Shown one piece after another: positions 1-64,000 of a DNA stretch of 64,000 bases. The notes beneath the pieces were generated by a model. It ran no database searches. It was not told the origin of the DNA and worked only from the letters and a program-made list of their open reading frames with translations. Source of the DNA: Candidatus Dormiibacterota bacterium (GTDB lineage Bacteria; Chloroflexota; Dormibacteria; Aeolococcales; Aeolococcaceae); assembly GCA_036495095.1 (NCBI GenBank), contig DASXNK010000191.1:1-64000 (forward strand). The letters are read 5' to 3'. The position numbers and the translations under genes are program-made. Within the stretch, counting starts at the first letter, position 1. Every line of letters starts with the position of its first letter.

Positions 1-168
1 ACCGGCGGCGTCCATGCCTGCCGCGCGCAGGTCACCGTTCCCGTCCGGATGCTGGTCGAACGGCGGCACGCGTAGGCCGTCGTGGAGGAGCGTCCACACC
101 AGGAAGTCGATGCCCCCTCCCTCGGTGGTGCCCCACGACCAGGGGTCGGGGTCTCCGATCAGATGCAT
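1..168 (-). CDS. Conserved hypothetical protein, partial at left window edge
   Basis: The minus strand reads as one continuous protein-like sequence beginning MHLIGDPDPWSWGTTEGGG and running off the left edge, rich in Trp, Asp and Gly (for example DFLVWTLLHDGLRVPPF). I do not recognise the family and give no function. The first ATG is at 168, but the in-frame sequence upstream (SASRALRALAARGHDRHVP) also looks coding back to a TGA near 270 and contains no ATG, GTG or TTG. The true start may therefore be non-standard, or the gene may be a 5'-truncated remnant downstream of the tRNA. Confidence 0.5.
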   Translation of the reverse strand, partial: MHLIGDPDPWSWGTTEGGGIDFLVWTLLHDGLRVPPFDQHPDGNGDLRAAGMDAAG

Positions 169-345
169 GGGAACGTGCCGGTCGTGCCCACGCGCCGCCA
201 GCGCTCGAAGCGCCCGCGACGCGGAGACGGTCTCACGTGGCCTTCGGACCGCTGAGGCTGCTGTTGGTGGTCAGATTGGTGGTCAGGCGGCCCAGCAGGC
301 AACCCACCCCGCGCCCCCCGACCGCCCGATCCGTATTCGAAAACT

Positions 346-421
346 TGGTACCCGCTGCAGGACTCGAACCTGCGACAAAGGGATTAAGAGTCCCCTGCTC
401 TACCAACTGAGCTAAGCGGGC
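346..421 (-). tRNA. tRNA-Lys (anticodon CTT)
   Basis: The minus strand folds as a full cloverleaf: acceptor arm GCCCGCT/AGCGGGT, D-arm with AGCTCAGTTGGTAGAGC, anticodon stem GGGGA/TCCCT around loop CTCTTAA (anticodon CTT, Lys codon AAG), and T-arm with GGTTCGAGTCC. The discriminator is A and the 3' CCA is encoded in the DNA (346-348). A TACAAT -10 box lies 17 bases upstream of the 5' end. It sits 46 bases downstream of the PHP gene in the same direction. Confidence 0.97.
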
Positions 422-438
422 ACGCTGCCGGGGGACCG

Positions 439-444
439 ATTGTA
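439..444 (-). promoter_or_regulatory. -10 box of tRNA-Lys
   Basis: The minus strand reads GCTACAAT with the hexamer ending 17 bases before the tRNA 5' end, a normal distance for a short leader. No clear -35 box is visible in the GC-rich flank. Confidence 0.5.
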
Positions 445-467
445 GCGCCGCCGGCCGGGGCATCCGA

Positions 468-1262
468 TCAGCGGCGGGAGGCGGCCGCCGGTCCCTCGCC
501 GCGGCCCACCCGTCCGGCGCGGCGCTCGCGCGGAAGCCAGAGCAGGGAGCGTCGCTGCTGGGCGAGGCGGAGCAGCAGGGAGGGGGGCTGGGGGCTGATG
601 CCGCGCATCGGCGAGGTGGTGCGGCCGGCGATGGCGCGGCGCAGGTCGGCGCCGGTGCGGCCGGGGAACGCGGTCAGCATCCTGCCGAGGTCGTGGCGGC
701 CGAAGTGGCTGTCGCCGGCGCCGAGGGCGGCGCCGAGGCGCTCGCGGTGCTGGGCGTAGAAGCCGTCGAGCTGCGACTGGGCGCGGCCCGTCATCGGCGC
801 GGTGTGGCGGATCTCGATGCCGTCGACGGTGCGGTGCTCGAGCAGGCGCAGCGTCCGCCGGGCGGTGATCGAGGCGAAGTACGTGGGCATGAACGGGTGG
901 GGCAGCACCGCCACCCCGCCCTGGTCGTGGATGGCGTCGACGGTGTCCTCGACGCTCATCCCCATCCGCACCGGGCGCTCCAGCCAGAGCCCGACCACGT
1001 GGACGCTCGCCGGCGCTGCGGTGGTCACCTCCTCGCCGGGCACCACCTCGAGGCCGTGTCCGGCGCCGGCCTCGACCGCCCTCGCGGTGGACGCCATGGT
1101 GTCGTGGTCGGTGACGCAGAGCACCGCGATGCCGGCGGCGGCGGCGGCGGCGACCAGCTCCTCGGGCGAGACCATGCCGTCGCTCGCGGTGGTGTGGGCG
1201 TGCACCTCGGCCGCGGAGAGGCCCGGCGCCAGGCGCACCCGGCCATCCCGCGGCTCAGCCAC
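468..1262 (-). CDS. PHP-domain metal-dependent phosphoesterase
   Basis: This 264-residue protein has the PHP metal-site motifs: HAHTTASDG near residue 20, VTDHDTMAS near residue 50, HPF near 120 and GDSHFGRHD near 185. PHP proteins of this length (YciV/TrpH-like) usually hydrolyse phosphoesters such as 3',5'-nucleoside bisphosphates or short oligoribonucleotides; the substrate here is not determined. The start overlaps the end of the PAP2 phosphatase gene by 8 bases, so the two are translationally coupled. Confidence 0.85.
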   Translation of the reverse strand: MAEPRDGRVRLAPGLSAAEVHAHTTASDGMVSPEELVAAAAAAGIAVLCVTDHDTMASTARAVEAGAGHGLEVVPGEEVTTAAPASVHVVGLWLERPVRMGMSVEDTVDAIHDQGGVAVLPHPFMPTYFASITARRTLRLLEHRTVDGIEIRHTAPMTGRAQSQLDGFYAQHRERLGAALGAGDSHFGRHDLGRMLTAFPGRTGADLRRAIAGRTTSPMRGISPQPPSLLLRLAQQRRSLLWLPRERRAGRVGRGEGPAAASRR

Positions 1263-2154
1263 CGGCCCCCACCCTGGCCTCGCGCAGCGCCCCCACCCGC
1301 GGGGCCACCAGGCGGGTCATCACCGTCCACGCGAGCGCCGCGCTGCCGATCCCGGCGAGGGCGTCGACGAGGTAGTGCTCACCGAGGTAGACGATGCTGA
1401 CCCAGACCATCAGGCACCAGGCGAGCGCGGGCCACACCAGCCGGCGGTCGAGGGCGCGGAGCGCCAGCAGCGCGAGCATCGGGAAGGCGGCGTGGAGCGA
1501 CGGGAAGGCGGCCACCGGGTTGGGGTTGAGCGACTGGTAGTAGGGGCTCACCGCGCTCGGCAGGGTGGTGCCGATGACGCGGCGGAAGCAGCACGCCATG
1601 CCGTGGTCCTGGGCGTACCAGGGCGGCGCGGTCGGCACCAGCAGGTAGACGACGAAGCAGGCGAAGGCGAGCCCCATGAGCGCGGTGACGAAGCGGAGGA
1701 AGATGCGGCGGTCGACCAGCCAGAGCACCAGGCCGACCCCGATGGGCACCAGGAAGTGGCAGAAGTAGACCACGGTGGCGGCGTCGTCGACGACCTCGCC
1801 GAGGGGCGCGAGGGCCTGCTGGAGGGTGGCGGTGGGCAGCCGGCCGCCGCCCAGCCACCGGTCGGCGCCGGCGAGCTCGGAGATCAGCGGGGGGATGCCG
1901 GTGCGGGGGGCGATCCCGCGCATCGCCTCCCAGCCGAGGAGGATGGCCACGAACGGAACCCAGTCGGCGGCGAAGCGGAGCAGCCGGCGGCTCACCACCG
2001 CGACCGGGACCAGCAGCAGGAGCAGGTAGTCGGGGGAGACCGAGATGCCGCGCCAGATCATCACCGCGCTCACCAGCACGAGATAGAGAAGGGCGAGAGC
2101 GGCCAGCGGGCCGGGTCGGAGGGCGCGCGCGGAGAGGGACACCTGTCTCGCCAT
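1255..2154 (-). CDS. PAP2-family membrane phosphatase
   Basis: This 299-residue integral membrane protein has about six hydrophobic segments. It carries the PAP2/inositolphosphotransferase-type signature: a SLHAAFPMLALLAL segment (the PSxH-like motif reads FPSLHAAFP) followed by YLGEHYLVDALAG, the SRxxxxxHxxxD-like catalytic motif. Such proteins dephosphorylate lipid phosphates or transfer phosphoinositol head groups at the membrane. The ATG at 2154 is preferred over upstream extension because TATCCT ends 7 bases before it, the leaderless pattern seen across this window. It overlaps the downstream PHP gene. Confidence 0.85.
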   Translation of the reverse strand: MARQVSLSARALRPGPLAALALLYLVLVSAVMIWRGISVSPDYLLLLLVPVAVVSRRLLRFAADWVPFVAILLGWEAMRGIAPRTGIPPLISELAGADRWLGGGRLPTATLQQALAPLGEVVDDAATVVYFCHFLVPIGVGLVLWLVDRRIFLRFVTALMGLAFACFVVYLLVPTAPPWYAQDHGMACCFRRVIGTTLPSAVSPYYQSLNPNPVAAFPSLHAAFPMLALLALRALDRRLVWPALAWCLMVWVSIVYLGEHYLVDALAGIGSAALAWTVMTRLVAPRVGALREARVGAGG

Positions 2155-2161
2155 CCGCCGG

Positions 2162-2167
2162 AGGATA
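2162..2167 (-). promoter_or_regulatory. -10 box (TATCCT), leaderless start of PAP2 gene
   Basis: TATCCT on the minus strand ends 7 bases before the ATG at 2154, and no Shine-Dalgarno sequence lies between. This points to a transcript that begins at or next to the start codon. Confidence 0.5.
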
Positions 2168-2177
2168 CACGCCGGTC

Positions 2178-3269
2178 TCAGGCGGCCCGCCGGCGCCTCC
2201 TGCCCTCGCGGCTCAGCCGCTGCTGGAGCACCCCGAGCACCGCCGCCTCCTCCGGGGAGAGGCGGTGGAGGCTGTTGCGGATCTCGGCGGCCGCCCGCGC
2301 CTCGAGCAGCTGCGCCAGCGAGCCGTCCATGTACGACTCGACGACCGCAGGGTGGATGTAGCACGTGCGGCACACCGCCCGGGTGTTGCCGAGCCGCGCG
2401 GCGACGGTGTCGATGGCGCTGAGCAGGTTGCGCTTCGCCTGCGCCTGGGAGTCGAAGCGCTCGAACTCGCGGAGGGCCTGGGCGGCGAGCACCGTCCCCG
2501 CCCAGGTGCGGAAGTCCTTGGCGGTGTACTCGCCACCGCCGGCCTCGCGCAGGTACTCGTTGACGTCCTGGGAGTGGATGCCGCGGACGTTGCCGTCGCC
2601 GTCGACGTACTCGAGCAGGCGCTGGCCGGGCAGCTCCTGGCAGCGGCGCAGCACCCGGGCGAGGCGCCGGTCGGAGACGCCGACGCTGTGGTCGACCCCG
2701 CTCTTGCCGCGGAACACGAAGCGCACCGTCGACCCCCGGATCTGGGCGTGCTCCTCGCGCAGCGTGGTGAGCCCGTAGTGCTGGTTCTGGCGAGCGTACT
2801 CGTCGTTGCCGACCCGGATCAGGGTGGTCTCGAGCAGCCGCACCGCGCAGGCCACCACCTTCTCCCGGGGCAGGCCGGCGCGCGCCATGTCGCGGGCGAC
2901 CCGCCGGCGGATCCGCGGCAGCGCCCGCGCGAAGGCGATGGTGTGCTCGTACTTGTGGGCGTCGCGCACCTCGCGCCAGCGGTCGTGATAGCGGTACACC
3001 TTGCGCCGGCGGGCGTCGCGGCCGGTGGCCTGGATGTGACCCCGCTCGCTCGGGCAGATCCAGACGTCGGTCCAGGCCGGGGGGATGGCGAGGTGCCTGA
3101 TCCGCAGCAGCGTCTCGGTGTCGGTGACCTGCCGCCCCTCGGGATCGAGGTGGACGAACCCGTCCCCGCGCCGCTCCCTGCGGATGCCCGGCCCGGAGTC
3201 GTCGACGTGGCGCAGGCCGGCCTGGCGGGCGGCGGCGATCGCCTCCTCCGGGGTGGGGACGCTGGACAC
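2178..3269 (-). CDS. DNA topoisomerase IB (poxvirus/eukaryote type)
   Basis: A 363-residue type IB topoisomerase, which relaxes supercoils through a 3'-phosphotyrosyl intermediate. Visible landmarks are the N-terminal IPPAWTDVWICPSERGHIQATGRDARRR region, RLLETTLIRVGNDEYARQN, the FRGKSG loop, KDFRTWAGTVLAA, and the active-site CRTCYIHPAV with Tyr304. Starts at GTG 3269 with GGAGGT upstream. Many soil bacteria carry one such enzyme alongside gyrase. It stands alone, with only 23 bases to the PAP2 start. Confidence 0.93.
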   Translation of the reverse strand: MSSVPTPEEAIAAARQAGLRHVDDSGPGIRRERRGDGFVHLDPEGRQVTDTETLLRIRHLAIPPAWTDVWICPSERGHIQATGRDARRRKVYRYHDRWREVRDAHKYEHTIAFARALPRIRRRVARDMARAGLPREKVVACAVRLLETTLIRVGNDEYARQNQHYGLTTLREEHAQIRGSTVRFVFRGKSGVDHSVGVSDRRLARVLRRCQELPGQRLLEYVDGDGNVRGIHSQDVNEYLREAGGGEYTAKDFRTWAGTVLAAQALREFERFDSQAQAKRNLLSAIDTVAARLGNTRAVCRTCYIHPAVVESYMDGSLAQLLEARAAAEIRNSLHRLSPEEAAVLGVLQQRLSREGRRRRRAA

Positions 3270-3343
3270 CGGCGGGACCTCCGAGCGGGCAGCGGCGCTG
3301 ACGCCGATGGGTATGCCCTGTCGATCACGGGTTCACACCTCGC

Positions 3344-3349
3344 TACCCT
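3344..3349 (+). promoter_or_regulatory. -10 box (TACCCT), leaderless start
   Basis: GCTACCCT ends 9 bases before the ATG at 3359 with no ribosome-binding site between. It matches the recurrent pattern of the window. Confidence 0.45.
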
Positions 3350-3358
3350 ACCCGGCGG

Positions 3359-4063
3359 ATGACCGGCTTTCGCCTCCCCGAATCCGACGAGGAGCCCGCC
3401 GCCCCCGTCGCCGCCCGCCACGGCAGCGCCCTGCCCGGCGAGGCGCTGCTCTCCGCCGCGGTCGACCTGCCCTGGGACGACTGGCTCGGCGCCGGCGCGG
3501 CCGACCAGGTGCGCGACGGCTCGCTCGGGCTGGTGCGGCACGCCTACCCGGCGACCGCGGCCCGGGACATGGGCCAGGCTTCGACCACCGCGGGGATGCT
3601 CCGCGGCGACCCCGCCGCCCGGGAGCGGCTCGGCGCGGTGGCGCTGCGCGTCGCCGCCGCCCACCACCGCCCGGCGCGGATGCCCCATCAGCCCGGCGAG
3701 GAGCCGTTCGCGTGGTGGGTGGCGGAGGAGCGGGCGCTGGTCTGGATGCCCTGGGAGGGCGAGGCCGCATACGGCCTCGAGCTGCTCGAGAGCGGCCAGG
3801 CCGACGCCGTGGTGGTGACCGCCCCGGACGCCTGCTGGACGGTGTTCCGCACCGGCCTGCCCCGCCGCGGCGCCCGCGGAGGCTGGGCCCGGCTCCCCGA
3901 GCGCTTCCGCACCGCGATCGCCGAGCGGGCCGGCGCCGAGGCCACCGCTCTGGAGCGGGCCCGGTGGCGACGTGAGGGCGACGTCATCACGGTGCGCTGG
4001 CGCGAGGGCGAGCGCCTCCGCAGCGCATCGGTGAGCGTCAACCGCCCGCCGACCGCCGGCTGA
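3359..4063 (+). CDS. Hypothetical protein, 234 residues
   Basis: I do not recognise this soluble, acidic/arginine-rich protein. It has no signal peptide or membrane segment. Visible features are a Trp/Glu-rich centre (EPFAWWVAEERALVWMPWEGE) near residue 120 and a C-terminal beta-like stretch (GDVITVRWREGERLRSASV). It is divergent from the topoisomerase gene and followed by the response regulator 66 bases later. Codon use is typical of the neighbours, so it is very likely expressed. Confidence 0.7.
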   Translation: MTGFRLPESDEEPAAPVAARHGSALPGEALLSAAVDLPWDDWLGAGAADQVRDGSLGLVRHAYPATAARDMGQASTTAGMLRGDPAARERLGAVALRVAAAHHRPARMPHQPGEEPFAWWVAEERALVWMPWEGEAAYGLELLESGQADAVVVTAPDACWTVFRTGLPRRGARGGWARLPERFRTAIAERAGAEATALERARWRREGDVITVRWREGERLRSASVSVNRPPTAG

Positions 4064-4092
4064 GAGCTCGTTGAGAACCGCTCCCGGGAGGG

Positions 4093-4120
4093 TCTGAGCG
4101 GCTCCGAGCGTCCATATACT
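4093..4120 (+). promoter_or_regulatory. Promoter of response regulator gene (TCTGAG / TATACT)
   Basis: TATACT at 4115-4120 is a good -10 box; TCTGAG at 4093-4098, 16 bases upstream, is a weak -35 candidate. The -10 ends 9 bases before the ATG at 4130, so the mRNA is probably leaderless or nearly so. Confidence 0.5.
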
Positions 4121-4129
4121 CGGCTGACC

Positions 4130-4825
4130 ATGACCGGACCCCGCGTGCTCGTCGTCGACGACGAGCCGAGCATCACCGACTTCATCGCGCTGGGACTGCG
4201 CCACGAGGGCTTCGACGTCCGCACCGCGCCCGACGGCCGGGCCGCGCTCCGGGTCGTCGACGACTTCAAGCCCCAGATCGTGGTGCTCGACCTGATGATG
4301 CCCCGCATGGACGGCTGGGAGCTCTGCCGGGCCCTCGCCGGCGACCGCAACCGCGGGCTGATCATCCTCAGCGCCCGGGACGAGACCACCGACCGCATCC
4401 AGGGGCTGGAGCTGGGCGCCGACGACTACCTGGTCAAGCCGTTCGAGTTCGGCGAGCTGCTCGCCCGGGTGCGCGCCGTGCTCCGCCGCCGCCTGCCCGA
4501 CCTCGCCCGGGTGGTGCGCGCCGGCGAGCTCAGCATCGACACCGCCACCCGGGAGGTGCGGCTCGGCGAGCGGCTCATCGAGCTCAGCGTCCGCGAGTTC
4601 GACCTGCTCCACTTCCTCGCCCTCAACGCCGACCAGGTGCTGCCCCGCCAGCGCATCCTCGACGAGGTCTGGGGCTACAACTTCTTCGGCGACGAGAACA
4701 ACGTGGAGGTCTACGTGCGCTATCTGCGGCAGAAGCTCGTCGACCCCCAGCACCAGCGCATCCAGACGGTGCGCGGAGTCGGCTACCGGCTCCGCACCGA
4801 GGTGGACGCGGTGGCGGAGGTCTGA
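4130..4825 (+). CDS. OmpR/PhoB-family response regulator
   Basis: A 231-residue two-domain regulator. The receiver domain (residues 1-120) has the acidic pair D10/D11, the phospho-acceptor D54 in VVLDLMMPRMDG, the Ser in IILSARD and Lys in YLVKPFEF. The C-terminal winged-helix domain (about 130-228) ends with EVYVRYLRQKL and IQTVRGVGYRL, typical of OmpR-type DNA binding. It is followed immediately by its cognate histidine kinase. The signal sensed is unknown. Confidence 0.95.
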   Translation: MTGPRVLVVDDEPSITDFIALGLRHEGFDVRTAPDGRAALRVVDDFKPQIVVLDLMMPRMDGWELCRALAGDRNRGLIILSARDETTDRIQGLELGADDYLVKPFEFGELLARVRAVLRRRLPDLARVVRAGELSIDTATREVRLGERLIELSVREFDLLHFLALNADQVLPRQRILDEVWGYNFFGDENNVEVYVRYLRQKLVDPQHQRIQTVRGVGYRLRTEVDAVAEV

Positions 4826-4964
4826 GCCGACGGCCTCGCCGGGCAGGCTCCGCCGTGCCCTGGGCTCGCTGCGCTGGCGGCTGACGCTCACCTATGTCGC
4901 GCTGCTCGCCCTGCTCCTCGCCGCCCTCGCCGGCTTCCAGTACGCATCCCTGCAGCGCAGCCTG

Positions 4965-6443
4965 GTGAGCACCCGGGTGGCGGACCTGCGCGGCGACCTG
5001 CAGGGGGCGGTCAGCGACCTCGTCAGCGGCAACGGGGTGCGGCCGGTGCTCCCCCGGGCGCGGCGCACCCCGGCGGCGACGCCCTCGCCAAGTCCCGGCG
5101 CCGGCGCCCCGGCGGCGCCGGCGACGCCCACCTCGGCCGAGATCAAGGCTGTGGTGGGCGGCCAGAACTGTGCCTCGATCCCCGCCGCGGTGGTCGCACG
5201 GGTGGCCACCTTCCTCGCCAATCGCACCTCGATCGTCTCCGGCCAGAGCATCTCCATCGCCGTCTACGACGCCAACCTCAACGTCATCGGGACCCACTCG
5301 CCGGCCAGCCTCGCCGCCCTCCCCCGGCTCTCCTCGACGGAGCTGACCCGCGCCCTGAGCGGCAGCCAGTCCGCCGCCCAGGTGATCGACGACGCCGTCG
5401 GCCAGGGACAGCTGGTGGTCGCCTTCCCGGTGCACGCGAGCGCGACCCGAACCACCCGGGCCTGTCTCGCCGCCCAGCTGGGCACCCCGATGGCGACGAT
5501 CGACGATGTGCTCACCTCCGACCGCGACGCGCTGCTGCTCGGCGGCGGCGCGGTGCTCCTCCTCGCCCTGCTCGCCGGGCTCTGGCTCACCGAGCGCGCC
5601 CTGGGGCCGCTCCACCGGGTCACCGACACCGCGGGGAAGCTCGCCGCCGGTGACCTCCGCGCCCGCAGCCGGCTGCCCGAGCGCGGCGACGAGGTGGGCA
5701 CCCTGGCGCGCGCCTTCGACGACATGGCCGACCGCATCGAGGTGGCCTTCGCCGCCCAGGCCGAGTCGGAGGCGCGGACCCGGCGGTTCATCGCCGACGC
5801 GTCCCACGAGCTGCGCACCCCGCTGACCGCGCTCAAGGGGTACATCGACGTGCTCCGGCGCGGCGTCTCCCGCGACCCCGAGTCGCTGGAGGCCGCACTG
5901 TCGGCGATGGCGCGGGAGTCGGAGCGGATGCGGATGCTGGTCCTCGATCTGCTCACCCTGGCCCGGATCGACGCCCAGCCGGCCACCAGCCCGGAGCGGC
6001 TCGACCTCAACGAGGTTCTCGCCGGGGTGCTCGACGAGGGGGTGCCGGGGATGCCGGGGACGCTCGAGCGGCGCTTCGCCAGCCCGCCGGTGATGGTCAC
6101 CGCCGACCGCGGCGCGGTGATCACCGTGGCCCGCAACCTGCTGGTCAACGCCTGCAAGTACGCCCCCGGGGCGCGGCAGGTGTGGTCGACCGAGGCCGAC
6201 GACGGGCAGGCGCGGTTCAGCGTCCTCGACGAGGGGCCGGGCATCTCGGCGGCCGACCTCCCCCATCTCTTCGAGCGCTTCTACCGGGGCGAGAAGACCC
6301 GGGCGCGCGAGGAGGGCGGCAGCGGGCTCGGCCTCAGCATCGTGCAGGGGCTGGTCCGCGCCCAGGGCGGCGAGGTCTCGATCGAGAGCGAGGAGAACCG
6401 CTGGACGCGGGTGGTCGTGCGTCTCCCCGTGTCAACCCGGTAG
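4965..6443 (+). CDS. Two-component sensor histidine kinase
   Basis: This encodes an extracytoplasmic sensor region with a Pro/Ala-rich loop, a membrane segment near residues 188-207, a HAMP linker (RALGPLHRVTD), the HisKA box with phospho-accepting His281 (IADASHELRTPLTALKGY), and the ATPase domain (N box NLLVNACKYAP, G1 DEGPGIS, F box FERFYRG, G2 GGSGLGLSIV). The first standard in-frame start is GTG 4965. However, the open frame upstream from about 4827 encodes a plausible first membrane helix (RWRLTLTYVALLALLLAALA) without any ATG, GTG or TTG. The gene probably starts earlier, just after the regulator stop at 4825. Partner of the preceding response regulator. Confidence 0.9.
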   Translation: MSTRVADLRGDLQGAVSDLVSGNGVRPVLPRARRTPAATPSPSPGAGAPAAPATPTSAEIKAVVGGQNCASIPAAVVARVATFLANRTSIVSGQSISIAVYDANLNVIGTHSPASLAALPRLSSTELTRALSGSQSAAQVIDDAVGQGQLVVAFPVHASATRTTRACLAAQLGTPMATIDDVLTSDRDALLLGGGAVLLLALLAGLWLTERALGPLHRVTDTAGKLAAGDLRARSRLPERGDEVGTLARAFDDMADRIEVAFAAQAESEARTRRFIADASHELRTPLTALKGYIDVLRRGVSRDPESLEAALSAMARESERMRMLVLDLLTLARIDAQPATSPERLDLNEVLAGVLDEGVPGMPGTLERRFASPPVMVTADRGAVITVARNLLVNACKYAPGARQVWSTEADDGQARFSVLDEGPGISAADLPHLFERFYRGEKTRAREEGGSGLGLSIVQGLVRAQGGEVSIESEENRWTRVVVRLPVSTR

Positions 6444-6575
6444 CGCGACCCCACCAGAACGCGTCACACTCACGGGTCTCCTCAGTCTGTGCAGACGTGG
6501 GATCAAGGATGGTAGGATCACGCCCACGAGAGGTTGCATTGATGCACTCATTCTTATTTCGCCGCGAGGTGTTCC

Positions 6576-7208
6576 ATGAGCCATCGTAGAAGGATGTTGA
6601 CCGCAGTTCGCGCTCTCGCCGTCGCCCTCAGCCTGGGCGGAGGGGCGCTCATGGGGCACAGCGGGGTCCACTCCGCCCGCGCCGCCACCGCGGCGGACTC
6701 GCCTCAGGGATCGTCGGTCGTCGCCGCGCCGGCGGCGACGTCCACCGAATGCGACAAGGACGACGCCGACAAGGCGAAGCCGGACGTCACCACCGACCAG
6801 GCGAAGCCGGCCGCGGTGACCGACCAGGCCGCGCCCGCCGAGAAGGACGCCGCCGACACGTCGGGCGACGTCAAGGACAAGGACGCCGACTCCGACAAGG
6901 ACGGCGACAAGGACAAGCCCGACGACGACAAGGACAAGGCGGACGACGACAAGGACAAGCCGGACGACGACAAGGACGCCAAGGACACCGACGACACCTG
7001 CGCGACCTCCGGGACGGGCGGCGTCGCCGTGCCCCCCGCCGCGCCGCTGCCGGCCACCGGCAGCGCCACCAAGGCCGCGTCCGCGTCGGCTCCTCTGACC
7101 GGCGTTCCCAACACCGGCTCCGAGGTTCCCTTCGGCGCCGGGCTGCTGCTGACCACCGCGGGCGCCGCGGCGCTGATCGCGGGCCGGAGGCGGCGGCGCA
7201 GCGAGTAG
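6576..7208 (+). CDS. Secreted Lys/Asp-rich repeat protein with LPXTG-like C-terminus
   Basis: A 210-residue protein with a signal peptide (positively charged start, then RALAVALSLGGGALMG and a HSARAATAA cleavage region). A very hydrophilic middle follows, with three perfect-length heptads of the type DKPDDDK at 6912-6974. The C-terminus has LPATGS and VPNTGSE, a hydrophobic helix (GAGLLLTTAGAAALIAG) and RRRRRSE, the layout of a sortase-sorted wall protein. No sortase gene lies in this window. GAGGTG sits 5 bases before the ATG. The function is unknown; a stretched, charged cell-surface linker is likely. Confidence 0.8.
   Translation: MSHRRRMLTAVRALAVALSLGGGALMGHSGVHSARAATAADSPQGSSVVAAPAATSTECDKDDADKAKPDVTTDQAKPAAVTDQAAPAEKDAADTSGDVKDKDADSDKDGDKDKPDDDKDKADDDKDKPDDDKDAKDTDDTCATSGTGGVAVPPAAPLPATGSATKAASASAPLTGVPNTGSEVPFGAGLLLTTAGAAALIAGRRRRRSE
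6912..6974 (+). repeat. Three tandem 21-bp repeats coding heptads DK(P/A)DDDK
   Basis: Units at 6912-6932, 6933-6953 and 6954-6974 differ only at the proline/alanine codon. Related less regular Lys/Asp codons flank them. Likely expanded by slippage inside the surface-protein gene. Confidence 0.9.
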
Positions 7209-7227
7209 ACGTTCGAACCGGCGGGGG

Positions 7228-7476
7228 CTACTGCGGGCGGGCGACCACCACCCGCACGTAGCCCCCGGCCGACTCCTCGAGGACGAGCACCGGGAAGCCG
7301 TCCTCCTCGCAGGAGCGGGGGACGTTCTCCTCGGGCTCGCCGTGATCGAGCCAGACCTCCACGCACTGTCCCGGGTCGACCTTGTCGAGGGCGACGCGGG
7401 TCTTCACGTAGTTCAGCGGGCAGCCGACGCCGCGCAGGTCGAGGGTGCGGGCGGGGACCGGGACGGCGGCGCTCAC
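7228..7476 (-). CDS. TusA/SirA-family sulfur-carrier protein
   Basis: An 82-residue protein of the TusA fold (beta-alpha-beta-alpha-beta-beta), opening with LDLRGVGCPLNYVKTRVAL. The conserved Cys of the family is present, but the usual CPxP motif reads CPLN. Family members carry persulfide sulfur to acceptor proteins. It overlaps the end of the CcdA gene by 4 bases (ATGA), so the two are co-translated. That suggests a role in thiol or sulfur handling linked to the membrane electron carrier. Confidence 0.85.
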   Translation of the reverse strand: MSAAVPVPARTLDLRGVGCPLNYVKTRVALDKVDPGQCVEVWLDHGEPEENVPRSCEEDGFPVLVLEESAGGYVRVVVARPQ

Positions 7477-8255
7477 AGGTCGAAGGGCGACTGCACGGCG
7501 AAGTGGCTGAACACCGAGAAGCGGTCGGCGAGCAGCAGCACCCCGAAGACCAGCAGCAGCGCCCCGCCGACGAGGTTGACGATGCCGAGGTGCCGGTTGA
7601 CGGCGCGGATCGGCCCCTGCAGCCGGTCGGTGAGCGCGGCCAGCAGCATGAAGGGCACCGCCAGCCCCAGGCAGTAGGCGACCATCACCGGCAGGCCGTC
7701 GAAACGGCCGTCCTGGGCGACGCTGAGGATGGCGCTGAGCTGGGGCCCGATGCAGGGCGTCCAGCCGGCGGCGAAGGTGACACCGAGCAGCAGGCCGCCG
7801 AGCAGCCCGCCCCGTTCGGGCAGCCGGTGGATGCGCACCTCGCGCATCAGCGCGCCGATGCGCAGCACCCCCAGGGTCTGGAGCGCCAGGACGATCACGA
7901 TGCTGCCGGCGACGATGTCGACCGCCCGCTGGTGGGTCGCCAGCACGGTGACGTCGAGGGCCCGGAGCACGTAGTAGAGGCCGATGAACACGGCGCTGAA
8001 GCCGGCCACGAAGGCGGCGCCGTTGGCGAGCACCGGCACCCGGGTGGCCACCGCGCCGGGGCGGACCGCCACCGCCACCGCCGCTCCCGGCCCCTCCCCG
8101 GCCACCGGCTGCGCCGGGGTGGGCTCACCGGCGCGGCTGCCGAGGTAGGCGAGATACGCGGGCGCCAGCGGAAAGACGCAGGGCGACAGGAAGGACACCA
8201 TGCCCGCCGCGAAGGCGAGCGGGTAGCTGAGGTGGAGGACGGTGCTGGCGATCAC
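7473..8255 (-). CDS. ccdA: CcdA-family thiol:disulfide transmembrane protein
   Basis: A 260-residue protein with six predicted membrane helices. The two family Cys motifs are present: SFLSPCVFPLAPAYLAYLG near the N-terminus and GWTPCIGPQLSA after the third helix. CcdA passes electrons from cytoplasmic thioredoxin to extracytoplasmic proteins such as cytochrome c maturation factors. No other cytochrome c maturation genes are adjacent; the coupled partner is TusA-like. Starts at GTG 8255, 10 bases after a TATCCT box. Confidence 0.92.
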   Translation of the reverse strand: MIASTVLHLSYPLAFAAGMVSFLSPCVFPLAPAYLAYLGSRAGEPTPAQPVAGEGPGAAVAVAVRPGAVATRVPVLANGAAFVAGFSAVFIGLYYVLRALDVTVLATHQRAVDIVAGSIVIVLALQTLGVLRIGALMREVRIHRLPERGGLLGGLLLGVTFAAGWTPCIGPQLSAILSVAQDGRFDGLPVMVAYCLGLAVPFMLLAALTDRLQGPIRAVNRHLGIVNLVGGALLLVFGVLLLADRFSVFSHFAVQSPFDL

Positions 8256-8265
8256 CCTGCCGCTG

Positions 8266-8271
8266 AGGATA
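8266..8271 (-). promoter_or_regulatory. -10 box (TATCCT) of the ccdA-tusA pair
   Basis: TATCCT on the minus strand ends 10 bases before GTG 8255. It separates this pair from the RidA operon upstream. Confidence 0.45.
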
Positions 8272-8295
8272 CGCCGCGTCGCTGAGGCGGCCGCC

Positions 8296-8778
8296 TCAGC
8301 CGCCGCGCACAGGATCGAGGTCGATGCGCACCACGGCGCTGATCTCGACCGCCGCCCCCAGGGGCAGCTCGGCGACGCCGACGGCGGCGCGGGTGTGCCG
8401 GCCGCGCTCGCCGAGCACCGCCACCATCAGCTCGGAGGCCCCGTTGAGCACCGCCGGCTGGGCGGTGAAGCCCGGGGCGCTGCGCACGTATCCCTCGAGG
8501 CGGAGCACCTGGCGGACGGCGTCGAGCGAGCCGGTGGCGGCGCGCATCAGGGCGAGCAGGTTGAGGGCGCAGAGCCGGGCCCCGGCCGCGGCCGCCTCGA
8601 CGCCGACGTCGGCGCCGACCACCCCGGCGCAGCGCAGCTCGCCGTGGGCGAGGGGCAGCACCCCGCTGGTGTACAGGAGATCGCCGGCGACCAGGTAGGG
8701 CACGTAGGCGCCGAGCGCGGCCGGCGGCTCGGGCAGCTCGATGCCGAGCTCGTCGAGGCGGGCGGAGGTGTCGGGCAT
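8296..8778 (-). CDS. RidA/YjgF/YER057c-family protein
   Basis: A 160-residue member of the RidA superfamily, with DLLYTSGVLPL near residue 33, LEGYVRSAPGFTAQPAVLNGAS near 100 and the closing GVAELPLGAAVEISAVVRID. RidA proteins hydrolyse reactive enamine/imine intermediates from PLP enzymes; this subgroup (UK114-like) is less characterised. The start lies 3 bases beyond the stop of the VWA gene, so it is the last gene of the BNR-MoxR-VWA-RidA operon. Confidence 0.88.
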   Translation of the reverse strand: MPDTSARLDELGIELPEPPAALGAYVPYLVAGDLLYTSGVLPLAHGELRCAGVVGADVGVEAAAAGARLCALNLLALMRAATGSLDAVRQVLRLEGYVRSAPGFTAQPAVLNGASELMVAVLGERGRHTRAAVGVAELPLGAAVEISAVVRIDLDPVRGG

Positions 8779-8781
8779 CTG

Positions 8782-10176
8782 CTATCTCCCGGGGGGCGCG
8801 ACCATGGCGTCGATCGCCGCCTCCAGCTGGACGACGTTGCGCACCTCCGCCACCTGGGTGCAGTGGGGCACGTACGCGGGCATCGACGAGTCGCCGAGCC
8901 CCCAGCTCAGCCTCGCCTCGGGGTTGAACCACACCACCCGCCGCGCCCGCGCCCGCAGGCTGCCGAGCACCTCGGCGCGGGGCGGGGTGTAGTTGCCACG
9001 GCCGTCGCCGAGCACCAGCAGGATGGTGCGCGGGGTGACCGCGTCCGGGTACTCGGTGGCGAAGCTCTCCAGGCTGCGACCGTAGTTCGTCGACGAGTAC
9101 CAGGCGATGTCCCGGGGCTGCATCGCCCGGTCGATCGCGGTGGCGGCGTCGGCCTCGGCGAACTCCCCCGTCACCTCGACCGTGCCGCTGACGAAGACGA
9201 AGGTGCGCACCCGGCTGAAGCGGTCCTGGAGCCGGTAGAGGAAGTGGAGCATGAACCGCACCGTCGTCTGCATCGAGTTGCTGATGTCGCAGAGCGCGGC
9301 CACCTGGGGCCTGTGCTGCGGCGGCTTCTCCCAGCGCAGCCGGAAGGGCACCCCGCCCGACTGCAGGTTGGCGCGCCAGGTCCGCTGCATGTCGAGGGCA
9401 CCGCGGCGCCGGGGGCGGCGGCGCAGCTCGGGCAGGGAGTCGAGCTTGCGTCCCAGCCGCTCGACCAGCCGTGCCATCTCCGCCGACTCGCGCGGCGAGA
9501 ACGCGCCCAGCGGGGCGCGGCCGAGGTCGCTGCGCAGCCGCTCGCGGCGGCGCTGGGCGTCGATCCGCTCGAACTCGGCGTCGACGGTGCCGCGCACCGT
9601 GGCCCGCAGGCGGTCGATCTGCTGGCGCATCCGCTCCCGCCAGGCGCGCGCCGCGCCCTCGTCCAGGCCCGCCGCCCGCAGCGCCGCCTGGAAGCGGTCG
9701 AGGGCGGCGTCCGCGCCCGAGCCCGCCCCCAGCGCCTCGAGGATGGAGCGGCCAGCCATCCCCCGTTGCAGCAGCGACTCCAGGCCGGCGATCGCCTCGC
9801 GGGCGGCCTCGCGGACCATCAGGGCCAGCTCGAGGTCGCCCATGTCCATCAGCCGGTCGAGCAGCGCCTGGAGCTCGCCCCCGAGGGCGTCGAGCGCCTC
9901 GGGCGGCAGCGGGGGAAGGTCGTCCGGGGGCTCGACGGTGGGCAGCACGCCGCCGCGGCTGCCGTAGGGGGAGAAGTAGAGGTCGAAGAGCTGCTCGAAG
10001 AGCTCGAGGTCGATGCTCCGCTTCACCAGGGTGCCGCGCAGCGCGGCGCGGAAGGTGCGGCGGTCGTCGAGCTCGACCGTGCCCGCGGCCACCAGCGCCT
10101 CGGCGGCCTCCGGCGGCGACACCCGCACCCCGGCGGCCCGCAGCGCCGCCACGAACTGGAGGATGTGCTCGTCCAC
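8782..10176 (-). CDS. VWA-domain protein (CoxE-like)
   Basis: A 464-residue protein. The N-terminal half is helical and Arg/Glu-rich. The C-terminal half is a von Willebrand factor A domain with an intact MIDAS-type DISNSM (DxSxS) near residue 300, and VLGDGRGNYTPP. It follows a MoxR ATPase gene by 10 bases, the classic MoxR-VWA arrangement used to insert metals or remodel complexes (as in CoxD/CoxE for CO dehydrogenase). No CO dehydrogenase genes are present, so the client is unknown. Confidence 0.88.
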   Translation of the reverse strand: MDEHILQFVAALRAAGVRVSPPEAAEALVAAGTVELDDRRTFRAALRGTLVKRSIDLELFEQLFDLYFSPYGSRGGVLPTVEPPDDLPPLPPEALDALGGELQALLDRLMDMGDLELALMVREAAREAIAGLESLLQRGMAGRSILEALGAGSGADAALDRFQAALRAAGLDEGAARAWRERMRQQIDRLRATVRGTVDAEFERIDAQRRRERLRSDLGRAPLGAFSPRESAEMARLVERLGRKLDSLPELRRRPRRRGALDMQRTWRANLQSGGVPFRLRWEKPPQHRPQVAALCDISNSMQTTVRFMLHFLYRLQDRFSRVRTFVFVSGTVEVTGEFAEADAATAIDRAMQPRDIAWYSSTNYGRSLESFATEYPDAVTPRTILLVLGDGRGNYTPPRAEVLGSLRARARRVVWFNPEARLSWGLGDSSMPAYVPHCTQVAEVRNVVQLEAAIDAMVAPPGR

Positions 10177-10186
10177 CGCGCGTCCG

Positions 10187-11104
10187 CTAGTTGAGCAGCG
10201 CGTGGAGCGACTCGCGTCCCTTGCGCACGTCGCCCTCGTACTTCAGCACCAGCGAGAGGGTCTCGGAGACCACCGCCGGGTCCAGGGTCTCGGCGTTGAG
10301 CAGCACCAGGGCGCGTGCCCAGTCGATCGACTCGGAGATGCTGGGGAGCTTGCGCAGGCCCAGGGTCCGCAGCTTCGCCATTGCGTGGGCGACCTGCCGG
10401 GCCAGCTCGGCGGAGGCCTCGGGGACCCGGCGGCGGATGATGTCGCGCTCCCGCTCGGCGCAGGGGAAGTCGAGGTGGAGGTGGAGGCAGCGCCGCCGCA
10501 GGGCGTCGCTCAGCTCGCGCTGGGCGTTGCTGGTCAGCACCGTCACCGGCCGGGTGCGGGCGGTCAGCGTGCCCAGCTCGGGGACGGTGACCTGGTAGTC
10601 GCCGAGCATCTCGAGGAGGAAGGCCTCGAACTCGGCGTCGCCCTTGTCGATCTCGTCGATGAGGAGCACCACCGGCTTCTCACTGAGGATCGCCTTCAGC
10701 AGCGGGCGGGGGAGCAGGAACCGGTCGCTGAAGAAGACGTCGTCCTGGACGGCGATGCGCTCGACCGCCTCCGCCAGGGTGGCGGCGTCGCCGACCGCCT
10801 CACCGATCTTGTCGCGGAGGATCTGGGTGTAGAGCAGCTGCTTCGCGTACTCCCACTCGTAGAGCGCCTTGGCCTCGTCGAGCCCCTCGTAGCACTGCAG
10901 CCGGACCAGCTCGCGGTCGAGCGCGCGGGAGAGCGCCCGGGCGAGCTCGGTCTTGCCCACCCCCGCCGGCCCCTCGACCAGCAGCGGCTTCTCCATGCGG
11001 GTGGCCAGGTAGGTGACGGTGGCGGCGTCGGGATCGATCAGGTAGTCGGCGGTGTCGAGACGGGCGATGCAGTCGGCGACGGAGGCGAACTGGTCGGTGC
11101 TCAC
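10187..11104 (-). CDS. MoxR-family AAA+ ATPase
   Basis: A 305-residue AAA+ ATPase with Walker A (GPAGVGKTE) near residue 46 and Walker B VVLLIDEIDKGD near 150, then sensor motifs (TSNAQRELSDALRRR). MoxR ATPases work with VWA proteins as maturation chaperones. The GTG start overlaps the stop of the upstream BNR gene (GTGA), and the VWA gene follows. Confidence 0.93.
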   Translation of the reverse strand: MSTDQFASVADCIARLDTADYLIDPDAATVTYLATRMEKPLLVEGPAGVGKTELARALSRALDRELVRLQCYEGLDEAKALYEWEYAKQLLYTQILRDKIGEAVGDAATLAEAVERIAVQDDVFFSDRFLLPRPLLKAILSEKPVVLLIDEIDKGDAEFEAFLLEMLGDYQVTVPELGTLTARTRPVTVLTSNAQRELSDALRRRCLHLHLDFPCAERERDIIRRRVPEASAELARQVAHAMAKLRTLGLRKLPSISESIDWARALVLLNAETLDPAVVSETLSLVLKYEGDVRKGRESLHALLN

Positions 11105-12405
11105 GGGGGACCGTCCACGTCCAGCCGCCGCTGCCGGCGGCGCAGCCCGACCGCGACGGCGCCGAGCGCCGCCAGCACCTCGACGGCCAGCGGGAAGGGC
11201 CAGTGGAAGATCGCCCCGACGAGCCGCGCCGGGCCCGACTGCTCGGGGACCAGGGGCTCGATCGCCACCGGCTTCGGGGTGGCGGCCGGACGGGGCAGTG
11301 CGGCCGAGCTGACCGGCGCGGTGCCCTTCTCGCCGGTCACCGCCGCCGGGGGCGGGACGGTGTCGTCGATCTGGCTGTACAGCGCGGCGCCGCCCTGAGG
11401 CGGCACCACCGCGATCATCACCAGCGGCGGCTGGGCGGGGGCGACGGCGATCGAGGAGACCGAGTGGCGGTCGGCGGGCAGCCCCTTGTCGGCGGGGACG
11501 AAGCTGCCCCCCCCGTCGGTGGAGCGGAGGATGGTGCCGCCGCTGCTCCCGCCGGCGTCGCTGCCCGCGTAGACGAGGTTGGGATCGAGCTGGCTGAAGC
11601 CGACGGTGGTCACCGAGAGCTGCTCGGCGATCCCGCCGCTCGGGGTCCAGGTGGTGCCGCCGTCGATGCTGTGGTAGGTGCCCTTGTTGGTGGCCACCAC
11701 CAGGGGCCGGAACTGGGCCGACTGGGGGAGCGGCCCGGCGCCGAGCGACGACACCGTCGCGGTCGCGGGGAGGCCCTGGGCGAGCGGCTCCCAGGCGGGG
11801 CCGGGGCCGGCGTTGCGGAAGAGGAAGCCGGCGCCCGGGCCGCCGTCGGTGCCGGCGACCAGGGTGAACTGCGGGGAGTTGGCGGCCACCGCGACCGCGC
11901 TCACGTCGAAGCCGTCGAGGCCGGCGGGGCGCCAGGTGGTGCCGTCGACGCTCACCGCCACGCCGTTGCTGGTGCCCACCGCGAGGCCACCGAGCCCGAA
12001 GGCCACGGCGCGCACGTTGCGGTCGGGAAGGCCGGCCGAGACCTCGCGCCAGGTGGCGCCGCCGTCGTCGCTGCGCTGCACCCCGCCGCCGGCCAGCCCC
12101 GCGTAGGCGGTGTGCGCCGGGCGGACGTCGAAGCCGACCACCCAGACCCGGGAGCCGTGGACCGGCGTGGCCCTCCAGGTCTGGCCGCCGTCGGTGGTGC
12201 GGTAGACCCCCGCGTCGGTGGCGGCGAGCGCGGTGGCGGGGAGAGCGGGGTTGAAGGCGACCGACCAGATCCTCGCGCCGCCCAGCCCGGGGAGCACCCC
12301 CACCCTGCCCCAGTCGGCGGCGATCGCCGGTGACGTGCCCGCCACCACGAGGGCGACGAGGGCGACGAGGACGGCGGCGGCCGCCCGGCGGGCAGCGGTG
12401 ATCAC
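11101..12405 (-). CDS. Secreted BNR/sialidase-like repeat (beta-propeller) protein
   Basis: A 434-residue protein with an N-terminal signal sequence (RRAAAAVLVALVALVVAG) and a series of BNR-type repeats of the form YRTTDGGQTWRAT, QRSDDGGATWREV, YHSIDGGTTWTPS and LRSTDGGGSF. A C-terminal membrane helix and basic tail end it. It resembles photosystem II stability factor/sortilin-type propellers and is probably displayed outside the membrane. It is first in the MoxR-VWA-RidA operon, so it could be the complex the ATPase serves; that is inference. Confidence 0.82.
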   Translation of the reverse strand: MITAARRAAAAVLVALVALVVAGTSPAIAADWGRVGVLPGLGGARIWSVAFNPALPATALAATDAGVYRTTDGGQTWRATPVHGSRVWVVGFDVRPAHTAYAGLAGGGVQRSDDGGATWREVSAGLPDRNVRAVAFGLGGLAVGTSNGVAVSVDGTTWRPAGLDGFDVSAVAVAANSPQFTLVAGTDGGPGAGFLFRNAGPGPAWEPLAQGLPATATVSSLGAGPLPQSAQFRPLVVATNKGTYHSIDGGTTWTPSGGIAEQLSVTTVGFSQLDPNLVYAGSDAGGSSGGTILRSTDGGGSFVPADKGLPADRHSVSSIAVAPAQPPLVMIAVVPPQGGAALYSQIDDTVPPPAAVTGEKGTAPVSSAALPRPAATPKPVAIEPLVPEQSGPARLVGAIFHWPFPLAVEVLAALGAVAVGLRRRQRRLDVDGPP

Positions 12406-12412
12406 CGTGTCG

Positions 12413-12418
12413 AGGATA
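12413..12418 (-). promoter_or_regulatory. -10 box (TATCCT), leaderless start of the BNR-MoxR operon
   Basis: GCTATCCT on the minus strand ends 7 bases before GTG 12405, with no ribosome-binding site. Confidence 0.5.
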
Positions 12419-12453
12419 GCGGTTGACCTCAGGGGGAAGACTCAGGATCCAGG

Positions 12454-13740
12454 CTATGGGATCAGCGGCCCGAGGACGATGGTGTGCTCACGGTCGGGCC
12501 CGACCGAGACCCCCTCCACCGGCGCGCCGCTCACCTCGCCGAGACGGGTGATGTAGGCGCGGGCCGCGGCGGGCAGGTCCTCCAGCCGCCGGCAGTCGCG
12601 GGTCGGCGACCGCCAGCCGGGCATCTCCTCGTACACCCCCTCGAGGTGCTTGAGGTGGGAGATGTTGGCCATGGGGTGGTCCCAGGCCTCGCCCTTGCTG
12701 AGGTAGCCGGTGCAGATCCTGATCGGGTCGACGTTGTCGAGAACGTCCAGCTTGGTGACGAACATCGCGTCCACGCCGTTGGTGTTCACCGCGTAGCGGG
12801 CCACCGCGGCGTCGAACCAGCCCACCCGCCGCGCCCGCCCGGTGACGGTGCCGAACTCGGCCCCGACCTCGCGGATGCGGTCGCCGAGGCCGTCGTGGAG
12901 CTCGGTCGGGAAGGGACCGTAGCCCACCCGGGTGGTGTACGCCTTGAAGACCCCGATCGTCTTCGAGATCCGCGAGGGGGGGATGCCGCTGCCGGTGCAG
13001 GCCCCGCCCGCGGTCGGCGCCGAGGAGGTGACGTAGGGGTAGGTGCCCAGGTCGATGTCGAGCATCACCCCCTGGGCGCCCTCGAGGAGGATGCGGTCGC
13101 CGCGGGCGATGGCGCCGTGGACGATCGGGTAGATGTCGCGGATGTGGCGGTCGAGCAGCTCGCCGTACTGCATGTACTCGTCGAGGATCGCCTGCTCGTC
13201 GAAGGGGTCGACGCCGTAGAGCCTGGTGAGCGCCTCGTTCTTGAGCCGGAGCACGAAACGGAGCTTCTTCTCCATGAACTTCGGCTTCTGGAGGTCGCCG
13301 ATGCGGAAGCCGATCCGGCGCACCTTGTCCTCGTAGGTGGGACCGATGCCGCGGGCCGTGGTGCCGAGCCGGTCGTCGCCGCGCTGGTGCTCGCCGAGCT
13401 TGTCCAGGGCGGGGTGATAGGGCATCACCATGTGGGCCCGGTCACTGATGAAGAGGTTGTCGGTGCTGATGCCCTGGCCGCGGAGGGTGTCGAGCTCGCG
13501 GAGGAAGGCCCCGGGGTCGACCACCATGCCGTGGCCGATCACGCAGGTGACCTGGGGGTAGAGGATGCCGCTGGGGATGAGCTGGAAGCGGAACTCGCGT
13601 CCCCCGCTGACCACGGTGTGGCCGGCGTTGTTCCCCCCCTGGGAGCGGACCACCATCTCGACGCCGTCGGCGAGGAGGTCGATGACCTTCCCCTTCCCCT
13701 CGTCACCCCACTGGCCGCCGACCAGAATCGTCACGCTCAT
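12454..13740 (-). CDS. purA: Adenylosuccinate synthetase
   Basis: A 428-residue PurA, which joins IMP and aspartate with GTP to give adenylosuccinate, the first committed step to AMP. Signatures are the N-terminal GGQWGDEGKGKVIDLL, QGGNNAGHTV, LLEGAQGVMLDIDLGTYPYVTSS and the TTRVGYGPFPTE region. The ATG at 13740 gives the normal family length; the frame stays open upstream but that part is the antisense of the neighbouring CPBP gene. Divergent from CPBP with about 60 bases between. Confidence 0.98.
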   Translation of the reverse strand: MSVTILVGGQWGDEGKGKVIDLLADGVEMVVRSQGGNNAGHTVVSGGREFRFQLIPSGILYPQVTCVIGHGMVVDPGAFLRELDTLRGQGISTDNLFISDRAHMVMPYHPALDKLGEHQRGDDRLGTTARGIGPTYEDKVRRIGFRIGDLQKPKFMEKKLRFVLRLKNEALTRLYGVDPFDEQAILDEYMQYGELLDRHIRDIYPIVHGAIARGDRILLEGAQGVMLDIDLGTYPYVTSSAPTAGGACTGSGIPPSRISKTIGVFKAYTTRVGYGPFPTELHDGLGDRIREVGAEFGTVTGRARRVGWFDAAVARYAVNTNGVDAMFVTKLDVLDNVDPIRICTGYLSKGEAWDHPMANISHLKHLEGVYEEMPGWRSPTRDCRRLEDLPAAARAYITRLGEVSGAPVEGVSVGPDREHTIVLGPLIP

Positions 13741-13751
13741 CGCGGCCGGTA

Positions 13752-13757
13752 AGGCTA
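13752..13757 (-). promoter_or_regulatory. -10 candidate (TAGCCT) of purA
   Basis: GGTAGCCT on the minus strand ends 11 bases before the purA ATG. An overlapping alternative is the palindromic GTATAC at 13790-13795, which could serve both directions. Confidence 0.35.
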
Positions 13758-13790
13758 CCGGAAGTGCGGCGCACGGGGTCGCCCGCCCGG

Positions 13791-13796
13791 TATACA
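13791..13796 (+). promoter_or_regulatory. -10 box (TATACA) of CPBP protease gene
   Basis: TATACA ends 7 bases before ATG 13804, the leaderless spacing found elsewhere. The box contains a GTATAC palindrome in the divergent purA region. Confidence 0.5.
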
Positions 13797-13803
13797 GCGG
13801 GTG

Positions 13804-14694
13804 ATGGAGCGTCGCCTCGCCGGGCCCGGCGTCCCCTCCCCCCCGGACGGAGCGGCCTGGCGCCGGCCGCTGCTCGCGCTCGTGATCGCCGCGGCGTCGC
13901 TGGCGGCGGTGCTCCTCGGCCCCCGGCTCTTCGACACCGATCCGGTGGGCGTGGATCCCTTCGACGCCCGCCTGGCGGCGGTCGCGCTGGTGCTCGCCGG
14001 TGTGGCCATGGCCTGGGCACGGCTCGCCGAGATGCGCGGCGTCCTCCTGGCGGTGGCCGCGGTGGTCCTGCCCTACTGCCTCTGGTCGGCCACCCCGCGC
14101 GCGCTCGGGCTGCTCCTCGGCGGCCGGATCTCCTTCGACGCCGAGGTGCTCGGCGCCGACGGGGTCTACGTCGCCGCCACCCTGGCGATCGCCGCGGTGG
14201 CGGTGCGCCGGCTGCCGGCGCGGTGGCGGCCGCGGCTGCGGCTGCTCACCGCCCGGCCACTCGCCCTCGCCGTGGCCGTCCTCGGCGTCGCCGCGGTGGT
14301 GGGCATCGCCCTGGCGCTGCCCGCCGAGCCGCTGGGCCGGCTCGGCATCCCGGTGGCGGCGGTGCGCCGCGACCTGCCCCTGCTCGGGCCCGCCTACGTG
14401 CTCCAGGCCGCCGCCCAGGAGCTGCAGTTCCGCGGGCTGCTGCTCGGCGTCCTGGAGCGCACCATGCGCCCGGCGGCGGCGAACCTGGCCCAGGCGCTGC
14501 TCTTCGGCCTCGCCCACATCGCGGTGCTCTACGAGGGGCCGGCCGCGGCGCTGGTCCCGGTCACCGTCGTGCTCGGCCTGGTGCTGGGCGCGCTCACCCG
14601 CTGGACCGGCTCGCTGTGGCCGGCGATCGCCATCCACTCCGCCCTCGAGGTCGGCGTCGCCGTCGCCGTCATCCCCGGCCTCTATGGCCAGTGA
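13804..14694 (+). CDS. CPBP-family intramembrane metalloprotease-like protein
   Basis: A 296-residue protein of about eight membrane helices with the ABI/CPBP motifs: QELQFRG near residue 218 (usual EExxxR), FGLAH near 237 and HSALE near 278. The first Glu of motif 1 is Gln here, so catalysis is uncertain. The family includes Rce1-type CAAX proteases and bacteriocin-immunity proteins. ATG 13804 is preferred to GTG 13801 by the -10 spacing. Its stop overlaps the next gene by 11 bases. Confidence 0.85.
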   Translation: MERRLAGPGVPSPPDGAAWRRPLLALVIAAASLAAVLLGPRLFDTDPVGVDPFDARLAAVALVLAGVAMAWARLAEMRGVLLAVAAVVLPYCLWSATPRALGLLLGGRISFDAEVLGADGVYVAATLAIAAVAVRRLPARWRPRLRLLTARPLALAVAVLGVAAVVGIALALPAEPLGRLGIPVAAVRRDLPLLGPAYVLQAAAQELQFRGLLLGVLERTMRPAAANLAQALLFGLAHIAVLYEGPAAALVPVTVVLGLVLGALTRWTGSLWPAIAIHSALEVGVAVAVIPGLYGQ

Positions 14695-15541
14695 GCGCCG
14701 GCGGCGGGCGCTCACCGCGGTGCCGCTGGCGCTGGGACTGCTCGCCGCCGCCCCCTCGGCCTCGGCCCCCTCGGCGGCCGAGCCCTGGTGGGTGCCGGTG
14801 GGCCTGCGCGGAGAGGCGGTCACCGCGGTGGTGCCCGGGGCGACCGGGCTGCTGGTGCTCGCCGGCGGCCGCCTCCGCTGCCTGGCGCTGCCCGGGAGCA
14901 GCGGTCCGGCGGTCTGCGGGCGCCCGCTCGGCCATCCCGGCGCCGCCGGCGTGCCGGGTTCGCCGCGCTGGCTGCTGCGCGGCGGCCACGTCCTCCGGCC
15001 CGACCTGGGGGCGGCGGCGGTCGATCCCGGCAGCCCCGACCTCGGCGCCTCCGCGCGGCTCCTGGTGGCCCCTGCGGCGGATCCCGGGGTGGTGGTGGCG
15101 GTGGCCGCCGACGGCACCGTCTGGCGGCGCACCCCGGCGGGGGGCTGGGGCAGGTCGCTGCTCCTCCTCCCCCAGAGCCTGATCGCCGGGCCGCCGGCGG
15201 TGACCGGCCTGGCCGCCTTCGAGACCAGCCCGCTCACCCCCGCGGTCTACCTGGCCACCGACGGTGACGCGGTGCTGATCACCACCGACGGCGGCGACGA
15301 CTGGGTCCGGGCCGCCCCGGGCCTGCCCACCGGCGTGCTCACCCTCACCACCGACGCCGCCACCCGGGCGGTCTACGCGGGAACCCGGGACGGGCTCTGG
15401 GTCCACCACCTGCAGAGCTTCCCGGCGCCCCCGGTGTACCGGCCCGCGGCGCTGCTGGCGCGCTGGCTCGGGGTCGCCGTCCTCGCCGGCCTGACCACCC
15501 TCGCGGCGGTGGCGGCGCTGGCGCGGGCGGCGCGGCGGTGA
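14684..15541 (+). CDS. Secreted BNR/propeller-like protein with C-terminal membrane anchor
   Basis: A 285-residue protein: signal peptide (LTAVPLALGLLAAAPSASA), a beta-rich body with repeats such as VYLATDGDAVLITTDGGDDW and VYAGTRDGLWVHH that match BNR/two-bladed propeller units, and a C-terminal helix (WLGVAVLAGLTTLAAVAALA) followed by RAARR. It begins inside the end of the CPBP gene (ATGGCCAGTGA), so they are coupled. It resembles a shorter version of the BNR protein at 11101-12405. Confidence 0.75.
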   Translation: MASERRRRALTAVPLALGLLAAAPSASAPSAAEPWWVPVGLRGEAVTAVVPGATGLLVLAGGRLRCLALPGSSGPAVCGRPLGHPGAAGVPGSPRWLLRGGHVLRPDLGAAAVDPGSPDLGASARLLVAPAADPGVVVAVAADGTVWRRTPAGGWGRSLLLLPQSLIAGPPAVTGLAAFETSPLTPAVYLATDGDAVLITTDGGDDWVRAAPGLPTGVLTLTTDAATRAVYAGTRDGLWVHHLQSFPAPPVYRPAALLARWLGVAVLAGLTTLAAVAALARAARR

Positions 15542-15663
15542 ACGCGCGGTAGCTTCGCAAACGCAACGAAAGCACCGAAAGCTTTGCCGCCCCCGGCGCG
15601 TTCCCCTGGTGTGGCCTCCCGCGAGACGCACCCAGCGCCCCGGCCACGACGGCGTGCAGCACC

Positions 15664-16200
15664 ATGAGACATCCGCTCGGCATCGCCCTCGGCGCGGCGG
15701 CACTCGCCGGCCTCGCGGGCGCCTCGCTGGCCTCGCCGCCGGCGGGACCGCCGGCCGCGATGCCGCTGACCGTCCCCGCGGCGGCCTTCGGCAGGCAGCT
15801 GCTCGGCTCGCCCTCGGCCGGCGCGCCCACCGCGGGGCTCGCCCCCGGCTGGCTGCTGCTGCGCACCCTCCCGGACGGCACTCGGACCGACGGACCGGCG
15901 GTGGCCGGCGCCGTCGCCCTCGCACCCCCGGCGGTGCCGGCGCCGTCGCCGGCCTGGACCTCGGCGCCCCTCCCCGCGCTGCTGGCATCGATGCCGATCC
16001 ACCTGCCGGTGCGGTCGCTGCCGGCGCCTCCGACCCCGCTCCCCCTGACGCCGCCGCCGCCCCCCTCGGGGACGAAGGGCCCCGCCGCGGGTCACCACGG
16101 CGGCACCGGCACCGGCTCCGGCCGCGGACACCATCACGGCGCCGGCCACCCCAAGGGCTCGCCGCCCAGCCCGGCCTCGCCCTCCTCCGGCCAGGCCTGA
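15664..16200 (+). CDS. Hypothetical secreted Pro/Ala-rich protein with His-rich tail
   Basis: A 178-residue low-complexity protein: signal peptide (IALGAAALAGLAGASLA), then Pro/Ala-rich sequence, and a C-terminal Gly/His stretch (GHHGGTGTGSGRGHHHGAG) that could bind metal. No family recognised. It is followed by a strong intrinsic terminator at 16301-16343. Codon use matches the neighbours, but low complexity lowers confidence. Confidence 0.6.
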   Translation: MRHPLGIALGAAALAGLAGASLASPPAGPPAAMPLTVPAAAFGRQLLGSPSAGAPTAGLAPGWLLLRTLPDGTRTDGPAVAGAVALAPPAVPAPSPAWTSAPLPALLASMPIHLPVRSLPAPPTPLPLTPPPPPSGTKGPAAGHHGGTGTGSGRGHHHGAGHPKGSPPSPASPSSGQA

Positions 16201-16300
16201 GGCCGGTTGGGGGAAGACCGCAAGGTTCTCGCCCCCGGCGTCGTCTCTCATGGTGGCCACAGCCCTCCGGGGAGTGAGGACCGGTCACCCGCTGGGGAGA

Positions 16301-16343
16301 CGGGGCCGGGCACACGCGACAGCGGTGCCCGGCCCCGTTTTCT
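16301..16343 (+). terminator. Rho-independent terminator
   Basis: A perfect 13-bp stem (16301-16313 with 16325-16337, CGGGGCCGGGCAC) with an 11-base loop is followed by TTTTCT. It is the only textbook U-tract terminator seen in the window, and it stands between the Pro-rich protein gene and the DUF255 gene. The 100 bases before it contain no recognised riboswitch. Confidence 0.9.
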
Positions 16344-16364
16344 CGTTCCGGGGGACGCATCGGC

Positions 16365-16370
16365 TAGCGT
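16365..16370 (+). promoter_or_regulatory. -10 box (TAGCGT), leaderless start
   Basis: GGCTAGCGT ends 7 bases before ATG 16378, directly after the terminator. Confidence 0.5.
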
Positions 16371-16377
16371 GGGCCCC

Positions 16378-18411
16378 ATGCCGAACCGCCTCGCCGGAGA
16401 GACCAGCCCCTACCTGCTCCAGCACCGGGACAACCCGGTCGACTGGTGGCCCTGGTGCGACGAGGCCTTCGAGGAGGCCCGGCGGCTCGACAAGCCGGTG
16501 CTGCTGAGCGTCGGCTACAGCGCCTGCCACTGGTGCCACGTGATGGCCCACGAGTCCTTCGAGAACCCCGAGATCGCGGCGGTGCAGAACGAGCTCTTCG
16601 TGAGCATCAAGGTGGATCGCGAGGAGCGGCCCGACGTCGACGGCATCTACATGCAGGCGGTGGTCGCGCTCACCGGCCAGGGCGGCTGGCCGATGACGGT
16701 CTTCCTCACCCCGCGCGGCGTCCCGTTCTACGGCGGCACCTACTTCCCGCCCGAGGACCGGATGCAGATGCGCGGCTTCCCCAGCATCCTGCGTGCCGTC
16801 GCCCAGGCCTACCGCGAGCAGCCCGAGGCGGTCGACCAGACCGGCACCCAGCTCCGCCAGGCGCTGGCGCCGCCCCGGCTGCCCGAGGGCGAGCTGAGCG
16901 CGGCGCCGCTCGACGAGGCCTGCCGCAAGCTGGTGGAGGACACCGACCCGCGATACGGCGGCTTCGGCCGGGCGCCGAAGTTCCCCCACGCCGCCGCCCT
17001 CGACCTGCTGCTGCGCCGCCACCGCGCCGGTGGCGACGCCGGCCTCTGGCAGGCGGCCTCGGTGACCCTCGACCGGATGGCCCGGGGCGGGATCTACGAC
17101 CAGGTCGGCGGCGGCTTCCACCGCTACTCGGTCGACGGTCAGTGGGCGGTGCCCCACTTCGAGAAGATGCTCTACGACAACGCCCAGCTGGCGCCGGTGT
17201 ACCTCCATGCCTGGCAGCTCACCGGCGAGGAGCGGTGGCGGCGGGTGACCACCGAGGTGGTCGACTACGCGCTCCGCGAGATGCGCCTGCCCGGGGGCGG
17301 GTTCGCCTCCTCCCAGGACGCCGACAGCGACGGCGAGGAGGGGAGGTTCTTCGTCTGGACGCCGGCACAGCTCCGCGAGGTGCTCGGCGACGAGGACGGG
17401 GCCCTGGCGGCGCGGATCTTCGGCGTCGTCCCCGGCGGCAACTTCGAGCACGGCGCCACCGTGCTCTCGCTGCCCTTCCCGCTCGAGCAGGTCGCGGTCA
17501 CCCTCGACCTCGACGCCGCCGCGATGCGCGAGCTGGTGGACGGGATCCGCGCCCGGCTGTACGAGGCCCGCGAGCAGCGGGTGCACCCCGGGCGCGACGA
17601 CAAGGTGGTCACCTCCTGGAACGCGATGATGCTGCGCGCCCTCGCCGAGGTCGGCGGCGCCCTCGACCGCCCCGACTACGTCGACGCCGCCCGCGAGCTC
17701 GGCGGCTTCCTCCTCGACCAGCTGGTGCGCGACGGCGTCGTGCTCCGCACCTGGAAGGACGGCGCGGCCAAGATCACCGGGTTCCTCGAGGACGTCGCCA
17801 CCCTGGTCGACGCCCTCCTCACCCTCTACGAGGTGACCGGCGAGCCGCGCTGGTATGCGAGCGCCCGAGAGCTCGCCGGCGGCATGGTGGAGCGCTACCA
17901 CGAGCCCTCCGCCGGCTTCTACGACACCGCGGTGGACGGCGACCCGCTGCTGGTCCGCCCCCGCACCCTCGACGACAACGCGGTGCCGGCGGGCCGCTCG
18001 ACCGCGGCGCTGGCGCTGCTGCGGCTGGCGCTGCTCAGCGGCGAGTCGCGCTGGCGCGAGGTCGCCGAGCGCACCGTGGCGCCGCTCGCCGCCGCCATCG
18101 GCCGCGCCCCGGTCGGGCTGGGCAACCTCGCCTGGGCGCTCGACCTCGCCCTCGCCGACACCCGCGAGGTGGCCGTCGCCGGTGACCCCGCCGCCCCGGA
18201 CACCCTCGAGATGGTCCGTGCGGTGCTCGGCGCCTGGCATCCCTGGCGGGTGCTGGCCTGGGGCGAGGCCGACGGCGTCCCGCTGCTCGCCGACCGTCCG
18301 CCGGTCGACGGCCGGGCGACCGCGTACGTCTGCCGCGGCTTCGTCTGCGACGCCCCCACCACCGAGGTGGAGCAGCTGCGCGCCGCCCTCGAGGTGCGCG
18401 CCGGGGGCTGA
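16378..18411 (+). CDS. Thioredoxin-fold DUF255 protein (YyaL/SPATA20 family)
   Basis: A 677-residue protein. The N-terminal thioredoxin-like domain begins [20 protein letters not shown] and contains [14 protein letters not shown] with the CxxC pair. The long C-terminal part is an (alpha/alpha)6-barrel-like region similar to N-acyl-glucosamine epimerases ([26 protein letters not shown]). The family is widespread, its biochemical role is not established; a redox or sugar-related role is suspected. Full family length. Leaderless start. Confidence 0.93.
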
Positions 18412-18427
18412 GCCGGCGCCGGCGCGC

Positions 18428-18433
18428 TACCGT
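18428..18433 (+). promoter_or_regulatory. -10 box (TACCGT), leaderless start
   Basis: GCTACCGT ends 8 bases before GTG 18442 and lies in the 30-base gap after the DUF255 gene. Confidence 0.45.
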
Positions 18434-18441
18434 CCGGGGTC

Positions 18442-19617
18442 GTGATCGCGCTCAGCGCCGCCGAGGCGCGCCGCCTGCTGCTCCACCGCCAGGGGCTGGG
18501 CGCCGCCGCCGAGCGGCGGGGGCGGACCGATGACCGGGTGGCCGCGATGCTGCGGCGGCTCGGAGCGGTGCAGCTCGACACCATCTCGGTGCTCGCCCGC
18601 TCCCACGAGCTGGTCACCTACGCGCGGCTCGGCGCAGTCGGCCGCGCCGCGGTCGAGGCCGCGTACTGGGGCAGGCCGCCGCGCGCCTTCGAGTACTGGG
18701 CCCACGCCGCCTGCGTGCTGCCGCTGGAGGAGTGGCCGTGGTTCGAGGCGCGCCGCCGCCGCAACCGGGCGCGGCGGGAGCGCACCGAGCGCAGCACCGC
18801 CGCGGCCCGGAGCGAGGTGCTCGCCCGGCTCGCCGACCTCGGCCCGGTGACCACCGCCGACCTCGGAGGCGCCAAGAACGGCGCGGGGATCTGGTGGGAC
18901 TGGTCGCCGCTCAAGCTCGCCGTCGAGGAGCTGCTCGCCGGCGGCGAGGTGGTCTGCGTGGAGCGGCGCGGCTGGCGGCGCGTCTACGAGCTCGCCGACC
19001 GGGCGGTGCCCGCCGAGCTGCGCGCTCTCGCGCCCCCCGACGACGTGGACTGCGCCGCCCACCTCGTCGGCCTGGCGGCGGAGCGGCTGGGGGTGGGGAC
19101 GGTGCAGGACCTCGCCGACTACTTCCGCCTCCCGCTCGCCGACGCCCGCGCCGGGATCGAGGCGGCGCGGCTGACCCCCGTCGCCGTCGAGGCCTGGGGC
19201 GAGCCCGCCTGGGCCGACCCAGCCGCGCTGGTGGCCCCGCCGCCGCCGGCGCGGTTTCGCCCGGTGCTGCTCTCGCCCTTCGACTCGCTGCTGTGGGACC
19301 GGCGCCGCGCCGAGCGGACCCTGGGCTTCGTCCACCGCCTCGAGGCGTACGTCCCGCGGGCGCTGCGCCTGCACGGCTACTTCGTCATGCCGCTGCTCGC
19401 CGGCGGCCGGATCCGCGGCCGGGTCGACCCGGCGCGGAGCGGCCACACCCTGGTGGCGCGCCGGGTCTCGGTCGACCCCCCCGCGGTCCCGGCGATGGCG
19501 CGGGCGCTGGTGGAGGCGGCGTCCTGGGTGGGGTGCGACGCGGTCGCGGTGGAGGAGGTGGTGCCCGCGGAGCTGGCGGGGCCGCTGCGCGCCGCGGTGG
19601 CGGCGGCCGGAGGCTGA
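18442..19617 (+). CDS. YcaQ/AlkX-like winged-helix DNA glycosylase
   Basis: A 391-residue member of the HTH_42 (YcaQ) family, which unhook DNA interstrand crosslinks and excise bulky alkylated bases. The characteristic N-terminal region LGAVQLDTISVLARSHELV contains the catalytic QxD motif. FEYWAHAACVLPLEEWPWF and LSPFDSLLWDRRRAERTLGF are other conserved blocks. It starts at GTG 18442. Located just upstream of the XRE module but on a separate promoter. Confidence 0.88.
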   Translation: MIALSAAEARRLLLHRQGLGAAAERRGRTDDRVAAMLRRLGAVQLDTISVLARSHELVTYARLGAVGRAAVEAAYWGRPPRAFEYWAHAACVLPLEEWPWFEARRRRNRARRERTERSTAAARSEVLARLADLGPVTTADLGGAKNGAGIWWDWSPLKLAVEELLAGGEVVCVERRGWRRVYELADRAVPAELRALAPPDDVDCAAHLVGLAAERLGVGTVQDLADYFRLPLADARAGIEAARLTPVAVEAWGEPAWADPAALVAPPPPARFRPVLLSPFDSLLWDRRRAERTLGFVHRLEAYVPRALRLHGYFVMPLLAGGRIRGRVDPARSGHTLVARRVSVDPPAVPAMARALVEAASWVGCDAVAVEEVVPAELAGPLRAAVAAAGG

Positions 19618-19670
19618 CCCTGCCGCTGCCGAGGTGGTGTGACAACCTGATGAATGTCCGCATCAGAGTG

Positions 19671-19685
19671 TTGTCTATATACAAT
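19671..19685 (+). promoter_or_regulatory. AT-rich palindromic operator/-10 of XRE operon
   Basis: TTGTCTATATACAA (19671-19684) is a palindrome with a single mismatched pair, overlapping a TACAAT -10 box that ends 10 bases before GTG 19696. A second inverted repeat, CTGATG...CATCAG (19647-19666), lies just upstream. The position suggests autoregulation by the XRE protein. The AT content is striking against the background. Confidence 0.5.
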
Positions 19686-19695
19686 GATACGCAGC

Positions 19696-20001
19696 GTGGA
19701 CAAAAAACGAGGTGGATCTCCGGCGGCCGGCGCCGGCGCCCCCCTGCACAACCGCATCGCGGTGCTCCGGGCCGAGCGCGGGCTCTCCCGGCAGCAGCTG
19801 GCCGACCGGGTCGAGGTGAACTACCAGACCGTCGGCTACCTCGAGCGCGGTGACTACAACCCCAGCCTCGAGCTCGCCTTCCGGCTGAGCGAGGTCTTCG
19901 GGGTACCGATCGAGGCGATCTTCTCGCGCCGGGCGTTCCGCCCGATGAGCGAGGAGCTCTACAGCCGCCAGCCCGGGGGAGGGCTCACCGATGAGCGCTG
20001 A
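19696..20001 (+). CDS. XRE-family HTH transcriptional regulator (YozG-like)
   Basis: A short regulator whose helix-turn-helix (HNRIAVLRAERGLSRQQLADR then VNYQTVGYLERGDYNPSLEL) fills most of the protein, ending with a small tail. This compact class typically sits beside a DUF2178-like membrane protein. In-frame starts are ATG 19654, ATG 19684 and GTG 19696; I chose GTG 19696 because TACAAT ends 10 bases before it, as in other leaderless genes. Its stop overlaps the next gene (ATGAGCGCTGA). Confidence 0.85.
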   Translation: MDKKRGGSPAAGAGAPLHNRIAVLRAERGLSRQQLADRVEVNYQTVGYLERGDYNPSLELAFRLSEVFGVPIEAIFSRRAFRPMSEELYSRQPGGGLTDER

Positions 20002-21127
20002 GGCACCCCGCCGGAGGCGGTCGAGACCGTCACCGCCAGCCCCCGTCCGCCTCGTCGTGGGGGTGGCGATCGCCGTCGTCGCGATGCTCGCGCTCTTCGC
20101 GGTGCCGGCCAGCGTCGGCTGGGGCTGGTTCGCCTATGCGGCGCTGGCGTTCGCCACCGTGGCCACGATCCGCAGCACCCCGCGTGAGCCCGGGTTCTGG
20201 CTCGGCCGTCGCATCGTCCGCCGCGCCGTCGTGCTCGCCGTCGCCGCCGACTGCGTCGCCCTGCTCGGCACCGACCTCTCCGCCACCCACGGCGCCGCCC
20301 CCGGCGGGTTCCTGATCCTCGGCCTGCTGCTCCTCAACGTGGTGCTCGGCCGGGCGACCCTGCGGCTGGCGACCGCGCCGGACGCCGAGGTGGACGAGCG
20401 CCAGGAGGCGCTGCGCAACCGCGCTCACCACCTCGCCTACTGGCTGCTCGCGGTGGCGGTCGGGGGCACGGTGCTGGTGGCCGGCGTCGCCTCGGCGGCG
20501 AGCCGTGCCTGGCTGGAGACGGCGCTGCACGGCGGGGCCTGGTGGGTGCTCGGCGAGCTCCTCTTCGTCCTCCCCGCGCTCACCCTGGCGTGGCTGGAGC
20601 CGGACCGGTTCGCACCCGAGGAGGCCGCGGTCCGCGACCGCCGCTCCCAGATCGGCCTCGGCCTGCTGGCGGTCACGGTGCTGACCCCGTTCCTGCTCTG
20701 CGCGGGATCCCTGGTGCTGCCGCTCCGGAGCACGTCGTCGGTCTCGGCGCCGATGCCGGGCCTCCCCGAGGCGGTGCGCGAGCCGGGGGCGGCGACGCCC
20801 CCCGCGCCGGCCGGCTGCCGGGAGTTCACCGCCGCGGTGCGGCTCGGCCTGGGTGCCGGCGGGGAGATCCCGCTGCACGCCCTCGCCTGCTGGGACGGCC
20901 GCTCCGCCTACGAGAGCTGGGGCCTCAACCAGAGCGACTGCACCTTCGCGTCCACCACCCTGGCGCTGTTCACCACCCGGCGCTGCTCGCGCACCACCAC
21001 CGCCGACGGGACCCTCCACTTCGTCTACACCGCGGAGGCCCGGCCGCTGCTGCTCCCCTTCCTCTCGCGCGACGTCACCGTCGAGCTGGTCCTCGACCGC
21101 AACGGCACCCCGGTGCGCTTCCCATGA
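19991..21127 (+). CDS. Membrane protein with DERQ motif and extracytoplasmic C-terminal domain
   Basis: A 378-residue protein with about seven membrane helices in two blocks. Between them is the cytoplasmic segment EVDERQEALRNRAHHLAYWLL, the DERQ-type motif seen in DUF2178-like partners of XRE regulators. A C-terminal domain of about 115 residues with four Cys (AGCREF, ALACWDG, QSDCTF, RRCSRT) follows the last helix and is probably outside. Coupled to the XRE gene upstream and to its paralog downstream. Family assignment is tentative; function unknown. Confidence 0.7.
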   Translation: MSAEAPRRRRSRPSPPAPVRLVVGVAIAVVAMLALFAVPASVGWGWFAYAALAFATVATIRSTPREPGFWLGRRIVRRAVVLAVAADCVALLGTDLSATHGAAPGGFLILGLLLLNVVLGRATLRLATAPDAEVDERQEALRNRAHHLAYWLLAVAVGGTVLVAGVASAASRAWLETALHGGAWWVLGELLFVLPALTLAWLEPDRFAPEEAAVRDRRSQIGLGLLAVTVLTPFLLCAGSLVLPLRSTSSVSAPMPGLPEAVREPGAATPPAPAGCREFTAAVRLGLGAGGEIPLHALACWDGRSAYESWGLNQSDCTFASTTLALFTTRRCSRTTTADGTLHFVYTAEARPLLLPFLSRDVTVELVLDRNGTPVRFP

Positions 21128-22080
21128 TCCGCCGCCGCAACCGCCGCCTCCTGGTCCTCGTCACCCTCGCCCTGGTCACGCTGCTGGGCTCGGCGCTGCC
21201 GGGCTCGCTCCGCGGGCTGGGAATCGTTCCCACCCTGGCGCTCACCGTGGTCGGCGCCGTCCTGGTCCGCGCCACCGGTGGCCTCGCGTTCGCCCGCGGT
21301 CGCCGGCTCGACGAGCGCCAGGCGCAGCGGCGCGACCGGGCCCACCGGCGCGGCTTCCGGCTCCTCGGCCTCGCCGTGGTGCTGCTCCTGGTGGTCTGGT
21401 CGGTGAGCACCGGCATCGCCACCGGCTCGGGCCACGACACCTTCTCGCAGCTCGACAACGGCCTCGCCGCCCGGGTGATCGTCGCCCTGCTGGGGCTGGT
21501 GGTGATGATGCCGACCCTGGTCCTCGCCTGGACCGAGCCCGACGCCGTCGAGGAGACCGGGGCGAAGCCGGCGCCGCTGCGGCCGCTGCTCGCGGTGCCC
21601 GCGATCGCCGCGGCCTGGCTGCTGGCGGTGGTGGCGGCGCCGGCGCAGACCGCCGCCGCCTCCGGCGACGTCTCGGTCGGCGGCCTCACCGTCACCGGGC
21701 TGAGCTGCCGCCACGTCGCCACCGGGCGCGTCATCGGCGCGCAGTTCGGCGCCACCGTCGGCCTCCGCGCCGAGGTCTGCTGGAACGGGCGCCAGGCGTT
21801 CATCGTCGGAGACCCGTCGACGCCGCCCCCCGCCGGGGCGATCCCGAACGACGTCCTCCCACCCTTCGCCGAGCCCGACCTCACCGCCTGCGGCGCCGAC
21901 AGCCGGGACGACTTCGCCGCCGTCACCGGGATCCGCTGCACCGCCACCACCGACCCGCGGGGCACCCTCCACTACACCGTGCACGCCCGGGTCGCCCCGC
22001 TCCCCCTCGGCATCGCCGCGCGGGACGTCGCCCTCAGCCTGGTGGTGGCCCGCGACGGCACCGTCCTGGAGGTCCCGTAG
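21124..22080 (+). CDS. Paralogous DERQ-motif membrane protein
   Basis: A 318-residue protein laid out like the preceding gene: two helices, RRLDERQAQRRDRAHRRGF, further helices, LAWTEPDAVEE (compare LAWLEPDRFAPEE upstream), and a C-terminal Cys-containing extracytoplasmic domain (GLSCRHV, AEVCWNGRQAF, DLTACGAD, GIRCTATTDPRGTLHY). The two proteins are clearly duplicates that have diverged. The start overlaps the upstream stop (ATGA). Function unknown; a two-component membrane complex controlled by the XRE protein is plausible. Confidence 0.72.
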   Translation: MIRRRNRRLLVLVTLALVTLLGSALPGSLRGLGIVPTLALTVVGAVLVRATGGLAFARGRRLDERQAQRRDRAHRRGFRLLGLAVVLLLVVWSVSTGIATGSGHDTFSQLDNGLAARVIVALLGLVVMMPTLVLAWTEPDAVEETGAKPAPLRPLLAVPAIAAAWLLAVVAAPAQTAAASGDVSVGGLTVTGLSCRHVATGRVIGAQFGATVGLRAEVCWNGRQAFIVGDPSTPPPAGAIPNDVLPPFAEPDLTACGADSRDDFAAVTGIRCTATTDPRGTLHYTVHARVAPLPLGIAARDVALSLVVARDGTVLEVP

Positions 22081-22083
22081 CCC

Positions 22084-23505
22084 TCAGAACTGGCCGCAGC
22101 CGGCTCCGTGCACGCTCGCGGTCAGCTCCGGCAGGGGCTCGATGCGGGGCAGCACCCGGGCGTCCTCCACCGGGGCGAAGTCGCCGGTCGCCGGGTCCTG
22201 CGCGTAGGCGAGGGCGGGCCCGTCGTGCACCAGCGACGCGAGGGCGTCGCAGAACAGGTCGACGTCGGCCTCGGTGGTGGCGATGCTGAAGGATGCGCGC
22301 ACCGCCCCCGGGATGGTGGCGCGCTCGCCCCGGCGCAGCGCGTCGCGGATCCCCTGGGCCTGCTCGTCGGAGATGCCCAGCAGGTGGGTGATGTAGGGGT
22401 GGGCGCAGAAGCAGCCGTGACGCACCCCGATGGCGTGCTCGGCGCTCAGCGCGGCGGCCACCAGGGCGTGATGGATCCCGGGAACCGTCAGCGTCACCAC
22501 GCCGACCCGGTCGATCCCGGGGCCGTCCTCCCAGAGCCGGTGGTGGACCAGGGCGGGCAGCTCGGCGAGGCGCTCGCGGGCGCGGGCGAGCAGGGTTCGC
22601 TCGTGCTCGGCGACGCGCTCCATGCCGACCGCCTCGAGGGTGGCCGCCGCCGCCGCCAGCGCCACCGCGCCGATGACGTTCGGCGAGCCCGCCTCGAGGC
22701 GGTCGGGGAGCCCGGTCCAGAGCACGTCGTCGAGGGTCACGAAGTCGACCGCGCCGCCGCCGGCGAGCAGCGGCTCGCAGCCCTCGAGGAGCGCGTCGGC
22801 GGCGACCAGCGCGCCGGCGCCGAAGGGCGCGTACATCTTGTGGCCGCTGAGGCTGAGGCAGTCGATGCCCGACGCCGCCATGTCGATGCGGCGGTGCGGG
22901 GCCAGCTGGGCGGCGTCGACGGCGAGCAGGGCGCCGTGCTCGTGGGCGAGGCGGCCGAGCTCGGCGATCGGGAGGATCTCGCCGGTCACGTTGCTGGCCC
23001 CGGTGACGGCGAGCACCGCCACCGGGTGCGCGGGGTCGCGCAGCGCGGCGGCGACCGCCTCGAGCAGCGCCTCCGGGGAGGGCGGCGGCGGCAGCGTCAC
23101 CACCGGCGCCACCCGCCGCCAGGGCAGCAGGTTGGCGTGGTGCTCGACCGCGGTGGTGAGCACCACGTGACCGTCGGGGATGCGCAGGCAGTGGGCGAGG
23201 TGGTTGACGGCGTCCGTCGTGTTCCGGACGAAGATGACCGAATCGGTGGGGCGGGCGCCGACGAACCCGGCGACGGTCTGGCGCGCGGCCTCGTAGAGCC
23301 GGGTCGACACCTGCGAGGTGAAGCCGGCGCCGCGGTGGACGCTCGAGTACCAGGGCAGGGCCCGCTCCACCGCCTCGAGCACGGCGCCCATCGCCGGGGT
23401 GCTGGCGGCGGCGTCGAGGTTGACGTAGCGGCGCCGGCCGCCGGTGGCCAGGGGCACCTCGAGGTCGGCGCCGATCAGCACGGGCAGCGGAGGCGGAGTG
23501 GCCAT
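22084..23505 (-). CDS. Class V aminotransferase / cysteine desulfurase-like PLP enzyme
   Basis: A 473-residue fold-type I PLP enzyme. Visible features are YVNLDAAASTPAMGAVLEAV near residue 28, AVEHHANLLPWR, VDAAQLAPHRRIDM (PLP-contacting Asp), the Schiff-base Lys in SLSGHKMYAPFGAG and the C-terminal GVRHGCFCAHPY with Cys residues near the active-site loop. It is close to NifS/SufS-like enzymes, though no Suf genes are nearby and the substrate is unproven. ATG 23505 is supported by TACGCT ending 9 bases upstream. Confidence 0.9.
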   Translation of the reverse strand: MATPPPLPVLIGADLEVPLATGGRRRYVNLDAAASTPAMGAVLEAVERALPWYSSVHRGAGFTSQVSTRLYEAARQTVAGFVGARPTDSVIFVRNTTDAVNHLAHCLRIPDGHVVLTTAVEHHANLLPWRRVAPVVTLPPPPSPEALLEAVAAALRDPAHPVAVLAVTGASNVTGEILPIAELGRLAHEHGALLAVDAAQLAPHRRIDMAASGIDCLSLSGHKMYAPFGAGALVAADALLEGCEPLLAGGGAVDFVTLDDVLWTGLPDRLEAGSPNVIGAVALAAAAATLEAVGMERVAEHERTLLARARERLAELPALVHHRLWEDGPGIDRVGVVTLTVPGIHHALVAAALSAEHAIGVRHGCFCAHPYITHLLGISDEQAQGIRDALRRGERATIPGAVRASFSIATTEADVDLFCDALASLVHDGPALAYAQDPATGDFAPVEDARVLPRIEPLPELTASVHGAGCGQF

Positions 23506-23514
23506 GTGGCGGCC

Positions 23515-23520
23515 AGCGTA
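23515..23520 (-). promoter_or_regulatory. -10 box (TACGCT), leaderless start of aminotransferase
   Basis: GGTACGCT on the minus strand ends 9 bases before ATG 23505. Confidence 0.45.
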
Positions 23521-23594
23521 CCGCGCCCATGCCATCCCGGCGGCGGGGGGTGGGGCACCATCGCGCCCCGGTCCCCACCGCCGCAGAGCGGCCG

Positions 23595-24005
23595 CTACCC
23601 CCTGGAGTGGTGCTTGGTCGTGGTCCTGTGGTGCGACGTGGTCGTGCCCGCGCCCATGGCCTGGCGCTGCGCCGTGCTGAGGTGGCTGCCGCAGCTGCTG
23701 TTCCCGGCGGCGCCGCCGGTGGTCGAGCCGGTGCTGCCGCTCAGGCTGGAGCCGGTGCTGCCGCTGGTCGAGCTGCCGCCCGAGGCGCCGCCGAGCAGCG
23801 GAACCATGAGCTGGTCGAGCAGGCCGAGGCTGTTGCCGACCTGGTTCTGGCCGCCGAGGGCCCCGTTGACCCCGTTCGAGGCACCCCCCGCGATGACGCC
23901 GCAGGCCGCGCCGGTCCCACCGGACGAGGCATGCCCCACGACGGAGAACGCGGAGGCGCTCAGGGTGGCTGCGGCCGCGATCGCCGCGAGGTGCCGGATG
24001 CGCAT
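23595..24005 (-). CDS. Small secreted Ser/Gly/Thr-rich protein
   Basis: A 136-residue exported protein: signal peptide (RHLAAIAAAATLSASAFSVVGHA), an Asn/Gly-rich part (GGASNGVNGALGGQNQVGNS), a low-complexity Ser/Gly/Thr repeat (SGSTGSSLSGSTGSTTGG) and a basic His/Thr/Lys tail. GGAGGG lies 8 bases before the ATG. The Asn/Gly/Val part is faintly chaplin-like, but I see no firm homology. The aminotransferase gene follows downstream on the same strand. Confidence 0.7.
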   Translation of the reverse strand: MRIRHLAAIAAAATLSASAFSVVGHASSGGTGAACGVIAGGASNGVNGALGGQNQVGNSLGLLDQLMVPLLGGASGGSSTSGSTGSSLSGSTGSTTGGAAGNSSCGSHLSTAQRQAMGAGTTTSHHRTTTKHHSRG

Positions 24006-24112
24006 GTGGTCGTTCCCTCCCTTCCCGTGTGCCGGGCTCACGGCCCGTGCGACCCTTCCGACGATCGGGGTGGGCGAATGTGTGCGCCGCTTGGTGCGTT
24101 CGTCCGGGCAGG

Positions 24113-25339
24113 TCAGCCGCCGGCCGCCACCCTGCCCCCGCGGACCACGGTCCGGACCGGCGCGGCACCGAGGTGGTAGCCGAGGTCGAGCCAGTGCGGG
24201 GTGTCGAGCACCGCCAGGTCGCACCGCATCCCCGCCCGGAGCACTCCCCGGTCGCCGAGGGCGAGGGCGGCGGCGCCTCCGGCGGTGGCGGCGACCACCG
24301 CCTGGGCTGGGGTGAGGCCTCCGAGCGCCACCGCCAGGGAGATCATCAGCGGCATCGACTCGCTGTAGCAGGTGCCGGGGTTGCAGTCGGTGGCCACCGC
24401 GACCCGGGCGCCCGCCTCGAGCAGCCGCCGGCCCGGGGGCGGCGGCCCGCCCAGCACCAGCGCCGCCCCGGGGAGGATGACCCCGACCACCCCGGCGGCG
24501 GCGAGGGCGCGGAGATCGCCGTCGTCGGCGTGCTCGAGGTGGTCGGCGCTCACCGCCCCGGCGGCGGCGGCGAGCCGGGCGCCGCCGCCGCGGCTGCGCT
24601 GGTCGGCGTGGAGCTTCCCCCGCAGCCCCACCCGCCGGCCCGCCTCGAGCAGCCGGAGGCACTCCTCGGGCCGGTAGGCGCCGCGCTCGCAGAAGGCGTC
24701 GACGAAGCGCGCCAGGCCGGCGGCCCCCTCCACCCCGCTGCCGCACGCGCGGGCGACGAAGGCCTCGCGGTCGCCGTCGGGGAGGGCGTGGAGGGGCAGG
24801 TACGTGGTCAGCACGTCGGGGAGGTCGGGGTCCTCGCCGAGCGCGAGGGCGGCGCGCAGCTGGCGCAGCTCCGCCTCCTCGTCGAGGCCGTAGCCGCTCT
24901 TCACCTCGACGGTGGTGGTGCCCGCGCCGAGCATCCGCCGCGCCCGCGGCCGGGCCGCCACCACCAGCTCCTCGAGGCTGCCGGCGCGGGTGGCGGCGAC
25001 GGTGGCGCGGATGCCCCCGCCGGCGGCCGCGATCGCCTCGTAGCCGCGTCCCTCCGCCCGGGCCGCGTACTCGCCGCTGCGCTCGCCCAGCCAGACCAGG
25101 TGGCTGTGGGCGTCGACGAAGCCGGGCACCACCGCCGCCCCCCCGGCGTCGAGCACCACCGTGCCGGGACCGACCGCGACCGCGCCGGTGACCTCGGCCG
25201 CGGTCCCCACCGCGAGGATCCGCGACCCGGCCGCCGCCACCGCGGCGCCCGCCACCACCCCCGGGGCGTCGCCGCGGTCGGGGTCGCAGGTGACCAGCGC
25301 GCCGATGTTGCGCACCAGCAGGGTGGCGGCCGCCTCCAT
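24113..25339 (-). CDS. hutI: Imidazolonepropionase
   Basis: A 408-residue amidohydrolase, the third step of histidine degradation (imidazolonepropionate to N-formimino-glutamate). Signatures are the metal-binding VVPGFVDAHSHLVW, VEVKSGYGLD, KLHADQ, SADHLEHADD and VATDCNPGTCYSESMP. Full family length. It starts 3 bases after the hutG stop and is the last gene of the hut operon. Confidence 0.96.
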   Translation of the reverse strand: MEAAATLLVRNIGALVTCDPDRGDAPGVVAGAAVAAAGSRILAVGTAAEVTGAVAVGPGTVVLDAGGAAVVPGFVDAHSHLVWLGERSGEYAARAEGRGYEAIAAAGGGIRATVAATRAGSLEELVVAARPRARRMLGAGTTTVEVKSGYGLDEEAELRQLRAALALGEDPDLPDVLTTYLPLHALPDGDREAFVARACGSGVEGAAGLARFVDAFCERGAYRPEECLRLLEAGRRVGLRGKLHADQRSRGGGARLAAAAGAVSADHLEHADDGDLRALAAAGVVGVILPGAALVLGGPPPPGRRLLEAGARVAVATDCNPGTCYSESMPLMISLAVALGGLTPAQAVVAATAGGAAALALGDRGVLRAGMRCDLAVLDTPHWLDLGYHLGAAPVRTVVRGGRVAAGG

Positions 25340-25342
25340 CGC

Positions 25343-26263
25343 TCAGATCGCGGTGGACAGGGCACGCCGCCGCTGCACCAGGCCGCTGCAGAAGGCGAGG
25401 AACACCGAGGCCATGCAGCGCACCGTGGCGCCGGCGAGGTCGGCGGCGGCGTCCACCTCGGTGAGGTCGACGGCGACCACCCGGGGGTCGGCGCCGAGCA
25501 GGTGGGCGGCCTCCTGGAGATGGTGGGGGGTCAGGCCGCCGGGCATGCTCGCCGGGCAGGCGGGAGCGAAGGCGCGGTCGAGCACGTCCATGTCGATGTC
25601 CACGTACACCCGCCGCGCCCCGTGGCGCTCGAGCACGGCGAGCACCTCGTCGAGCAGCCGGGCCATCCCCACCGACCGCACCTGCCCGGCGCGGCGCATC
25701 TGCACCCCGCGGTCGAGCGCCCAGCGGTGGTGCTCGGCGGTGTTCGCGAAGCCGTGGAGACCGACCTGGGCGACCCGCCTGCCGGGGAGGCCGAGCTCGA
25801 TCAGCTCGCGCACCGGGGTGCCGTTGCGGGGGCCGCCGATCGCCGAGCGCACGTCGTGGTGGGCGTCGAGGGTGAGCAGCCCCCAGCCGTCGCCGAGGCC
25901 GCCGCCGGCGAGGCCGCAGAGCGCCGGCCGGGTCAGCGAGTTGTCGCCGCCGATGACCGCGACCACCGGGGCGCGGTCGCGGGCCGCGGCCACCGCGGCC
26001 TCGAGGCGCGCGTGCGCGGCGGCGGCGCCGGCGTCGTCCGCGTCGCCCTCGATGTCGCCGAGGTCGAGCACCGGCAGGTCGGCGAGATCGATGCCGTGGT
26101 CGCCGTCGAAGGTGCTGAACCGGGTCAGCGCGCGGCGGAAGGCGGCGGGGGTGAGCTGTGCCTGCGAGGGGCTGATCGAGGCCTTCGCCAGCGGGGCGCC
26201 GAGCACCGCCAGGTCCGGGCTCCCGCCCCCGTCGCCGCGCTCCAGCCACTCCCGCGCGTTCAC
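25343..26263 (-). CDS. hutG: Arginase-family ureohydrolase, probable formimidoylglutamase
   Basis: A 306-residue arginase-fold enzyme with metal-site motifs LDAHHDVR (133-137) and VDIDMDVLD (222-229). The usual GGDHS metal motif reads GGDNS, with Asn108 in place of the Mn-ligand His. Because it lies between hutU and hutI, the probable reaction is N-formimino-glutamate to glutamate plus formamide. GTG 26263 overlaps the hutU stop (GTGA). Agmatinase or another guanidino-hydrolase is the alternative reading. Confidence 0.85.
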
Positions 26264-27930
26264 GCCCCGTCGCCCACCACCGGGATGCGCACCCCGTGCT
26301 CCGCGGCCGCCGCCCGCGCCTCCGGGTAGCCGGCGTCGGCGTGGCGCATCACCGCGGTGCCGGGGTCGTTGGTCAGCACCAGCTCGCAGCGGCGTGCCCC
26401 CAGCGCGGTGCCGTCGGCGACCACCTGCGCGCCAGCGTGGATGGAGCGTCCCATGCCGACGCCGCCGCCGTGGTGCACCGCCACCCAGCTGGCGCCCGAC
26501 GAGGTGGCGAGCAGCGCGTTGAGCACCGGCCAGTCGGCGATGGCGTCGCTGCCGTCGCGCATCGCCTCGGTCTCGCGGAAGGGGGAGGCGACGCTGCCGC
26601 CGTCGAGGTGGTCGCGGCCGATGACGACCGGCGCCGAGACCTCGCCGCGGGCGACCAGCTCGTTGAAGCGGAGCCCGGCGAGGTGGCGCTCGCCGGCGCC
26701 GAGCCAGCAGATCCGCGCCGGCAGCCCCTGGAAGGGCACCCGCTCCTGGGCGAGCCGCAGCCAGCGGTGGAGGCGCTCGTCGTCGGGGAAGAGCTCGGCG
26801 ACGGCCCGGTCGGTGGCGGCGATGTCGGCGGGGTCGCCGCTGAGGGCGACCCACCGGAAGGGCCCTCGCCCCCGGCAGAAGAGCGGCCGGATGTAGGCGG
26901 GGACGAAGCCCGGATACGCGAAGGCGTCGGCGAACCCGCCCCGCCGGGCCTCGTCGCGCAGCGAGTTGCCGTAGTCGAAGACCTCGGCGCCGCGGCGCTG
27001 ATAGGCGACCATCGCGGCGCAGTGCCGGGCCATCGACTCCCGGGCGCGCTCGACGTACCCGGCGGGGTCGGCGGCGCGCAGCCGGGCGGCCTCCTCGACG
27101 GTGAGCCCGGCGGGGATGTAGCCGCCGAGCGGGTCGTGGGCGCTGGTCTGGTCGGTGACCACGTCGGCGGCGAGCCCGATGTCGAGCAGCGCGGGCAGCG
27201 CCTCGGCGGCGTTGGCGGCGACCCCGACGCTGAGCGGCCGGCCCTCCTCGCGGGCGGCGTCGCAGCGGCGCACCGCGTCGTCGAGCGACCTGGCCACCTC
27301 GTCGAGGTAGCCGATCGCCCGCCGCCGCTCCACCCGCGCCGGGTCGGCGTCGAGGCAGAGGGCGACGCCGCCGTTCATCGTCACCGCCAGCGGCTGGGCG
27401 CCGCCCATCCCGCCGAGCCCGGCGGTGAGCACCAACCGGCCCCGCAGGCTGCCGCCGAAGCGCTGCTCCGCCACCGCCGCGAAGGTCTCCCAGGTGCCCT
27501 GGAGGATCCCCTGGGTGCCGATGTAGATCCACGACCCCGCGGTCATCTGGCCGTACATGGTCAGGCCCGCCGCCTCCAGCCGCCAGAACTCCTCCCAGGT
27601 CGCCCACGCCGGCACCAGCAGCGAGTTCGCGATCAGCACTCGGGGCGCCATCTCGTGGGTGCGGGCGACCCCCACCGGCTTGCCCGACTGCACCAGCAGG
27701 GTCTCGTCCTCGCGGAGGTCGCGGAGGCAGCCGACGATGGCGTCGAAGCAGTCCCAGGAGCGCACCGCCCGGCCGGTGCCGCCGTAGACGACGAGCCGGT
27801 CCGGGTCCTCGGCGACCTCGGGGTCGAGGTTGTTCATCAGGCAGCGGAGCGCCGCCTCGGTCTGCCAGGAGCGGCAGCTGAGCGCGGCCCCGTGGGGGGC
27901 GCGGACCGGGCGCGGCCCCGCCGGGCTCAC
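26260..27930 (-). CDS. hutU: Urocanate hydratase
   Basis: A 556-residue NAD-dependent hydratase converting urocanate to imidazolonepropionate. Visible blocks are the N-terminal [83 protein letters not shown] and [18 protein letters not shown]. The GTG start at 27930 overlaps the hutH stop by 4 bases and gives the normal length; the upstream open frame is antisense to nothing useful and is inside hutH. Confidence 0.97.
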
Positions 27931-29462
27931 CGCAGCGGCACTCCGCAGGCGCGCTCCACCGGCTCCCGCCAGCCTCCGGCGGCCAGCCACGCGTCGGCGG
28001 CGGCGAGGTCGCCGGCGAGGGGGCGGTCGGCCTCGAGCCGGGGCACCCGCTCGCGCAGCGCGGCGATCAGGGCGCCGGTGGCCCTCCCCGGCCGGCCGGG
28101 GCGGCGCATCTCCAGCGCCTGGGCGCCGGCGACCATCTCGACGGCGAGCACCCGGCGCAGGTCGGCGACACTGCGGCGGGTGCGGAGCGCCGCCGTCCAT
28201 CCCATGGAGACGTGGTCCTCCTGGCCGGCGCTCACCGGCACGCTCTGGGTCGCCACCGGCGCGGCGGCGGCGCGGAGCGCGGTGACGCAGCCGGCGGCGG
28301 TGTACTGGGCGATCATCAGCCCGCTGTTCACCCCCGGGTTGGGGCTGAGGAAGGCGGGCAGCCCCCGGGAGCGGGCGGGGTCGAGGAGGCGGTCGACGCG
28401 GCGTTCGCTGATGGCGGCGAGGTCGGCGCAGACCCAGGCGAGCATGTCGGCCGCGTAGGCGAGCCCCTGGCCGTGGAAGTTGCCCGAGCTCATCACCTCA
28501 CCGCGCTCGACCAGCACCAGCGGGTTGTCGACCACCGCGGCGAGCTCGCGCTCGACGGTGGTGCGGGCTGCGGCGCAGAGGTCGCGGGCGGCGCCGTGGA
28601 CCTGGGGGGCGCAGCGCAGCGAGTAGGCGTCCTGCACGGCGTGGTGGGAGGCGCGGTGCGAGGCCACCAGCGGGCTGCCGGAGAGGAGGAGGCGCAGGTT
28701 GGCCGCCGCCGCCTGCTGGCCGGGGGCGGGTCGAAGCGCCACCACCTCCTCGTCGTAGGCGCGCCCGGTCCCGAGCAGCGCCTCGAGGCTCATCGCGCAG
28801 GCGCAGTCGGCGGCGGTGAGCAGCCCCTCGAGGTCGGCGACGGCGAGCGCCAGGGCGGCGGCCATGGCATCGGTGCCGTTGATCAGCGCCAGCCCCTCCT
28901 TGGTCGCCACCGTCACCGGCCGCAGGCCCGCGGCGGCGAGCGCCGGCCCCGCCGGCTCGGGGTCGCCGTCGGCACCGACCACCCAGCCCTCGCCGAGCAG
29001 GCAGAGGGCGGCGTGGGCGAGCGGCGCCAGGTCACCGGACGCGCCCAGCGAGCCGAGCTCGGGCACGTGCGGCAGCACCCCGGCGTTCAGCAGCGCGGCG
29101 ATCGCCTCGACGAGCAGCGGTCGCACCCCGGAGTAGCCGGCGCAGAGGGTGCGGGCGCGGAGCAGGAGCATGCCGCGCACCACCTCGGCGTCGAGCGGCG
29201 GCCCCATCCCGGCGGCGTGGCTCCGCACCACCGCGGTCTGGAGGGTGGCGCGGTGCTCGCGTTCGATGGCGCGGTCGGCGAGGGCGCCGAAGCCGGTGGT
29301 GACCCCGTACACAACCGCGTCGCTGCGGTCGAGCTCGTCGACGAGCGCGCGGGAGGCGGCCATCCGCTGCCGCGCCAGCTCGCCGACCTCGACCCGCGCC
29401 CCGCCCCGGGCGACGGCGAGGACCTGCTCGACGGAGAGCGGCGACCCGTCGAGGACGATCAT
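27927..29462 (-). CDS. hutH: Histidine ammonia-lyase
   Basis: A 511-residue lyase that deaminates histidine to urocanate. The Ala-Ser-Gly that forms the MIO cofactor is at residues 141-143 within [37 protein letters not shown] and [17 protein letters not shown] are other family blocks. It is the first gene of hutH-hutU-hutG-hutI, all coupled by overlaps or 3-base gaps, and starts without a leader from TACCCT. Confidence 0.98.
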
Positions 29463-29469
29463 CCCGCGC

Positions 29470-29475
29470 AGGGTA
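29470..29475 (-). promoter_or_regulatory. -10 box (TACCCT), leaderless start of hut operon
   Basis: GCTACCCT on the minus strand ends 7 bases before the hutH ATG. No operator palindrome or hut regulator gene is visible nearby. Confidence 0.5.
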
Positions 29476-29569
29476 GCGTCGCGGTCGATGACCTGTTCAG
29501 GGGCGGCGGGGCCGGGCTGCGCTATCGTGGGCGCTTCTGCCCGGTCACGTTGCTCTCGAGGTCGCCCCG

Positions 29570-30481
29570 ATGCGCTCCGCCCGCCTCCTGCTCGCCGCCG
29601 GCGTCGCCGCCGCGCTGCTCCCCGGCTGCGGAAGCTCGTCCGCCATCAACGGGCTCAGCCCCAAGGACATCGTCAAGCTGACCTCCCAGAAGGTCGCCAC
29701 CCAGTCGCTGCGCGCCGACCTGAGCGGCCGGTTCATCGTCGACGCCAGCCACCTCACCGGGGTGAGCGCCGCCCAGCTCAAGCAGTTCGGCGCCAGCGGC
29801 AACGGCTACACGCTGACCGGGAGGGAGGACCAGGAGAGCACCAAGCGGCTCCAGCTCCTGGTCACCCTCCAGCCCGACTACGACAACGCCACGATCGTCG
29901 TCTACGACGGCCAGACCTACTACTCGAAGGACGGCAGGAGGTTCGCCGCGGCGGGGCCGCTGAGCTCGCTGACCGCCGGCATCGGCATCACCCCCGGCGA
30001 CCTCACCAACTACCTCGGCTACCTCGGCGACATGAAGGACCTGGGCAGCACCACCCAGGACGGCATGACCGTCGAGCACCTCCAGGCCCCGATCGACCAG
30101 AACGTCCTCGACCAGGTGCTGGGCGCCTCGGTGGCGTCGCAGAGCCCCAACCTCGGCGGCCTCGCGAACCTGTTCAAGCAGTTCATCACGGTGAAGGCCG
30201 GAACCCTCGACGTCTACGTCGACCCCGCCACCGCCAACCTCGACCGGGTCGACATGAAGCTGCAGTTCTCCTTCGACTTCTCGAAGATCGCCAGCCTCTT
30301 CGGCGGCTCCGCCAGCCCGGCCCCGAGGAAGGGCGGCCCCGGCGGCACCCTCGACTTCGACGTCGCCGTGGGCAGCCACCTCCACGACTACGGGGCCAAG
30401 ATCTCGATTCCCAAGCCGACCGTCGATCCCAGCGCCCCCAAGCCGCCGGCGGGCGGTCTCTTCGGCGGGCTGGCCGCCTGA
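29570..30481 (+). CDS. Lipoprotein, LppX/LolA-like
   Basis: A 303-residue exported lipoprotein: signal peptide ending in the lipobox LLPGC (Cys at about residue 22), then a body of alternating beta strands (SLRADLSGRFIVDAS, LQLLVTLQPDYDNATIVVYDGQTYYSKDGRRF, VKAGTLDVYVDPATANLDRVDMKL) that resembles the LppX/LprG/LolA-type half-barrel for lipid binding. A Pro/Lys-rich tail ends it. GCTATCGT lies about 45 bases upstream and GAGGTCG before the ATG. It overlaps proC by one base. Confidence 0.72.
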   Translation: MRSARLLLAAGVAAALLPGCGSSSAINGLSPKDIVKLTSQKVATQSLRADLSGRFIVDASHLTGVSAAQLKQFGASGNGYTLTGREDQESTKRLQLLVTLQPDYDNATIVVYDGQTYYSKDGRRFAAAGPLSSLTAGIGITPGDLTNYLGYLGDMKDLGSTTQDGMTVEHLQAPIDQNVLDQVLGASVASQSPNLGGLANLFKQFITVKAGTLDVYVDPATANLDRVDMKLQFSFDFSKIASLFGGSASPAPRKGGPGGTLDFDVAVGSHLHDYGAKISIPKPTVDPSAPKPPAGGLFGGLAA

Positions 30482-31347
30482 TGGACGCCCGGGCGGCGTT
30501 CGCGGGGGCGCGGGTGGGGGTGATCGGCACCGGCGCGATGGCCGAGGCGATGGTGGCCGGGATGCTCGAGACCCACGTCGTCGACCCCGGCCAGCTCTGC
30601 TGCAGCCATCCCCGCGAGGAGCGGCGCCGGCAGCTCGCCGAGCGCTTCGGGGTCTCGACCGCCGCCTCCAACCAGGCCGCCGCCGAGGGGGCCGACGTGG
30701 TCCTGCTCGCGGTCAAGCCGCAGGTGCTCCCGACGGTGATGCCGGAGCTGCGCACCGTGCTCACCGACGACCAGCTGGTGGTCTCGGTGATCGCGGGGGC
30801 GAGCACCCGGGCGCTGGGCGACGGCCTCGGCCATCCCGCGATCGTCCGCTCGATGCCGAACACCCCCGCGCAGATCGGCCAGGGGGTGACGGTCTGGTAC
30901 GCCACCGGGGCGGTCACCCCGCCGCAGAAGGAGCGCACCCGCACCATGCTCTCGGCGCTGGGTCGCGAGTTCGAGGTGCACGACGAGGGCCAGGTGGCGA
31001 TGGCGACGGCGGTGAGCGGCACCGGGCCCACCTACATCTTCCTGTTCATCGAGGCGCTGGTCGACGCCGCCGTCCACCTCGGCTTCCCCCGCCACGTCGC
31101 CCGCGACCTGGTGCTCGACACCATGCAGGGGTCGGCGGCCTTCGCGCTGCGCAGCGGGCGGCACGTCGCCGAGCTGCGCGACATGGTCACCTCTCCCGGG
31201 GGCACCTCGGCGGAGGCGCTCTACGAGCTCGAGCGTGGCCGGCTGCGCACCGTGGTCAGCGACGCGGTCTGGGCCGCGTACGAGCGCACCCGCCAGCTCG
31301 AGGGCCGCCTCGAAGGTCGGGACGACGGCCAGCGCAAGCGCCGGTAG
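30481..31347 (+). CDS. proC: Pyrroline-5-carboxylate reductase
   Basis: A 288-residue P5C reductase, the last step of proline synthesis. The N-terminal Rossmann GVIGTGAMAEAMVAGML binds NAD(P)H; VLLAVKPQVLPTVMPEL, IVRSMPNTPAQIGQGVTV, SGTGPTYIFLFIEALVDAAV and VTSPGGTSAEALYELE are diagnostic. The start ATG overlaps the lipoprotein stop (TGATG), so both are in one transcript. Confidence 0.97.
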   Translation: MDARAAFAGARVGVIGTGAMAEAMVAGMLETHVVDPGQLCCSHPREERRRQLAERFGVSTAASNQAAAEGADVVLLAVKPQVLPTVMPELRTVLTDDQLVVSVIAGASTRALGDGLGHPAIVRSMPNTPAQIGQGVTVWYATGAVTPPQKERTRTMLSALGREFEVHDEGQVAMATAVSGTGPTYIFLFIEALVDAAVHLGFPRHVARDLVLDTMQGSAAFALRSGRHVAELRDMVTSPGGTSAEALYELERGRLRTVVSDAVWAAYERTRQLEGRLEGRDDGQRKRR

Positions 31348-31361
31348 ACAATGGGGCCAGC

Positions 31362-32504
31362 GTGATCGGCCCCCCCTCGGTCCTCGACCCCGCGGAGTCT
31401 GATCTTCGCGCCGTCCCGCGCCGCCGCCCCGGCCGCTCACGGACCGCGCGGGCGGTGATCGCCGCCCTGCTGCTGGCGCCGCTGGTCGCCGCCGGCGGGA
31501 TCGAGCTGGGCGGGCTCCAGGCGGTCAGCGGGGCCGTCGGCGACGCCCAGCGATACCGCGACACCCACGCCTACGACCGCGCTGTCGCCGTCTACCGGGC
31601 GGTGGCGGCGAAGACCGGGCCGCTCTACCTGCTCGCCCGCAACCGGGTCGACGCCGCCGACCTCGACGCCCAGAGCACCCTGCTCGACTGGGCGCGGTCG
31701 CTGGCCTCAGCCGGGAGGGTGGACGACGCGCTGGCGGCGGTCGCCCAGGTCACCGGTCCGGCGCTCATCCCGGAGCGCCAGCGCGAGTCCGCCCGGATCG
31801 CCCTCGACGACGCCCGCGCTCAGTCGGCCGCCGGCCACTTCGACGTCGCCCTCCGCCGCCTCGACGCCGCCCTCGCCGGGATGCCCCCCGACGACCTGGC
31901 GAGCCAGGCGAGGGCGCTGCATCCCGCTTACGCGCTGGGGGCGGCGCGGCTGCTGCTGCAGCGGGGCGAGGCGGCCGGCGCGGTGACCGCCCTCGACGAC
32001 CTGATCGCCGCCGCGCCGGCCAGACCGGAGTCGGCCCAGGCGCTGGCGCTGCTCCCCGACGCGGTGCTCGCCGCCGGGCGCCAGGCGATCGGCCGTCACG
32101 ACGAGGCCACCGCGCTGAAGGACCTCAACCGCATCATCGCCCGCTTCCCCGGCACCTCCCAGGCGCGCGCCGCCCAGGAGATGCTCGCCGCGCCCCAGCC
32201 GGTGCAGGGCACGCTGGTGCGCCACGACGGCGGGCCGGTCACCGGCACCCTGGTGCGGCTCGGCAGCCACTACCGGGCGGTCCTGGGCGGCTACGAGACC
32301 CAGCCCCCCTACTACGTCTCCCGCACCAACGACCACGGCGATTTCAGCTTCGCCGGCGTGCCCCTCGGCGAGTACGTCGTCGAGGTGCAGCAGGGCGAGG
32401 GCTGGACCACCATCCTCACCCCCGAGGGCCAGCCCGCCTACCGGGTGGCGGTGGACCCGCTCACCCCCGTCGACCTCGCCTTCGTGGTGGTGCCGACCAG
32501 CTAG
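31362..32504 (+). CDS. Membrane-anchored TPR-like protein with C-terminal beta-sandwich
   Basis: A 380-residue protein with one N-terminal membrane helix (AVIAALLLAPLVAAGGIELG), then helical TPR-like repeats (YDRAVAVYRAVAAKTGPLY, FDVALRRLDAALAGMP, EATALKDLNRIIARFPGTSQA). A C-terminal domain looks like a carboxypeptidase regulatory/CarboxypepD_reg sandwich (RTNDHGDFSFAGVPLGEYVVEV). It probably sits outside the membrane in protein interactions. GACAAT ends 9 bases before GTG 31362. No specific family recognised. Confidence 0.72.
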   Translation: MIGPPSVLDPAESDLRAVPRRRPGRSRTARAVIAALLLAPLVAAGGIELGGLQAVSGAVGDAQRYRDTHAYDRAVAVYRAVAAKTGPLYLLARNRVDAADLDAQSTLLDWARSLASAGRVDDALAAVAQVTGPALIPERQRESARIALDDARAQSAAGHFDVALRRLDAALAGMPPDDLASQARALHPAYALGAARLLLQRGEAAGAVTALDDLIAAAPARPESAQALALLPDAVLAAGRQAIGRHDEATALKDLNRIIARFPGTSQARAAQEMLAAPQPVQGTLVRHDGGPVTGTLVRLGSHYRAVLGGYETQPPYYVSRTNDHGDFSFAGVPLGEYVVEVQQGEGWTTILTPEGQPAYRVAVDPLTPVDLAFVVVPTS

Positions 32505-32507
32505 CCC

Positions 32508-33143
32508 TCACCCGAAGGCGACCCGGAACGCGAGCAGGGTGCCGGCCGCCAGCAGGGTGACCATGGCGAGGGTGGGGAGTGCGAGGGCCAGGCCGGCCCG
32601 CAGCCGCCCCAGGCCGGTGGCGGCGCGGACCGCGTACCAGGCGGGCACCGCCACCCAGGCGCCCACCAGCAGGCTGAGCGGGAGGGTCACCGCGTTGAGC
32701 GGGCGCCAGATGCCGGCGTGGGCGATCTGCAGGGCGATGGCGGGGATCGGGATCGCGGCGCTGAGGCAGGAGAGGGCGTTCACCCAGCCGATGCCGGCGA
32801 GCAGCCGCCCCCAGTCGACCGGGGCGCCGGCACGCCAGACCCGGACCAGCATGCAGGTGCCCGCGTAGCCGCCGATGGTGACCAGGGTGAGCGCCCCGAG
32901 GGCGAGCAGGGTGAGGGCGAGGCGGTGGCCGTTCAGCCAGGTCAGCCCCAGCGCGATGGTGCGGGGGACGGTGCGCGGCTGCTCGGGGGCGGGGGTCACG
33001 CCCAGCGGGATCGCGGTGAGCAGCACCGCCGCGGCGGTGACCGCAGCCGCCTCGGCGAGGCTGCGCTCGGCGACCGCGCGCATCGCGGTGCGCCGGGGGT
33101 GGCGGAGGTAGCCGAGGCTGTCGGCGGCGGCACGGCCGATCAT
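32508..33143 (-). CDS. Integral membrane protein, Yip1-like
   Basis: A 211-residue protein with five likely membrane helices after a short basic N-terminus that contains SLGYLRHPRRTAM. The layout is like Yip1/YIP-domain proteins of bacteria, but the match is by eye only. ATG 33143 is chosen because AGGAGAGG precedes it by 4 bases; the longer open frame upstream is not supported. Convergent with the TPR-like gene, only 3 bases apart. Confidence 0.65.
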   Translation of the reverse strand: MIGRAAADSLGYLRHPRRTAMRAVAERSLAEAAAVTAAAVLLTAIPLGVTPAPEQPRTVPRTIALGLTWLNGHRLALTLLALGALTLVTIGGYAGTCMLVRVWRAGAPVDWGRLLAGIGWVNALSCLSAAIPIPAIALQIAHAGIWRPLNAVTLPLSLLVGAWVAVPAWYAVRAATGLGRLRAGLALALPTLAMVTLLAAGTLLAFRVAFG

Positions 33144-33252
33144 CGGTCCTCTCCTGCGCTGGGGGAGCACGGTGTTTGTGGCAGACTTCGGGGCCCGCCC
33201 CGGGAGGGCGGCGCCTTGACCATAGGTGAGGAGCGGTGAGCGGGATCCGGCG

Positions 33253-34776
33253 ATGCGGCTGACCCGCCGGCCGGAGGCCCCCGACGTCTCCACCGGCCAG
33301 GTCGAGCGCCTCCGCGAGGCGGTCGACATCCTCCACCGCGTGATGGGGATCACCGACCGCGCCTTCCGCGAGGCGGTGGTCGACGGCTACATCGTGCTTC
33401 CCCCGACGCTGCGCGAGCGGGTCGCCACCACGGTCTCGCCGGACGTCCACGCCGACTACCTCGCCCGGATCGCCGAGCTCACCACCCAGGCGGGCCGGCT
33501 GCGGGAGTGGGCGGCCCGGCTCCCCGAGGCGGGGGTGGTGGTGCCGGAGCCGCAGGCGCTCGACCCGGTCCGGCTGCTCGCCTGGATGCGCCGGTCGGCG
33601 GCAGAGGCCGCGGTCGCCCCGGTCGCCCCGGTCGGCGGCGTGCCCGCGCCCGCGGTGGCGGCCCCGGCCCTGCCCCCGCCCGCCCCCGCCGCGGCGCCGC
33701 CGGCGGCCACCGATCCGCCGGCGCCCGTCGCCGCCGGGCCGGGCGCCGCCGGGCAGCACCGCCCCCTGATCGTGGCGGGCGCGCTGCTCGCCGTCACCGC
33801 GGTCGCCGCCGCCGGGGTCGCGGTGCTCCGGCCGTCGTCTCCCCCTGCCCGCGCCCGCGACACCTCGGTGACCACCGGGCCGATGGCCACCCCGGGCGCT
33901 CCCCCCGCCCGCCGGGGAGAGGCGGTCGCCGCCGGGCCGGGCAGCCAGGCGGCGGTCCTCTTCGGCGGCGTGTCCCCGGGCGGCGGGCTGCTCGCCGACA
34001 CCTGGGTGTTCGACGGCCGCCGCTGGTCCGAGCTCCATCCCGGCGCCGCGCCGGCGGCCCGGGCCGGCGCCCTGGCCACCTACGACGCCGCCCGCCACGT
34101 CGTCCTGCTCACCGGCGGCCGGGGCGCCGCCGGCGCGCTCACCGACACCTGGGCCTGGGACGGCGTCGGCTGGACCGCCCAGCTCCCCGAGACCCCACCC
34201 CGGCTCGGCCCCTGGTCGGGGATGGCCGCCGACGCCGCCACCCGCTCGGTGGTGCTGGTGACCGGGCGCGGCGGCGCTCCGGCGCAGACCTGGCTCTGGG
34301 ACGGCCGCAACTGGTCACGGCCCCTGCCCGCGGTCGAGCCGGTGCTCAGCGGGCCGCCGGTGATCAGCCTCGACCCGCTGAGCGGGCACCCGCTGCTGGT
34401 CACCGCCGCCGGTCCCGGTGCCGTCCCCGCGTCCACCTGGAGCTGGGACGGGCACACCTGGAGCCTGCGCACCCAGGCCCCGGCGGTGGTGGTGCGTCCC
34501 GGGGCCACCTGGATGGCCGCCGACCCCACCGCGCACCGGGTGCTCCTCTTCGAGACCGGCACCGCGGGGGGCGCGACCTGGGTGTGGAACGGCAGCCGCT
34601 GGAGCTACGTGTTCTCGGCGGTGGCTCCGGCGATCGGCGCCGACGGGATCGCCGCCGCGCTGGTCACCGACCCGCTGGCGGGACGGCCCCTGCTGATCGG
34701 CGCCGGCGCCCCCGGCGACGCCACCCGCTTCCGCCGCGGCTGGCACTGGCGCGGCGACGGCTGGATGGCGGGATAG
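33253..34776 (+). CDS. Membrane-anchored kelch-like propeller protein
   Basis: A 507-residue protein: an N-terminal helical, coiled-coil-like cytoplasmic part (STGQVERLREAVDILHRVMG), a Pro/Ala linker, one membrane helix (LIVAGALLAVTAVAAAGVAVL), and an outer domain of repeated units of about 50 residues such as DTWVFDGRRWSELHP, DTWAWDGVGWTAQLP, QTWLWDGRNWSRPLP, STWSWDGHTWSLRT and ATWVWNGSRWSYVF, which form a kelch-like propeller. The alternative start is GTG 33226. Function unknown. Confidence 0.75.
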   Translation: MRLTRRPEAPDVSTGQVERLREAVDILHRVMGITDRAFREAVVDGYIVLPPTLRERVATTVSPDVHADYLARIAELTTQAGRLREWAARLPEAGVVVPEPQALDPVRLLAWMRRSAAEAAVAPVAPVGGVPAPAVAAPALPPPAPAAAPPAATDPPAPVAAGPGAAGQHRPLIVAGALLAVTAVAAAGVAVLRPSSPPARARDTSVTTGPMATPGAPPARRGEAVAAGPGSQAAVLFGGVSPGGGLLADTWVFDGRRWSELHPGAAPAARAGALATYDAARHVVLLTGGRGAAGALTDTWAWDGVGWTAQLPETPPRLGPWSGMAADAATRSVVLVTGRGGAPAQTWLWDGRNWSRPLPAVEPVLSGPPVISLDPLSGHPLLVTAAGPGAVPASTWSWDGHTWSLRTQAPAVVVRPGATWMAADPTAHRVLLFETGTAGGATWVWNGSRWSYVFSAVAPAIGADGIAAALVTDPLAGRPLLIGAGAPGDATRFRRGWHWRGDGWMAG

Positions 34777-34784
34777 GCCGAGCC

Positions 34785-35657
34785 CTACGCCGGCGGCGGC
34801 ACCGCCCTGATCACCGCCTCGGCGAGCCGCTGCTGACCCTGCACGGTGGGGTGGATGTCGACGTCGGCGCAGTCGATGAGGCTGCAGAGCGGGGCCCCGT
34901 CGGCAGGATGGTTGATCGCCGCATGGAAGTCGGCATAGCCGTCGCCGAGCCGGGCCGCGAGGGCGGCGATGGCGTCGTCGATCGGGGCGAGGAGGGCGTC
35001 GGTCCGCGGCGCGGCGACCGCGAACGGGTCGTAGACGCCGGCGATCACGATCGGCACCCCGGCGGCGGCGGTGTGGAGCTCGGTGACGATCGCCTCGAGG
35101 TGGTCGAGCAGCGCCGTCCGGGTGGTCCCGAGGTCGCCGTTGAGGGCGTGGAGGAGGTCGTTGCTGCCCAGCGCCACCACGATCAGCCGCAGGTCCTGGC
35201 CGTGGGCGGAGATCGCCTCCAGGGCGGCGGCGCGCTGTGACCGGTGGGCGAGCAGGGGCACCTGCCGGCGTCCCGAGCAGCGGATCGCGTAGGACACGGT
35301 GGTCTCGCCCGGGCAGGCGACGTCGTAGAGGCTCCAGGCCCGTCCCTGGGCGGCGAGCCGGCTCTCCACCCGGGGTGCCCAGGAGATGTTGGTGCCGGCC
35401 AGCGCGGCGTCACGGGTGTAGCCGAAGGTGACCGAGTCGCCGATGGTGAGGAACCACGGCCGTCCCGGCTCCGGCGGCCGCCCCGCCACCGGCACGTCGA
35501 CCGCGCCCGGCCCGCCCACCCCCGCCGCTGGCGGGCTCGGGGTCACCGCGGGGAGCCGCCCCGCCGCCTGGGTGGTCAGCCCGGTCCCCGAGTGCGCTCC
35601 CCAGGCCGCGACCGCACTGAGCACGAGGACGGCCGCAGGGGCGCGGAGGCGCGACAT
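34785..35657 (-). CDS. SGNH/GDSL-family secreted hydrolase
   Basis: A 290-residue esterase-like protein with an N-terminal signal/anchor (AAVLVLSAVAAWGAHSG). The four SGNH blocks are visible: TIGDSVTFGY (Ser nucleophile), CPGETTVSYA, VALGSNDLLHAL (Asn) and DVDIHPTVQGQ (Asp-His). It should hydrolyse an ester, perhaps of lipid or polysaccharide, outside the membrane. ATG 35657 is supported by TACCAT ending 9 bases upstream. Convergent with the kelch-like gene, 8 bases apart. Confidence 0.88.
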   Translation of the reverse strand: MSRLRAPAAVLVLSAVAAWGAHSGTGLTTQAAGRLPAVTPSPPAAGVGGPGAVDVPVAGRPPEPGRPWFLTIGDSVTFGYTRDAALAGTNISWAPRVESRLAAQGRAWSLYDVACPGETTVSYAIRCSGRRQVPLLAHRSQRAAALEAISAHGQDLRLIVVALGSNDLLHALNGDLGTTRTALLDHLEAIVTELHTAAAGVPIVIAGVYDPFAVAAPRTDALLAPIDDAIAALAARLGDGYADFHAAINHPADGAPLCSLIDCADVDIHPTVQGQQRLAEAVIRAVPPPA

Positions 35658-35666
35658 CTCGAACCC

Positions 35667-35672
35667 ATGGTA
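35667..35672 (-). promoter_or_regulatory. -10 box (TACCAT), leaderless start of SGNH hydrolase
   Basis: GCGTACCAT on the minus strand ends 9 bases before ATG 35657, in the 66-base divergent gap with the GDPD gene. Confidence 0.4.
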
Positions 35673-35723
35673 CGCAGGTCCCGAGATCGGCGCCCTCGCC
35701 GGCCCGGCTGCGACCATGGGACG

Positions 35724-36461
35724 GTGCAGCTCATCGGCCACGCCGGCCTGGCGGGCTCCCGGCCCGGGGGCACCCACGACCGCGCCGGTCTCGACGCGGC
35801 GCTGGACCTCGACCTCGCCCGTCTGGAGGTGGACGTGGTCCGGTGCGGGGACGGCGCCGTGGTGCTGCGCCACGACCTGCTGCTGCCGTCCGGTCGCCCG
35901 CTCCCCGGCGTGACCCTCGCCGAAGCGCGCGCCGAGGCCCCGGGGCTGCTCACCCTCGACGAGGCGGTCGAGCACCTCGCCGGCCGGCTCCCCCTGCTCC
36001 TCGACATCAAGCACGACGCCGTGGTGGACGCCCTCGGCGCCTGGGCGGCGGGCCGCGCCGACTCCGACCTCCTCGCCGTCTGCACCGACGCCGCCCCGGC
36101 GCTCGGCCACCTCCGCGAGCGGGCGCCGCGGATGGCCCGCTGGCGCACCCTGCCGGTGCACGCGCCCCACCCTGACACCGCCGCTCGCCGGGTCGCCGCC
36201 TGCGCCACCCGCTCCCTGCTCCCGGGGCGGCTCGAGTGGCTCGCCGCGGAGGTGGGCGCCGCCGCCGTCACCGTCGACCGCTGGGCGGTGACCGCCGGGC
36301 TCTGCGCCGCCGCCCGCCGCCTCGGCCTGCCGCTCACCGCGTGGACGGTCAACCATCGCCGCGTCGCCGCGCGGATGCGCCGGCGGGGGGCCGACTACGT
36401 CACCACCGACCGGCCCGGGCTGCTCGGCGCCGCGCCGCGGGCCGCCCGCGGGCTGGGATGA
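35724..36461 (+). CDS. Glycerophosphodiester phosphodiesterase
   Basis: A 245-residue TIM-barrel enzyme, near the lower length limit of GDPDs, that cleaves glycerophosphodiesters to glycerol-3-phosphate and an alcohol. It has LIGHAGLAGS (catalytic His; usual HRG reads HAG), LEVDVVRCGDGAVVLRHDLLL (metal Glu/Asp and second catalytic His) and LLLDIKH. The barrel ends with LTAWTVN and GADYVTTDRPGLL. GTG 35724 is the only in-frame start near the motif; the upstream frame is antisense to the SGNH gene. Confidence 0.87.
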   Translation: MQLIGHAGLAGSRPGGTHDRAGLDAALDLDLARLEVDVVRCGDGAVVLRHDLLLPSGRPLPGVTLAEARAEAPGLLTLDEAVEHLAGRLPLLLDIKHDAVVDALGAWAAGRADSDLLAVCTDAAPALGHLRERAPRMARWRTLPVHAPHPDTAARRVAACATRSLLPGRLEWLAAEVGAAAVTVDRWAVTAGLCAAARRLGLPLTAWTVNHRRVAARMRRRGADYVTTDRPGLLGAAPRAARGLG

Positions 36462-36502
36462 TGCGGGCAGCCACCCACCCCCCGCGATCCCGGGAGCCCG
36501 CC

Positions 36503-36841
36503 ATGTCCGTCGTGAAGATCAACGTGCTGACCGTGCCGGTCGAGATGCGCGAGACCCTGGAGAAGCGGTTCGCGGCGCGCGCCGGCGCAGTCTCGTCCGA
36601 GGACGGCTTCGAGTGGTTCGAGCTGCTCCGGCCCACCGGCGGCACCGACCAGTACATGGTCTACACCCGCTGGCGCAGCGAGGAGGACTTCGACCGCTGG
36701 CGCACCTCCCAGGCCTTCGACCGCGGCCATGCCCAGCACGCCAGGGGCGGTCCCGCGGCCTCGGGCTCGGAGCTGTGGAGCTTCGACGTGCTCCAGTCGG
36801 AGGGGCCCCGGGCCGCCGCCGAGGCCTCGACCGGCACCTGA
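36503..36841 (+). CDS. Antibiotic biosynthesis monooxygenase-fold protein (HmoB/IsdG-like)
   Basis: A 112-residue ferredoxin-like dimeric alpha/beta barrel protein. The pattern INVLTVPVEMRETLEKRF, FEWFELLRPTGGTDQYMVYTRW and EEDFDRWRTSQAF is typical of the ABM family, with members acting as heme-degrading enzymes or small monooxygenases. The C-terminal residues are low complexity. GGGAG lies 7 bases before the ATG. 41 bases after the GDPD gene; the substrate is not predictable. Confidence 0.85.
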   Translation: MSVVKINVLTVPVEMRETLEKRFAARAGAVSSEDGFEWFELLRPTGGTDQYMVYTRWRSEEDFDRWRTSQAFDRGHAQHARGGPAASGSELWSFDVLQSEGPRAAAEASTGT

Positions 36842-36866
36842 CCGGGCGATCAGGACCCCGGTGCGC

Positions 36867-37142
36867 TCAGCGCGGCGCCATCACCGTCCAGAACTCGGGG
36901 AAGTAGCCGGCGATGTCCTCGAGCGCGAAGCTGCGCAGGATCGACTCCGGCGGCTCGCGCTCGAGCAGGAACTCGAACGCCCGCCGCAGGGTCAGCTCCG
37001 GCGCCTCGCCCTCCGCCGCCACCCGTCCCAGCACCTCGGGCCGGGCGGTGACGCGGTGCTCGGTGCGGCCGGCGACCCGCACCGTGTAGAGGTCGCCGCC
37101 GCCGGCGGTGACGGTGACCGCGGGGCTGCTCATCGCCCCCAT
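36867..37142 (-). CDS. Conserved hypothetical protein, 91 residues
   Basis: A small soluble protein ending in LRRAFEFLLEREPPESILRSF then LEDIAGYFPEFWTVM. I have the impression that this C-terminal pattern recurs in actinobacterial and chloroflexal proteins, but I cannot name the family. Met at 37142 or 37133 may be the start. Convergent with the ABM gene and 16 bases upstream of the MFS stop on the same strand as it, so it is likely transcribed after it. Confidence 0.72.
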   Translation of the reverse strand: MGAMSSPAVTVTAGGGDLYTVRVAGRTEHRVTARPEVLGRVAAEGEAPELTLRRAFEFLLEREPPESILRSFALEDIAGYFPEFWTVMAPR

Positions 37143-37158
37143 GATGCCGGAACCGGGG

Positions 37159-38454
37159 TCAGGCGATCAGCGAGGGGACCTCGCCGGCGGGCTCGGGGAC
37201 GGGCCGCGAGCGCGCCCGCCGCCCCGGCGCCAGGACCCGCCGCCACACCAGGGTCCCGGCGGCGGCGGCGGCCACCGCGGTGCCGCCGGCGGCGAGCAGG
37301 GCCGGGGTGGTGCCGCGCTGGCTCAGCCAGCCGGTGAGCACGCCGCCCAGCGGGGCGGTGCCGAAGAAGACGTAGGCATAGAGGGAGAGCAGCCGGCCGC
37401 GGAGGTGGTCGGGGACGACCAGCTGCAGGGTCGCGTTGCTGTTCGAGGTGAACAGCGAGAAGGCCACCCCGATGACCGCGAGGATGATCGCGGCGGGGAT
37501 CAGGCTGCGCTGCGGAGCCAGCAGCAGCTCGCCGGCGCCGAGGGTGGCGGCGCCGCCGAGCAGCACCGGCCAGCTCGCCCGACCCCGGGTCGCCGAGAGC
37601 AGGGCGCCGGCCAGCGCCCCGGCGCCGAAGGCCGCGGAGAGGGCGCCGAACACCTCGGGCCCGGCGTGCAGGGTGTGGGAGGCGAGCACCGGCAGCAGCA
37701 CGTTGAAGTTGATGCTGACGGTGGCCACCGCCAGCATGATCAGGAGCACCAACAGCACCGGGGGGGTGACCCAGGCGTAGGCGAGGCCCTCGCGGAGGCC
37801 GCGGAGCACCGACGTCCGGGTCTCCGACCGCGCCACCGGGTGCAGCTCCTCGCGGCGCATCAGCAGCAGCGCGGCGAGGACCGCGAGGTAGCTGCCGGCG
37901 TTGATCAGGAAGCAGAGCCCGACCCCGGCGCTGGCGATGATCAGGCCGCCCAGCGCCGGCCCCATGATCCGCGAGGCGTTGAACAGGCTGGAGTTGAGCG
38001 CGATCGCGTTGGGCAGCTCGCGGCGGCCCACCATCTGCATCGTGAAGGCCTGCCGCGAGGGGGTGTCCATCACCATCACCAGGCCGCTGAGCGCGGCCAC
38101 GGCGTCGACCTCCCAGACCACCGCGACGTGGGTGAGGGCGAGCACCGCCAGCAGGGTGGCGCAGAGCATCGATGCCGCCTGGGTGGCGACCAGGGTGCGG
38201 CGGTTGTCGAGGCGGTCGGAGATCACCCCGCCGAGCAGGCCGAGGACGGCGAAGGGCCCGAACTGGCACGCGGCGAGCACGCCGACGGCGCCCGCGGAGT
38301 GGGTGAGCTGGAGCACCAGCCAGGCCTGGGCGACGTTCTGCACCCAGGTGCCGGTGACCGAGACCACCTGCCCGAAGAACCAGAGCCGGTAGTTGCGGTG
38401 GCGACGGACGCTGGCGAAGGTGCCACCTCGGCCGCGATGCACCACCGCGCTCAT
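37159..38454 (-). CDS. MFS transporter (MFS_3/EntS-like)
   Basis: A 431-residue major facilitator with about twelve helices. RRHRNYRLWFFGQVVSVTGTWVQ at the N-terminus, GGVISDRLDNRRTLV (loop 2-3 motif), DTPSRQAF, PNAIALNSSLFNASRIMGPALGG and VVPDHLRGRLLSLY place it in the MFS_3 group, which contains siderophore and drug exporters. It overlaps the MarR gene by 4 bases and is probably the efflux pump that regulator controls. Confidence 0.92.
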   Translation of the reverse strand: MSAVVHRGRGGTFASVRRHRNYRLWFFGQVVSVTGTWVQNVAQAWLVLQLTHSAGAVGVLAACQFGPFAVLGLLGGVISDRLDNRRTLVATQAASMLCATLLAVLALTHVAVVWEVDAVAALSGLVMVMDTPSRQAFTMQMVGRRELPNAIALNSSLFNASRIMGPALGGLIIASAGVGLCFLINAGSYLAVLAALLLMRREELHPVARSETRTSVLRGLREGLAYAWVTPPVLLVLLIMLAVATVSINFNVLLPVLASHTLHAGPEVFGALSAAFGAGALAGALLSATRGRASWPVLLGGAATLGAGELLLAPQRSLIPAAIILAVIGVAFSLFTSNSNATLQLVVPDHLRGRLLSLYAYVFFGTAPLGGVLTGWLSQRGTTPALLAAGGTAVAAAAAGTLVWRRVLAPGRRARSRPVPEPAGEVPSLIA

Positions 38455-38966
38455 CTCGCCACCGCGGCGGCGTCCCCGCCCCGTGAGCGCGCCGGCCCCG
38501 GCGCCTCGAGCAGCAGGCTCAGCGGCTCGACGGCCTCGGCGACGGCGCGGAGCTGCTCGTCGCTCAGGGCGCGCAGCCGGGTGGCGAGCCAGGCGGTGCG
38601 CAGCGAGCGGGCGGCGAGCAGCACCTCCGTCCCCTCGTCGGTGACGCGGAGGCCGACCCGCCTGCGGTCCGGCACCTCGCCTCGGGTGCGGGTCACCAGC
38701 CCGGCGGCCTCGAGCCGGTCGATGTGGGCGCAGATCGTCGGCGCCGAGGTGCGCTCCAGGGCGGCGAGGTCGCTGATGCCGATGCCGGGCCGGTCGCGGA
38801 CGGCGCCGAGCAGCGAGAGCTGGCCCGGGGTCACCCCCAGGGAGTCGATCTCCCGGCGCATGTGCCGGGAGATGTGGAGCAGCACCGGCCGCAGCCGGTT
38901 GGCCACCGCCAGGGGGTCGAGGGCGGCGGCGTCGGAGGTCGGGGAGGGGGGGACGGGCTCGGACAT
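38451..38966 (-). CDS. MarR-family transcriptional regulator
   Basis: A 171-residue winged-helix regulator with TPGQLSLLGAVRDRPGIGISDLA, ICAHIDRLEAAGLVTRTR (recognition helix) and the wing GEVPDRRRVGLRVTDEG. Such proteins repress adjacent efflux genes and release DNA on binding a phenolic or drug ligand. Coupled by ATGA to the MFS gene. A palindrome overlapping its own promoter (38970-38988) suggests autoregulation. Confidence 0.93.
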   Translation of the reverse strand: MSEPVPPSPTSDAAALDPLAVANRLRPVLLHISRHMRREIDSLGVTPGQLSLLGAVRDRPGIGISDLAALERTSAPTICAHIDRLEAAGLVTRTRGEVPDRRRVGLRVTDEGTEVLLAARSLRTAWLATRLRALSDEQLRAVAEAVEPLSLLLEAPGPARSRGGDAAAVAR

Positions 38967-38969
38967 ATG

Positions 38970-38988
38970 GTTCGCTCGTCGAACTATA
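38970..38988 (-). promoter_or_regulatory. MarR operator and -10 box
   Basis: GTTCG/CGAAC arms (38970-38974, 38980-38984, 5-base centre) form an inverted repeat that overlaps a TATAGT -10 box (38983-38988) of the MarR-MFS operon. This is where a MarR dimer would block transcription. Confidence 0.6.
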
Positions 38989-39055
38989 CATCATCCGGAC
39001 GCGACATCGCACCATCCGCGTGGATCCGTGCCGGGGGGACGTCCTGCCGGGCGCC

Positions 39056-39685
39056 TCAGCAGAGGGGCGGGGAGGAGGCGTAGATCGAGCTGTTCGGGCC
39101 CCCGTTGTGGCACCGGATGTCGTCGGCGAACCAGCCGTCGCCGGTGCGCAGCACGAGGACGTCGAACTGGATGGGGGTGCCGTTGACGCTGAGGTCGACC
39201 TCGACGGTGTAGCTGTCGATGGCGGGGAGCACGGTGGGTGCCTTGATGTTCACGCCCTGCCACTGGGACTGGCACCGGCACAGCTGCTCGACCCCGCGGA
39301 TCGGGTGCCGGTTGAGCTGGGCGGCGAGCCGCGAGGTCACCGGGCAGGCGCCGTAGCCGGAGGACCCCATGCTCGGGCAGTTGGCGAAGCCCGACGACGG
39401 GTAGAGGTCGGCGGCCACGGTGGCATCGCCGCGCGGGTCGTCGGGCGGCACCCGGGTCACCCCGCCCTCGGCGGGAGTGGAGGTGGCCGCCGGCGTCGAC
39501 GGGACCGGCGTGGGGGTGGGCTGCGGGGTCGGCGACGGCGACGCCGAGGGGGTCGGGGTCGGCGGCGCGGTGGTGTCGGGCAGGGGCGGGGCGGTGGCCC
39601 GTGCGACCCCGCCGGACGACCCGCACGCGGAGACCAGCAGCGCGGTGAGGGCGGCGGCGAGAAGGGGGCGGCGGCGACGCGTCAC
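39056..39685 (-). CDS. Secreted lipoprotein, Pro/Thr-rich stalk and C-terminal domain
   Basis: A 209-residue protein: signal peptide with lipobox LLVSAC (Cys near residue 21), a Pro/Thr/Ser stalk (TAPPTPTPSASPSPTPQPTP), then a globular part with Cys pairs (ANCPSMG, YGACPVTS, LCRCQSQW) and VEVDLSVNGTPIQFDVLVL ending near IRCHNGGPN. The GTG start at 39685 lies 6 bases after TATACC. No family recognised. Confidence 0.7.
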   Translation of the reverse strand: MTRRRRPLLAAALTALLVSACGSSGGVARATAPPLPDTTAPPTPTPSASPSPTPQPTPTPVPSTPAATSTPAEGGVTRVPPDDPRGDATVAADLYPSSGFANCPSMGSSGYGACPVTSRLAAQLNRHPIRGVEQLCRCQSQWQGVNIKAPTVLPAIDSYTVEVDLSVNGTPIQFDVLVLRTGDGWFADDIRCHNGGPNSSIYASSPPLC

Positions 39686-39691
39686 CGGGCG

Positions 39692-39697
39692 GGTATA
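39692..39697 (-). promoter_or_regulatory. -10 box (TATACC), leaderless lipoprotein start
   Basis: GCTATACC on the minus strand ends 6 bases before GTG 39685, so transcription should begin at the start codon itself. Confidence 0.5.
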
Positions 39698-39798
39698 GCA
39701 GGTCGGCCGCAGGCCGTGAGAACGGGGGAGGGCGGCGGCGCGCGCTCCTGGGCTATCGTCGTGCCCCGATTCCGGATCAACCAGCGCGGAGGATCGAC

Positions 39799-40260
39799 AT
39801 GGCCGTCGAGGTGGGTTCCGAGGCCCCCGACTTCACCCTCAAGGACGAGAACGGCAAGGACGTCACCCTCTCCGATCTTCGCGGTCGCAACGTGGTGCTG
39901 ATGTTCTACCCGCTGGCCTTCAGCGGCGTCTGCACCAAGGAGCTGCACGACATCAGCGCCGCCGCCGACAAGTACGAGGCGGCCAACGCCGAGGTGCTCG
40001 CGGTCTCGGTCGACAGCCACTACACCCTCGCCGCCTTCAAGCGCGACGAGGACCTGAAGGCGCACCTGCTCGCCGACTTCCACCCCAAGGGCGCGGTGGC
40101 GCAGCAGTACGGCACCTACATGGACGGCATCGGCATCGCCGGCCGCGCCACCTACGTGATCGACAAGGACGGCAGGGTGGTCCACAAGGTGACCAGCGAG
40201 GTGATGAACCCCCGCGACCAGGAGGAGTACCTCACCGCGCTGGCGGCCTGTCCGGTCTAG
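39799..40260 (+). CDS. Peroxiredoxin (AhpE/Bcp-like)
   Basis: A 153-residue thiol peroxidase. DFTLKDENGKDVTLSDLRGRNVVLMFYP leads to the peroxidatic Cys45 in FSGVCTKEL; further blocks are VLAVSVDSHYTLAAFKR and TYVIDKDGRVV. A second Cys (151, AACPV) near the C-terminus might resolve the sulfenic acid. It reduces hydrogen or organic peroxides. GGAGGATCGAC precedes the ATG, and GCTATCGT about 40 bases further up is a plausible -10. Confidence 0.93.
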   Translation: MAVEVGSEAPDFTLKDENGKDVTLSDLRGRNVVLMFYPLAFSGVCTKELHDISAAADKYEAANAEVLAVSVDSHYTLAAFKRDEDLKAHLLADFHPKGAVAQQYGTYMDGIGIAGRATYVIDKDGRVVHKVTSEVMNPRDQEEYLTALAACPV

Positions 40261-40342
40261 GGCCTCGGCACCTCGGGAACCTGCGGGCGCGGCGGCGCGT
40301 CCTCTTCTCCGAGCTCCCACGCCGGGGGCAGGAGGAGATGAC

Positions 40343-41395
40343 ATGCACCGGAAGCTTCTGGCGGCCGCCGCGCTCGCGGGCGGGCTCGCCGTGCTGGGCA
40401 CCGTTCCCGCCGCCGCGTGCGGGGGGCTGGTCGCCCCCAACGGGGCGGTCCGGCTCGCCCGGGCAACCACCTTCGTCGCCTGGCAGGGCGGCGTCGAGCA
40501 CTACATGACCAGCTTCGGCTACCAGGGCGACGTCCCCGGCCTGGGCTGGATCGTCCCCCTGCCCGCGGTGCCCGACAGGGTGGAGAAGGGCGGCGGCTGG
40601 ACCCTGCAGCGGCTCGAGCGCGAGACCCACCCGCAGGTGGCGGAGGCATTCGCCGCCCGCGGCGCCGCGCCCGGCGCCGCGCCGGCGCAGGTGCTGCAGC
40701 AGGTGCAGATCGACGCCCTGGACATCACCGTGCTCAAGGGCAGCGGCCAGGCGGTGGTCGACTGGTGCAGGCAGAACGGCTTCACCCTTCCGGACGAGAC
40801 CCGCGCCCACCTGCTCGCCTACGCGGTCACCAGCCCGATCTTCATGGCCGCCAAGTACGACATCGCCGCGGCGCGCCAGCGCGGCCAGTTCAGCGGCGAC
40901 GGCACCCCGGTGCTGATCACCATGCACACCCCGCACCTCTGGGTGCCGCTCGAGGTGCTCGCCAACGCCCTCGACCCCGTCGTCGCCGACCTCTACCTGC
41001 TCACCGCCACCCAACCGGTGGCGCCGGAGACGCTGGCTCCCGGCTTCGTCCTCGTCTCCCAGCAGCGGATGAGCAGCTCGCTGCAGCGCGACCTGAGCAC
41101 CGACCGCAACATGTCCTGGGTGCCCCAGCAGGGCTGGCTCAGCTACCTCACCCTCAACGCTCCCAGCCCCCAGGTCACCTACGACATGAGCGTGACCCCG
41201 GACGGCGGGGTGCGGCTGGCCTCGATGGGCGTCGGCCCGGTGGCGGGGGCGAGGCTCCCGGCGCTGGCGCCGGTCCCGGCCCCGGCCCCGCGCTGGCGGA
41301 CGCCGCTGATCGCGGGCGGCGTCCTCCTCGGCGGCCTGGTGCTCGCCGCGGTGATCTCCCTCGCCGGCATGCGGCTGCGGCGCCGGGGAGCCTGA
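40343..41395 (+). CDS. DUF2330-domain exported membrane-anchored protein
   Basis: A 350-residue protein with signal peptide, then ACGGLVAPNGAVRLARATTFVAW, which is the DUF2330 signature (Cys just after the cleavage site). WIVPLPAVPDRVEKGG, AYAVTSPIFMAAKYDI and TPHLWVPLEVLAN are other typical blocks. A C-terminal membrane helix (LIAGGVLLGGLVLAAVISLAG) anchors it. The role of the family is unknown. Its 3' end shares a convergent hairpin with the S9 peptidase. Confidence 0.85.
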   Translation: MHRKLLAAAALAGGLAVLGTVPAAACGGLVAPNGAVRLARATTFVAWQGGVEHYMTSFGYQGDVPGLGWIVPLPAVPDRVEKGGGWTLQRLERETHPQVAEAFAARGAAPGAAPAQVLQQVQIDALDITVLKGSGQAVVDWCRQNGFTLPDETRAHLLAYAVTSPIFMAAKYDIAAARQRGQFSGDGTPVLITMHTPHLWVPLEVLANALDPVVADLYLLTATQPVAPETLAPGFVLVSQQRMSSSLQRDLSTDRNMSWVPQQGWLSYLTLNAPSPQVTYDMSVTPDGGVRLASMGVGPVAGARLPALAPVPAPAPRWRTPLIAGGVLLGGLVLAAVISLAGMRLRRRGA

Positions 41396-41409
41396 TCCCG
41401 GTCCTGGTC

Positions 41410-41427
41410 GGGGGGCTACGGCCCCCC
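41410..41427. terminator. Convergent hairpin with UACG tetraloop
   Basis: GGGGGGC and GCCCCCC form a 7-bp stem closed by C(TACG)G, an extra-stable UNCG tetraloop in RNA of the plus strand. It lies between the DUF2330 stop and the S9 peptidase stop, overlapping the latter's TAG. No U-tract follows, so it may act as a pause or 3'-end protector rather than a complete intrinsic terminator. Confidence 0.6.
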
Positions 41428-43356
41428 GGGCAGGTTCTCGATCTCCACCGGCTCCAGGGCCTCGGCGAGGGGGAAGCCCAGCACCCGCGAATAGAAGTAC
41501 AGCTCGCCGTCGAGTGAGCGGCGGATGTTGGCGGCGATGCGGAAGCCGTGCTGCTCGCCCGGGAACGGGACATAGGCGCAGGGGATGCCCTTGCGCTTCA
41601 GCGCGTCGAACATCAGCTCGGCCTGGTTGGGTGGGACGATCCTGTCCTCCAGCCCCTGGAAGAGGATCACCGGGCAGCTGAGCCGGTCGGTGTGGTTGAT
41701 CGGCGAGCGCTCGCGGTAGAGGGCCGCCGCCTCGGGGAGGGGCCCGATGAGGCGGTCGAGGTAGCGCGACTCGAACTTGTGGGTGTCGCCGACGAACACC
41801 TCGAGGTCGCCGATGCCGAAGTGGCTCGCGCCCGCCGAGAAGGTGTCGCGGAAGGTGAGCGCGCAGAGGGTGGTGTAGCCGCCGGCGCTGCCGCCGGAGA
41901 TCATCAGCCGGTCGGGATCGGCGTCGCCGCGCTCGACCAGGAAGCGCGCGCCGTTGGCGCAGTCGTCGACGTCGACCACCCCCCAGGTGCCGTAGAGGCG
42001 CTCGCGGTACTCGCGGCCGTAGCCGGTGCTGCCCCCGTAGTTGACGTCGAGCACGGCGATGCCCCGGCTGGTCCAGTACTGGATGGGCAGCCGGAGCAGG
42101 GTGGTGGCCGCCGCGGTGGGGCCGCCATGGGTCTCGACCAGCAGCGGCGGCCGCTCGTCGTCGGGCCCGCGCCACTCCTGGTTCCGGGGCGGGTAGTAGA
42201 GCGCGTGGGCGGTGCGGCCGCCCTCGGTGGGGAACTCCACCGCCTCCGGCTGGGACAGGTATCCCTGGTCGACCTCCACGCCGCTGCTGCGGCGCAGCAC
42301 CTCGGTGGCCCCGCTCTCGACGTCGACGTGCACCAGCGCGGCCGCGAGCACCGGCGACCCGCCGGCGAACACCACCCCGCCCTCGTGGGCGCGCAGCCAG
42401 GGGCTGATCTCGGTGAACTGGGTCTCGACCTCGCACAGCCCGGTCTCGGGGTGGAGCTCGTAGAGCCGCCACTCGCCCCGCTGGGTCGCGGTGCAGACGA
42501 TGCGCTCCTCGGCGAGGAAGGTGTAGGTGGTCCAGCCCAGCATCCAGGCGGGGCGGGCGAACTCCATCTCCGCCGGCGCCAGCGCCTCGAGCTCACCGCC
42601 GCGCCAGCGGTAGAGGTTCCACCAGCCGGTGCGGTCGGAGACGAGGTGGAGCACGCCGCCGGGCGACCACGCCGGCACCGTCACCGACTCGCGGGGGCCG
42701 CCGGCGACCCGCACCCGCTCGCCCGGGCGGCCGGCGGCGTCGAGGTCGGCCACCCACAGCTCGGTGCCGTCCCAGGGGAGGTCGGGATGGTTCCAGGTCA
42801 GCCAGCAGAGCCGGCCGCCGTCGGGGCTGACCCGGGGCGCGGCGCAGAAGTCCGAGCCCGAGGCCAGCACCTCCGGCGGCCCGCCCTCGAGGGGCACCGC
42901 GGCGATGCTGTTCACCGCCTCGGAGCCGCCGCCGGTGTGGTCCTCGAGCACGCAGAGCAGCCGCGAGCGGGCTCGGTCGAGGCAGAGGTCGGCGTAGCGG
43001 AGGTCGCACTCGGGGGTGAGGGCGACGGGGTCGCCACCGGCGTCGCAGCGGTACAGCCGCTGGTCGGCGAAGTTGGTGAAGTAGAGGGTGTCGCCGTCGA
43101 CCGCGAAGCAGCTGCCCCCATACTCGTGCACCCGGGTGCGGGCGTTCCAGCCGGGCCCGAAGGCGTCGGTGACGCCCCCGTCGGCGCGGCGGCGCATCAC
43201 CACCACCCGTCCCTGCTCGGCGGGGCGCGCCTCCGCCCACCAGACGTCGCCGCCCTCGACCTCGATCTGGCCGATGCCGACGGTGTCGGAGACGATCAGC
43301 GCGGAGGTGATCGGCGACGGCCACGAGCCGTGGGGCGCGGTGCGGAGCTCGGTCAT
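41416..43356 (-). CDS. S9-family prolyl oligopeptidase / dipeptidyl aminopeptidase
   Basis: A 646-residue cytosolic serine peptidase. Residues 1 to about 380 form a WD40/propeller-like domain (GQIEVEGGDVWWAEARPAEQ, WNHPDLPWDGTELWVADLD). The C-terminal alpha/beta hydrolase has THGGPTAAA, DVNYGGSTGYGREYRERL, the nucleophile in SGGSAGGYTTL, the Asp in GLEDRIVPPNQ and His in GEQHGF. It cleaves oligopeptides or acyl-peptides. ATG 43356 sits 10 bases after TAGGCT. No signal peptide. Confidence 0.95.
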   Translation of the reverse strand: MTELRTAPHGSWPSPITSALIVSDTVGIGQIEVEGGDVWWAEARPAEQGRVVVMRRRADGGVTDAFGPGWNARTRVHEYGGSCFAVDGDTLYFTNFADQRLYRCDAGGDPVALTPECDLRYADLCLDRARSRLLCVLEDHTGGGSEAVNSIAAVPLEGGPPEVLASGSDFCAAPRVSPDGGRLCWLTWNHPDLPWDGTELWVADLDAAGRPGERVRVAGGPRESVTVPAWSPGGVLHLVSDRTGWWNLYRWRGGELEALAPAEMEFARPAWMLGWTTYTFLAEERIVCTATQRGEWRLYELHPETGLCEVETQFTEISPWLRAHEGGVVFAGGSPVLAAALVHVDVESGATEVLRRSSGVEVDQGYLSQPEAVEFPTEGGRTAHALYYPPRNQEWRGPDDERPPLLVETHGGPTAAATTLLRLPIQYWTSRGIAVLDVNYGGSTGYGREYRERLYGTWGVVDVDDCANGARFLVERGDADPDRLMISGGSAGGYTTLCALTFRDTFSAGASHFGIGDLEVFVGDTHKFESRYLDRLIGPLPEAAALYRERSPINHTDRLSCPVILFQGLEDRIVPPNQAELMFDALKRKGIPCAYVPFPGEQHGFRIAANIRRSLDGELYFYSRVLGFPLAEALEPVEIENLPGGP

Positions 43357-43366
43357 GGGGCGGGCC

Positions 43367-43372
43367 AGCCTA
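43367..43372 (-). promoter_or_regulatory. -10 box (TAGGCT) of S9 peptidase
   Basis: GCTAGGCT on the minus strand ends 10 bases before ATG 43356. Confidence 0.45.
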
Positions 43373-43376
43373 GCAG

Positions 43377-43586
43377 CTACCGCCGCCCACGCCGCCGCCC
43401 ACGCCCGGAACCCCCGGTGCGACCCGGTCCTGCCCGCAGCAGCGTCCAGCGTCTCCAATCGTGCGCCACCACCCCGGGGAGGACGACCTCCAGGGTGACC
43501 AGCTCGGGAAGCTCGACGTCGCGGAGCACCAGGACCAGTTCGATCTCCTCGAAGACCGGTTCGTCGCCCTCGGTCTGCTGCGCCAT
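43377..43586 (-). CDS. Small hypothetical protein, 69 residues
   Basis: MAQQTEGDEPVFEEIELVLV begins an acidic N-terminal half (about residues 6-47) made of alternating hydrophobic/acidic strands, followed by an Arg/Gly-rich C-terminal tail (GSGRGRRRGRR). GGGAGGTG lies about 5 bases before the ATG at 43586, which supports this start over the longer open frame. It is divergent from the RHH regulator gene across a 248-base AT-rich region. Function unknown. Confidence 0.6.
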   Translation of the reverse strand: MAQQTEGDEPVFEEIELVLVLRDVELPELVTLEVVLPGVVAHDWRRWTLLRAGPGRTGGSGRGRRRGRR

Positions 43587-43698
43587 CGACGCACACCTCC
43601 CACGCGGCGGTCGCACCGGAGGAGGGCCTGAGCGCTGGTTGGCCGGCCGGCCGCCGGAGCGGGGTCGCCAGACGGTAAGTGTATGATGAGTACACCGG

Positions 43699-43741
43699 AC
43701 GTTACAAGTACTTGCTTTTGCTGTCGGATGCACGTTATATT
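43699..43741 (+). promoter_or_regulatory. Promoter and repeat elements of RHH regulator gene
   Basis: A -35 TTGCTT (43712-43717) and -10 TATATT (43736-43741) with an 18-base spacer form one of the best sigma70-type promoters in the window. Two direct ACGTTA repeats (43699-43704 and 43732-43737) flank it, with CAAGTACTTG (43705-43714) a perfect 10-bp palindrome overlapping the -35. Just upstream GTGTA...TACAC (43679-43695) forms another inverted repeat. Probable operator sites. Confidence 0.55.
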
Positions 43742-43834
43742 TCCTCCAATCTGCGCTCCCGGGGAGTGCACAGAGAGAGGACGGGGCGCAGCAGCCGGCA
43801 ACGGGGGCGCACGTCCGGCTCCGGGAGGATCCTG

Positions 43835-44089
43835 ATGACGCGGATGGCCAGCAACGCGGATCCGGACGTCGCCTCGTCGCCCGCGGTGGCGCGGGTGACC
43901 GTGAACCTGCCGGCCCGGGTGTGGGAGGACCTGGGACGGATCGCCGACGAGTGCCAGATCTCCAAGACCGAGGTCCTACGCCAGGCGATCAGCACCGAGG
44001 TGCTGCTGCGCAAGATCCGGAGCGAGGGTGCCGACGTGTGCATCCGGCGACCGGACGGCACCCTCGAGCGGATGGTCTTCACCTACTGA
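43835..44089 (+). CDS. Ribbon-helix-helix (CopG/Arc-type) regulator
   Basis: An 84-residue DNA-binding protein. The RHH is visible as a beta strand AVARVTVNLPARVWEDLGRIA followed by DECQISKTEVLRQAIS (residues about 16-55). The C-terminal 30 residues (LRKIRSEGADVCIRRPDGTL) form an extra beta-hairpin-like part not found in minimal RHH proteins. GGGAGGAT sits before the ATG 43835; an upstream open frame is non-coding. Its last 7 bases overlap the convergent small membrane gene. Confidence 0.85.
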   Translation: MTRMASNADPDVASSPAVARVTVNLPARVWEDLGRIADECQISKTEVLRQAISTEVLLRKIRSEGADVCIRRPDGTLERMVFTY

Positions 44090-44250
44090 CCGGAGAGGCG
44101 CAGCTCGATCTCGCGGCTGCGCAGGACGCTCTCGCAGAGCGACCGGACGCTCCCGTCCACCCGCAGGATGATCGCCCCGTCCCCGTAGCCCAGGTGCACG
44201 AGGTGGAGCACGAGGTAGATCACCACGCCCAGCCCCAGCAGTCTCAGCAT
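44083..44250 (-). CDS. Small single-helix membrane protein, 55 residues
   Basis: MLRLLGLGVVIYLVLHLVHL gives one membrane helix, followed by a hydrophilic part GYGDGAIILRVDGSVRSLCE. AGGAGGTGCC lies directly before the ATG at 44250, and a near-consensus promoter 35 bases further up drives it. The C-terminal part (GAIILRVDGSVRSL) looks like the RHH protein's tail (ADVCIRRPDGTLERM). It is convergent with the RHH gene with a 7-base overlap. No family recognised. Confidence 0.65.
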   Translation of the reverse strand: MLRLLGLGVVIYLVLHLVHLGYGDGAIILRVDGSVRSLCESVLRSREIELRLSGQ

Positions 44251-44284
44251 CGCCCGGCACCTCCTGTGACGGAAGCCTGGGCTG

Positions 44285-44313
44285 AGTCTATGATACGTAT
44301 AAAATACGTGCAA
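44285..44313 (-). promoter_or_regulatory. Promoter with palindromic operator ahead of small membrane gene
   Basis: On the minus strand TTGCAC (44313-44308), a 17-base spacer and TAGACT (44290-44285) form a near-consensus promoter. The perfect inverted repeat ACGTATAAAATACGT (44295-44309) fills the spacer and overlaps the -35. It is related to the ACGTTA repeats of the RHH promoter, which suggests the RHH protein controls both. Confidence 0.65.
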
Positions 44314-44373
44314 TAAGCGCGCTACTACCGTCACAGGAACGTGACGAGCACGGCGCTCCGGGGCCGGCGCCGG

Positions 44374-45096
44374 TCAGACGGCGCTGATCACCCGGAAGGC
44401 CTCGGCGAGGCGTCCCTCGGGCAGCCCGCCCTGGCGGGCGATCGCCGCGCCCCACTGGCGCATCGCGTCGGCGAGGTCCTCCCAGCCACCCACCTGGCTG
44501 CGGTGGCACTGCAGCGCCTGCACCTTGCGGTCGAGCTGGTCGGTCACGTCGACCCAGGTGTCAGGCTCGGGGAAGGCCATCATCCAGACCTCCTCGACGG
44601 TGTGGGGCTCGAGCCCCTCCTCGAGCAGCTCGGGATGGGCGAACGGGTTGCGCGCGTCCGGGTAGACCGCCGCCATCGCCGCCACCCCGGCGGCGAGGTG
44701 GTCGGGATGGCTGGCGAAGATCCGCTGCCAGTTGCGCTCCGGCGAGGGGGCGACCACCCGCTGAGGGCGCACCCGCCGGATCACCCGGGCGATGTCGCGG
44801 CGCACCTCGAGGGTGCTCTCCAGGCGGCCGTCGGGATGGCCGAGGAAGCTGAGGTCGGTGACCCCGACGCACCCTGCCGCCGCGGTCTGCTCCTCGCGGC
44901 GCAGCCGGGCCATGTCGGCGCGGGTGACGCTCCGGTCGGAGCCGCCGGCATCGCCGTCGGTGAGGATGCAGTAGGAGACGTCGATCCCCTCCGACGTCCA
45001 GGTCGCCACCGAGCCGGAGGCGCCGAAGTCGATGTCGTCCGGGTGCGCCGCGACGACGAGGATCCGCTCGACCGGAGACGGGGGGCGCTGAGCCAC
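44374..45096 (-). CDS. PIG-L/LmbE-family deacetylase (MshB/BshB-like)
   Basis: A 240-residue zinc deacetylase with the metal/catalytic VVAAHPDDIDFGASG near residue 15 and SHPDHLAAGVAAMAAVYPDARN near 130. LTDGDAGGSDRSVTRADMARLRREEQ is the usual second block. Family members remove acetyl from GlcNAc-linked intermediates in mycothiol, bacillithiol or glycolipid synthesis; the substrate here is unknown. It starts 7 bases after the cupredoxin stop, so they form an operon. Confidence 0.9.
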   Translation of the reverse strand: MAQRPPSPVERILVVAAHPDDIDFGASGSVATWTSEGIDVSYCILTDGDAGGSDRSVTRADMARLRREEQTAAAGCVGVTDLSFLGHPDGRLESTLEVRRDIARVIRRVRPQRVVAPSPERNWQRIFASHPDHLAAGVAAMAAVYPDARNPFAHPELLEEGLEPHTVEEVWMMAFPEPDTWVDVTDQLDRKVQALQCHRSQVGGWEDLADAMRQWGAAIARQGGLPEGRLAEAFRVISAV

Positions 45097-45103
45097 TCTG
45101 GGA

Positions 45104-45565
45104 CTATTTGACCACGTAGCTGCCGAACATCTGCGTGGGGTGCACCGCGCAGTGGAAGTGGTAGGTGCCCGCGGGCTGGGCCGGCACCGCGTAGTCGACG
45201 GTCTTGGGACCGGGGACGATGTCGCCCTTGAAGAGCTCCTTCGCGTTCTTGTCGACGTCGGGGTCGGCGCTGAAGATCGCCAGGTTGTGGGGCAGCGGGT
45301 CCCTGTTGTCGAAGTGGACGGTGACCGCCTGGCCGGCCGGTGCCGCCAGGCAGTTGGTGGTGAACATGGTGTTCTGGGCGATCAGCGTCAGGGTGGTCCC
45401 CGAGGGCATGCAGGTGGCGTTCACCGACATCCCCATGCCGGTGCTGCTGGACATCGACATCGACGAGCTGCTCGACGTCGCCGCCGAGGGCGGCGAGGCG
45501 GAGCCCCCGCAGGCGGCGAGGAGCGCGGCGGCTCCGGATCCGGCGACCAGTCCGCAGCGTGTCAT
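45104..45565 (-). CDS. Cupredoxin-domain lipoprotein
   Basis: A 153-residue exported blue-copper-like protein: lipobox LLAAC near residue 19, a Ser/Met-rich linker (SSSSSMSMSSSTGMGMS), then a cupredoxin fold with PHNLAIFS (Cu ligand His) and HCAVHPTQMFG (Cys, His and Met ligands). It could carry electrons or sense copper at the outer face of the membrane. CTGGAGGAC precedes the ATG; TACCCT about 50 bases upstream is a likely -10. Confidence 0.88.
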   Translation of the reverse strand: MTRCGLVAGSGAAALLAACGGSASPPSAATSSSSSMSMSSSTGMGMSVNATCMPSGTTLTLIAQNTMFTTNCLAAPAGQAVTVHFDNRDPLPHNLAIFSADPDVDKNAKELFKGDIVPGPKTVDYAVPAQPAGTYHFHCAVHPTQMFGSYVVK

Positions 45566-45651
45566 CTGGCGTGTCCTCCAGGGCCGCTCGGCGATGCGAC
45601 ACTCGCCCGCGTCGGCAGGGTACGCCGCCGGTCCGGGGGTCCGCTGGACGG

Positions 45652-48543
45652 TCAGACGCCCACCGCCGGAACCGCCGCGGCGGGCTCGGCGGCGGCGGCG
45701 GCGCGGACCGCTGCCCCGCCCTCGTCGCAGATCGTCCGGTAGTCGCAGCGGCGGCACCGCCAGGGCGAGGGGTTGGGCGGGAACCCGTGCTCGTTCCAGG
45801 CGCGGGAGAGGTCGATCGCGCTGAGCGCGATGTGGGCGTGGGCCTTCCGCAGGGCGGCGCCCTCGAGCACCACCCGGGTCACCTCGGCGGTCTGCAGGTG
45901 GTGGAGCTCGACCGCCACCCGGTCGGCGTGGTCGCGCTGGGAGATGGCGACCCCGTAGGCGCGCACCTGGAGGTCGCGGGCGGCGCTGTCGGCGGTGCGC
46001 GGCGGCCCGGTCTTGTAGTCGACGACGGTGGGGATGCCGTCGTCGCGCTCGTCGAGCCGGTCGAACCGGCCGCGGACCTCGCCGGCGTCGACGCTGAGCG
46101 CGAACGGCCGCTCCACCGCGGAGGGCCGGGCCTCGGTCCAGGCCGGGGTCTCGCCGTAGCGGCGCAGCGACTCCTCGCCGTAGCCGCGGAGCGAGCGGTG
46201 GACGCCCTTGGGACCGTGCGCCGCCTCCCACCCCTGGTGCCAGAGCCCCACCAGCCGGCCGGCGTCGACCTCCTCGCCCGCCAGCCGCATCCGCGCCGCC
46301 TGCTCGAGCACCGAGTGCACCAGCACCCCGTACCAGGTCTGCACCGAGCCCCGCGACGGCATCCGGTAGCGGCGGCGGTACTCGTAGCGGCGCGGGCACT
46401 CGCGGAAGTCGCGCAGGTCGGCCACCGAGACCTCGACGCCGACCGGCACGGTGCTGCCCCGGGGCCGGGTCCGGGCGGCGAGCGCGGCGGGGACGTGGGG
46501 AAGCTCGACACCGCGGGCCATCGCCTGGCCGGCGAGGGGCGCCAGGAAGCGGGTGGGTGCCTCGTCTCCGTACGACCGCGGGTAGCGGTGGGCGCGGGTG
46601 AGCACCAGCCGGTCGCGCGCCCGGGTGGCGGCGACGTAGAAGAGCCGCCGCTCCTCGTCGACCAGGCCGTCGCCCGGCGGGGGCGGCTCGGGGACGAGCT
46701 CGTCGGGGAGGGTGAGCGGCGCGGGGAAGCCGCCCCGGCCCGGCCAGCGGGGCTCGACGCAGCCGCCGACCACCACCACCGGCCACTCCAGCCCCTTGGC
46801 GCTGTGGGCGGTGAGCAGCACCACGCCGTCCTCGATGGCGTCGATGGCGGCGACCTCGTCGGCGGCGCCGGAGTCGCGCAGCACCTCGAGGTAGCGCAGC
46901 GCGGAGCGGAGCCGCAGGTCCTCGCTCCAGTCGGCGAAGCCGTCGAGCAGCTCGGCGAACTTGTTGAGGTTGGCGCCCGCCTGGACCCGCTCGAGGTCGC
47001 GGCTGAGCTCGGCGATGCCGAGGAACCCGCAGCGCTCCAGGGCGTCGAAGCAGAGCTCGCGGACGTCGGCGGTGAGCGCCTGGGCGTGGAGCGCGCAGAG
47101 CTCCTCGGTGGCCCGCCGCGCCGCCGCCGCGTCGGTCTCGTCGAGGCCCTCCACGGTGCCGTCGAGGAGCATCTCGCAGAGCGGGGTCTCGCTGCTGTCG
47201 CAGGCGCGCACCAGCGCCACCCGGCCCCGGTTGCTGACACACCAGGCAGGAAGTTGCAGGCAGCGGAGCAGCGCCTGGGAGTCGGCCGGGTCGTCGATGG
47301 CCCGGAGCAGCCCCAGCAGCGCCTTGATCTCCGGCTGGCGGAAGTAGCCGCGACCGCCGTGCACCTGGTACGGCACCCCGGTCTCCTGGAGGGCGGTCAT
47401 CGCCGCGCGCATGTCGTCGTGGCGGCGGAAGAGCCAGGCGATCTCGGCGCCGCGGGTGCCCGCCTCGAGCAGGCGGCGGCACTCCGCCGCCACCGCCAGG
47501 GTCTCGCTGCGCTCGTCGGGCGCCTCCCAGAGCTCGACCGCGTCGCCGTCGCCGCGGTTGGCGACCAGCTCCTTGTCGATGCGCGACTCCGGCGCGGCGG
47601 CGGCGATCAGCAGGGAGCAGGCGGCGACGATCTGCCGGGTGCTGCGGTAGTTGCGCCGCAGGGTCACGGTGCGGTGGCCGGGACGCAGCCGCCGGAAGCG
47701 GTCGAGGTTGGCGAGGCTGGCGCCGCGGAACTTGTAGATGGCCTGGTCGTCGTCGGCGACGACGAGCACGTTGCCGTGGCGCGCCACCAGCGTCTCCACC
47801 AGCCGGGCCTGGGCGTAGTTGGTGTCCTGGTACTCGTCGACCATGACGTGGCCGACCGCGTCGCAGACCGCGCGGCGCGCCGCCGGGTCCTCGCGCAGCA
47901 GCCGCTCGGCGATGAGGATGCAGTCGTCGTGGTCGAGCACCGCGAGCCGGCGGTAGCGCTCCTCCAGCCGGGCGTAGAGCTCGGCGCACTCGGCGTGGCG
48001 CTCGAGCAGCGCCTGCTCGACCTCGTCGGTGGAGACCAGCTGGCGCCGGCACGCCCAGGCGGCGTACTCCTCGGGGGTGATCAGCTCCTGCTTGGCGGTC
48101 TCGATGAGGTGGAGCAGGGGGCCGACCAGGTCGTGGGGGCGCAGCGGGTTCCAGAGGGTGCGCGGCCGCATCTCCGCGAGCACCGCCTCGAGGTGGAGCC
48201 AGCGCTCGGCGGCGTCGGCGATGTGGAAGGTGGCGGGCACCCCGCAGCGCCATCCCCACTGGCGCAGCACCCGGCGGCCGAAGGCGTGGAAGTTGGTCAG
48301 CGGGACGTCGTCGCCGAAGGGCCCGTGGAGCGCCTCGGCCCGCTGCCGCATCTCCGCCGCGGCCTTCACCGTGTAGGTGAGCACCAGCTGCCCGGAGGCG
48401 CCGGCGTCGGTGCCGCAGAGCTCGAGGAAGCGCTCGACGATCACCCGGGTCTTCCCCGACCCCGGCCCGGCGAGCACCAGGCATGCGCCCTCGCGGTGGT
48501 CGACGGCCGCCTGCTGGTCGGGGTCGAGGGGGACCGAGGGCAC
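45652..48543 (-). CDS. UvrD-like helicase fused to RecB-type nuclease
   Basis: A 963-residue SF1A helicase-nuclease. Walker A GPGSGKT at 26-32, motif II MVDEYQDTNYAQA near 238, motif III VVADDDQAIYKFRGA, and motif IV-VI blocks (VVLLTAHSAKGLEWPVVVV, YVAATRARDRL) are intact. The C-terminal region is a PD-(D/E)XK nuclease (GRFDRLDERDDGIPTVVDYKTG), with Cys residues in ECPRRYEYRRRY and CRRCDYRTIC that fit an AddB/AdnA-type 4Fe-4S clamp. It would unwind and resect DNA ends. It follows the Ku-operon ligase-like gene by 15 bases. Confidence 0.92.
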   Translation of the reverse strand: MPSVPLDPDQQAAVDHREGACLVLAGPGSGKTRVIVERFLELCGTDAGASGQLVLTYTVKAAAEMRQRAEALHGPFGDDVPLTNFHAFGRRVLRQWGWRCGVPATFHIADAAERWLHLEAVLAEMRPRTLWNPLRPHDLVGPLLHLIETAKQELITPEEYAAWACRRQLVSTDEVEQALLERHAECAELYARLEERYRRLAVLDHDDCILIAERLLREDPAARRAVCDAVGHVMVDEYQDTNYAQARLVETLVARHGNVLVVADDDQAIYKFRGASLANLDRFRRLRPGHRTVTLRRNYRSTRQIVAACSLLIAAAAPESRIDKELVANRGDGDAVELWEAPDERSETLAVAAECRRLLEAGTRGAEIAWLFRRHDDMRAAMTALQETGVPYQVHGGRGYFRQPEIKALLGLLRAIDDPADSQALLRCLQLPAWCVSNRGRVALVRACDSSETPLCEMLLDGTVEGLDETDAAAARRATEELCALHAQALTADVRELCFDALERCGFLGIAELSRDLERVQAGANLNKFAELLDGFADWSEDLRLRSALRYLEVLRDSGAADEVAAIDAIEDGVVLLTAHSAKGLEWPVVVVGGCVEPRWPGRGGFPAPLTLPDELVPEPPPPGDGLVDEERRLFYVAATRARDRLVLTRAHRYPRSYGDEAPTRFLAPLAGQAMARGVELPHVPAALAARTRPRGSTVPVGVEVSVADLRDFRECPRRYEYRRRYRMPSRGSVQTWYGVLVHSVLEQAARMRLAGEEVDAGRLVGLWHQGWEAAHGPKGVHRSLRGYGEESLRRYGETPAWTEARPSAVERPFALSVDAGEVRGRFDRLDERDDGIPTVVDYKTGPPRTADSAARDLQVRAYGVAISQRDHADRVAVELHHLQTAEVTRVVLEGAALRKAHAHIALSAIDLSRAWNEHGFPPNPSPWRCRRCDYRTICDEGGAAVRAAAAAEPAAAVPAVGV

Positions 48544-48558
48544 CGATCTCGCCTGGGG

Positions 48559-49635
48559 TCAGGGTTGGGTGAACGGGAGGGTGTGGAGCACGGTGGGGCG
48601 GAAGCCGCGGCCGGTCACCTCGCCGGCCGGGGGCGGCAGCGGGGCGCGGCGCACGCACCAGGCGGGATCGCGGTCGTCGCGGAGCGCCACCAGCTCGGGA
48701 CGGCTGAGCTGGCCGCCGGCGAGGCGCCCGCTGTGGCGGACGGTCGCCACCAGCTCGGGCTGAAGCCAGGACACCCGTCCCGGCGGCACCACCGCGCAGC
48801 GGCACGGCGGGGCGACCGAGGCGAGCTCGCCGAGCTGCTCGCACAGCCAGGCCTCGACCGACGCGGGGAGGTGGACGGCGACGCTGCCGGCGTCGGCGAG
48901 CCGGCCGCGGTGCTGCTCGCCGAGCACCAGGGCGCTCACCGAGCCGCCGGGCTGCCGCACCACCCCGGTGACCACGGTGTCGGCACGGTCCTCGAGGGGG
49001 ATGCGCAGCCGCTGGGGCGAGGCCACCCCGGCCGAGTAGGTGGCCCCGGCATGCCGCGCCAGGATGGCGGGGAGGTGCTGGCTGGTGGCCGCCTCGGCGA
49101 GGGCGCAGCCGTCGCCCGCCACCCACTCCGGGACCTGGAGGTGGGGCTGCCCGGTCACCGCCCGCTCCAGCGCCTGGAGCCGGTCGCCGAAGGGTCGCTG
49201 CTGCAGCGAGGCGCCGTCGAGGTGGAGCAGGTCGGTGGCGATGAACACCGCCGCCACCCCGGGCTCGCCGGCCCGCCGCCGGGAGAGCGCCTCGAGGTCG
49301 GGGCGGCCGCGGGGGTCGAGGACGGTGAGCACCCCGTCGACCACCGCGGTGTGGCCGCCGAGGGCGGCGGCGACCTCGCCGATCACCTCCGGGAAGCGGT
49401 CGCCGAGCTCGCGGCGGCGCTCGTCGCGCAGCCGCGCCTCACCCCCGGCGCCGGCGGCGAGGAGCACCCGGATGCCGTCCCAGTCGACCGAGAACCGCCA
49501 GTCCTCGGCGTCGAAGGGCCCGCTGCAGGGCACCGCCACCTCGAGGGCCACGTCGGCGGGCAGGGCCGGGGGCGGGGGGAGGCTCAGCGGCAGGGACGCG
49601 GCGGCGGGCCGGGGGTGAGGGAGCGGCCGCCTCAC
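48559..49635 (-). CDS. LigD-like ATP-dependent ligase homolog lacking catalytic residues
   Basis: A 358-residue protein with the two-domain layout of the LigD ligase module (adenylylation domain about 40-205, OB-fold about 215-340), coupled to Ku (GTGA overlap). The motif I Lys of KYDGxR is Asp51 (VDWDGIR), the motif III Glu is Val (VVDGVLTVLD instead of VVDGEIVALD), and the motif IV Glu and motif V lysines are also replaced (RLRIP instead of WLKVK). The C-terminal part keeps VSWLQPELVATVRHSGRL and the downstream block. It is therefore probably not a ligase but a structural or regulatory partner. Confidence 0.78.
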   Translation of the reverse strand: MRRPLPHPRPAAASLPLSLPPPPALPADVALEVAVPCSGPFDAEDWRFSVDWDGIRVLLAAGAGGEARLRDERRRELGDRFPEVIGEVAAALGGHTAVVDGVLTVLDPRGRPDLEALSRRRAGEPGVAAVFIATDLLHLDGASLQQRPFGDRLQALERAVTGQPHLQVPEWVAGDGCALAEAATSQHLPAILARHAGATYSAGVASPQRLRIPLEDRADTVVTGVVRQPGGSVSALVLGEQHRGRLADAGSVAVHLPASVEAWLCEQLGELASVAPPCRCAVVPPGRVSWLQPELVATVRHSGRLAGGQLSRPELVALRDDRDPAWCVRRAPLPPPAGEVTGRGFRPTVLHTLPFTQP

Positions 49636-50549
49636 GACGCCTTGCGACGGCGGACCGGAGCCTCGGCCTCGTCCTCGGCCCTGGCGGCCGCCCGGCGCCG
49701 TCCCTTGGTCGGGACCGCCTCGGCCTCCGCGGCCGGCTCCGCCTCCGCGTCGGCCGGTGCCTCCTCGCGGGTGCGGCGCGAGGCCTCCACCGACGCCTTG
49801 AGGGCCGCCATCAGGTCGAGCGCGCGGGCGGGCTCGGCGGCGGGCGCCGGGGCCTCGGTGGGCTGCTCGCTCATCTTCTCCTCGACGATCTGCAGCAGCG
49901 CCTCGCGGTAGCGATCGGTGTGCCGCGCCGGGTCGAAGCTGGCGGTGAGGTTGTCGATCAGCATCTTGGCCATCTCGAGCTCCCGGTCGTCGACCTTGAC
50001 GTCCTCGCCGGGGAGCTTGAGCTCGTGCTGGTCGCGGATCTCGTCGGGCCAGTGCAGGGTGTTGAGGACCAGGCCGTCCTCGTGGAGGGCCAGGCGGCAG
50101 AGGTGCTCTCGGTCGCGCAGCGCGATCCGGCCGATGGCCACCCGCCCGGTGCTCTCCAGCGCCTTGCGGAGCAGCGCGTAGGGCTTGGCCCCGACCGCCT
50201 CGGGCTCGAGGTAGTAGGCGCCCTTGATGTAGACGCCCGGGTCGATCTCGGAGTCGTCGACGAACTCGAGGATCTCGACCGCCTTGGTGGTGGACAGCGG
50301 GACCCGCTCGAGGTCGGCGTCCTCGATGTGGACGAACTCGTCCTTGGCCACCTCGTAGCCGCGCTGGGTCTCCGTCCAGCCGATCTCGCGGTCCTCGTGG
50401 GGGCACCACCGCTTCTGCTTGATCGGGCGCCCGCAGGTGGGGCAGAGCATCCGGAAGGAGACGCTCTTCGACTCCGTGGCCAGGTACATCCGCACCGGGA
50501 TGGCCACCATGCCAAAGCTGATCGCGCCGCGCCACATGGACCGTGCCAT
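49632..50549 (-). CDS. ku: Ku DNA-end-binding protein
   Basis: A 305-residue bacterial Ku homodimer subunit. It begins MARSMWRGAISFGMVAIPVRM, then CPTCGRPIKQKRWCPHEDREIG, YEVAKDEFVHIEDADLE, KGAYYLEPEAVGAKPYALLRKALE, and LPGEDVKVDDRELEMAKMLID. The C-terminal tail from about 215 is Ala/Glu/Arg-rich and basic at the end (RRRKAS), as in mycobacterial or streptomycete Ku tails that contact DNA and LigD. Loads on double-strand ends. Leaderless: TATCCT ends 7 bases before the ATG. Confidence 0.97.
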   Translation of the reverse strand: MARSMWRGAISFGMVAIPVRMYLATESKSVSFRMLCPTCGRPIKQKRWCPHEDREIGWTETQRGYEVAKDEFVHIEDADLERVPLSTTKAVEILEFVDDSEIDPGVYIKGAYYLEPEAVGAKPYALLRKALESTGRVAIGRIALRDREHLCRLALHEDGLVLNTLHWPDEIRDQHELKLPGEDVKVDDRELEMAKMLIDNLTASFDPARHTDRYREALLQIVEEKMSEQPTEAPAPAAEPARALDLMAALKASVEASRRTREEAPADAEAEPAAEAEAVPTKGRRRAAARAEDEAEAPVRRRKAS

Positions 50550-50556
50550 GGTGGCC

Positions 50557-50562
50557 AGGATA
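50557..50562 (-). promoter_or_regulatory. -10 box (TATCCT), leaderless start of Ku operon
   Basis: GGTATCCT on the minus strand ends 7 bases before ATG 50549. No SOS-type or other operator palindrome was seen. Confidence 0.5.
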
Positions 50563-50631
50563 CCCGAGGGAATCGCCGCCTGCCCGTCGCACCCGTCACT
50601 TCGTGACGCTCTCGGCGGGAACTCGCCCGGG

Positions 50632-51147
50632 CTACGCCACCAGGGCGTCGTAGGCCTGCTTGAGCTCGGGGTGGCGGAGGAAGAGGATGTGGCTGAACTC
50701 CTGGGTCAGGGGCCCGGGGCGGCGGCGGAGGCGGAGGCCGACCTCGTCGGGCTGGCTGTTCGCCTTGCGGCCGTTGCAGCGGCGGCAGGCCACCACCTGG
50801 TTCTCCCAGGTGCTCGGGGCGCCCCCGCGGGAGACCGGGACGACGTGGTCGATGGTCAGCTCGGAGGCGGGGCCTCCGATCCCGCAGTACTGGCAGGTCA
50901 TGTCGTCGCGGAGCAGGAGGTTGCGGCGGTTCGGCCGGAGGGTCCGTCGGGGCACGTGGACGGCGCGGAGGAGCCGGGCGATGACGATCCCCTGGGGGAG
51001 CCGCCGCTCGCGGATGGCGGCCTCCGCCTCGCGCTCGGCCTGGGCGTCGAGGAGGGCGATCCGCTCCTTGCCGAGCAGGATGAGGAGCCGACGCTTGCTG
51101 ATCACGTTGAGCGGCTGCATCGTCGCGCTGAGGAGCAGGACCGCCAT
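50632..51147 (-). CDS. HNH endonuclease
   Basis: A 171-residue HNH nuclease. The Zn/HNH core is CQYCGIGGPASELTIDHVVPVSRGG...WENQVVACRRCNGRKAN, with two CxxC pairs and the HV catalytic His. An N-terminal helical region of about 80 residues precedes it (NVISKRRLLILLGKERIALL). It lies between the LigD and Ku genes on the same strand with its own -10 box, so its role in end joining is only suggestive. No methylase or immunity gene accompanies it. Confidence 0.9.
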   Translation of the reverse strand: MAVLLLSATMQPLNVISKRRLLILLGKERIALLDAQAEREAEAAIRERRLPQGIVIARLLRAVHVPRRTLRPNRRNLLLRDDMTCQYCGIGGPASELTIDHVVPVSRGGAPSTWENQVVACRRCNGRKANSQPDEVGLRLRRRPGPLTQEFSHILFLRHPELKQAYDALVA

Positions 51148-51155
51148 GGTTCCGA

Positions 51156-51161
51156 ATTGTA
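51156..51161 (-). promoter_or_regulatory. -10 box (TACAAT), leaderless start of HNH gene
   Basis: TACAAT on the minus strand ends 8 bases before ATG 51147. Confidence 0.5.
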
Positions 51162-51237
51162 TGAGCGGACCGGGCCACGGCGCCGCACTTCCCTCGCATC
51201 GCCCGCGCGCGAGGGCCGGCTCCCGGCTGGCGGACGG

Positions 51238-51726
51238 CTAGCGGGCGGCGGCGAGCACCACGAAGAGGACGAACGGAACGGCGCCGGCGACGGCGATCCC
51301 CAGCCGGAGCAGCGTCCTGCGGTCGGGCGCCTCGCCCCGGGCGCGGCGGCGCAGCCGCTCGCCGCCGCCGCGGCCGGCCTCGACCCACCGCGAGACCCTC
51401 ACCCCGCCGAGCAGGGCGCTCATCCCCAGGGTGGCCATGCCGAGCAGGAGCGAGGCGTTGCCGAGCCCGGCGAGGCCGTCGCCGCCGGCCAGCCGGGTGA
51501 GCAGCCCGACCAGCGCCGCCAGCCCGACCAGGCCCACCCCCCCGGCGAGGCCGAGCCGCGCCGCCTCCGCCGGGCTCCCCGGCACCGGTGGCCGCCGGCG
51601 GGCGGGAGCGGCCCGGGGGACGCGCGGCCGCCGCTCCAGGGCCGCGACCCGGACGCCGCAGCGGGCGCAGTGGGTGGCGCCGGGGTCGAGCCGGGCGCGG
51701 CAGAGCGGGCAGTCGAACCGCCCCAT
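51238..51726 (-). CDS. Zinc-ribbon membrane protein, 162 residues
   Basis: The N-terminus is a zinc ribbon with two CxxC pairs (CPLC and CARC in MGRFDCPLCRARLDPGATHC...). A basic, Pro/Arg-rich linker follows, then about three membrane helices (GGVGLVGLAALVGLLTRLAG, ASLLLGMATLGMSALLGG, LGIAVAGAVPFVLFVVLAAA). The ATG shares one base with the LigD stop (TGATG), so it is co-translated with LigD. No family recognised; it might tether end-joining proteins to the membrane, which is speculation. Confidence 0.75.
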   Translation of the reverse strand: MGRFDCPLCRARLDPGATHCARCGVRVAALERRPRVPRAAPARRRPPVPGSPAEAARLGLAGGVGLVGLAALVGLLTRLAGGDGLAGLGNASLLLGMATLGMSALLGGVRVSRWVEAGRGGGERLRRRARGEAPDRRTLLRLGIAVAGAVPFVLFVVLAAAR

Positions 51727-54467
51727 CAGCCGCCTCCCGCCGGGGCCGGGGTGCCGGGCAGGTCCTGGCCGCCCTCCAGCACCGGCGCGAAGAGGTCGCC
51801 GACCGCCGCCAGCCGGGCGTGGATGGTGCGGATGTTCCAGCCGTCGGGACGCAGCCCGGGGTCGTCGAGCTCCTCCCAGGTGATCGGCGTCGACACCGGG
51901 GCGCCGGGCGCGGGGCGGAGCGAGTACGGGGCGGCGAGGGTCTTGCCGATGATGTTCTGGGTGTAGTCGATGCGGATGCGGCCGGTGCGCCGGGCCACCG
52001 ACCACTCCCAGCTGATCTTGTCCGGCAGCACCTGACCGATCGCCCGGCCCACCTCCTCGACCCAGCCGCGGACGGCGGCGTAGTCGGGGCCGCGGCGCAG
52101 CGGGACGTAGATCTGCAGGCCGGTCTGGCCGCTGGTCTTCGGCAGCCCGCGCAGCCCCAGGTGGTCGAGCGCGGCCTTCACCAGCCGGGCGACCTCGCGG
52201 ATGTCGTCGAAGGTGGCGGGCTCGAACGGGTCGAGGTCGAACACCGCCCAGTCGGGCTGCTCGGGGGCGTCGATCCGGGAGTGCCAGGGGTGGAGGTCGA
52301 TCGCCCCGCTGTTGGCCATCCAGGCGAGGGTGGCGACCTCCTCGGCGATCACGTAGGTGACCTCCCGGTCGCCGTGCCAGGTCCAGCGCCGGATCCACGC
52401 GGGGGCGTGGTCGGGGATGCGCTTGCGCCAGAAGTGCTTCCCGTGGATGCCGTCGGGGAAGACCTGCATCCCCACCGGGCGGTCGCGGAGGTGGGGGAGG
52501 AGCACCGGGGCCACCCGGACGTAGTGCTCGATCATGTCCCGCTTGGTGCAGCCGTCCTCGGGCCAGTACACCTTGTCGAGGTTGGTCAGCCTCAGCCGGC
52601 GGCCGCCCACCTCCCAGGCGCCGTCCGGGCCCATCCCGCGCAGCCGCTCCAGCGCCTCCTCGATCTCGTCGCGGGGGTCGGGGCCGGGGTCGGGGTCGGG
52701 GTCGGGCCTGGCCCGCGCCGCCGGGTCCGCGACCTCGACCGCCACCGCCGACAGGGGGAGAGCCCGCTCGCGGACGCAGTCCTCGGGCCGGACGTCGGGG
52801 CGCAGGCCGCGGAAGACGGGGTGGCGCAGCGTGCCCGCGGCGGTCCACTCGGTGAAGCGGACGCTGCAGACCAGCTCGGGGCGCACCCAGGTCACCGGCT
52901 GGGGGATCGAGGGCTCCGGGTCGAAGGGGCTCCGCTCGGTGCGCAGCGGCTCGAGGCGGCGGCGGAGCAGGTCGATCATCGCCTCGTCGAGGCCGCTCCC
53001 CGCCTGGCCCGCGTGGACCAGCACGCCGCCGTCGTACACCCCGAGCACCAGCGAGCCGACGCTCCCGGTCCGGCCGCCGCGACCGGCGGTGAGCCCGCAG
53101 ATGACGCAGTCCTGCTCGCACCAGGCCTTCACCTTCAGCCATGCCGCCGAGCGCCTGCCGCCCTCGTAGCGGGAGTCGCCGCGCTTGGCGACCATGCCCT
53201 CGAGGCCGCGCTCCCTGATGGCGGCGAAGAGCGCCTCGCCGTCCTCCTCGACGTGGTCGGCGTAGCGCACCTCGGCGCTCTCGGTGAGCAGGTCGCGGAG
53301 CAGCCGCTTGCGGAGGCTGAGCGGCAGGTCGCGGAGGTCGTGGCCGTCGAGGTGGACCAGGTCGAAGGCGGCGAAGCTGGCGGGCACCTCGGCGGCGGCG
53401 AGGGCCACCTGGCGGGCGCCGGTCACGTTGATGCGCCGCTGCAGCCGCTCGAAGGAGGGCCGGCCCTCCTCGTCGAGGGCGACGATCTCGCCGTCGACCA
53501 CCGCCTCGCGGGCGCGCAGCGCGCCGGTGAGGGCGGCGAGCTCGGGGTAGCGGCCGGTCTCGTCCCGGCCGCTGCGCCCGCGGAGGTGCACGCCGCCGTC
53601 GCGGAGGGTGGCGAGCGCCCGCACCCCGTCGTACTTCATCTCGAAGAGCCAGCCGGCGCGCGAGAACGGCTCGGCGACGGGCATCGCGAGCATCGGCCGC
53701 AGCGACGTCGGCAGCCGCCGCTCCGGGGTGGAGGCGAGCACCTCGGCGAGCGAGCGGGTGGCGGGGGCGGCCGCCCTCCCCGGGTGCAGCCCGGCGGCGT
53801 CCCAGGTGTCGCCGTCGACGGCGGCGGCGATCTCGGCGAGGCTGCGCCCGGTCTTCACCGACCAGTCCAGCTCGATGGCGTCGAAGCCGGGCACGACGAA
53901 GGCGTCGCGCTTCTTGATCAGCAGCCAGTCGCGGTCCTCCTCCACGGTGGGCTCGGGCAGGTCGGCGCCGCGGCGGCGCCCGCCGCGTCCGCCCATCCGC
54001 ACCAGGGCGAACTCGCCGTGGAGCTTCTGGCCGTCGAGCGAGAACTTCAGGTCGCCGCGGCGCAGCGAGGCGTCGGGGTCCTCGGCGGTCTCGCGCAGCC
54101 ACTCGTAGGCGCCGGCGTCCCAGAGCTCGACGGTGCCGGCACCGTAGCCGGATGGGATCACCCCCTCGAAGTCGCCGTACTCGATGGGGTGGTCCTCGAC
54201 GTGGACCGCGTAGCGGCGCTGTGCGGGGTCGAGGGTGGGCCCCTTGGGCACCGCCCAGGAGAGCAGCACCCCGCGGTGCTCGAGCCGGAAGTCGAAGTGC
54301 AGCCGGGTGGCGCGGTGCATCTGCACGCAGAACCGGCGCCCGATCGGCAGCAGCTCCCAACCCGGGTAGCCGGCCCCGGCGGCGGCCGCGCCCGCCACCC
54401 CCTCGCCGCCCCGCGGCTCCGGGGTGCGCGAGAAGTCGCGCTTGCGGCGGTACTCCTCCAGGGGCAT
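51726..54467 (-). CDS. ligD: Multifunctional DNA ligase D (PE-Lig-Pol)
   Basis: A 913-residue NHEJ enzyme. The phosphoesterase domain is first (residues about 45-165, RATRLHFDFRLEHRGVLLSW), then the ATP-dependent ligase domain with adenylylated Lys278 in EMKYDGVRAL, VVDGEIVALD and EGMVAKR, then a D/P-rich linker, and finally the archaeo-eukaryotic primase-like polymerase (about 600-890) with catalytic Asp744 and Asp746 in VFDLDPFEP. It trims, extends and seals Ku-bound breaks. The order is Pseudomonas-like, unlike mycobacterial Pol-PE-Lig. All key residues are intact. Confidence 0.97.
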   Translation of the reverse strand: MPLEEYRRKRDFSRTPEPRGGEGVAGAAAAGAGYPGWELLPIGRRFCVQMHRATRLHFDFRLEHRGVLLSWAVPKGPTLDPAQRRYAVHVEDHPIEYGDFEGVIPSGYGAGTVELWDAGAYEWLRETAEDPDASLRRGDLKFSLDGQKLHGEFALVRMGGRGGRRRGADLPEPTVEEDRDWLLIKKRDAFVVPGFDAIELDWSVKTGRSLAEIAAAVDGDTWDAAGLHPGRAAAPATRSLAEVLASTPERRLPTSLRPMLAMPVAEPFSRAGWLFEMKYDGVRALATLRDGGVHLRGRSGRDETGRYPELAALTGALRAREAVVDGEIVALDEEGRPSFERLQRRINVTGARQVALAAAEVPASFAAFDLVHLDGHDLRDLPLSLRKRLLRDLLTESAEVRYADHVEEDGEALFAAIRERGLEGMVAKRGDSRYEGGRRSAAWLKVKAWCEQDCVICGLTAGRGGRTGSVGSLVLGVYDGGVLVHAGQAGSGLDEAMIDLLRRRLEPLRTERSPFDPEPSIPQPVTWVRPELVCSVRFTEWTAAGTLRHPVFRGLRPDVRPEDCVRERALPLSAVAVEVADPAARARPDPDPDPGPDPRDEIEEALERLRGMGPDGAWEVGGRRLRLTNLDKVYWPEDGCTKRDMIEHYVRVAPVLLPHLRDRPVGMQVFPDGIHGKHFWRKRIPDHAPAWIRRWTWHGDREVTYVIAEEVATLAWMANSGAIDLHPWHSRIDAPEQPDWAVFDLDPFEPATFDDIREVARLVKAALDHLGLRGLPKTSGQTGLQIYVPLRRGPDYAAVRGWVEEVGRAIGQVLPDKISWEWSVARRTGRIRIDYTQNIIGKTLAAPYSLRPAPGAPVSTPITWEELDDPGLRPDGWNIRTIHARLAAVGDLFAPVLEGGQDLPGTPAPAGGG
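52674..52703 (-). repeat. 5 x 6-bp tandem repeat coding the (Asp-Pro)n linker of LigD
   Basis: The plus strand has five GGGGTC-type units (one is GGGGCC), encoding the D-P dipeptide linker between ligase and polymerase domains. On the plus strand the regular G-runs could form a quadruplex. Confidence 0.85.
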
Positions 54468-54558
54468 GGTGCTACCGCTCGACGCGGCTATTCATGATAT
54501 TCACCATGTACGAGTTTGCTAGAGTATGACCGTCGGATCACTCAGAGGTGTCCCCGCC

Positions 54559-55074
54559 ATGCAGCCCGCAACGAGGCGCCAGGAGACCCGCTCCGCGGAG
54601 CCGGAGGAGCCGCTGGCGACCCATGCCGAGCCCACCGTCCCTCCGGCGGGGGCGGCCTCCGTCCCCGGTGACGTCGCGGTCGCCGGCACCCCGGTGGCCA
54701 GGCCGGTGGCGGCCGCGCCGGTGGTGCGCAGGGTGCGCCGGACCACCGTGCTCGCCGAGCCGGGATACCGGGCGGTCCAGCTGGTCTGGCTGCTGCTCAC
54801 CGTCGCCGAGGCGTTCGTCGGCCTCCGGGTGATCTTCCGGGCGGTGAGCGCCAACCCGGCCGCCGGCTTCGTCCGCTTCGTCGACACCGTGGCCGGGGCG
54901 CTCGTCAGCCCGTTCCACCCGATCGTCGCCGACGCGCGGCTGGGGAACGGCGGCGTCCTCGAGGTCGGGTCGCTGATCGCGATGGCGGTGTTCCTCGCCG
55001 CCGCCCTGGTGGTGGTGCGGCTGCTCCGCATCCTCACCGCGCCCCGGCCGCCCGCCGAGCCGGCCCCCGTCTGA
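54559..55074 (+). CDS. YggT-like membrane protein
   Basis: A 171-residue protein with a disordered Ala/Pro/Glu-rich N-terminal half and two membrane helices in the second half (AVQLVWLLLTVAEAFVGLRVIF and LIAMAVFLAAALVVVRLLRI) separated by VDTVAGALVSPFHPIVAD, the YGGT-family layout. Its role is unknown (membrane/osmotic stress in some bacteria). ATG 54559 is preferred to ATG 54526 because AGAGGTG precedes it and the AT-rich promoter-like region ends just upstream. Confidence 0.78.
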   Translation: MQPATRRQETRSAEPEEPLATHAEPTVPPAGAASVPGDVAVAGTPVARPVAAAPVVRRVRRTTVLAEPGYRAVQLVWLLLTVAEAFVGLRVIFRAVSANPAAGFVRFVDTVAGALVSPFHPIVADARLGNGGVLEVGSLIAMAVFLAAALVVVRLLRILTAPRPPAEPAPV

Positions 55075-58452
<3,378 letters not shown>

Positions 58453-58460
58453 GCGGGGGC

Positions 58461-59531
58461 ATGAGCGCGACCACGGGCATCACCGTCGCCGTCGACGCCA
58501 TGGGGGGCGACCATGCCCCTGACGCGGTCGTCGCCGGGGCCGTCACCGCCGTCGAGTCGCGGGGCTGCAGGGTCATCCTGGTGGGCCGGCGCGACGCCGT
58601 CGAGACCTCGCTGCGCCGCTGCGTCCAGCCGCCCGACCTCGAGCGGGTCCGCAGCCGCATCGAGGTCTTCGAGGCGTCCGAGGTCGTGGAGATGGACGAG
58701 CACCCCGCCCAGGCGGTGCGCGCCAAGCGCGACTCGTCGATCGTCCGCGCCTGCGAGCTGGCCGCCCAGGGACGTGCCCAGGCGGTGGTCAGCGCCGGCA
58801 ACAGCGGCGCGGTGCTCGCCGCCGCGCTGTTCACCCTCAGGCGCATCCCCGGGATCGCCCGCCCCGCCATCGGCGCGCTGCTGCCGGGGCGCGACGACGC
58901 CCGCACCTTCCTGCTCGACGTCGGCGCCAACGCCGACGTGCGCGCCGAGTGGCTGGCCCAGTTCGCGGTGATGGGCAGCGTCTACGCCCGCACCATGATG
59001 GGCGTCGCCGATCCCCGTGTCGCCCTGCTCAGCAACGGCGAGGAGCCGGGCAAGGGCTCAGCGCTCATCCAGGCCGCGCACCCGCTGCTCGCCGCCGCGC
59101 CGATCCGCTTCACCGGCAACATCGAGGGCCGCGACCTGCTCAGCGGGAGGTGCGACGTCGCCGTCACCGACGGCTTCACCGGCAACGTCGCCCTGAAGAC
59201 CGCCGAGGGGGTGGGCGAGTACCTGTTCGCGGTGCTGCGGCACGAGGCCAGGACCAGCCGCCGCGCCATGCTCGGCGGCCTGCTGCTCAAGCCCCGGCTG
59301 CGCGCGGTGCGCGACCGGGTCGACTACCGGGCCACCGGCGGCGCGCTGCTCCTCGGCGTCGCCGGAGAGGTGGTGATCGCCCACGGCCGCTCCGACGCCA
59401 CCGCGATCGACAACGCCATCGGCGTCGCCGCCACCGCCGTCCAGCACCACGTCAGCGGCACCATCGCCGCCGCAATGCCCCGCGAGGTGGTCACCCCCGC
59501 CCTCGCCGCCACCACGGAAGACCAGTCATGA
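58461..59531 (+). CDS. plsX: Phosphate acyltransferase PlsX
   Basis: A 356-residue PlsX, which converts acyl-ACP to acyl-phosphate for phosphatidic acid synthesis. Signatures are [97 protein letters not shown] and [17 protein letters not shown]. It lies between gyrB (8-base gap) and gyrA (ATGA overlap), an unexpected location, as plsX is normally with rpmF, fabH or acpP. Confidence 0.96.
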
Positions 59532-61984
59532 CCGTACTGCCCCCGCACCAGAACGTCCGCCCCATCGAGCTCGAGCAGGAGATGCGCTCGTCGTACATGG
59601 ACTACGCGATGAGCGTGATCATCTCGCGTGCCCTGCCCGACGTCCGCGACGGCCTCAAGCCGGTGCAGCGCCGCATCCTCTACGCGATGCTCGAGCAGGG
59701 CATGACCGCGGGGGCCCGCTACCAGAAGTCCGCGGCCATCGTCGGCGAGGTGATGAAGCACTATCACCCCCACGGCGACTCGTCGATCTACGACACCATG
59801 GTGCGGCTCGCCCAGCCCTGGGTGATGCGCTACCCGCTGGTCGACGGCCAGGGCAACTTCGGCTCCATGGACGGCGACCCGCCGGCGGCGCACCGGTACA
59901 CCGAGGCGCGGATGTCGCCGATCGCCATGCAGGTGGTCGAGGACATCGACAAGGACACGGTCGACTTCGTCGACAACTACTCGTCGACCACCACCGAGCC
60001 ATCGGTGCTGCCCGCGCTCCTCCCCAACCTGCTGGTCAACGGCTCCAGCGGCATCGCCGTGGGCATGGCGACGAACATCCCGCCCCACAACCTCACCGAG
60101 GTGTGCGACGGGCTGGTCCACCTCGTCGACAACCCCGAGGCGACCACCGAGGACCTGACCAAGATCATCCGCGGTCCCGACTTCCCCACCGGCGGGATCA
60201 TCTACGGCCGCGACATCGCCACCGTCTACGGCACCGGCCACGGGCGCATCGTGATGCGCGCCCAGGTGGAGTTCGAGGAGTCGCGCAACGGCCGCGAGCA
60301 GATCATCGTCCGCGAGCTGCCCTACCAGGTGAACAAGGCGCGGCTGATCGCGAACATCGCCGAGCTGGTGAACGACAAGAAGATCGACGGCATCAGCGAC
60401 CTCCGCGACGAGTCCGGCCGCAAGGAGGCGGTGCGCATCGTCATCGAGCTGAAGTCGAACGCGCGCCCCCACACCGTGCTGAACAACCTCTTCAAGCACA
60501 CCCAGCTGCAGACCACCTTCGGGGCGATCATGCTCGCCCTCGTCGACGGCCGGCCCCAGGTGCTCGGCATCAAGGCGCTGCTCCAGGAGTACATCGACTA
60601 CCGCCGCGACGTGGTCACCCGGCGCACCCGCTTCCTGCTGAAGCGTGCCAGGGACCGGGCCCACGTCCTCGAGGGGTTGATGAAGTGCCTCGACCATCTC
60701 GACGAGGTGATCCGCATCATCCGCGGCGCCGTCGACGAGAAGGCCGCGCGCACCGCCCTCGAGACCCGGTTCGAGCTCACCGAGCGGCAGTCGAAGGCGA
60801 TCACCGACCTCCGCCTCGGCCAGCTCTCCCGCCTCGAGGGCGACCGGCTCCGCCAGGAGTACGAGGAGCTGATCAAGGAGATCACCCGGCTGGAGGACAT
60901 CCTCGCCGACGTCCGCAAGGTCGACATCATCCTCAAGGACGAGCTGGCGGGCCTGCGGAGGAAGTTCGGCGACCCCCGCCGCACCGAGATCCGCCTCGGT
61001 GAGGTCGAGCTCAACGAGGAGGACCTGATCCCCCGCGAGGAGGTCTTCGTCACCCTCACCAATCGCGGCTACGTCAAGCGGATGCCGATCACCACCTATC
61101 GCACCCAGCACAAGGGTGGCAAGGGCGTGCTCGGGGCGCGGCGCTCGACCGACGAGGACTACGTCGCCCACTCGACGATCGCCAGCACCCACAGCGACAT
61201 GCTGTTCTTCACCAATCGGGGCCGTGTCTTCCGGCTGCGCACCCACGAGATCCCCGACGTGAAGCGGCAGGCCAAGGGCATGCCGGTGATCAACCTCATC
61301 GAGCTCGAGCAGCGCGAGCGGGTGACCGCGCTGATCGACATGGAGTCCTTCGGCGAGGAGCAGTTCCTGGTGATGGTCACCAAGCTGGGGCAGATCAAGA
61401 AGACCCCGGCGGCCGCCTACTCGGCGGTGCGGCGCAACGGCCTGATCGCCATGAACCTGCAGGACGATGACGAGCTGAACTGGGTGCGCGTCTCCTCCGG
61501 CGGCGACGAGGTCATCGTCGCCACCCGGCAGGGGAAGTGCTCGCGCTACTCCGAGCGCGAGGTGCGCCCCACCGGCCGCGACACCCAGGGGGTGGCGGCG
61601 ATCCGCCTCCGCGACGGCGACGAGGTGGCCGGCTTCGACATCGCCAAGCCGAACGGCTACGTGCTGGTGGTCACCGAGAAGGGCTACGGCAAGCTCACCG
61701 CGGTCTCGGAGTACAACTCCAAGGGCCGGAACATCCAGGGCATGTACACCATCGACCAGACCAAGCTGTCGAAGATCGGCGAGATCGTCGGCATGCGCGT
61801 GGTCGAGGACCTCTCCGAGGAGCTGATGGTGATCAGCACCATGGGCCAGGTGATCCGCATCCCCCTCGAGCAGGTGCGGGTGGCGAACCGCCAGACCCAG
61901 GGCGTGATCATCATGCGCCTGACCGACGACGACCGCGTCGGCTCGATGGCCGGGGTCGGGTCGCCGGGGGCCCTGGACGCATGA
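59528..61984 (+). CDS. gyrA: DNA gyrase subunit A
   Basis: An 818-residue GyrA. The N-terminal breakage-reunion domain has [54 protein letters not shown] (quinolone-determining region, wild-type-like), and the catalytic Tyr in [11 protein letters not shown]. The C-terminal part has the six-bladed wrapping domain; its GyrA-box-like motif reads QHKGGKG rather than the consensus QRRGGKG, so gyrase rather than Topo IV assignment rests on the pair with gyrB. Start overlaps plsX by 4 bases. Confidence 0.95.
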
Positions 61985-62044
61985 GTTCGGCTGGACGTGG
62001 CACGCGTCCGGCCCGGAGCTCCGCGCGCTGAGAGGTGGCGCTCG

Positions 62045-63613
62045 CTAGCGGTCCGGTACCGGTAGGTGGATCGGCGGGGGTGGGGGTGGCTCGAGGGTGA
62101 AGGGATGGAGGTCGCCTGCCGCGGTGGCGGCGAGGGTGCGGGCGCCGGAGTGGAGGTGGGAGAGCTCGGCGGCCTCCTCGACGGCGTGGAGGCCCTCGGG
62201 GCCGAGGTGACGCAGCGCCGCGGCCAGGGCCCGATGGGTCGGGGGCGCGCTGGGGGCGAGGGTGGTGGTCCGGCCCCAGCGGGCGAGGCGGCCGGACAGC
62301 TCGGTGAGGTGGCCGGGGACCGCGGCCGGGCGCACCAGCAGGCTGGCCGCGTCGAGCAGGTCGGCGGCGCGGCGATGGCGGCTGGTGGAGCCGGCGAGGC
62401 CGAGCAGGCCGCTCGGCCGCCCCGAGACCAGGTCGCTGGCCCGGCCGGAGAGGTCCAGGGTGCGGTGGAGCAGGGTGGCTCCGGGCGCCGCCCCGGTCTC
62501 CAGCGCCCGCAGCCCCAGGCGGCCGGCGAGGGCCAGCGGCTTGGCCAGCACGAACAGGTCGCAGACGACGGCGAGGAGCACCCCGCCGGCGAGGACGTGG
62601 TCGCTGTCGTCGACCCCGGTGACCACGCTCACCGCGAAGCCGGCGGCGGCGCGCAGCGGGTGCAGCAGCCCCGGCCCGCCGGGGAGCCCGCTCAGCGGCC
62701 CCAGCACCGGCCCGAGCACGAGGTCGGTGAGCACGGCGTGCAGCCCCCTGCCGTCGAAGGAGGTGCCGAGCAGGCGCCAGAGCAGCGCCGCCGGCGCCGC
62801 CACCGGCCCGGCGGCGTCGAGCAGCCGTCCCAGCAGGCTGCCGGCGCCGCCGAGCAGGCGGGTGGCCCCCCCGGCGACCAGCGCCAGCGGGGTGGCCACC
62901 AGCCGGGTGAGCCGGTGGCCGGCGCCGGTGTCGGCGTCGCGGGGATGGTCGAGCTCCCACTGCAGCTGGCGCACCGCCTCGGGGGCGTCGACCAGGGCGA
63001 TCCGGCGGTGCCCGGCGGCCGGCCTCGTCCCGCCCCCACCGGAGGGCAGCAGGGCGGCCGAGAACCGGCAGGCGCGGAGCGTGCCCGCGGCAACCAGCCG
63101 GGCCTCGCCCGGCTCGGGGAGGGCGTCGAGGAGGCGGCCGCGCTCCACCTCCTCGAGGCGCCGGGTGCGCGGGTCGAGGATCACCGCGGTCACCGAACCG
63201 GTGAGCATCCCCACCCGCCACCGCGCTCCCGCGGGCGACGCCGCCTCCCGGTAGAGGAGCAGGTCGCCGGGCTCGGGCACGTCGCGCGGCAGCCTCAGGT
63301 CGGGCCCGCAGAGGTCGGCGAAGAGCAGGGTGGCGGAGTCGATCGCCCCCGGCCGGGCGTTGGCGGCGAGGTGGCGCCGCACCCCGTCGAGCCGCGCCCC
63401 CGCGCCCTCCCAGGCGCCGATCACGGCGTCGCGGTCGGCGCCCGTCCCCGGCGCCGGGCCGGTTCGGGCGCGCATCGCCGCCGCCGCGGCCTCCCCCGCC
63501 GTGCCGGCCGCGCGCGCCGCGCCGGCCCCGCCGAGCACCGCGGCGGCGAGGGCGGCGGCGACCAGCCCGGCGCCACCGGCGCGTCCCAGCCGGTGGCGGG
63601 CGGCGGGGCTCAT
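62045..63613 (-). CDS. Secreted protein with degenerate NlpC/P60-like N-terminal region
   Basis: A 522-residue exported protein: signal peptide (GLVAAALAAAVLGGAGAARAAG), then a region reading AIDSATLLFADLCGPDLRLPR...PEPGDLLLYREA...WRVGMLTGS, which follows the NlpC/P60 pattern (D-C-S-G ... LPR ... PGDL ... HVG) but has Ser93 in place of the Cys and Arg133 in place of the His. A long Ala/Leu/Gly-rich part with hydrophobic stretches (ALVAGGATRLLGGAGSLLG) follows, and a Pro/His-rich end. If the likeness holds, it is catalytically dead. Identification is weak; function unknown. Overlaps the upstream partial gene (ATGA). Confidence 0.6.
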   Translation of the reverse strand: MSPAARHRLGRAGGAGLVAAALAAAVLGGAGAARAAGTAGEAAAAAMRARTGPAPGTGADRDAVIGAWEGAGARLDGVRRHLAANARPGAIDSATLLFADLCGPDLRLPRDVPEPGDLLLYREAASPAGARWRVGMLTGSVTAVILDPRTRRLEEVERGRLLDALPEPGEARLVAAGTLRACRFSAALLPSGGGGTRPAAGHRRIALVDAPEAVRQLQWELDHPRDADTGAGHRLTRLVATPLALVAGGATRLLGGAGSLLGRLLDAAGPVAAPAALLWRLLGTSFDGRGLHAVLTDLVLGPVLGPLSGLPGGPGLLHPLRAAAGFAVSVVTGVDDSDHVLAGGVLLAVVCDLFVLAKPLALAGRLGLRALETGAAPGATLLHRTLDLSGRASDLVSGRPSGLLGLAGSTSRHRRAADLLDAASLLVRPAAVPGHLTELSGRLARWGRTTTLAPSAPPTHRALAAALRHLGPEGLHAVEEAAELSHLHSGARTLAATAAGDLHPFTLEPPPPPPIHLPVPDR

Positions 63614-64000
63614 CCGAGCCGGGCCGCCGCCGTGGCCCGGGCGACGCAGAGCGCGGCCGGCCGGGCGTGGGGGGTGGCGCAGAGGCGGCGGAGCAGCGGC
63701 AGCCGGCGGACGACCTCGACGGTGGCCACCGCCACGATCCGTCCCGGCGCCGCCTCGGCGCCGCGGTCGCGGGGGTCGGGGCCGAGCACGAGGTCGACCA
63801 CCTCGGCGCCGTTGGCACGGGCCACCCGCTCGGCGGCGCCGCGGACCACCGCGCAGGCGGGGGGCGTGTCCGGCTCCTCGGGCAGCCGGCAGGCGGTGCG
63901 CCGGGCCTGGAGCGCGATGCTGAGGTCGTCGCTGCCGGCGCCGGCGGCGAGCTCGGCCTCGGCGGCGTGGGCGGCGGCGGCCGCCGCATGCTCGGCCCGG
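63610..64000 (-). CDS. Hypothetical protein, partial at right window edge
   Basis: The minus frame stays open to the window edge, beginning with an Ala-rich helix (HAAAAAAAHAAEAELAAG), followed by Cys-containing segments (RRTACRLPEEP, PPACAVVRGAAERVARANG) and GRIVAVATVEVVRRLPLLRR. This resembles the body of a TadE-type or other secreted pseudopilin-like protein only loosely; I do not assign it. It is coupled with the NlpC-like gene downstream by a 4-base overlap. The N-terminus lies outside the window. Confidence 0.55.
   Translation of the reverse strand, partial: RAEHAAAAAAHAAEAELAAGAGSDDLSIALQARRTACRLPEEPDTPPACAVVRGAAERVARANGAEVVDLVLGPDPRDRGAEAAPGRIVAVATVEVVRRLPLLRRLCATPHARPAALCVARATAAARLG

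What the first reader, a model, noticed from the sequence alone, without database searches (positions are those of the whole stretch)
48559..49635. Dead LigD-type ligase co-translated with Ku
The protein aligns by eye with the ligase module of the intact LigD in the same window, yet every catalytic position examined is replaced: motif I Lys to Asp (VDWDGIR versus EMKYDGVR), motif III Glu to Val, motif IV Glu and Lys lost, motif V lysines lost. It is not a decaying pseudogene: length, frame and the C-terminal OB-like part are kept, and its GTG overlaps the Ku stop. A conserved pseudo-ligase tied to Ku would suggest a scaffold, end-binding or LigD-regulating subunit in bacterial NHEJ.
Basis: partly seen in the sequence, partly recalled or inferred. 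Interest (0 to 1): 0.8.

Follow-up and report, generated by a model that had tools for sequence, protein, structure and literature searches.

The report
Dead DNA ligase paired with Ku
In soil bacteria of the Dormibacteria and relatives, the gene next to the DNA-break protein Ku encodes a DNA ligase that has lost its catalytic residues, several times independently, yet stays under selection, which suggests a third, structural part of bacterial break repair.

Summary
Confirmed and extended. ORF 48559-49635(-) encodes a 358-aa NTase+OB protein of the LigD ligase type. It scores above the Pfam cut-offs, and the AF2 model's best PDB match is Mtb LigD. Its GTG overlaps the Ku stop. Every catalytic position tested is replaced, and the protein has no lysine at all. 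Orthologues in 25 genomes of the family (Ca. Aeolococcaceae, Dormibacteria) all carry Asp/Glu for the motif I Lys. Ku lies directly upstream wherever context exists, and 25/25 Ku-positive genomes have the gene. dN/dS is 0.10-0.39.

The gene belongs to a wider, mostly Ku-linked, stand-alone ligase group. In family f4, 31 of 37 copies keep all motifs. In f3, 16/16 copies have Lys→Ala/Ser. In another Chloroflexota family, 8/8 Ku-linked copies have Lys→Met/Leu. LigDs examined look intact. The Lys was lost at least four times, probably five or six.

Within Dormibacteria, active and dead copies share a C-terminal LxxΦPΦ tail (72 of 74) that is absent from 39 LigDs. Best reading: a non-catalytic ligase-fold subunit of the Ku complex that holds or arranges ends for LigD, like the structural role of LIG4. 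Binding and function are inferred. I found no published description.

The parts
48559..49635 (-). pseudo-ligase gene (358 aa), directly downstream of and overlapping Ku
   Evidence: PF01068 + PF04679 above cut-off; 25 family orthologues, dN/dS 0.10-0.39
48961..49506 (-). nucleotidyltransferase-fold part (about residues 44-225)
   Evidence: Pfam PF01068 residues 44-181; AF2 model; Foldseek to Mtb LigD ligase domain 6nhx E 6e-25
49483..49485 (-). motif I nucleophile Lys replaced by Asp51 (Asp or Glu in all 25 family sequences with this column)
49330..49332 (-). motif III Glu replaced by Val102 (Val or Ser in the family)
49054..49071 (-). motif IV: Glu replaced by Pro189, Lys replaced by Arg194 (EGMVAK in LigD, PAILAR here)
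48997..49005 (-). motif V: KxK replaced by Arg211-Ile-Pro213
48649..48945 (-). OB-fold part (about residues 231-329)
   Evidence: PF04679 residues 231-322; AF2 strands 217-319
48562..48615 (-). disordered C-terminal tail with conserved peptide F-x-P-T-V-L-x-x-L-P-F (LxxPhiPPhi), shared with active and dead Ku-linked ligases of the class, absent from LigD
   Evidence: (pLDDT < 50)
49632..50549 (-). Ku (305 aa), immediately upstream, stop overlaps the pseudo-ligase start
   Evidence: TIGR02772 286.5 bits, PF02735
51726..54467 (-). intact LigD (PE-LIG-POL), all catalytic motifs kept (motif I EMKYDG); presumed catalytic partner
   Evidence: orthologues
50632..51147 (-). HNH endonuclease-like gene between LigD and Ku, conserved in place in the family where LigD and Ku are clustered
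   Evidence: PF01844 50.5 bits; order LigD-HNH-Ku-pseudo-ligase

Best explanation
The gene encodes a conserved pseudo-ligase: a stand-alone copy of the LigD-type ligase module, made with Ku from one transcript, that can no longer form the lysyl-adenylate and so cannot seal DNA. It most likely acts as a non-catalytic third subunit of the NHEJ complex. Its ligase fold sits on Ku and on the paired ends, its flexible C-terminal peptide docks on a partner, and it stabilises or arranges the end-to-end complex in which the separate, intact LigD processes and seals. Shown here: the fold, loss of all tested catalytic residues, conservation, purifying selection, linkage and co-occurrence with Ku, presence of an intact LigD, and repeated loss of catalysis in the same gene family. 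Inferred: co-translation, binding to Ku, DNA or LigD, and the bridging role.
For: Every residue equivalent to those whose mutation abolishes ligation in B. subtilis LigD (K24, K189, K206, K208, E184; PMC4770248) is replaced, and there are no lysines at all. Family-wide conservation with Asp/Glu at motif I. dN/dS 0.10-0.39, and 0.09-0.16 in the independently dead f3 copies, close to 0.07-0.10 in intact f4 copies. Ku upstream in every assessable family locus, also in genus g6 where LigD and HNH are not next to Ku; 25/25 Ku-positive family genomes carry it and 4 Ku-negative genomes lack it. LigD motifs intact in all LigDs examined. Repeated inactivation: f1 Lys->D/E, f3 Lys->A/S, f78 Lys->M/L, f4-g37 Lys->R (trees 37 and 72). 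The shared C-terminal tail LxxPhiPPhi is kept in dead and active copies (22/22, 15/16, 35/36) and is in 0/39 LigDs. Precedents: Mtb Ku core binds the isolated ligase domain (PMC9638933); catalytically dead human LIG4 still promotes repair and stimulates LIG3 (PMC9638927); one LIG4 binds both ends at synapsis (PMC10858965).
Against: No binding or activity data exist, and no complex could be modelled. In f4 the degraded copies (G086, G087, G107, G108, G109) are the ones with no Ku seen next to them, and two other dead relatives (G382, G315) come from genomes with no Ku hit, so in some lineages the dead ligase may not work with Ku. Gene neighbourhood alone does not prove physical interaction. The motif VI and DNA-contact surfaces were not analysed residue by residue.
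Confidence: 0.55

Rival explanations
1. Regulatory antagonist: the pseudo-ligase competes with the LigD ligase domain for Ku or for ends and limits or times end joining (a built-in brake), rather than assisting it.
For: Same fold as the LigD ligase domain, same operon as Ku, and Ku is known to bind the ligase domain directly (PMC9638933). A dead competitor would need exactly what is kept: surface, not chemistry.
Against: The family and its tail peptide are also kept in catalytically intact, Ku-linked f4 copies, so the ancestral role was probably cooperative. Nothing here separates assistance from competition directly.
Confidence: 0.2
2. It keeps another enzymatic activity of the ligase domain, such as the 5'-dRP/AP lyase that B. 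subtilis LigD retains when its ligation lysines are mutated, or nucleotide binding as a sensor.
For: In B. subtilis LigD, mutants K24A, K189A, K206A, K208A and E184A lose ligation but keep dRP lyase (PMC4770248). In f3 and f78 copies motif III Glu, an aromatic at IIIa and motif IV Lys are largely kept, so ATP binding could survive there.
Against: The window protein and 16 other family members have no lysine at all, so a lysine Schiff base is impossible there except through the N-terminal amine. The nucleotide pocket of the f1 family has lost motifs I, III, IIIa, IV and V.
Confidence: 0.07
3. It has left NHEJ and does something else with DNA, for example as an adaptor of the neighbouring helicase-nuclease or HNH protein, with Ku linkage as a historical remnant.
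For: In the window's genus a UvrD/PDDEXK helicase-nuclease follows directly. Some dead relatives have no Ku neighbour or no Ku hit.
Against: The helicase-nuclease neighbour is seen only in that genus and HNH is not next to Ku in genus g6, whereas Ku is the one constant neighbour. Presence follows Ku presence across the family.
Confidence: 0.12
4. It is a decaying ligase gene or an assembly artefact.
For: All catalytic residues are gone, and the genomes are metagenome assemblies.
Against: 25 further independent genomes, full-length frames, dN/dS well below 1, good AF2 model, conserved non-catalytic motifs including the tail.
Confidence: 0.02

Closest known systems
Ligase domain of bacterial LigD (TIGR02779, NHEJ_ligase_lig; Mtb LigD 1vs0/6nhx)
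   Same: NTase+OB architecture, alignment over 288 residues, linkage to Ku and to NHEJ
   Different: Stand-alone, all catalytic motif residues replaced, scores 128 bits against an equivalog cut-off of 227.75, unique C-terminal tail, not fused to POL or PE
LigC-type stand-alone bacterial ATP-dependent ligases (mycobacteria, Streptomyces)
   Same: Stand-alone ligase, second ligase beside LigD, implicated in NHEJ as back-up
   Different: LigC is described as catalytically active (PMC5124664); here catalysis is gone and the gene is tied to Ku
Catalytically inactive LIG4 (engineered) in vertebrate NHEJ
   Same: Non-catalytic ligase promotes end joining by another ligase; LIG4 binds both ends at synapsis (PMC9638927, PMC10858965)
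   Different: Those are laboratory mutants of an active enzyme; here nature fixed the dead form as a separate gene, repeatedly

Membership tests
ATP-dependent DNA ligase superfamily fold (PF01068 + PF04679) | Sequence match above curated cut-off for both domains | tested here: met
   30.6 vs 26.2 bits and 33.8 vs 27.5 bits
ATP-dependent DNA ligase superfamily fold (PF01068 + PF04679) | NTase+OB structure | tested here: met
   AF2 pLDDT 83.3, pTM 0.81; best PDB match 6nhx, E 6e-25, TM-score 0.63 by query length
Functional NHEJ DNA ligase (LigD LIG module, TIGR02779) | Motif I KxDG nucleophilic lysine | tested here: not met
   Asp51; D or E in 25/25 family sequences
Functional NHEJ DNA ligase (LigD LIG module, TIGR02779) | Motif III Glu, IV Glu/Lys, V Lys/Lys | tested here: not met
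   V, P/R, R/P; the IV and V residues shown essential in BsuLigD/MtbLigD (PMC4770248)
Functional NHEJ DNA ligase (LigD LIG module, TIGR02779) | Equivalog score cut-off | tested here: not met
   128.1 bits vs 227.75
NHEJ system component | Conserved operon with Ku and co-occurrence | tested here: met
NHEJ system component | Physical or genetic interaction with Ku/LigD | not testable with these tools
   single-chain models only; no organism experiment
Pseudoenzyme under selection | Loss of catalytic residues fixed across lineages with purifying selection | tested here: met

The most novel reading that the evidence does not exclude
A pseudo-ligase is a third core component of NHEJ in a large part of the Chloroflexota/Dormibacteria. 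A Ku-linked stand-alone ligase family has repeatedly and convergently given up catalysis to become a structural end-synapsis or LigD-control subunit, carrying a C-terminal docking peptide in the Dormibacteria.
Probability: 0.5. Interest if true: 0.87.

Novelty: new variant of a known kind. Interest (0 to 1): 0.78.

Why it matters
Bacterial NHEJ is taught as a two-protein system, Ku plus LigD. A conserved, repeatedly evolved, catalytically dead ligase tied to Ku would add a structural subunit. It would also give a natural counterpart to the finding, made with engineered LIG4 mutants, that the ligase's structural role in bringing ends together can be separated from catalysis. The series of intact, partly degraded and fully dead homologues makes that separation directly testable.

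Tried and rejected
Solirubrobacterales, Nocardia and Arthrobacter hits (L094-L097) were checked as possible wider members. L095 is an ordinary LigD with motif V intact, L094, L096 and L097 have LigD domain architecture, and all were dropped. G073 contig C176 (family f4 genome, 9% contamination) carries an f1-type LigD-HNH-Ku-pseudo-ligase cluster; it groups inside f1 and is probably contamination, so it is not counted as f4. Plasmid tblastn gave only 27-31% matches in the rows listed, annotated as ligases or LigD where annotated; their motifs were not read. Zero lysine was first suspected to be mere GC bias; LigD ligase domains of the same genomes with similar GC3 keep 5-16 lysines, so GC alone does not explain it, but no function is claimed for it. 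Literature searches for an inactive or pseudo-ligase in bacterial NHEJ found only engineered LIG4 mutants.

Full report
Check of the observation. The ORF at 48559-49635 on the minus strand is real: 358 aa, GTG start overlapping the Ku TGA (GTGA). It matches PF01068 and PF04679 above the curated cut-offs, the LigD ligase module of the same window at 33% identity and the M. tuberculosis LigD ligase domain at E 7e-21. Its AF2 model (pLDDT 83.3, pTM 0.81) has the NTase+OB fold, with 6nhx/1vs0/6nhz (Mtb LigD ligase domain) as best PDB matches, E 6e-25 to 5e-22. The protein has no lysine at all.

Conservation in the family. The host is a Dormibacteria genome (relatives' records are named Ca. Dormiibacterota, Ca. 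Aeolococcaceae and Chloroflexi bacterium). In its family (f1 of the tool, 32 genomes) orthologues at 45-93% identity are found in 26 genomes, the window's included. In the 25 of these in which motif I is present the Lys column is Asp or Glu; motif III Glu is Val or Ser, motif IV Lys is Arg, motif V is lost. Ku is directly upstream in all 25 loci with enough sequence. In genera where LigD is near, the order is LigD-HNH-Ku-pseudo-ligase; in genus g6 LigD and HNH are not next to Ku, yet the Ku/pseudo-ligase pair stays. All 25 genomes in which Pfam Ku is found also have the pseudo-ligase, and the four genomes without Ku and without any ligase hit (G017, G021, G022, G023) lack it. dN/dS of close pairs is 0.10-0.39, against 0.03-0.20 for Ku and 0.11-0.29 for the LigD ligase domain.

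A wider gene family with graded loss. In two further families of the same class the gene directly downstream of Ku is also a stand-alone ligase. In f4, 31 of 37 copies keep all motif residues. In f3 all 16 have motif I Lys->Ala/Ser and motif V KxK->(L/A)x(E/D/Q/L), while motif III Glu stays. In f4 genus g37 (G108, G109) Lys->Arg, motif III Glu->Val, motif IV Glu->Ala, motif V lost. G086, G087 and G107 keep the motif I Lys but lose other motif residues. Outside the class, one Chloroflexota family (f78) has Ku-linked copies with Lys->Met/Leu and KxDG Asp->Gly in 8/8 genomes. Its order-mates f92 keep Lys but have Asp->Gly and lost motif V, and f82 has Lys->Arg. LigDs read from these genomes and their relatives have KDG..E..K..KK intact.

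How often was catalysis lost. Trees separate a LigD/LigC group (97/96) from the stand-alone groups. f1, f3, f4 and f78 are each monophyletic with full or near-full support, but the deep order is weak and long branches are present. Counting losses only, the motif I Lys was lost at least four times on well-supported branches (g37 inside f4; f78+f82; f44+f73; f1/f3) and five or six times if the placements of f1, f3 and G121 hold. The replacing residues differ by lineage: D/E, A/S, R, M/L, L, Q. dN/dS of dead f3 copies (0.09-0.16) is close to that of intact f4 copies (0.07-0.10).

A shared tail. After a Pro-rich linker, Ku-linked ligases of the class end in a short hydrophobic peptide: FxPTVLxxLPL in f1, IQLPRLPI in f3, YDLTRFPF in f4. 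The pattern L..[LF][PL][LFIC] occurs in the last 30 residues of 22/22, 15/16 and 35/36 copies (expected by shuffling 0.55, 0.22, 0.07) and in 0/39 LigDs and 0/12 f78/f92/f82 proteins. The pattern was chosen after looking at the tails, so the expectation shows only that the peptide is not a composition effect. AF2 shows the tail disordered in the window protein. It behaves like a docking peptide that outlived catalysis; its partner is unknown.

Mechanism. Residues equivalent to the lost ones in motifs I, IV and V were each needed for ligation in B. subtilis LigD (K24, K189, K206, K208, E184; PMC4770248), so ligation is excluded on established chemistry. The lyase activity that those mutants kept needs a lysine, which this protein does not have. 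What is kept is the fold, the Ku operon and the tail. The Mtb Ku core binds the isolated ligase domain (PMC9638933), so a dead ligase module can plausibly sit on Ku. Catalytically dead LIG4 supports end joining in cells and stimulates LIG3 (PMC9638927), and a single LIG4 binds both ends at synapsis (PMC10858965). By analogy the best explanation is a non-catalytic NHEJ subunit that holds or arranges ends for LigD; the main rival is a competitor that restrains LigD.

Limits. No binding, activity or complex modelling was possible. Genomes are metagenome assemblies. In f4 the five copies without a visible Ku neighbour are the degraded ones, and two other dead relatives (G382, G315) come from genomes without a Ku hit, so not every dead copy need act with Ku. 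Other phyla were not surveyed. No paper describing such a protein was found in the held library; most subscription papers are not held, so novelty is provisional.

Noticed in passing
window 48559-49635 and f1 orthologues: The pseudo-ligases of the family are nearly lysine-free (0 Lys in 17 of 25 sequences, never more than 2), whereas LigD ligase domains of the same family with similar GC3 have 5-16.
   Followed up: partly
window 48562-48615; C-termini of f3 and f4 Ku-linked ligases: Conserved hydrophobic C-terminal peptide LxxPhiPPhi after a Pro-rich linker, shared by active and dead Ku-linked ligases, absent from LigD. Partner unknown.
   Followed up: partly
window 50632-51147(-): HNH endonuclease-like gene between LigD and Ku, 67-94% identical and in the same place in family genomes that keep the cluster; a possible further NHEJ-associated nuclease.
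   Followed up: partly
window 45652-48543(-): UvrD helicase fused to a PD-(D/E)XK nuclease directly downstream of the pseudo-ligase; this neighbour is seen only in the window's genus.
   Followed up: partly
L241 1219-2073(-) (G000 contig C183): Second Ku gene in the same genome, about 52% identical to the window's Ku, with no ligase in the short flanks read.
   Followed up: partly
L117 7724-9492(+) (G000 contig C147): A further ligase module followed by a POL module with intact ligase motifs and no PE module seen, in the same genome.
   Followed up: no
L098 (G073 contig C176): Family-f1-type LigD-HNH-Ku-pseudo-ligase cluster in a genome of another family with 9% contamination; probably a misbinned contig.
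   Followed up: partly
L208, L209, L226, L231-L235 (family f78): Ku-linked stand-alone ligases with motif I KxDG changed to M/L-x-G-G in 8/8 genomes of another Chloroflexota family, without the C-terminal tail.
   Followed up: yes
L222 (G382) and L225 (G315): Stand-alone ligase homologues with motif I Lys replaced by Leu or Gln in genomes where no Ku was found: dead ligases possibly without NHEJ.
   Followed up: partly
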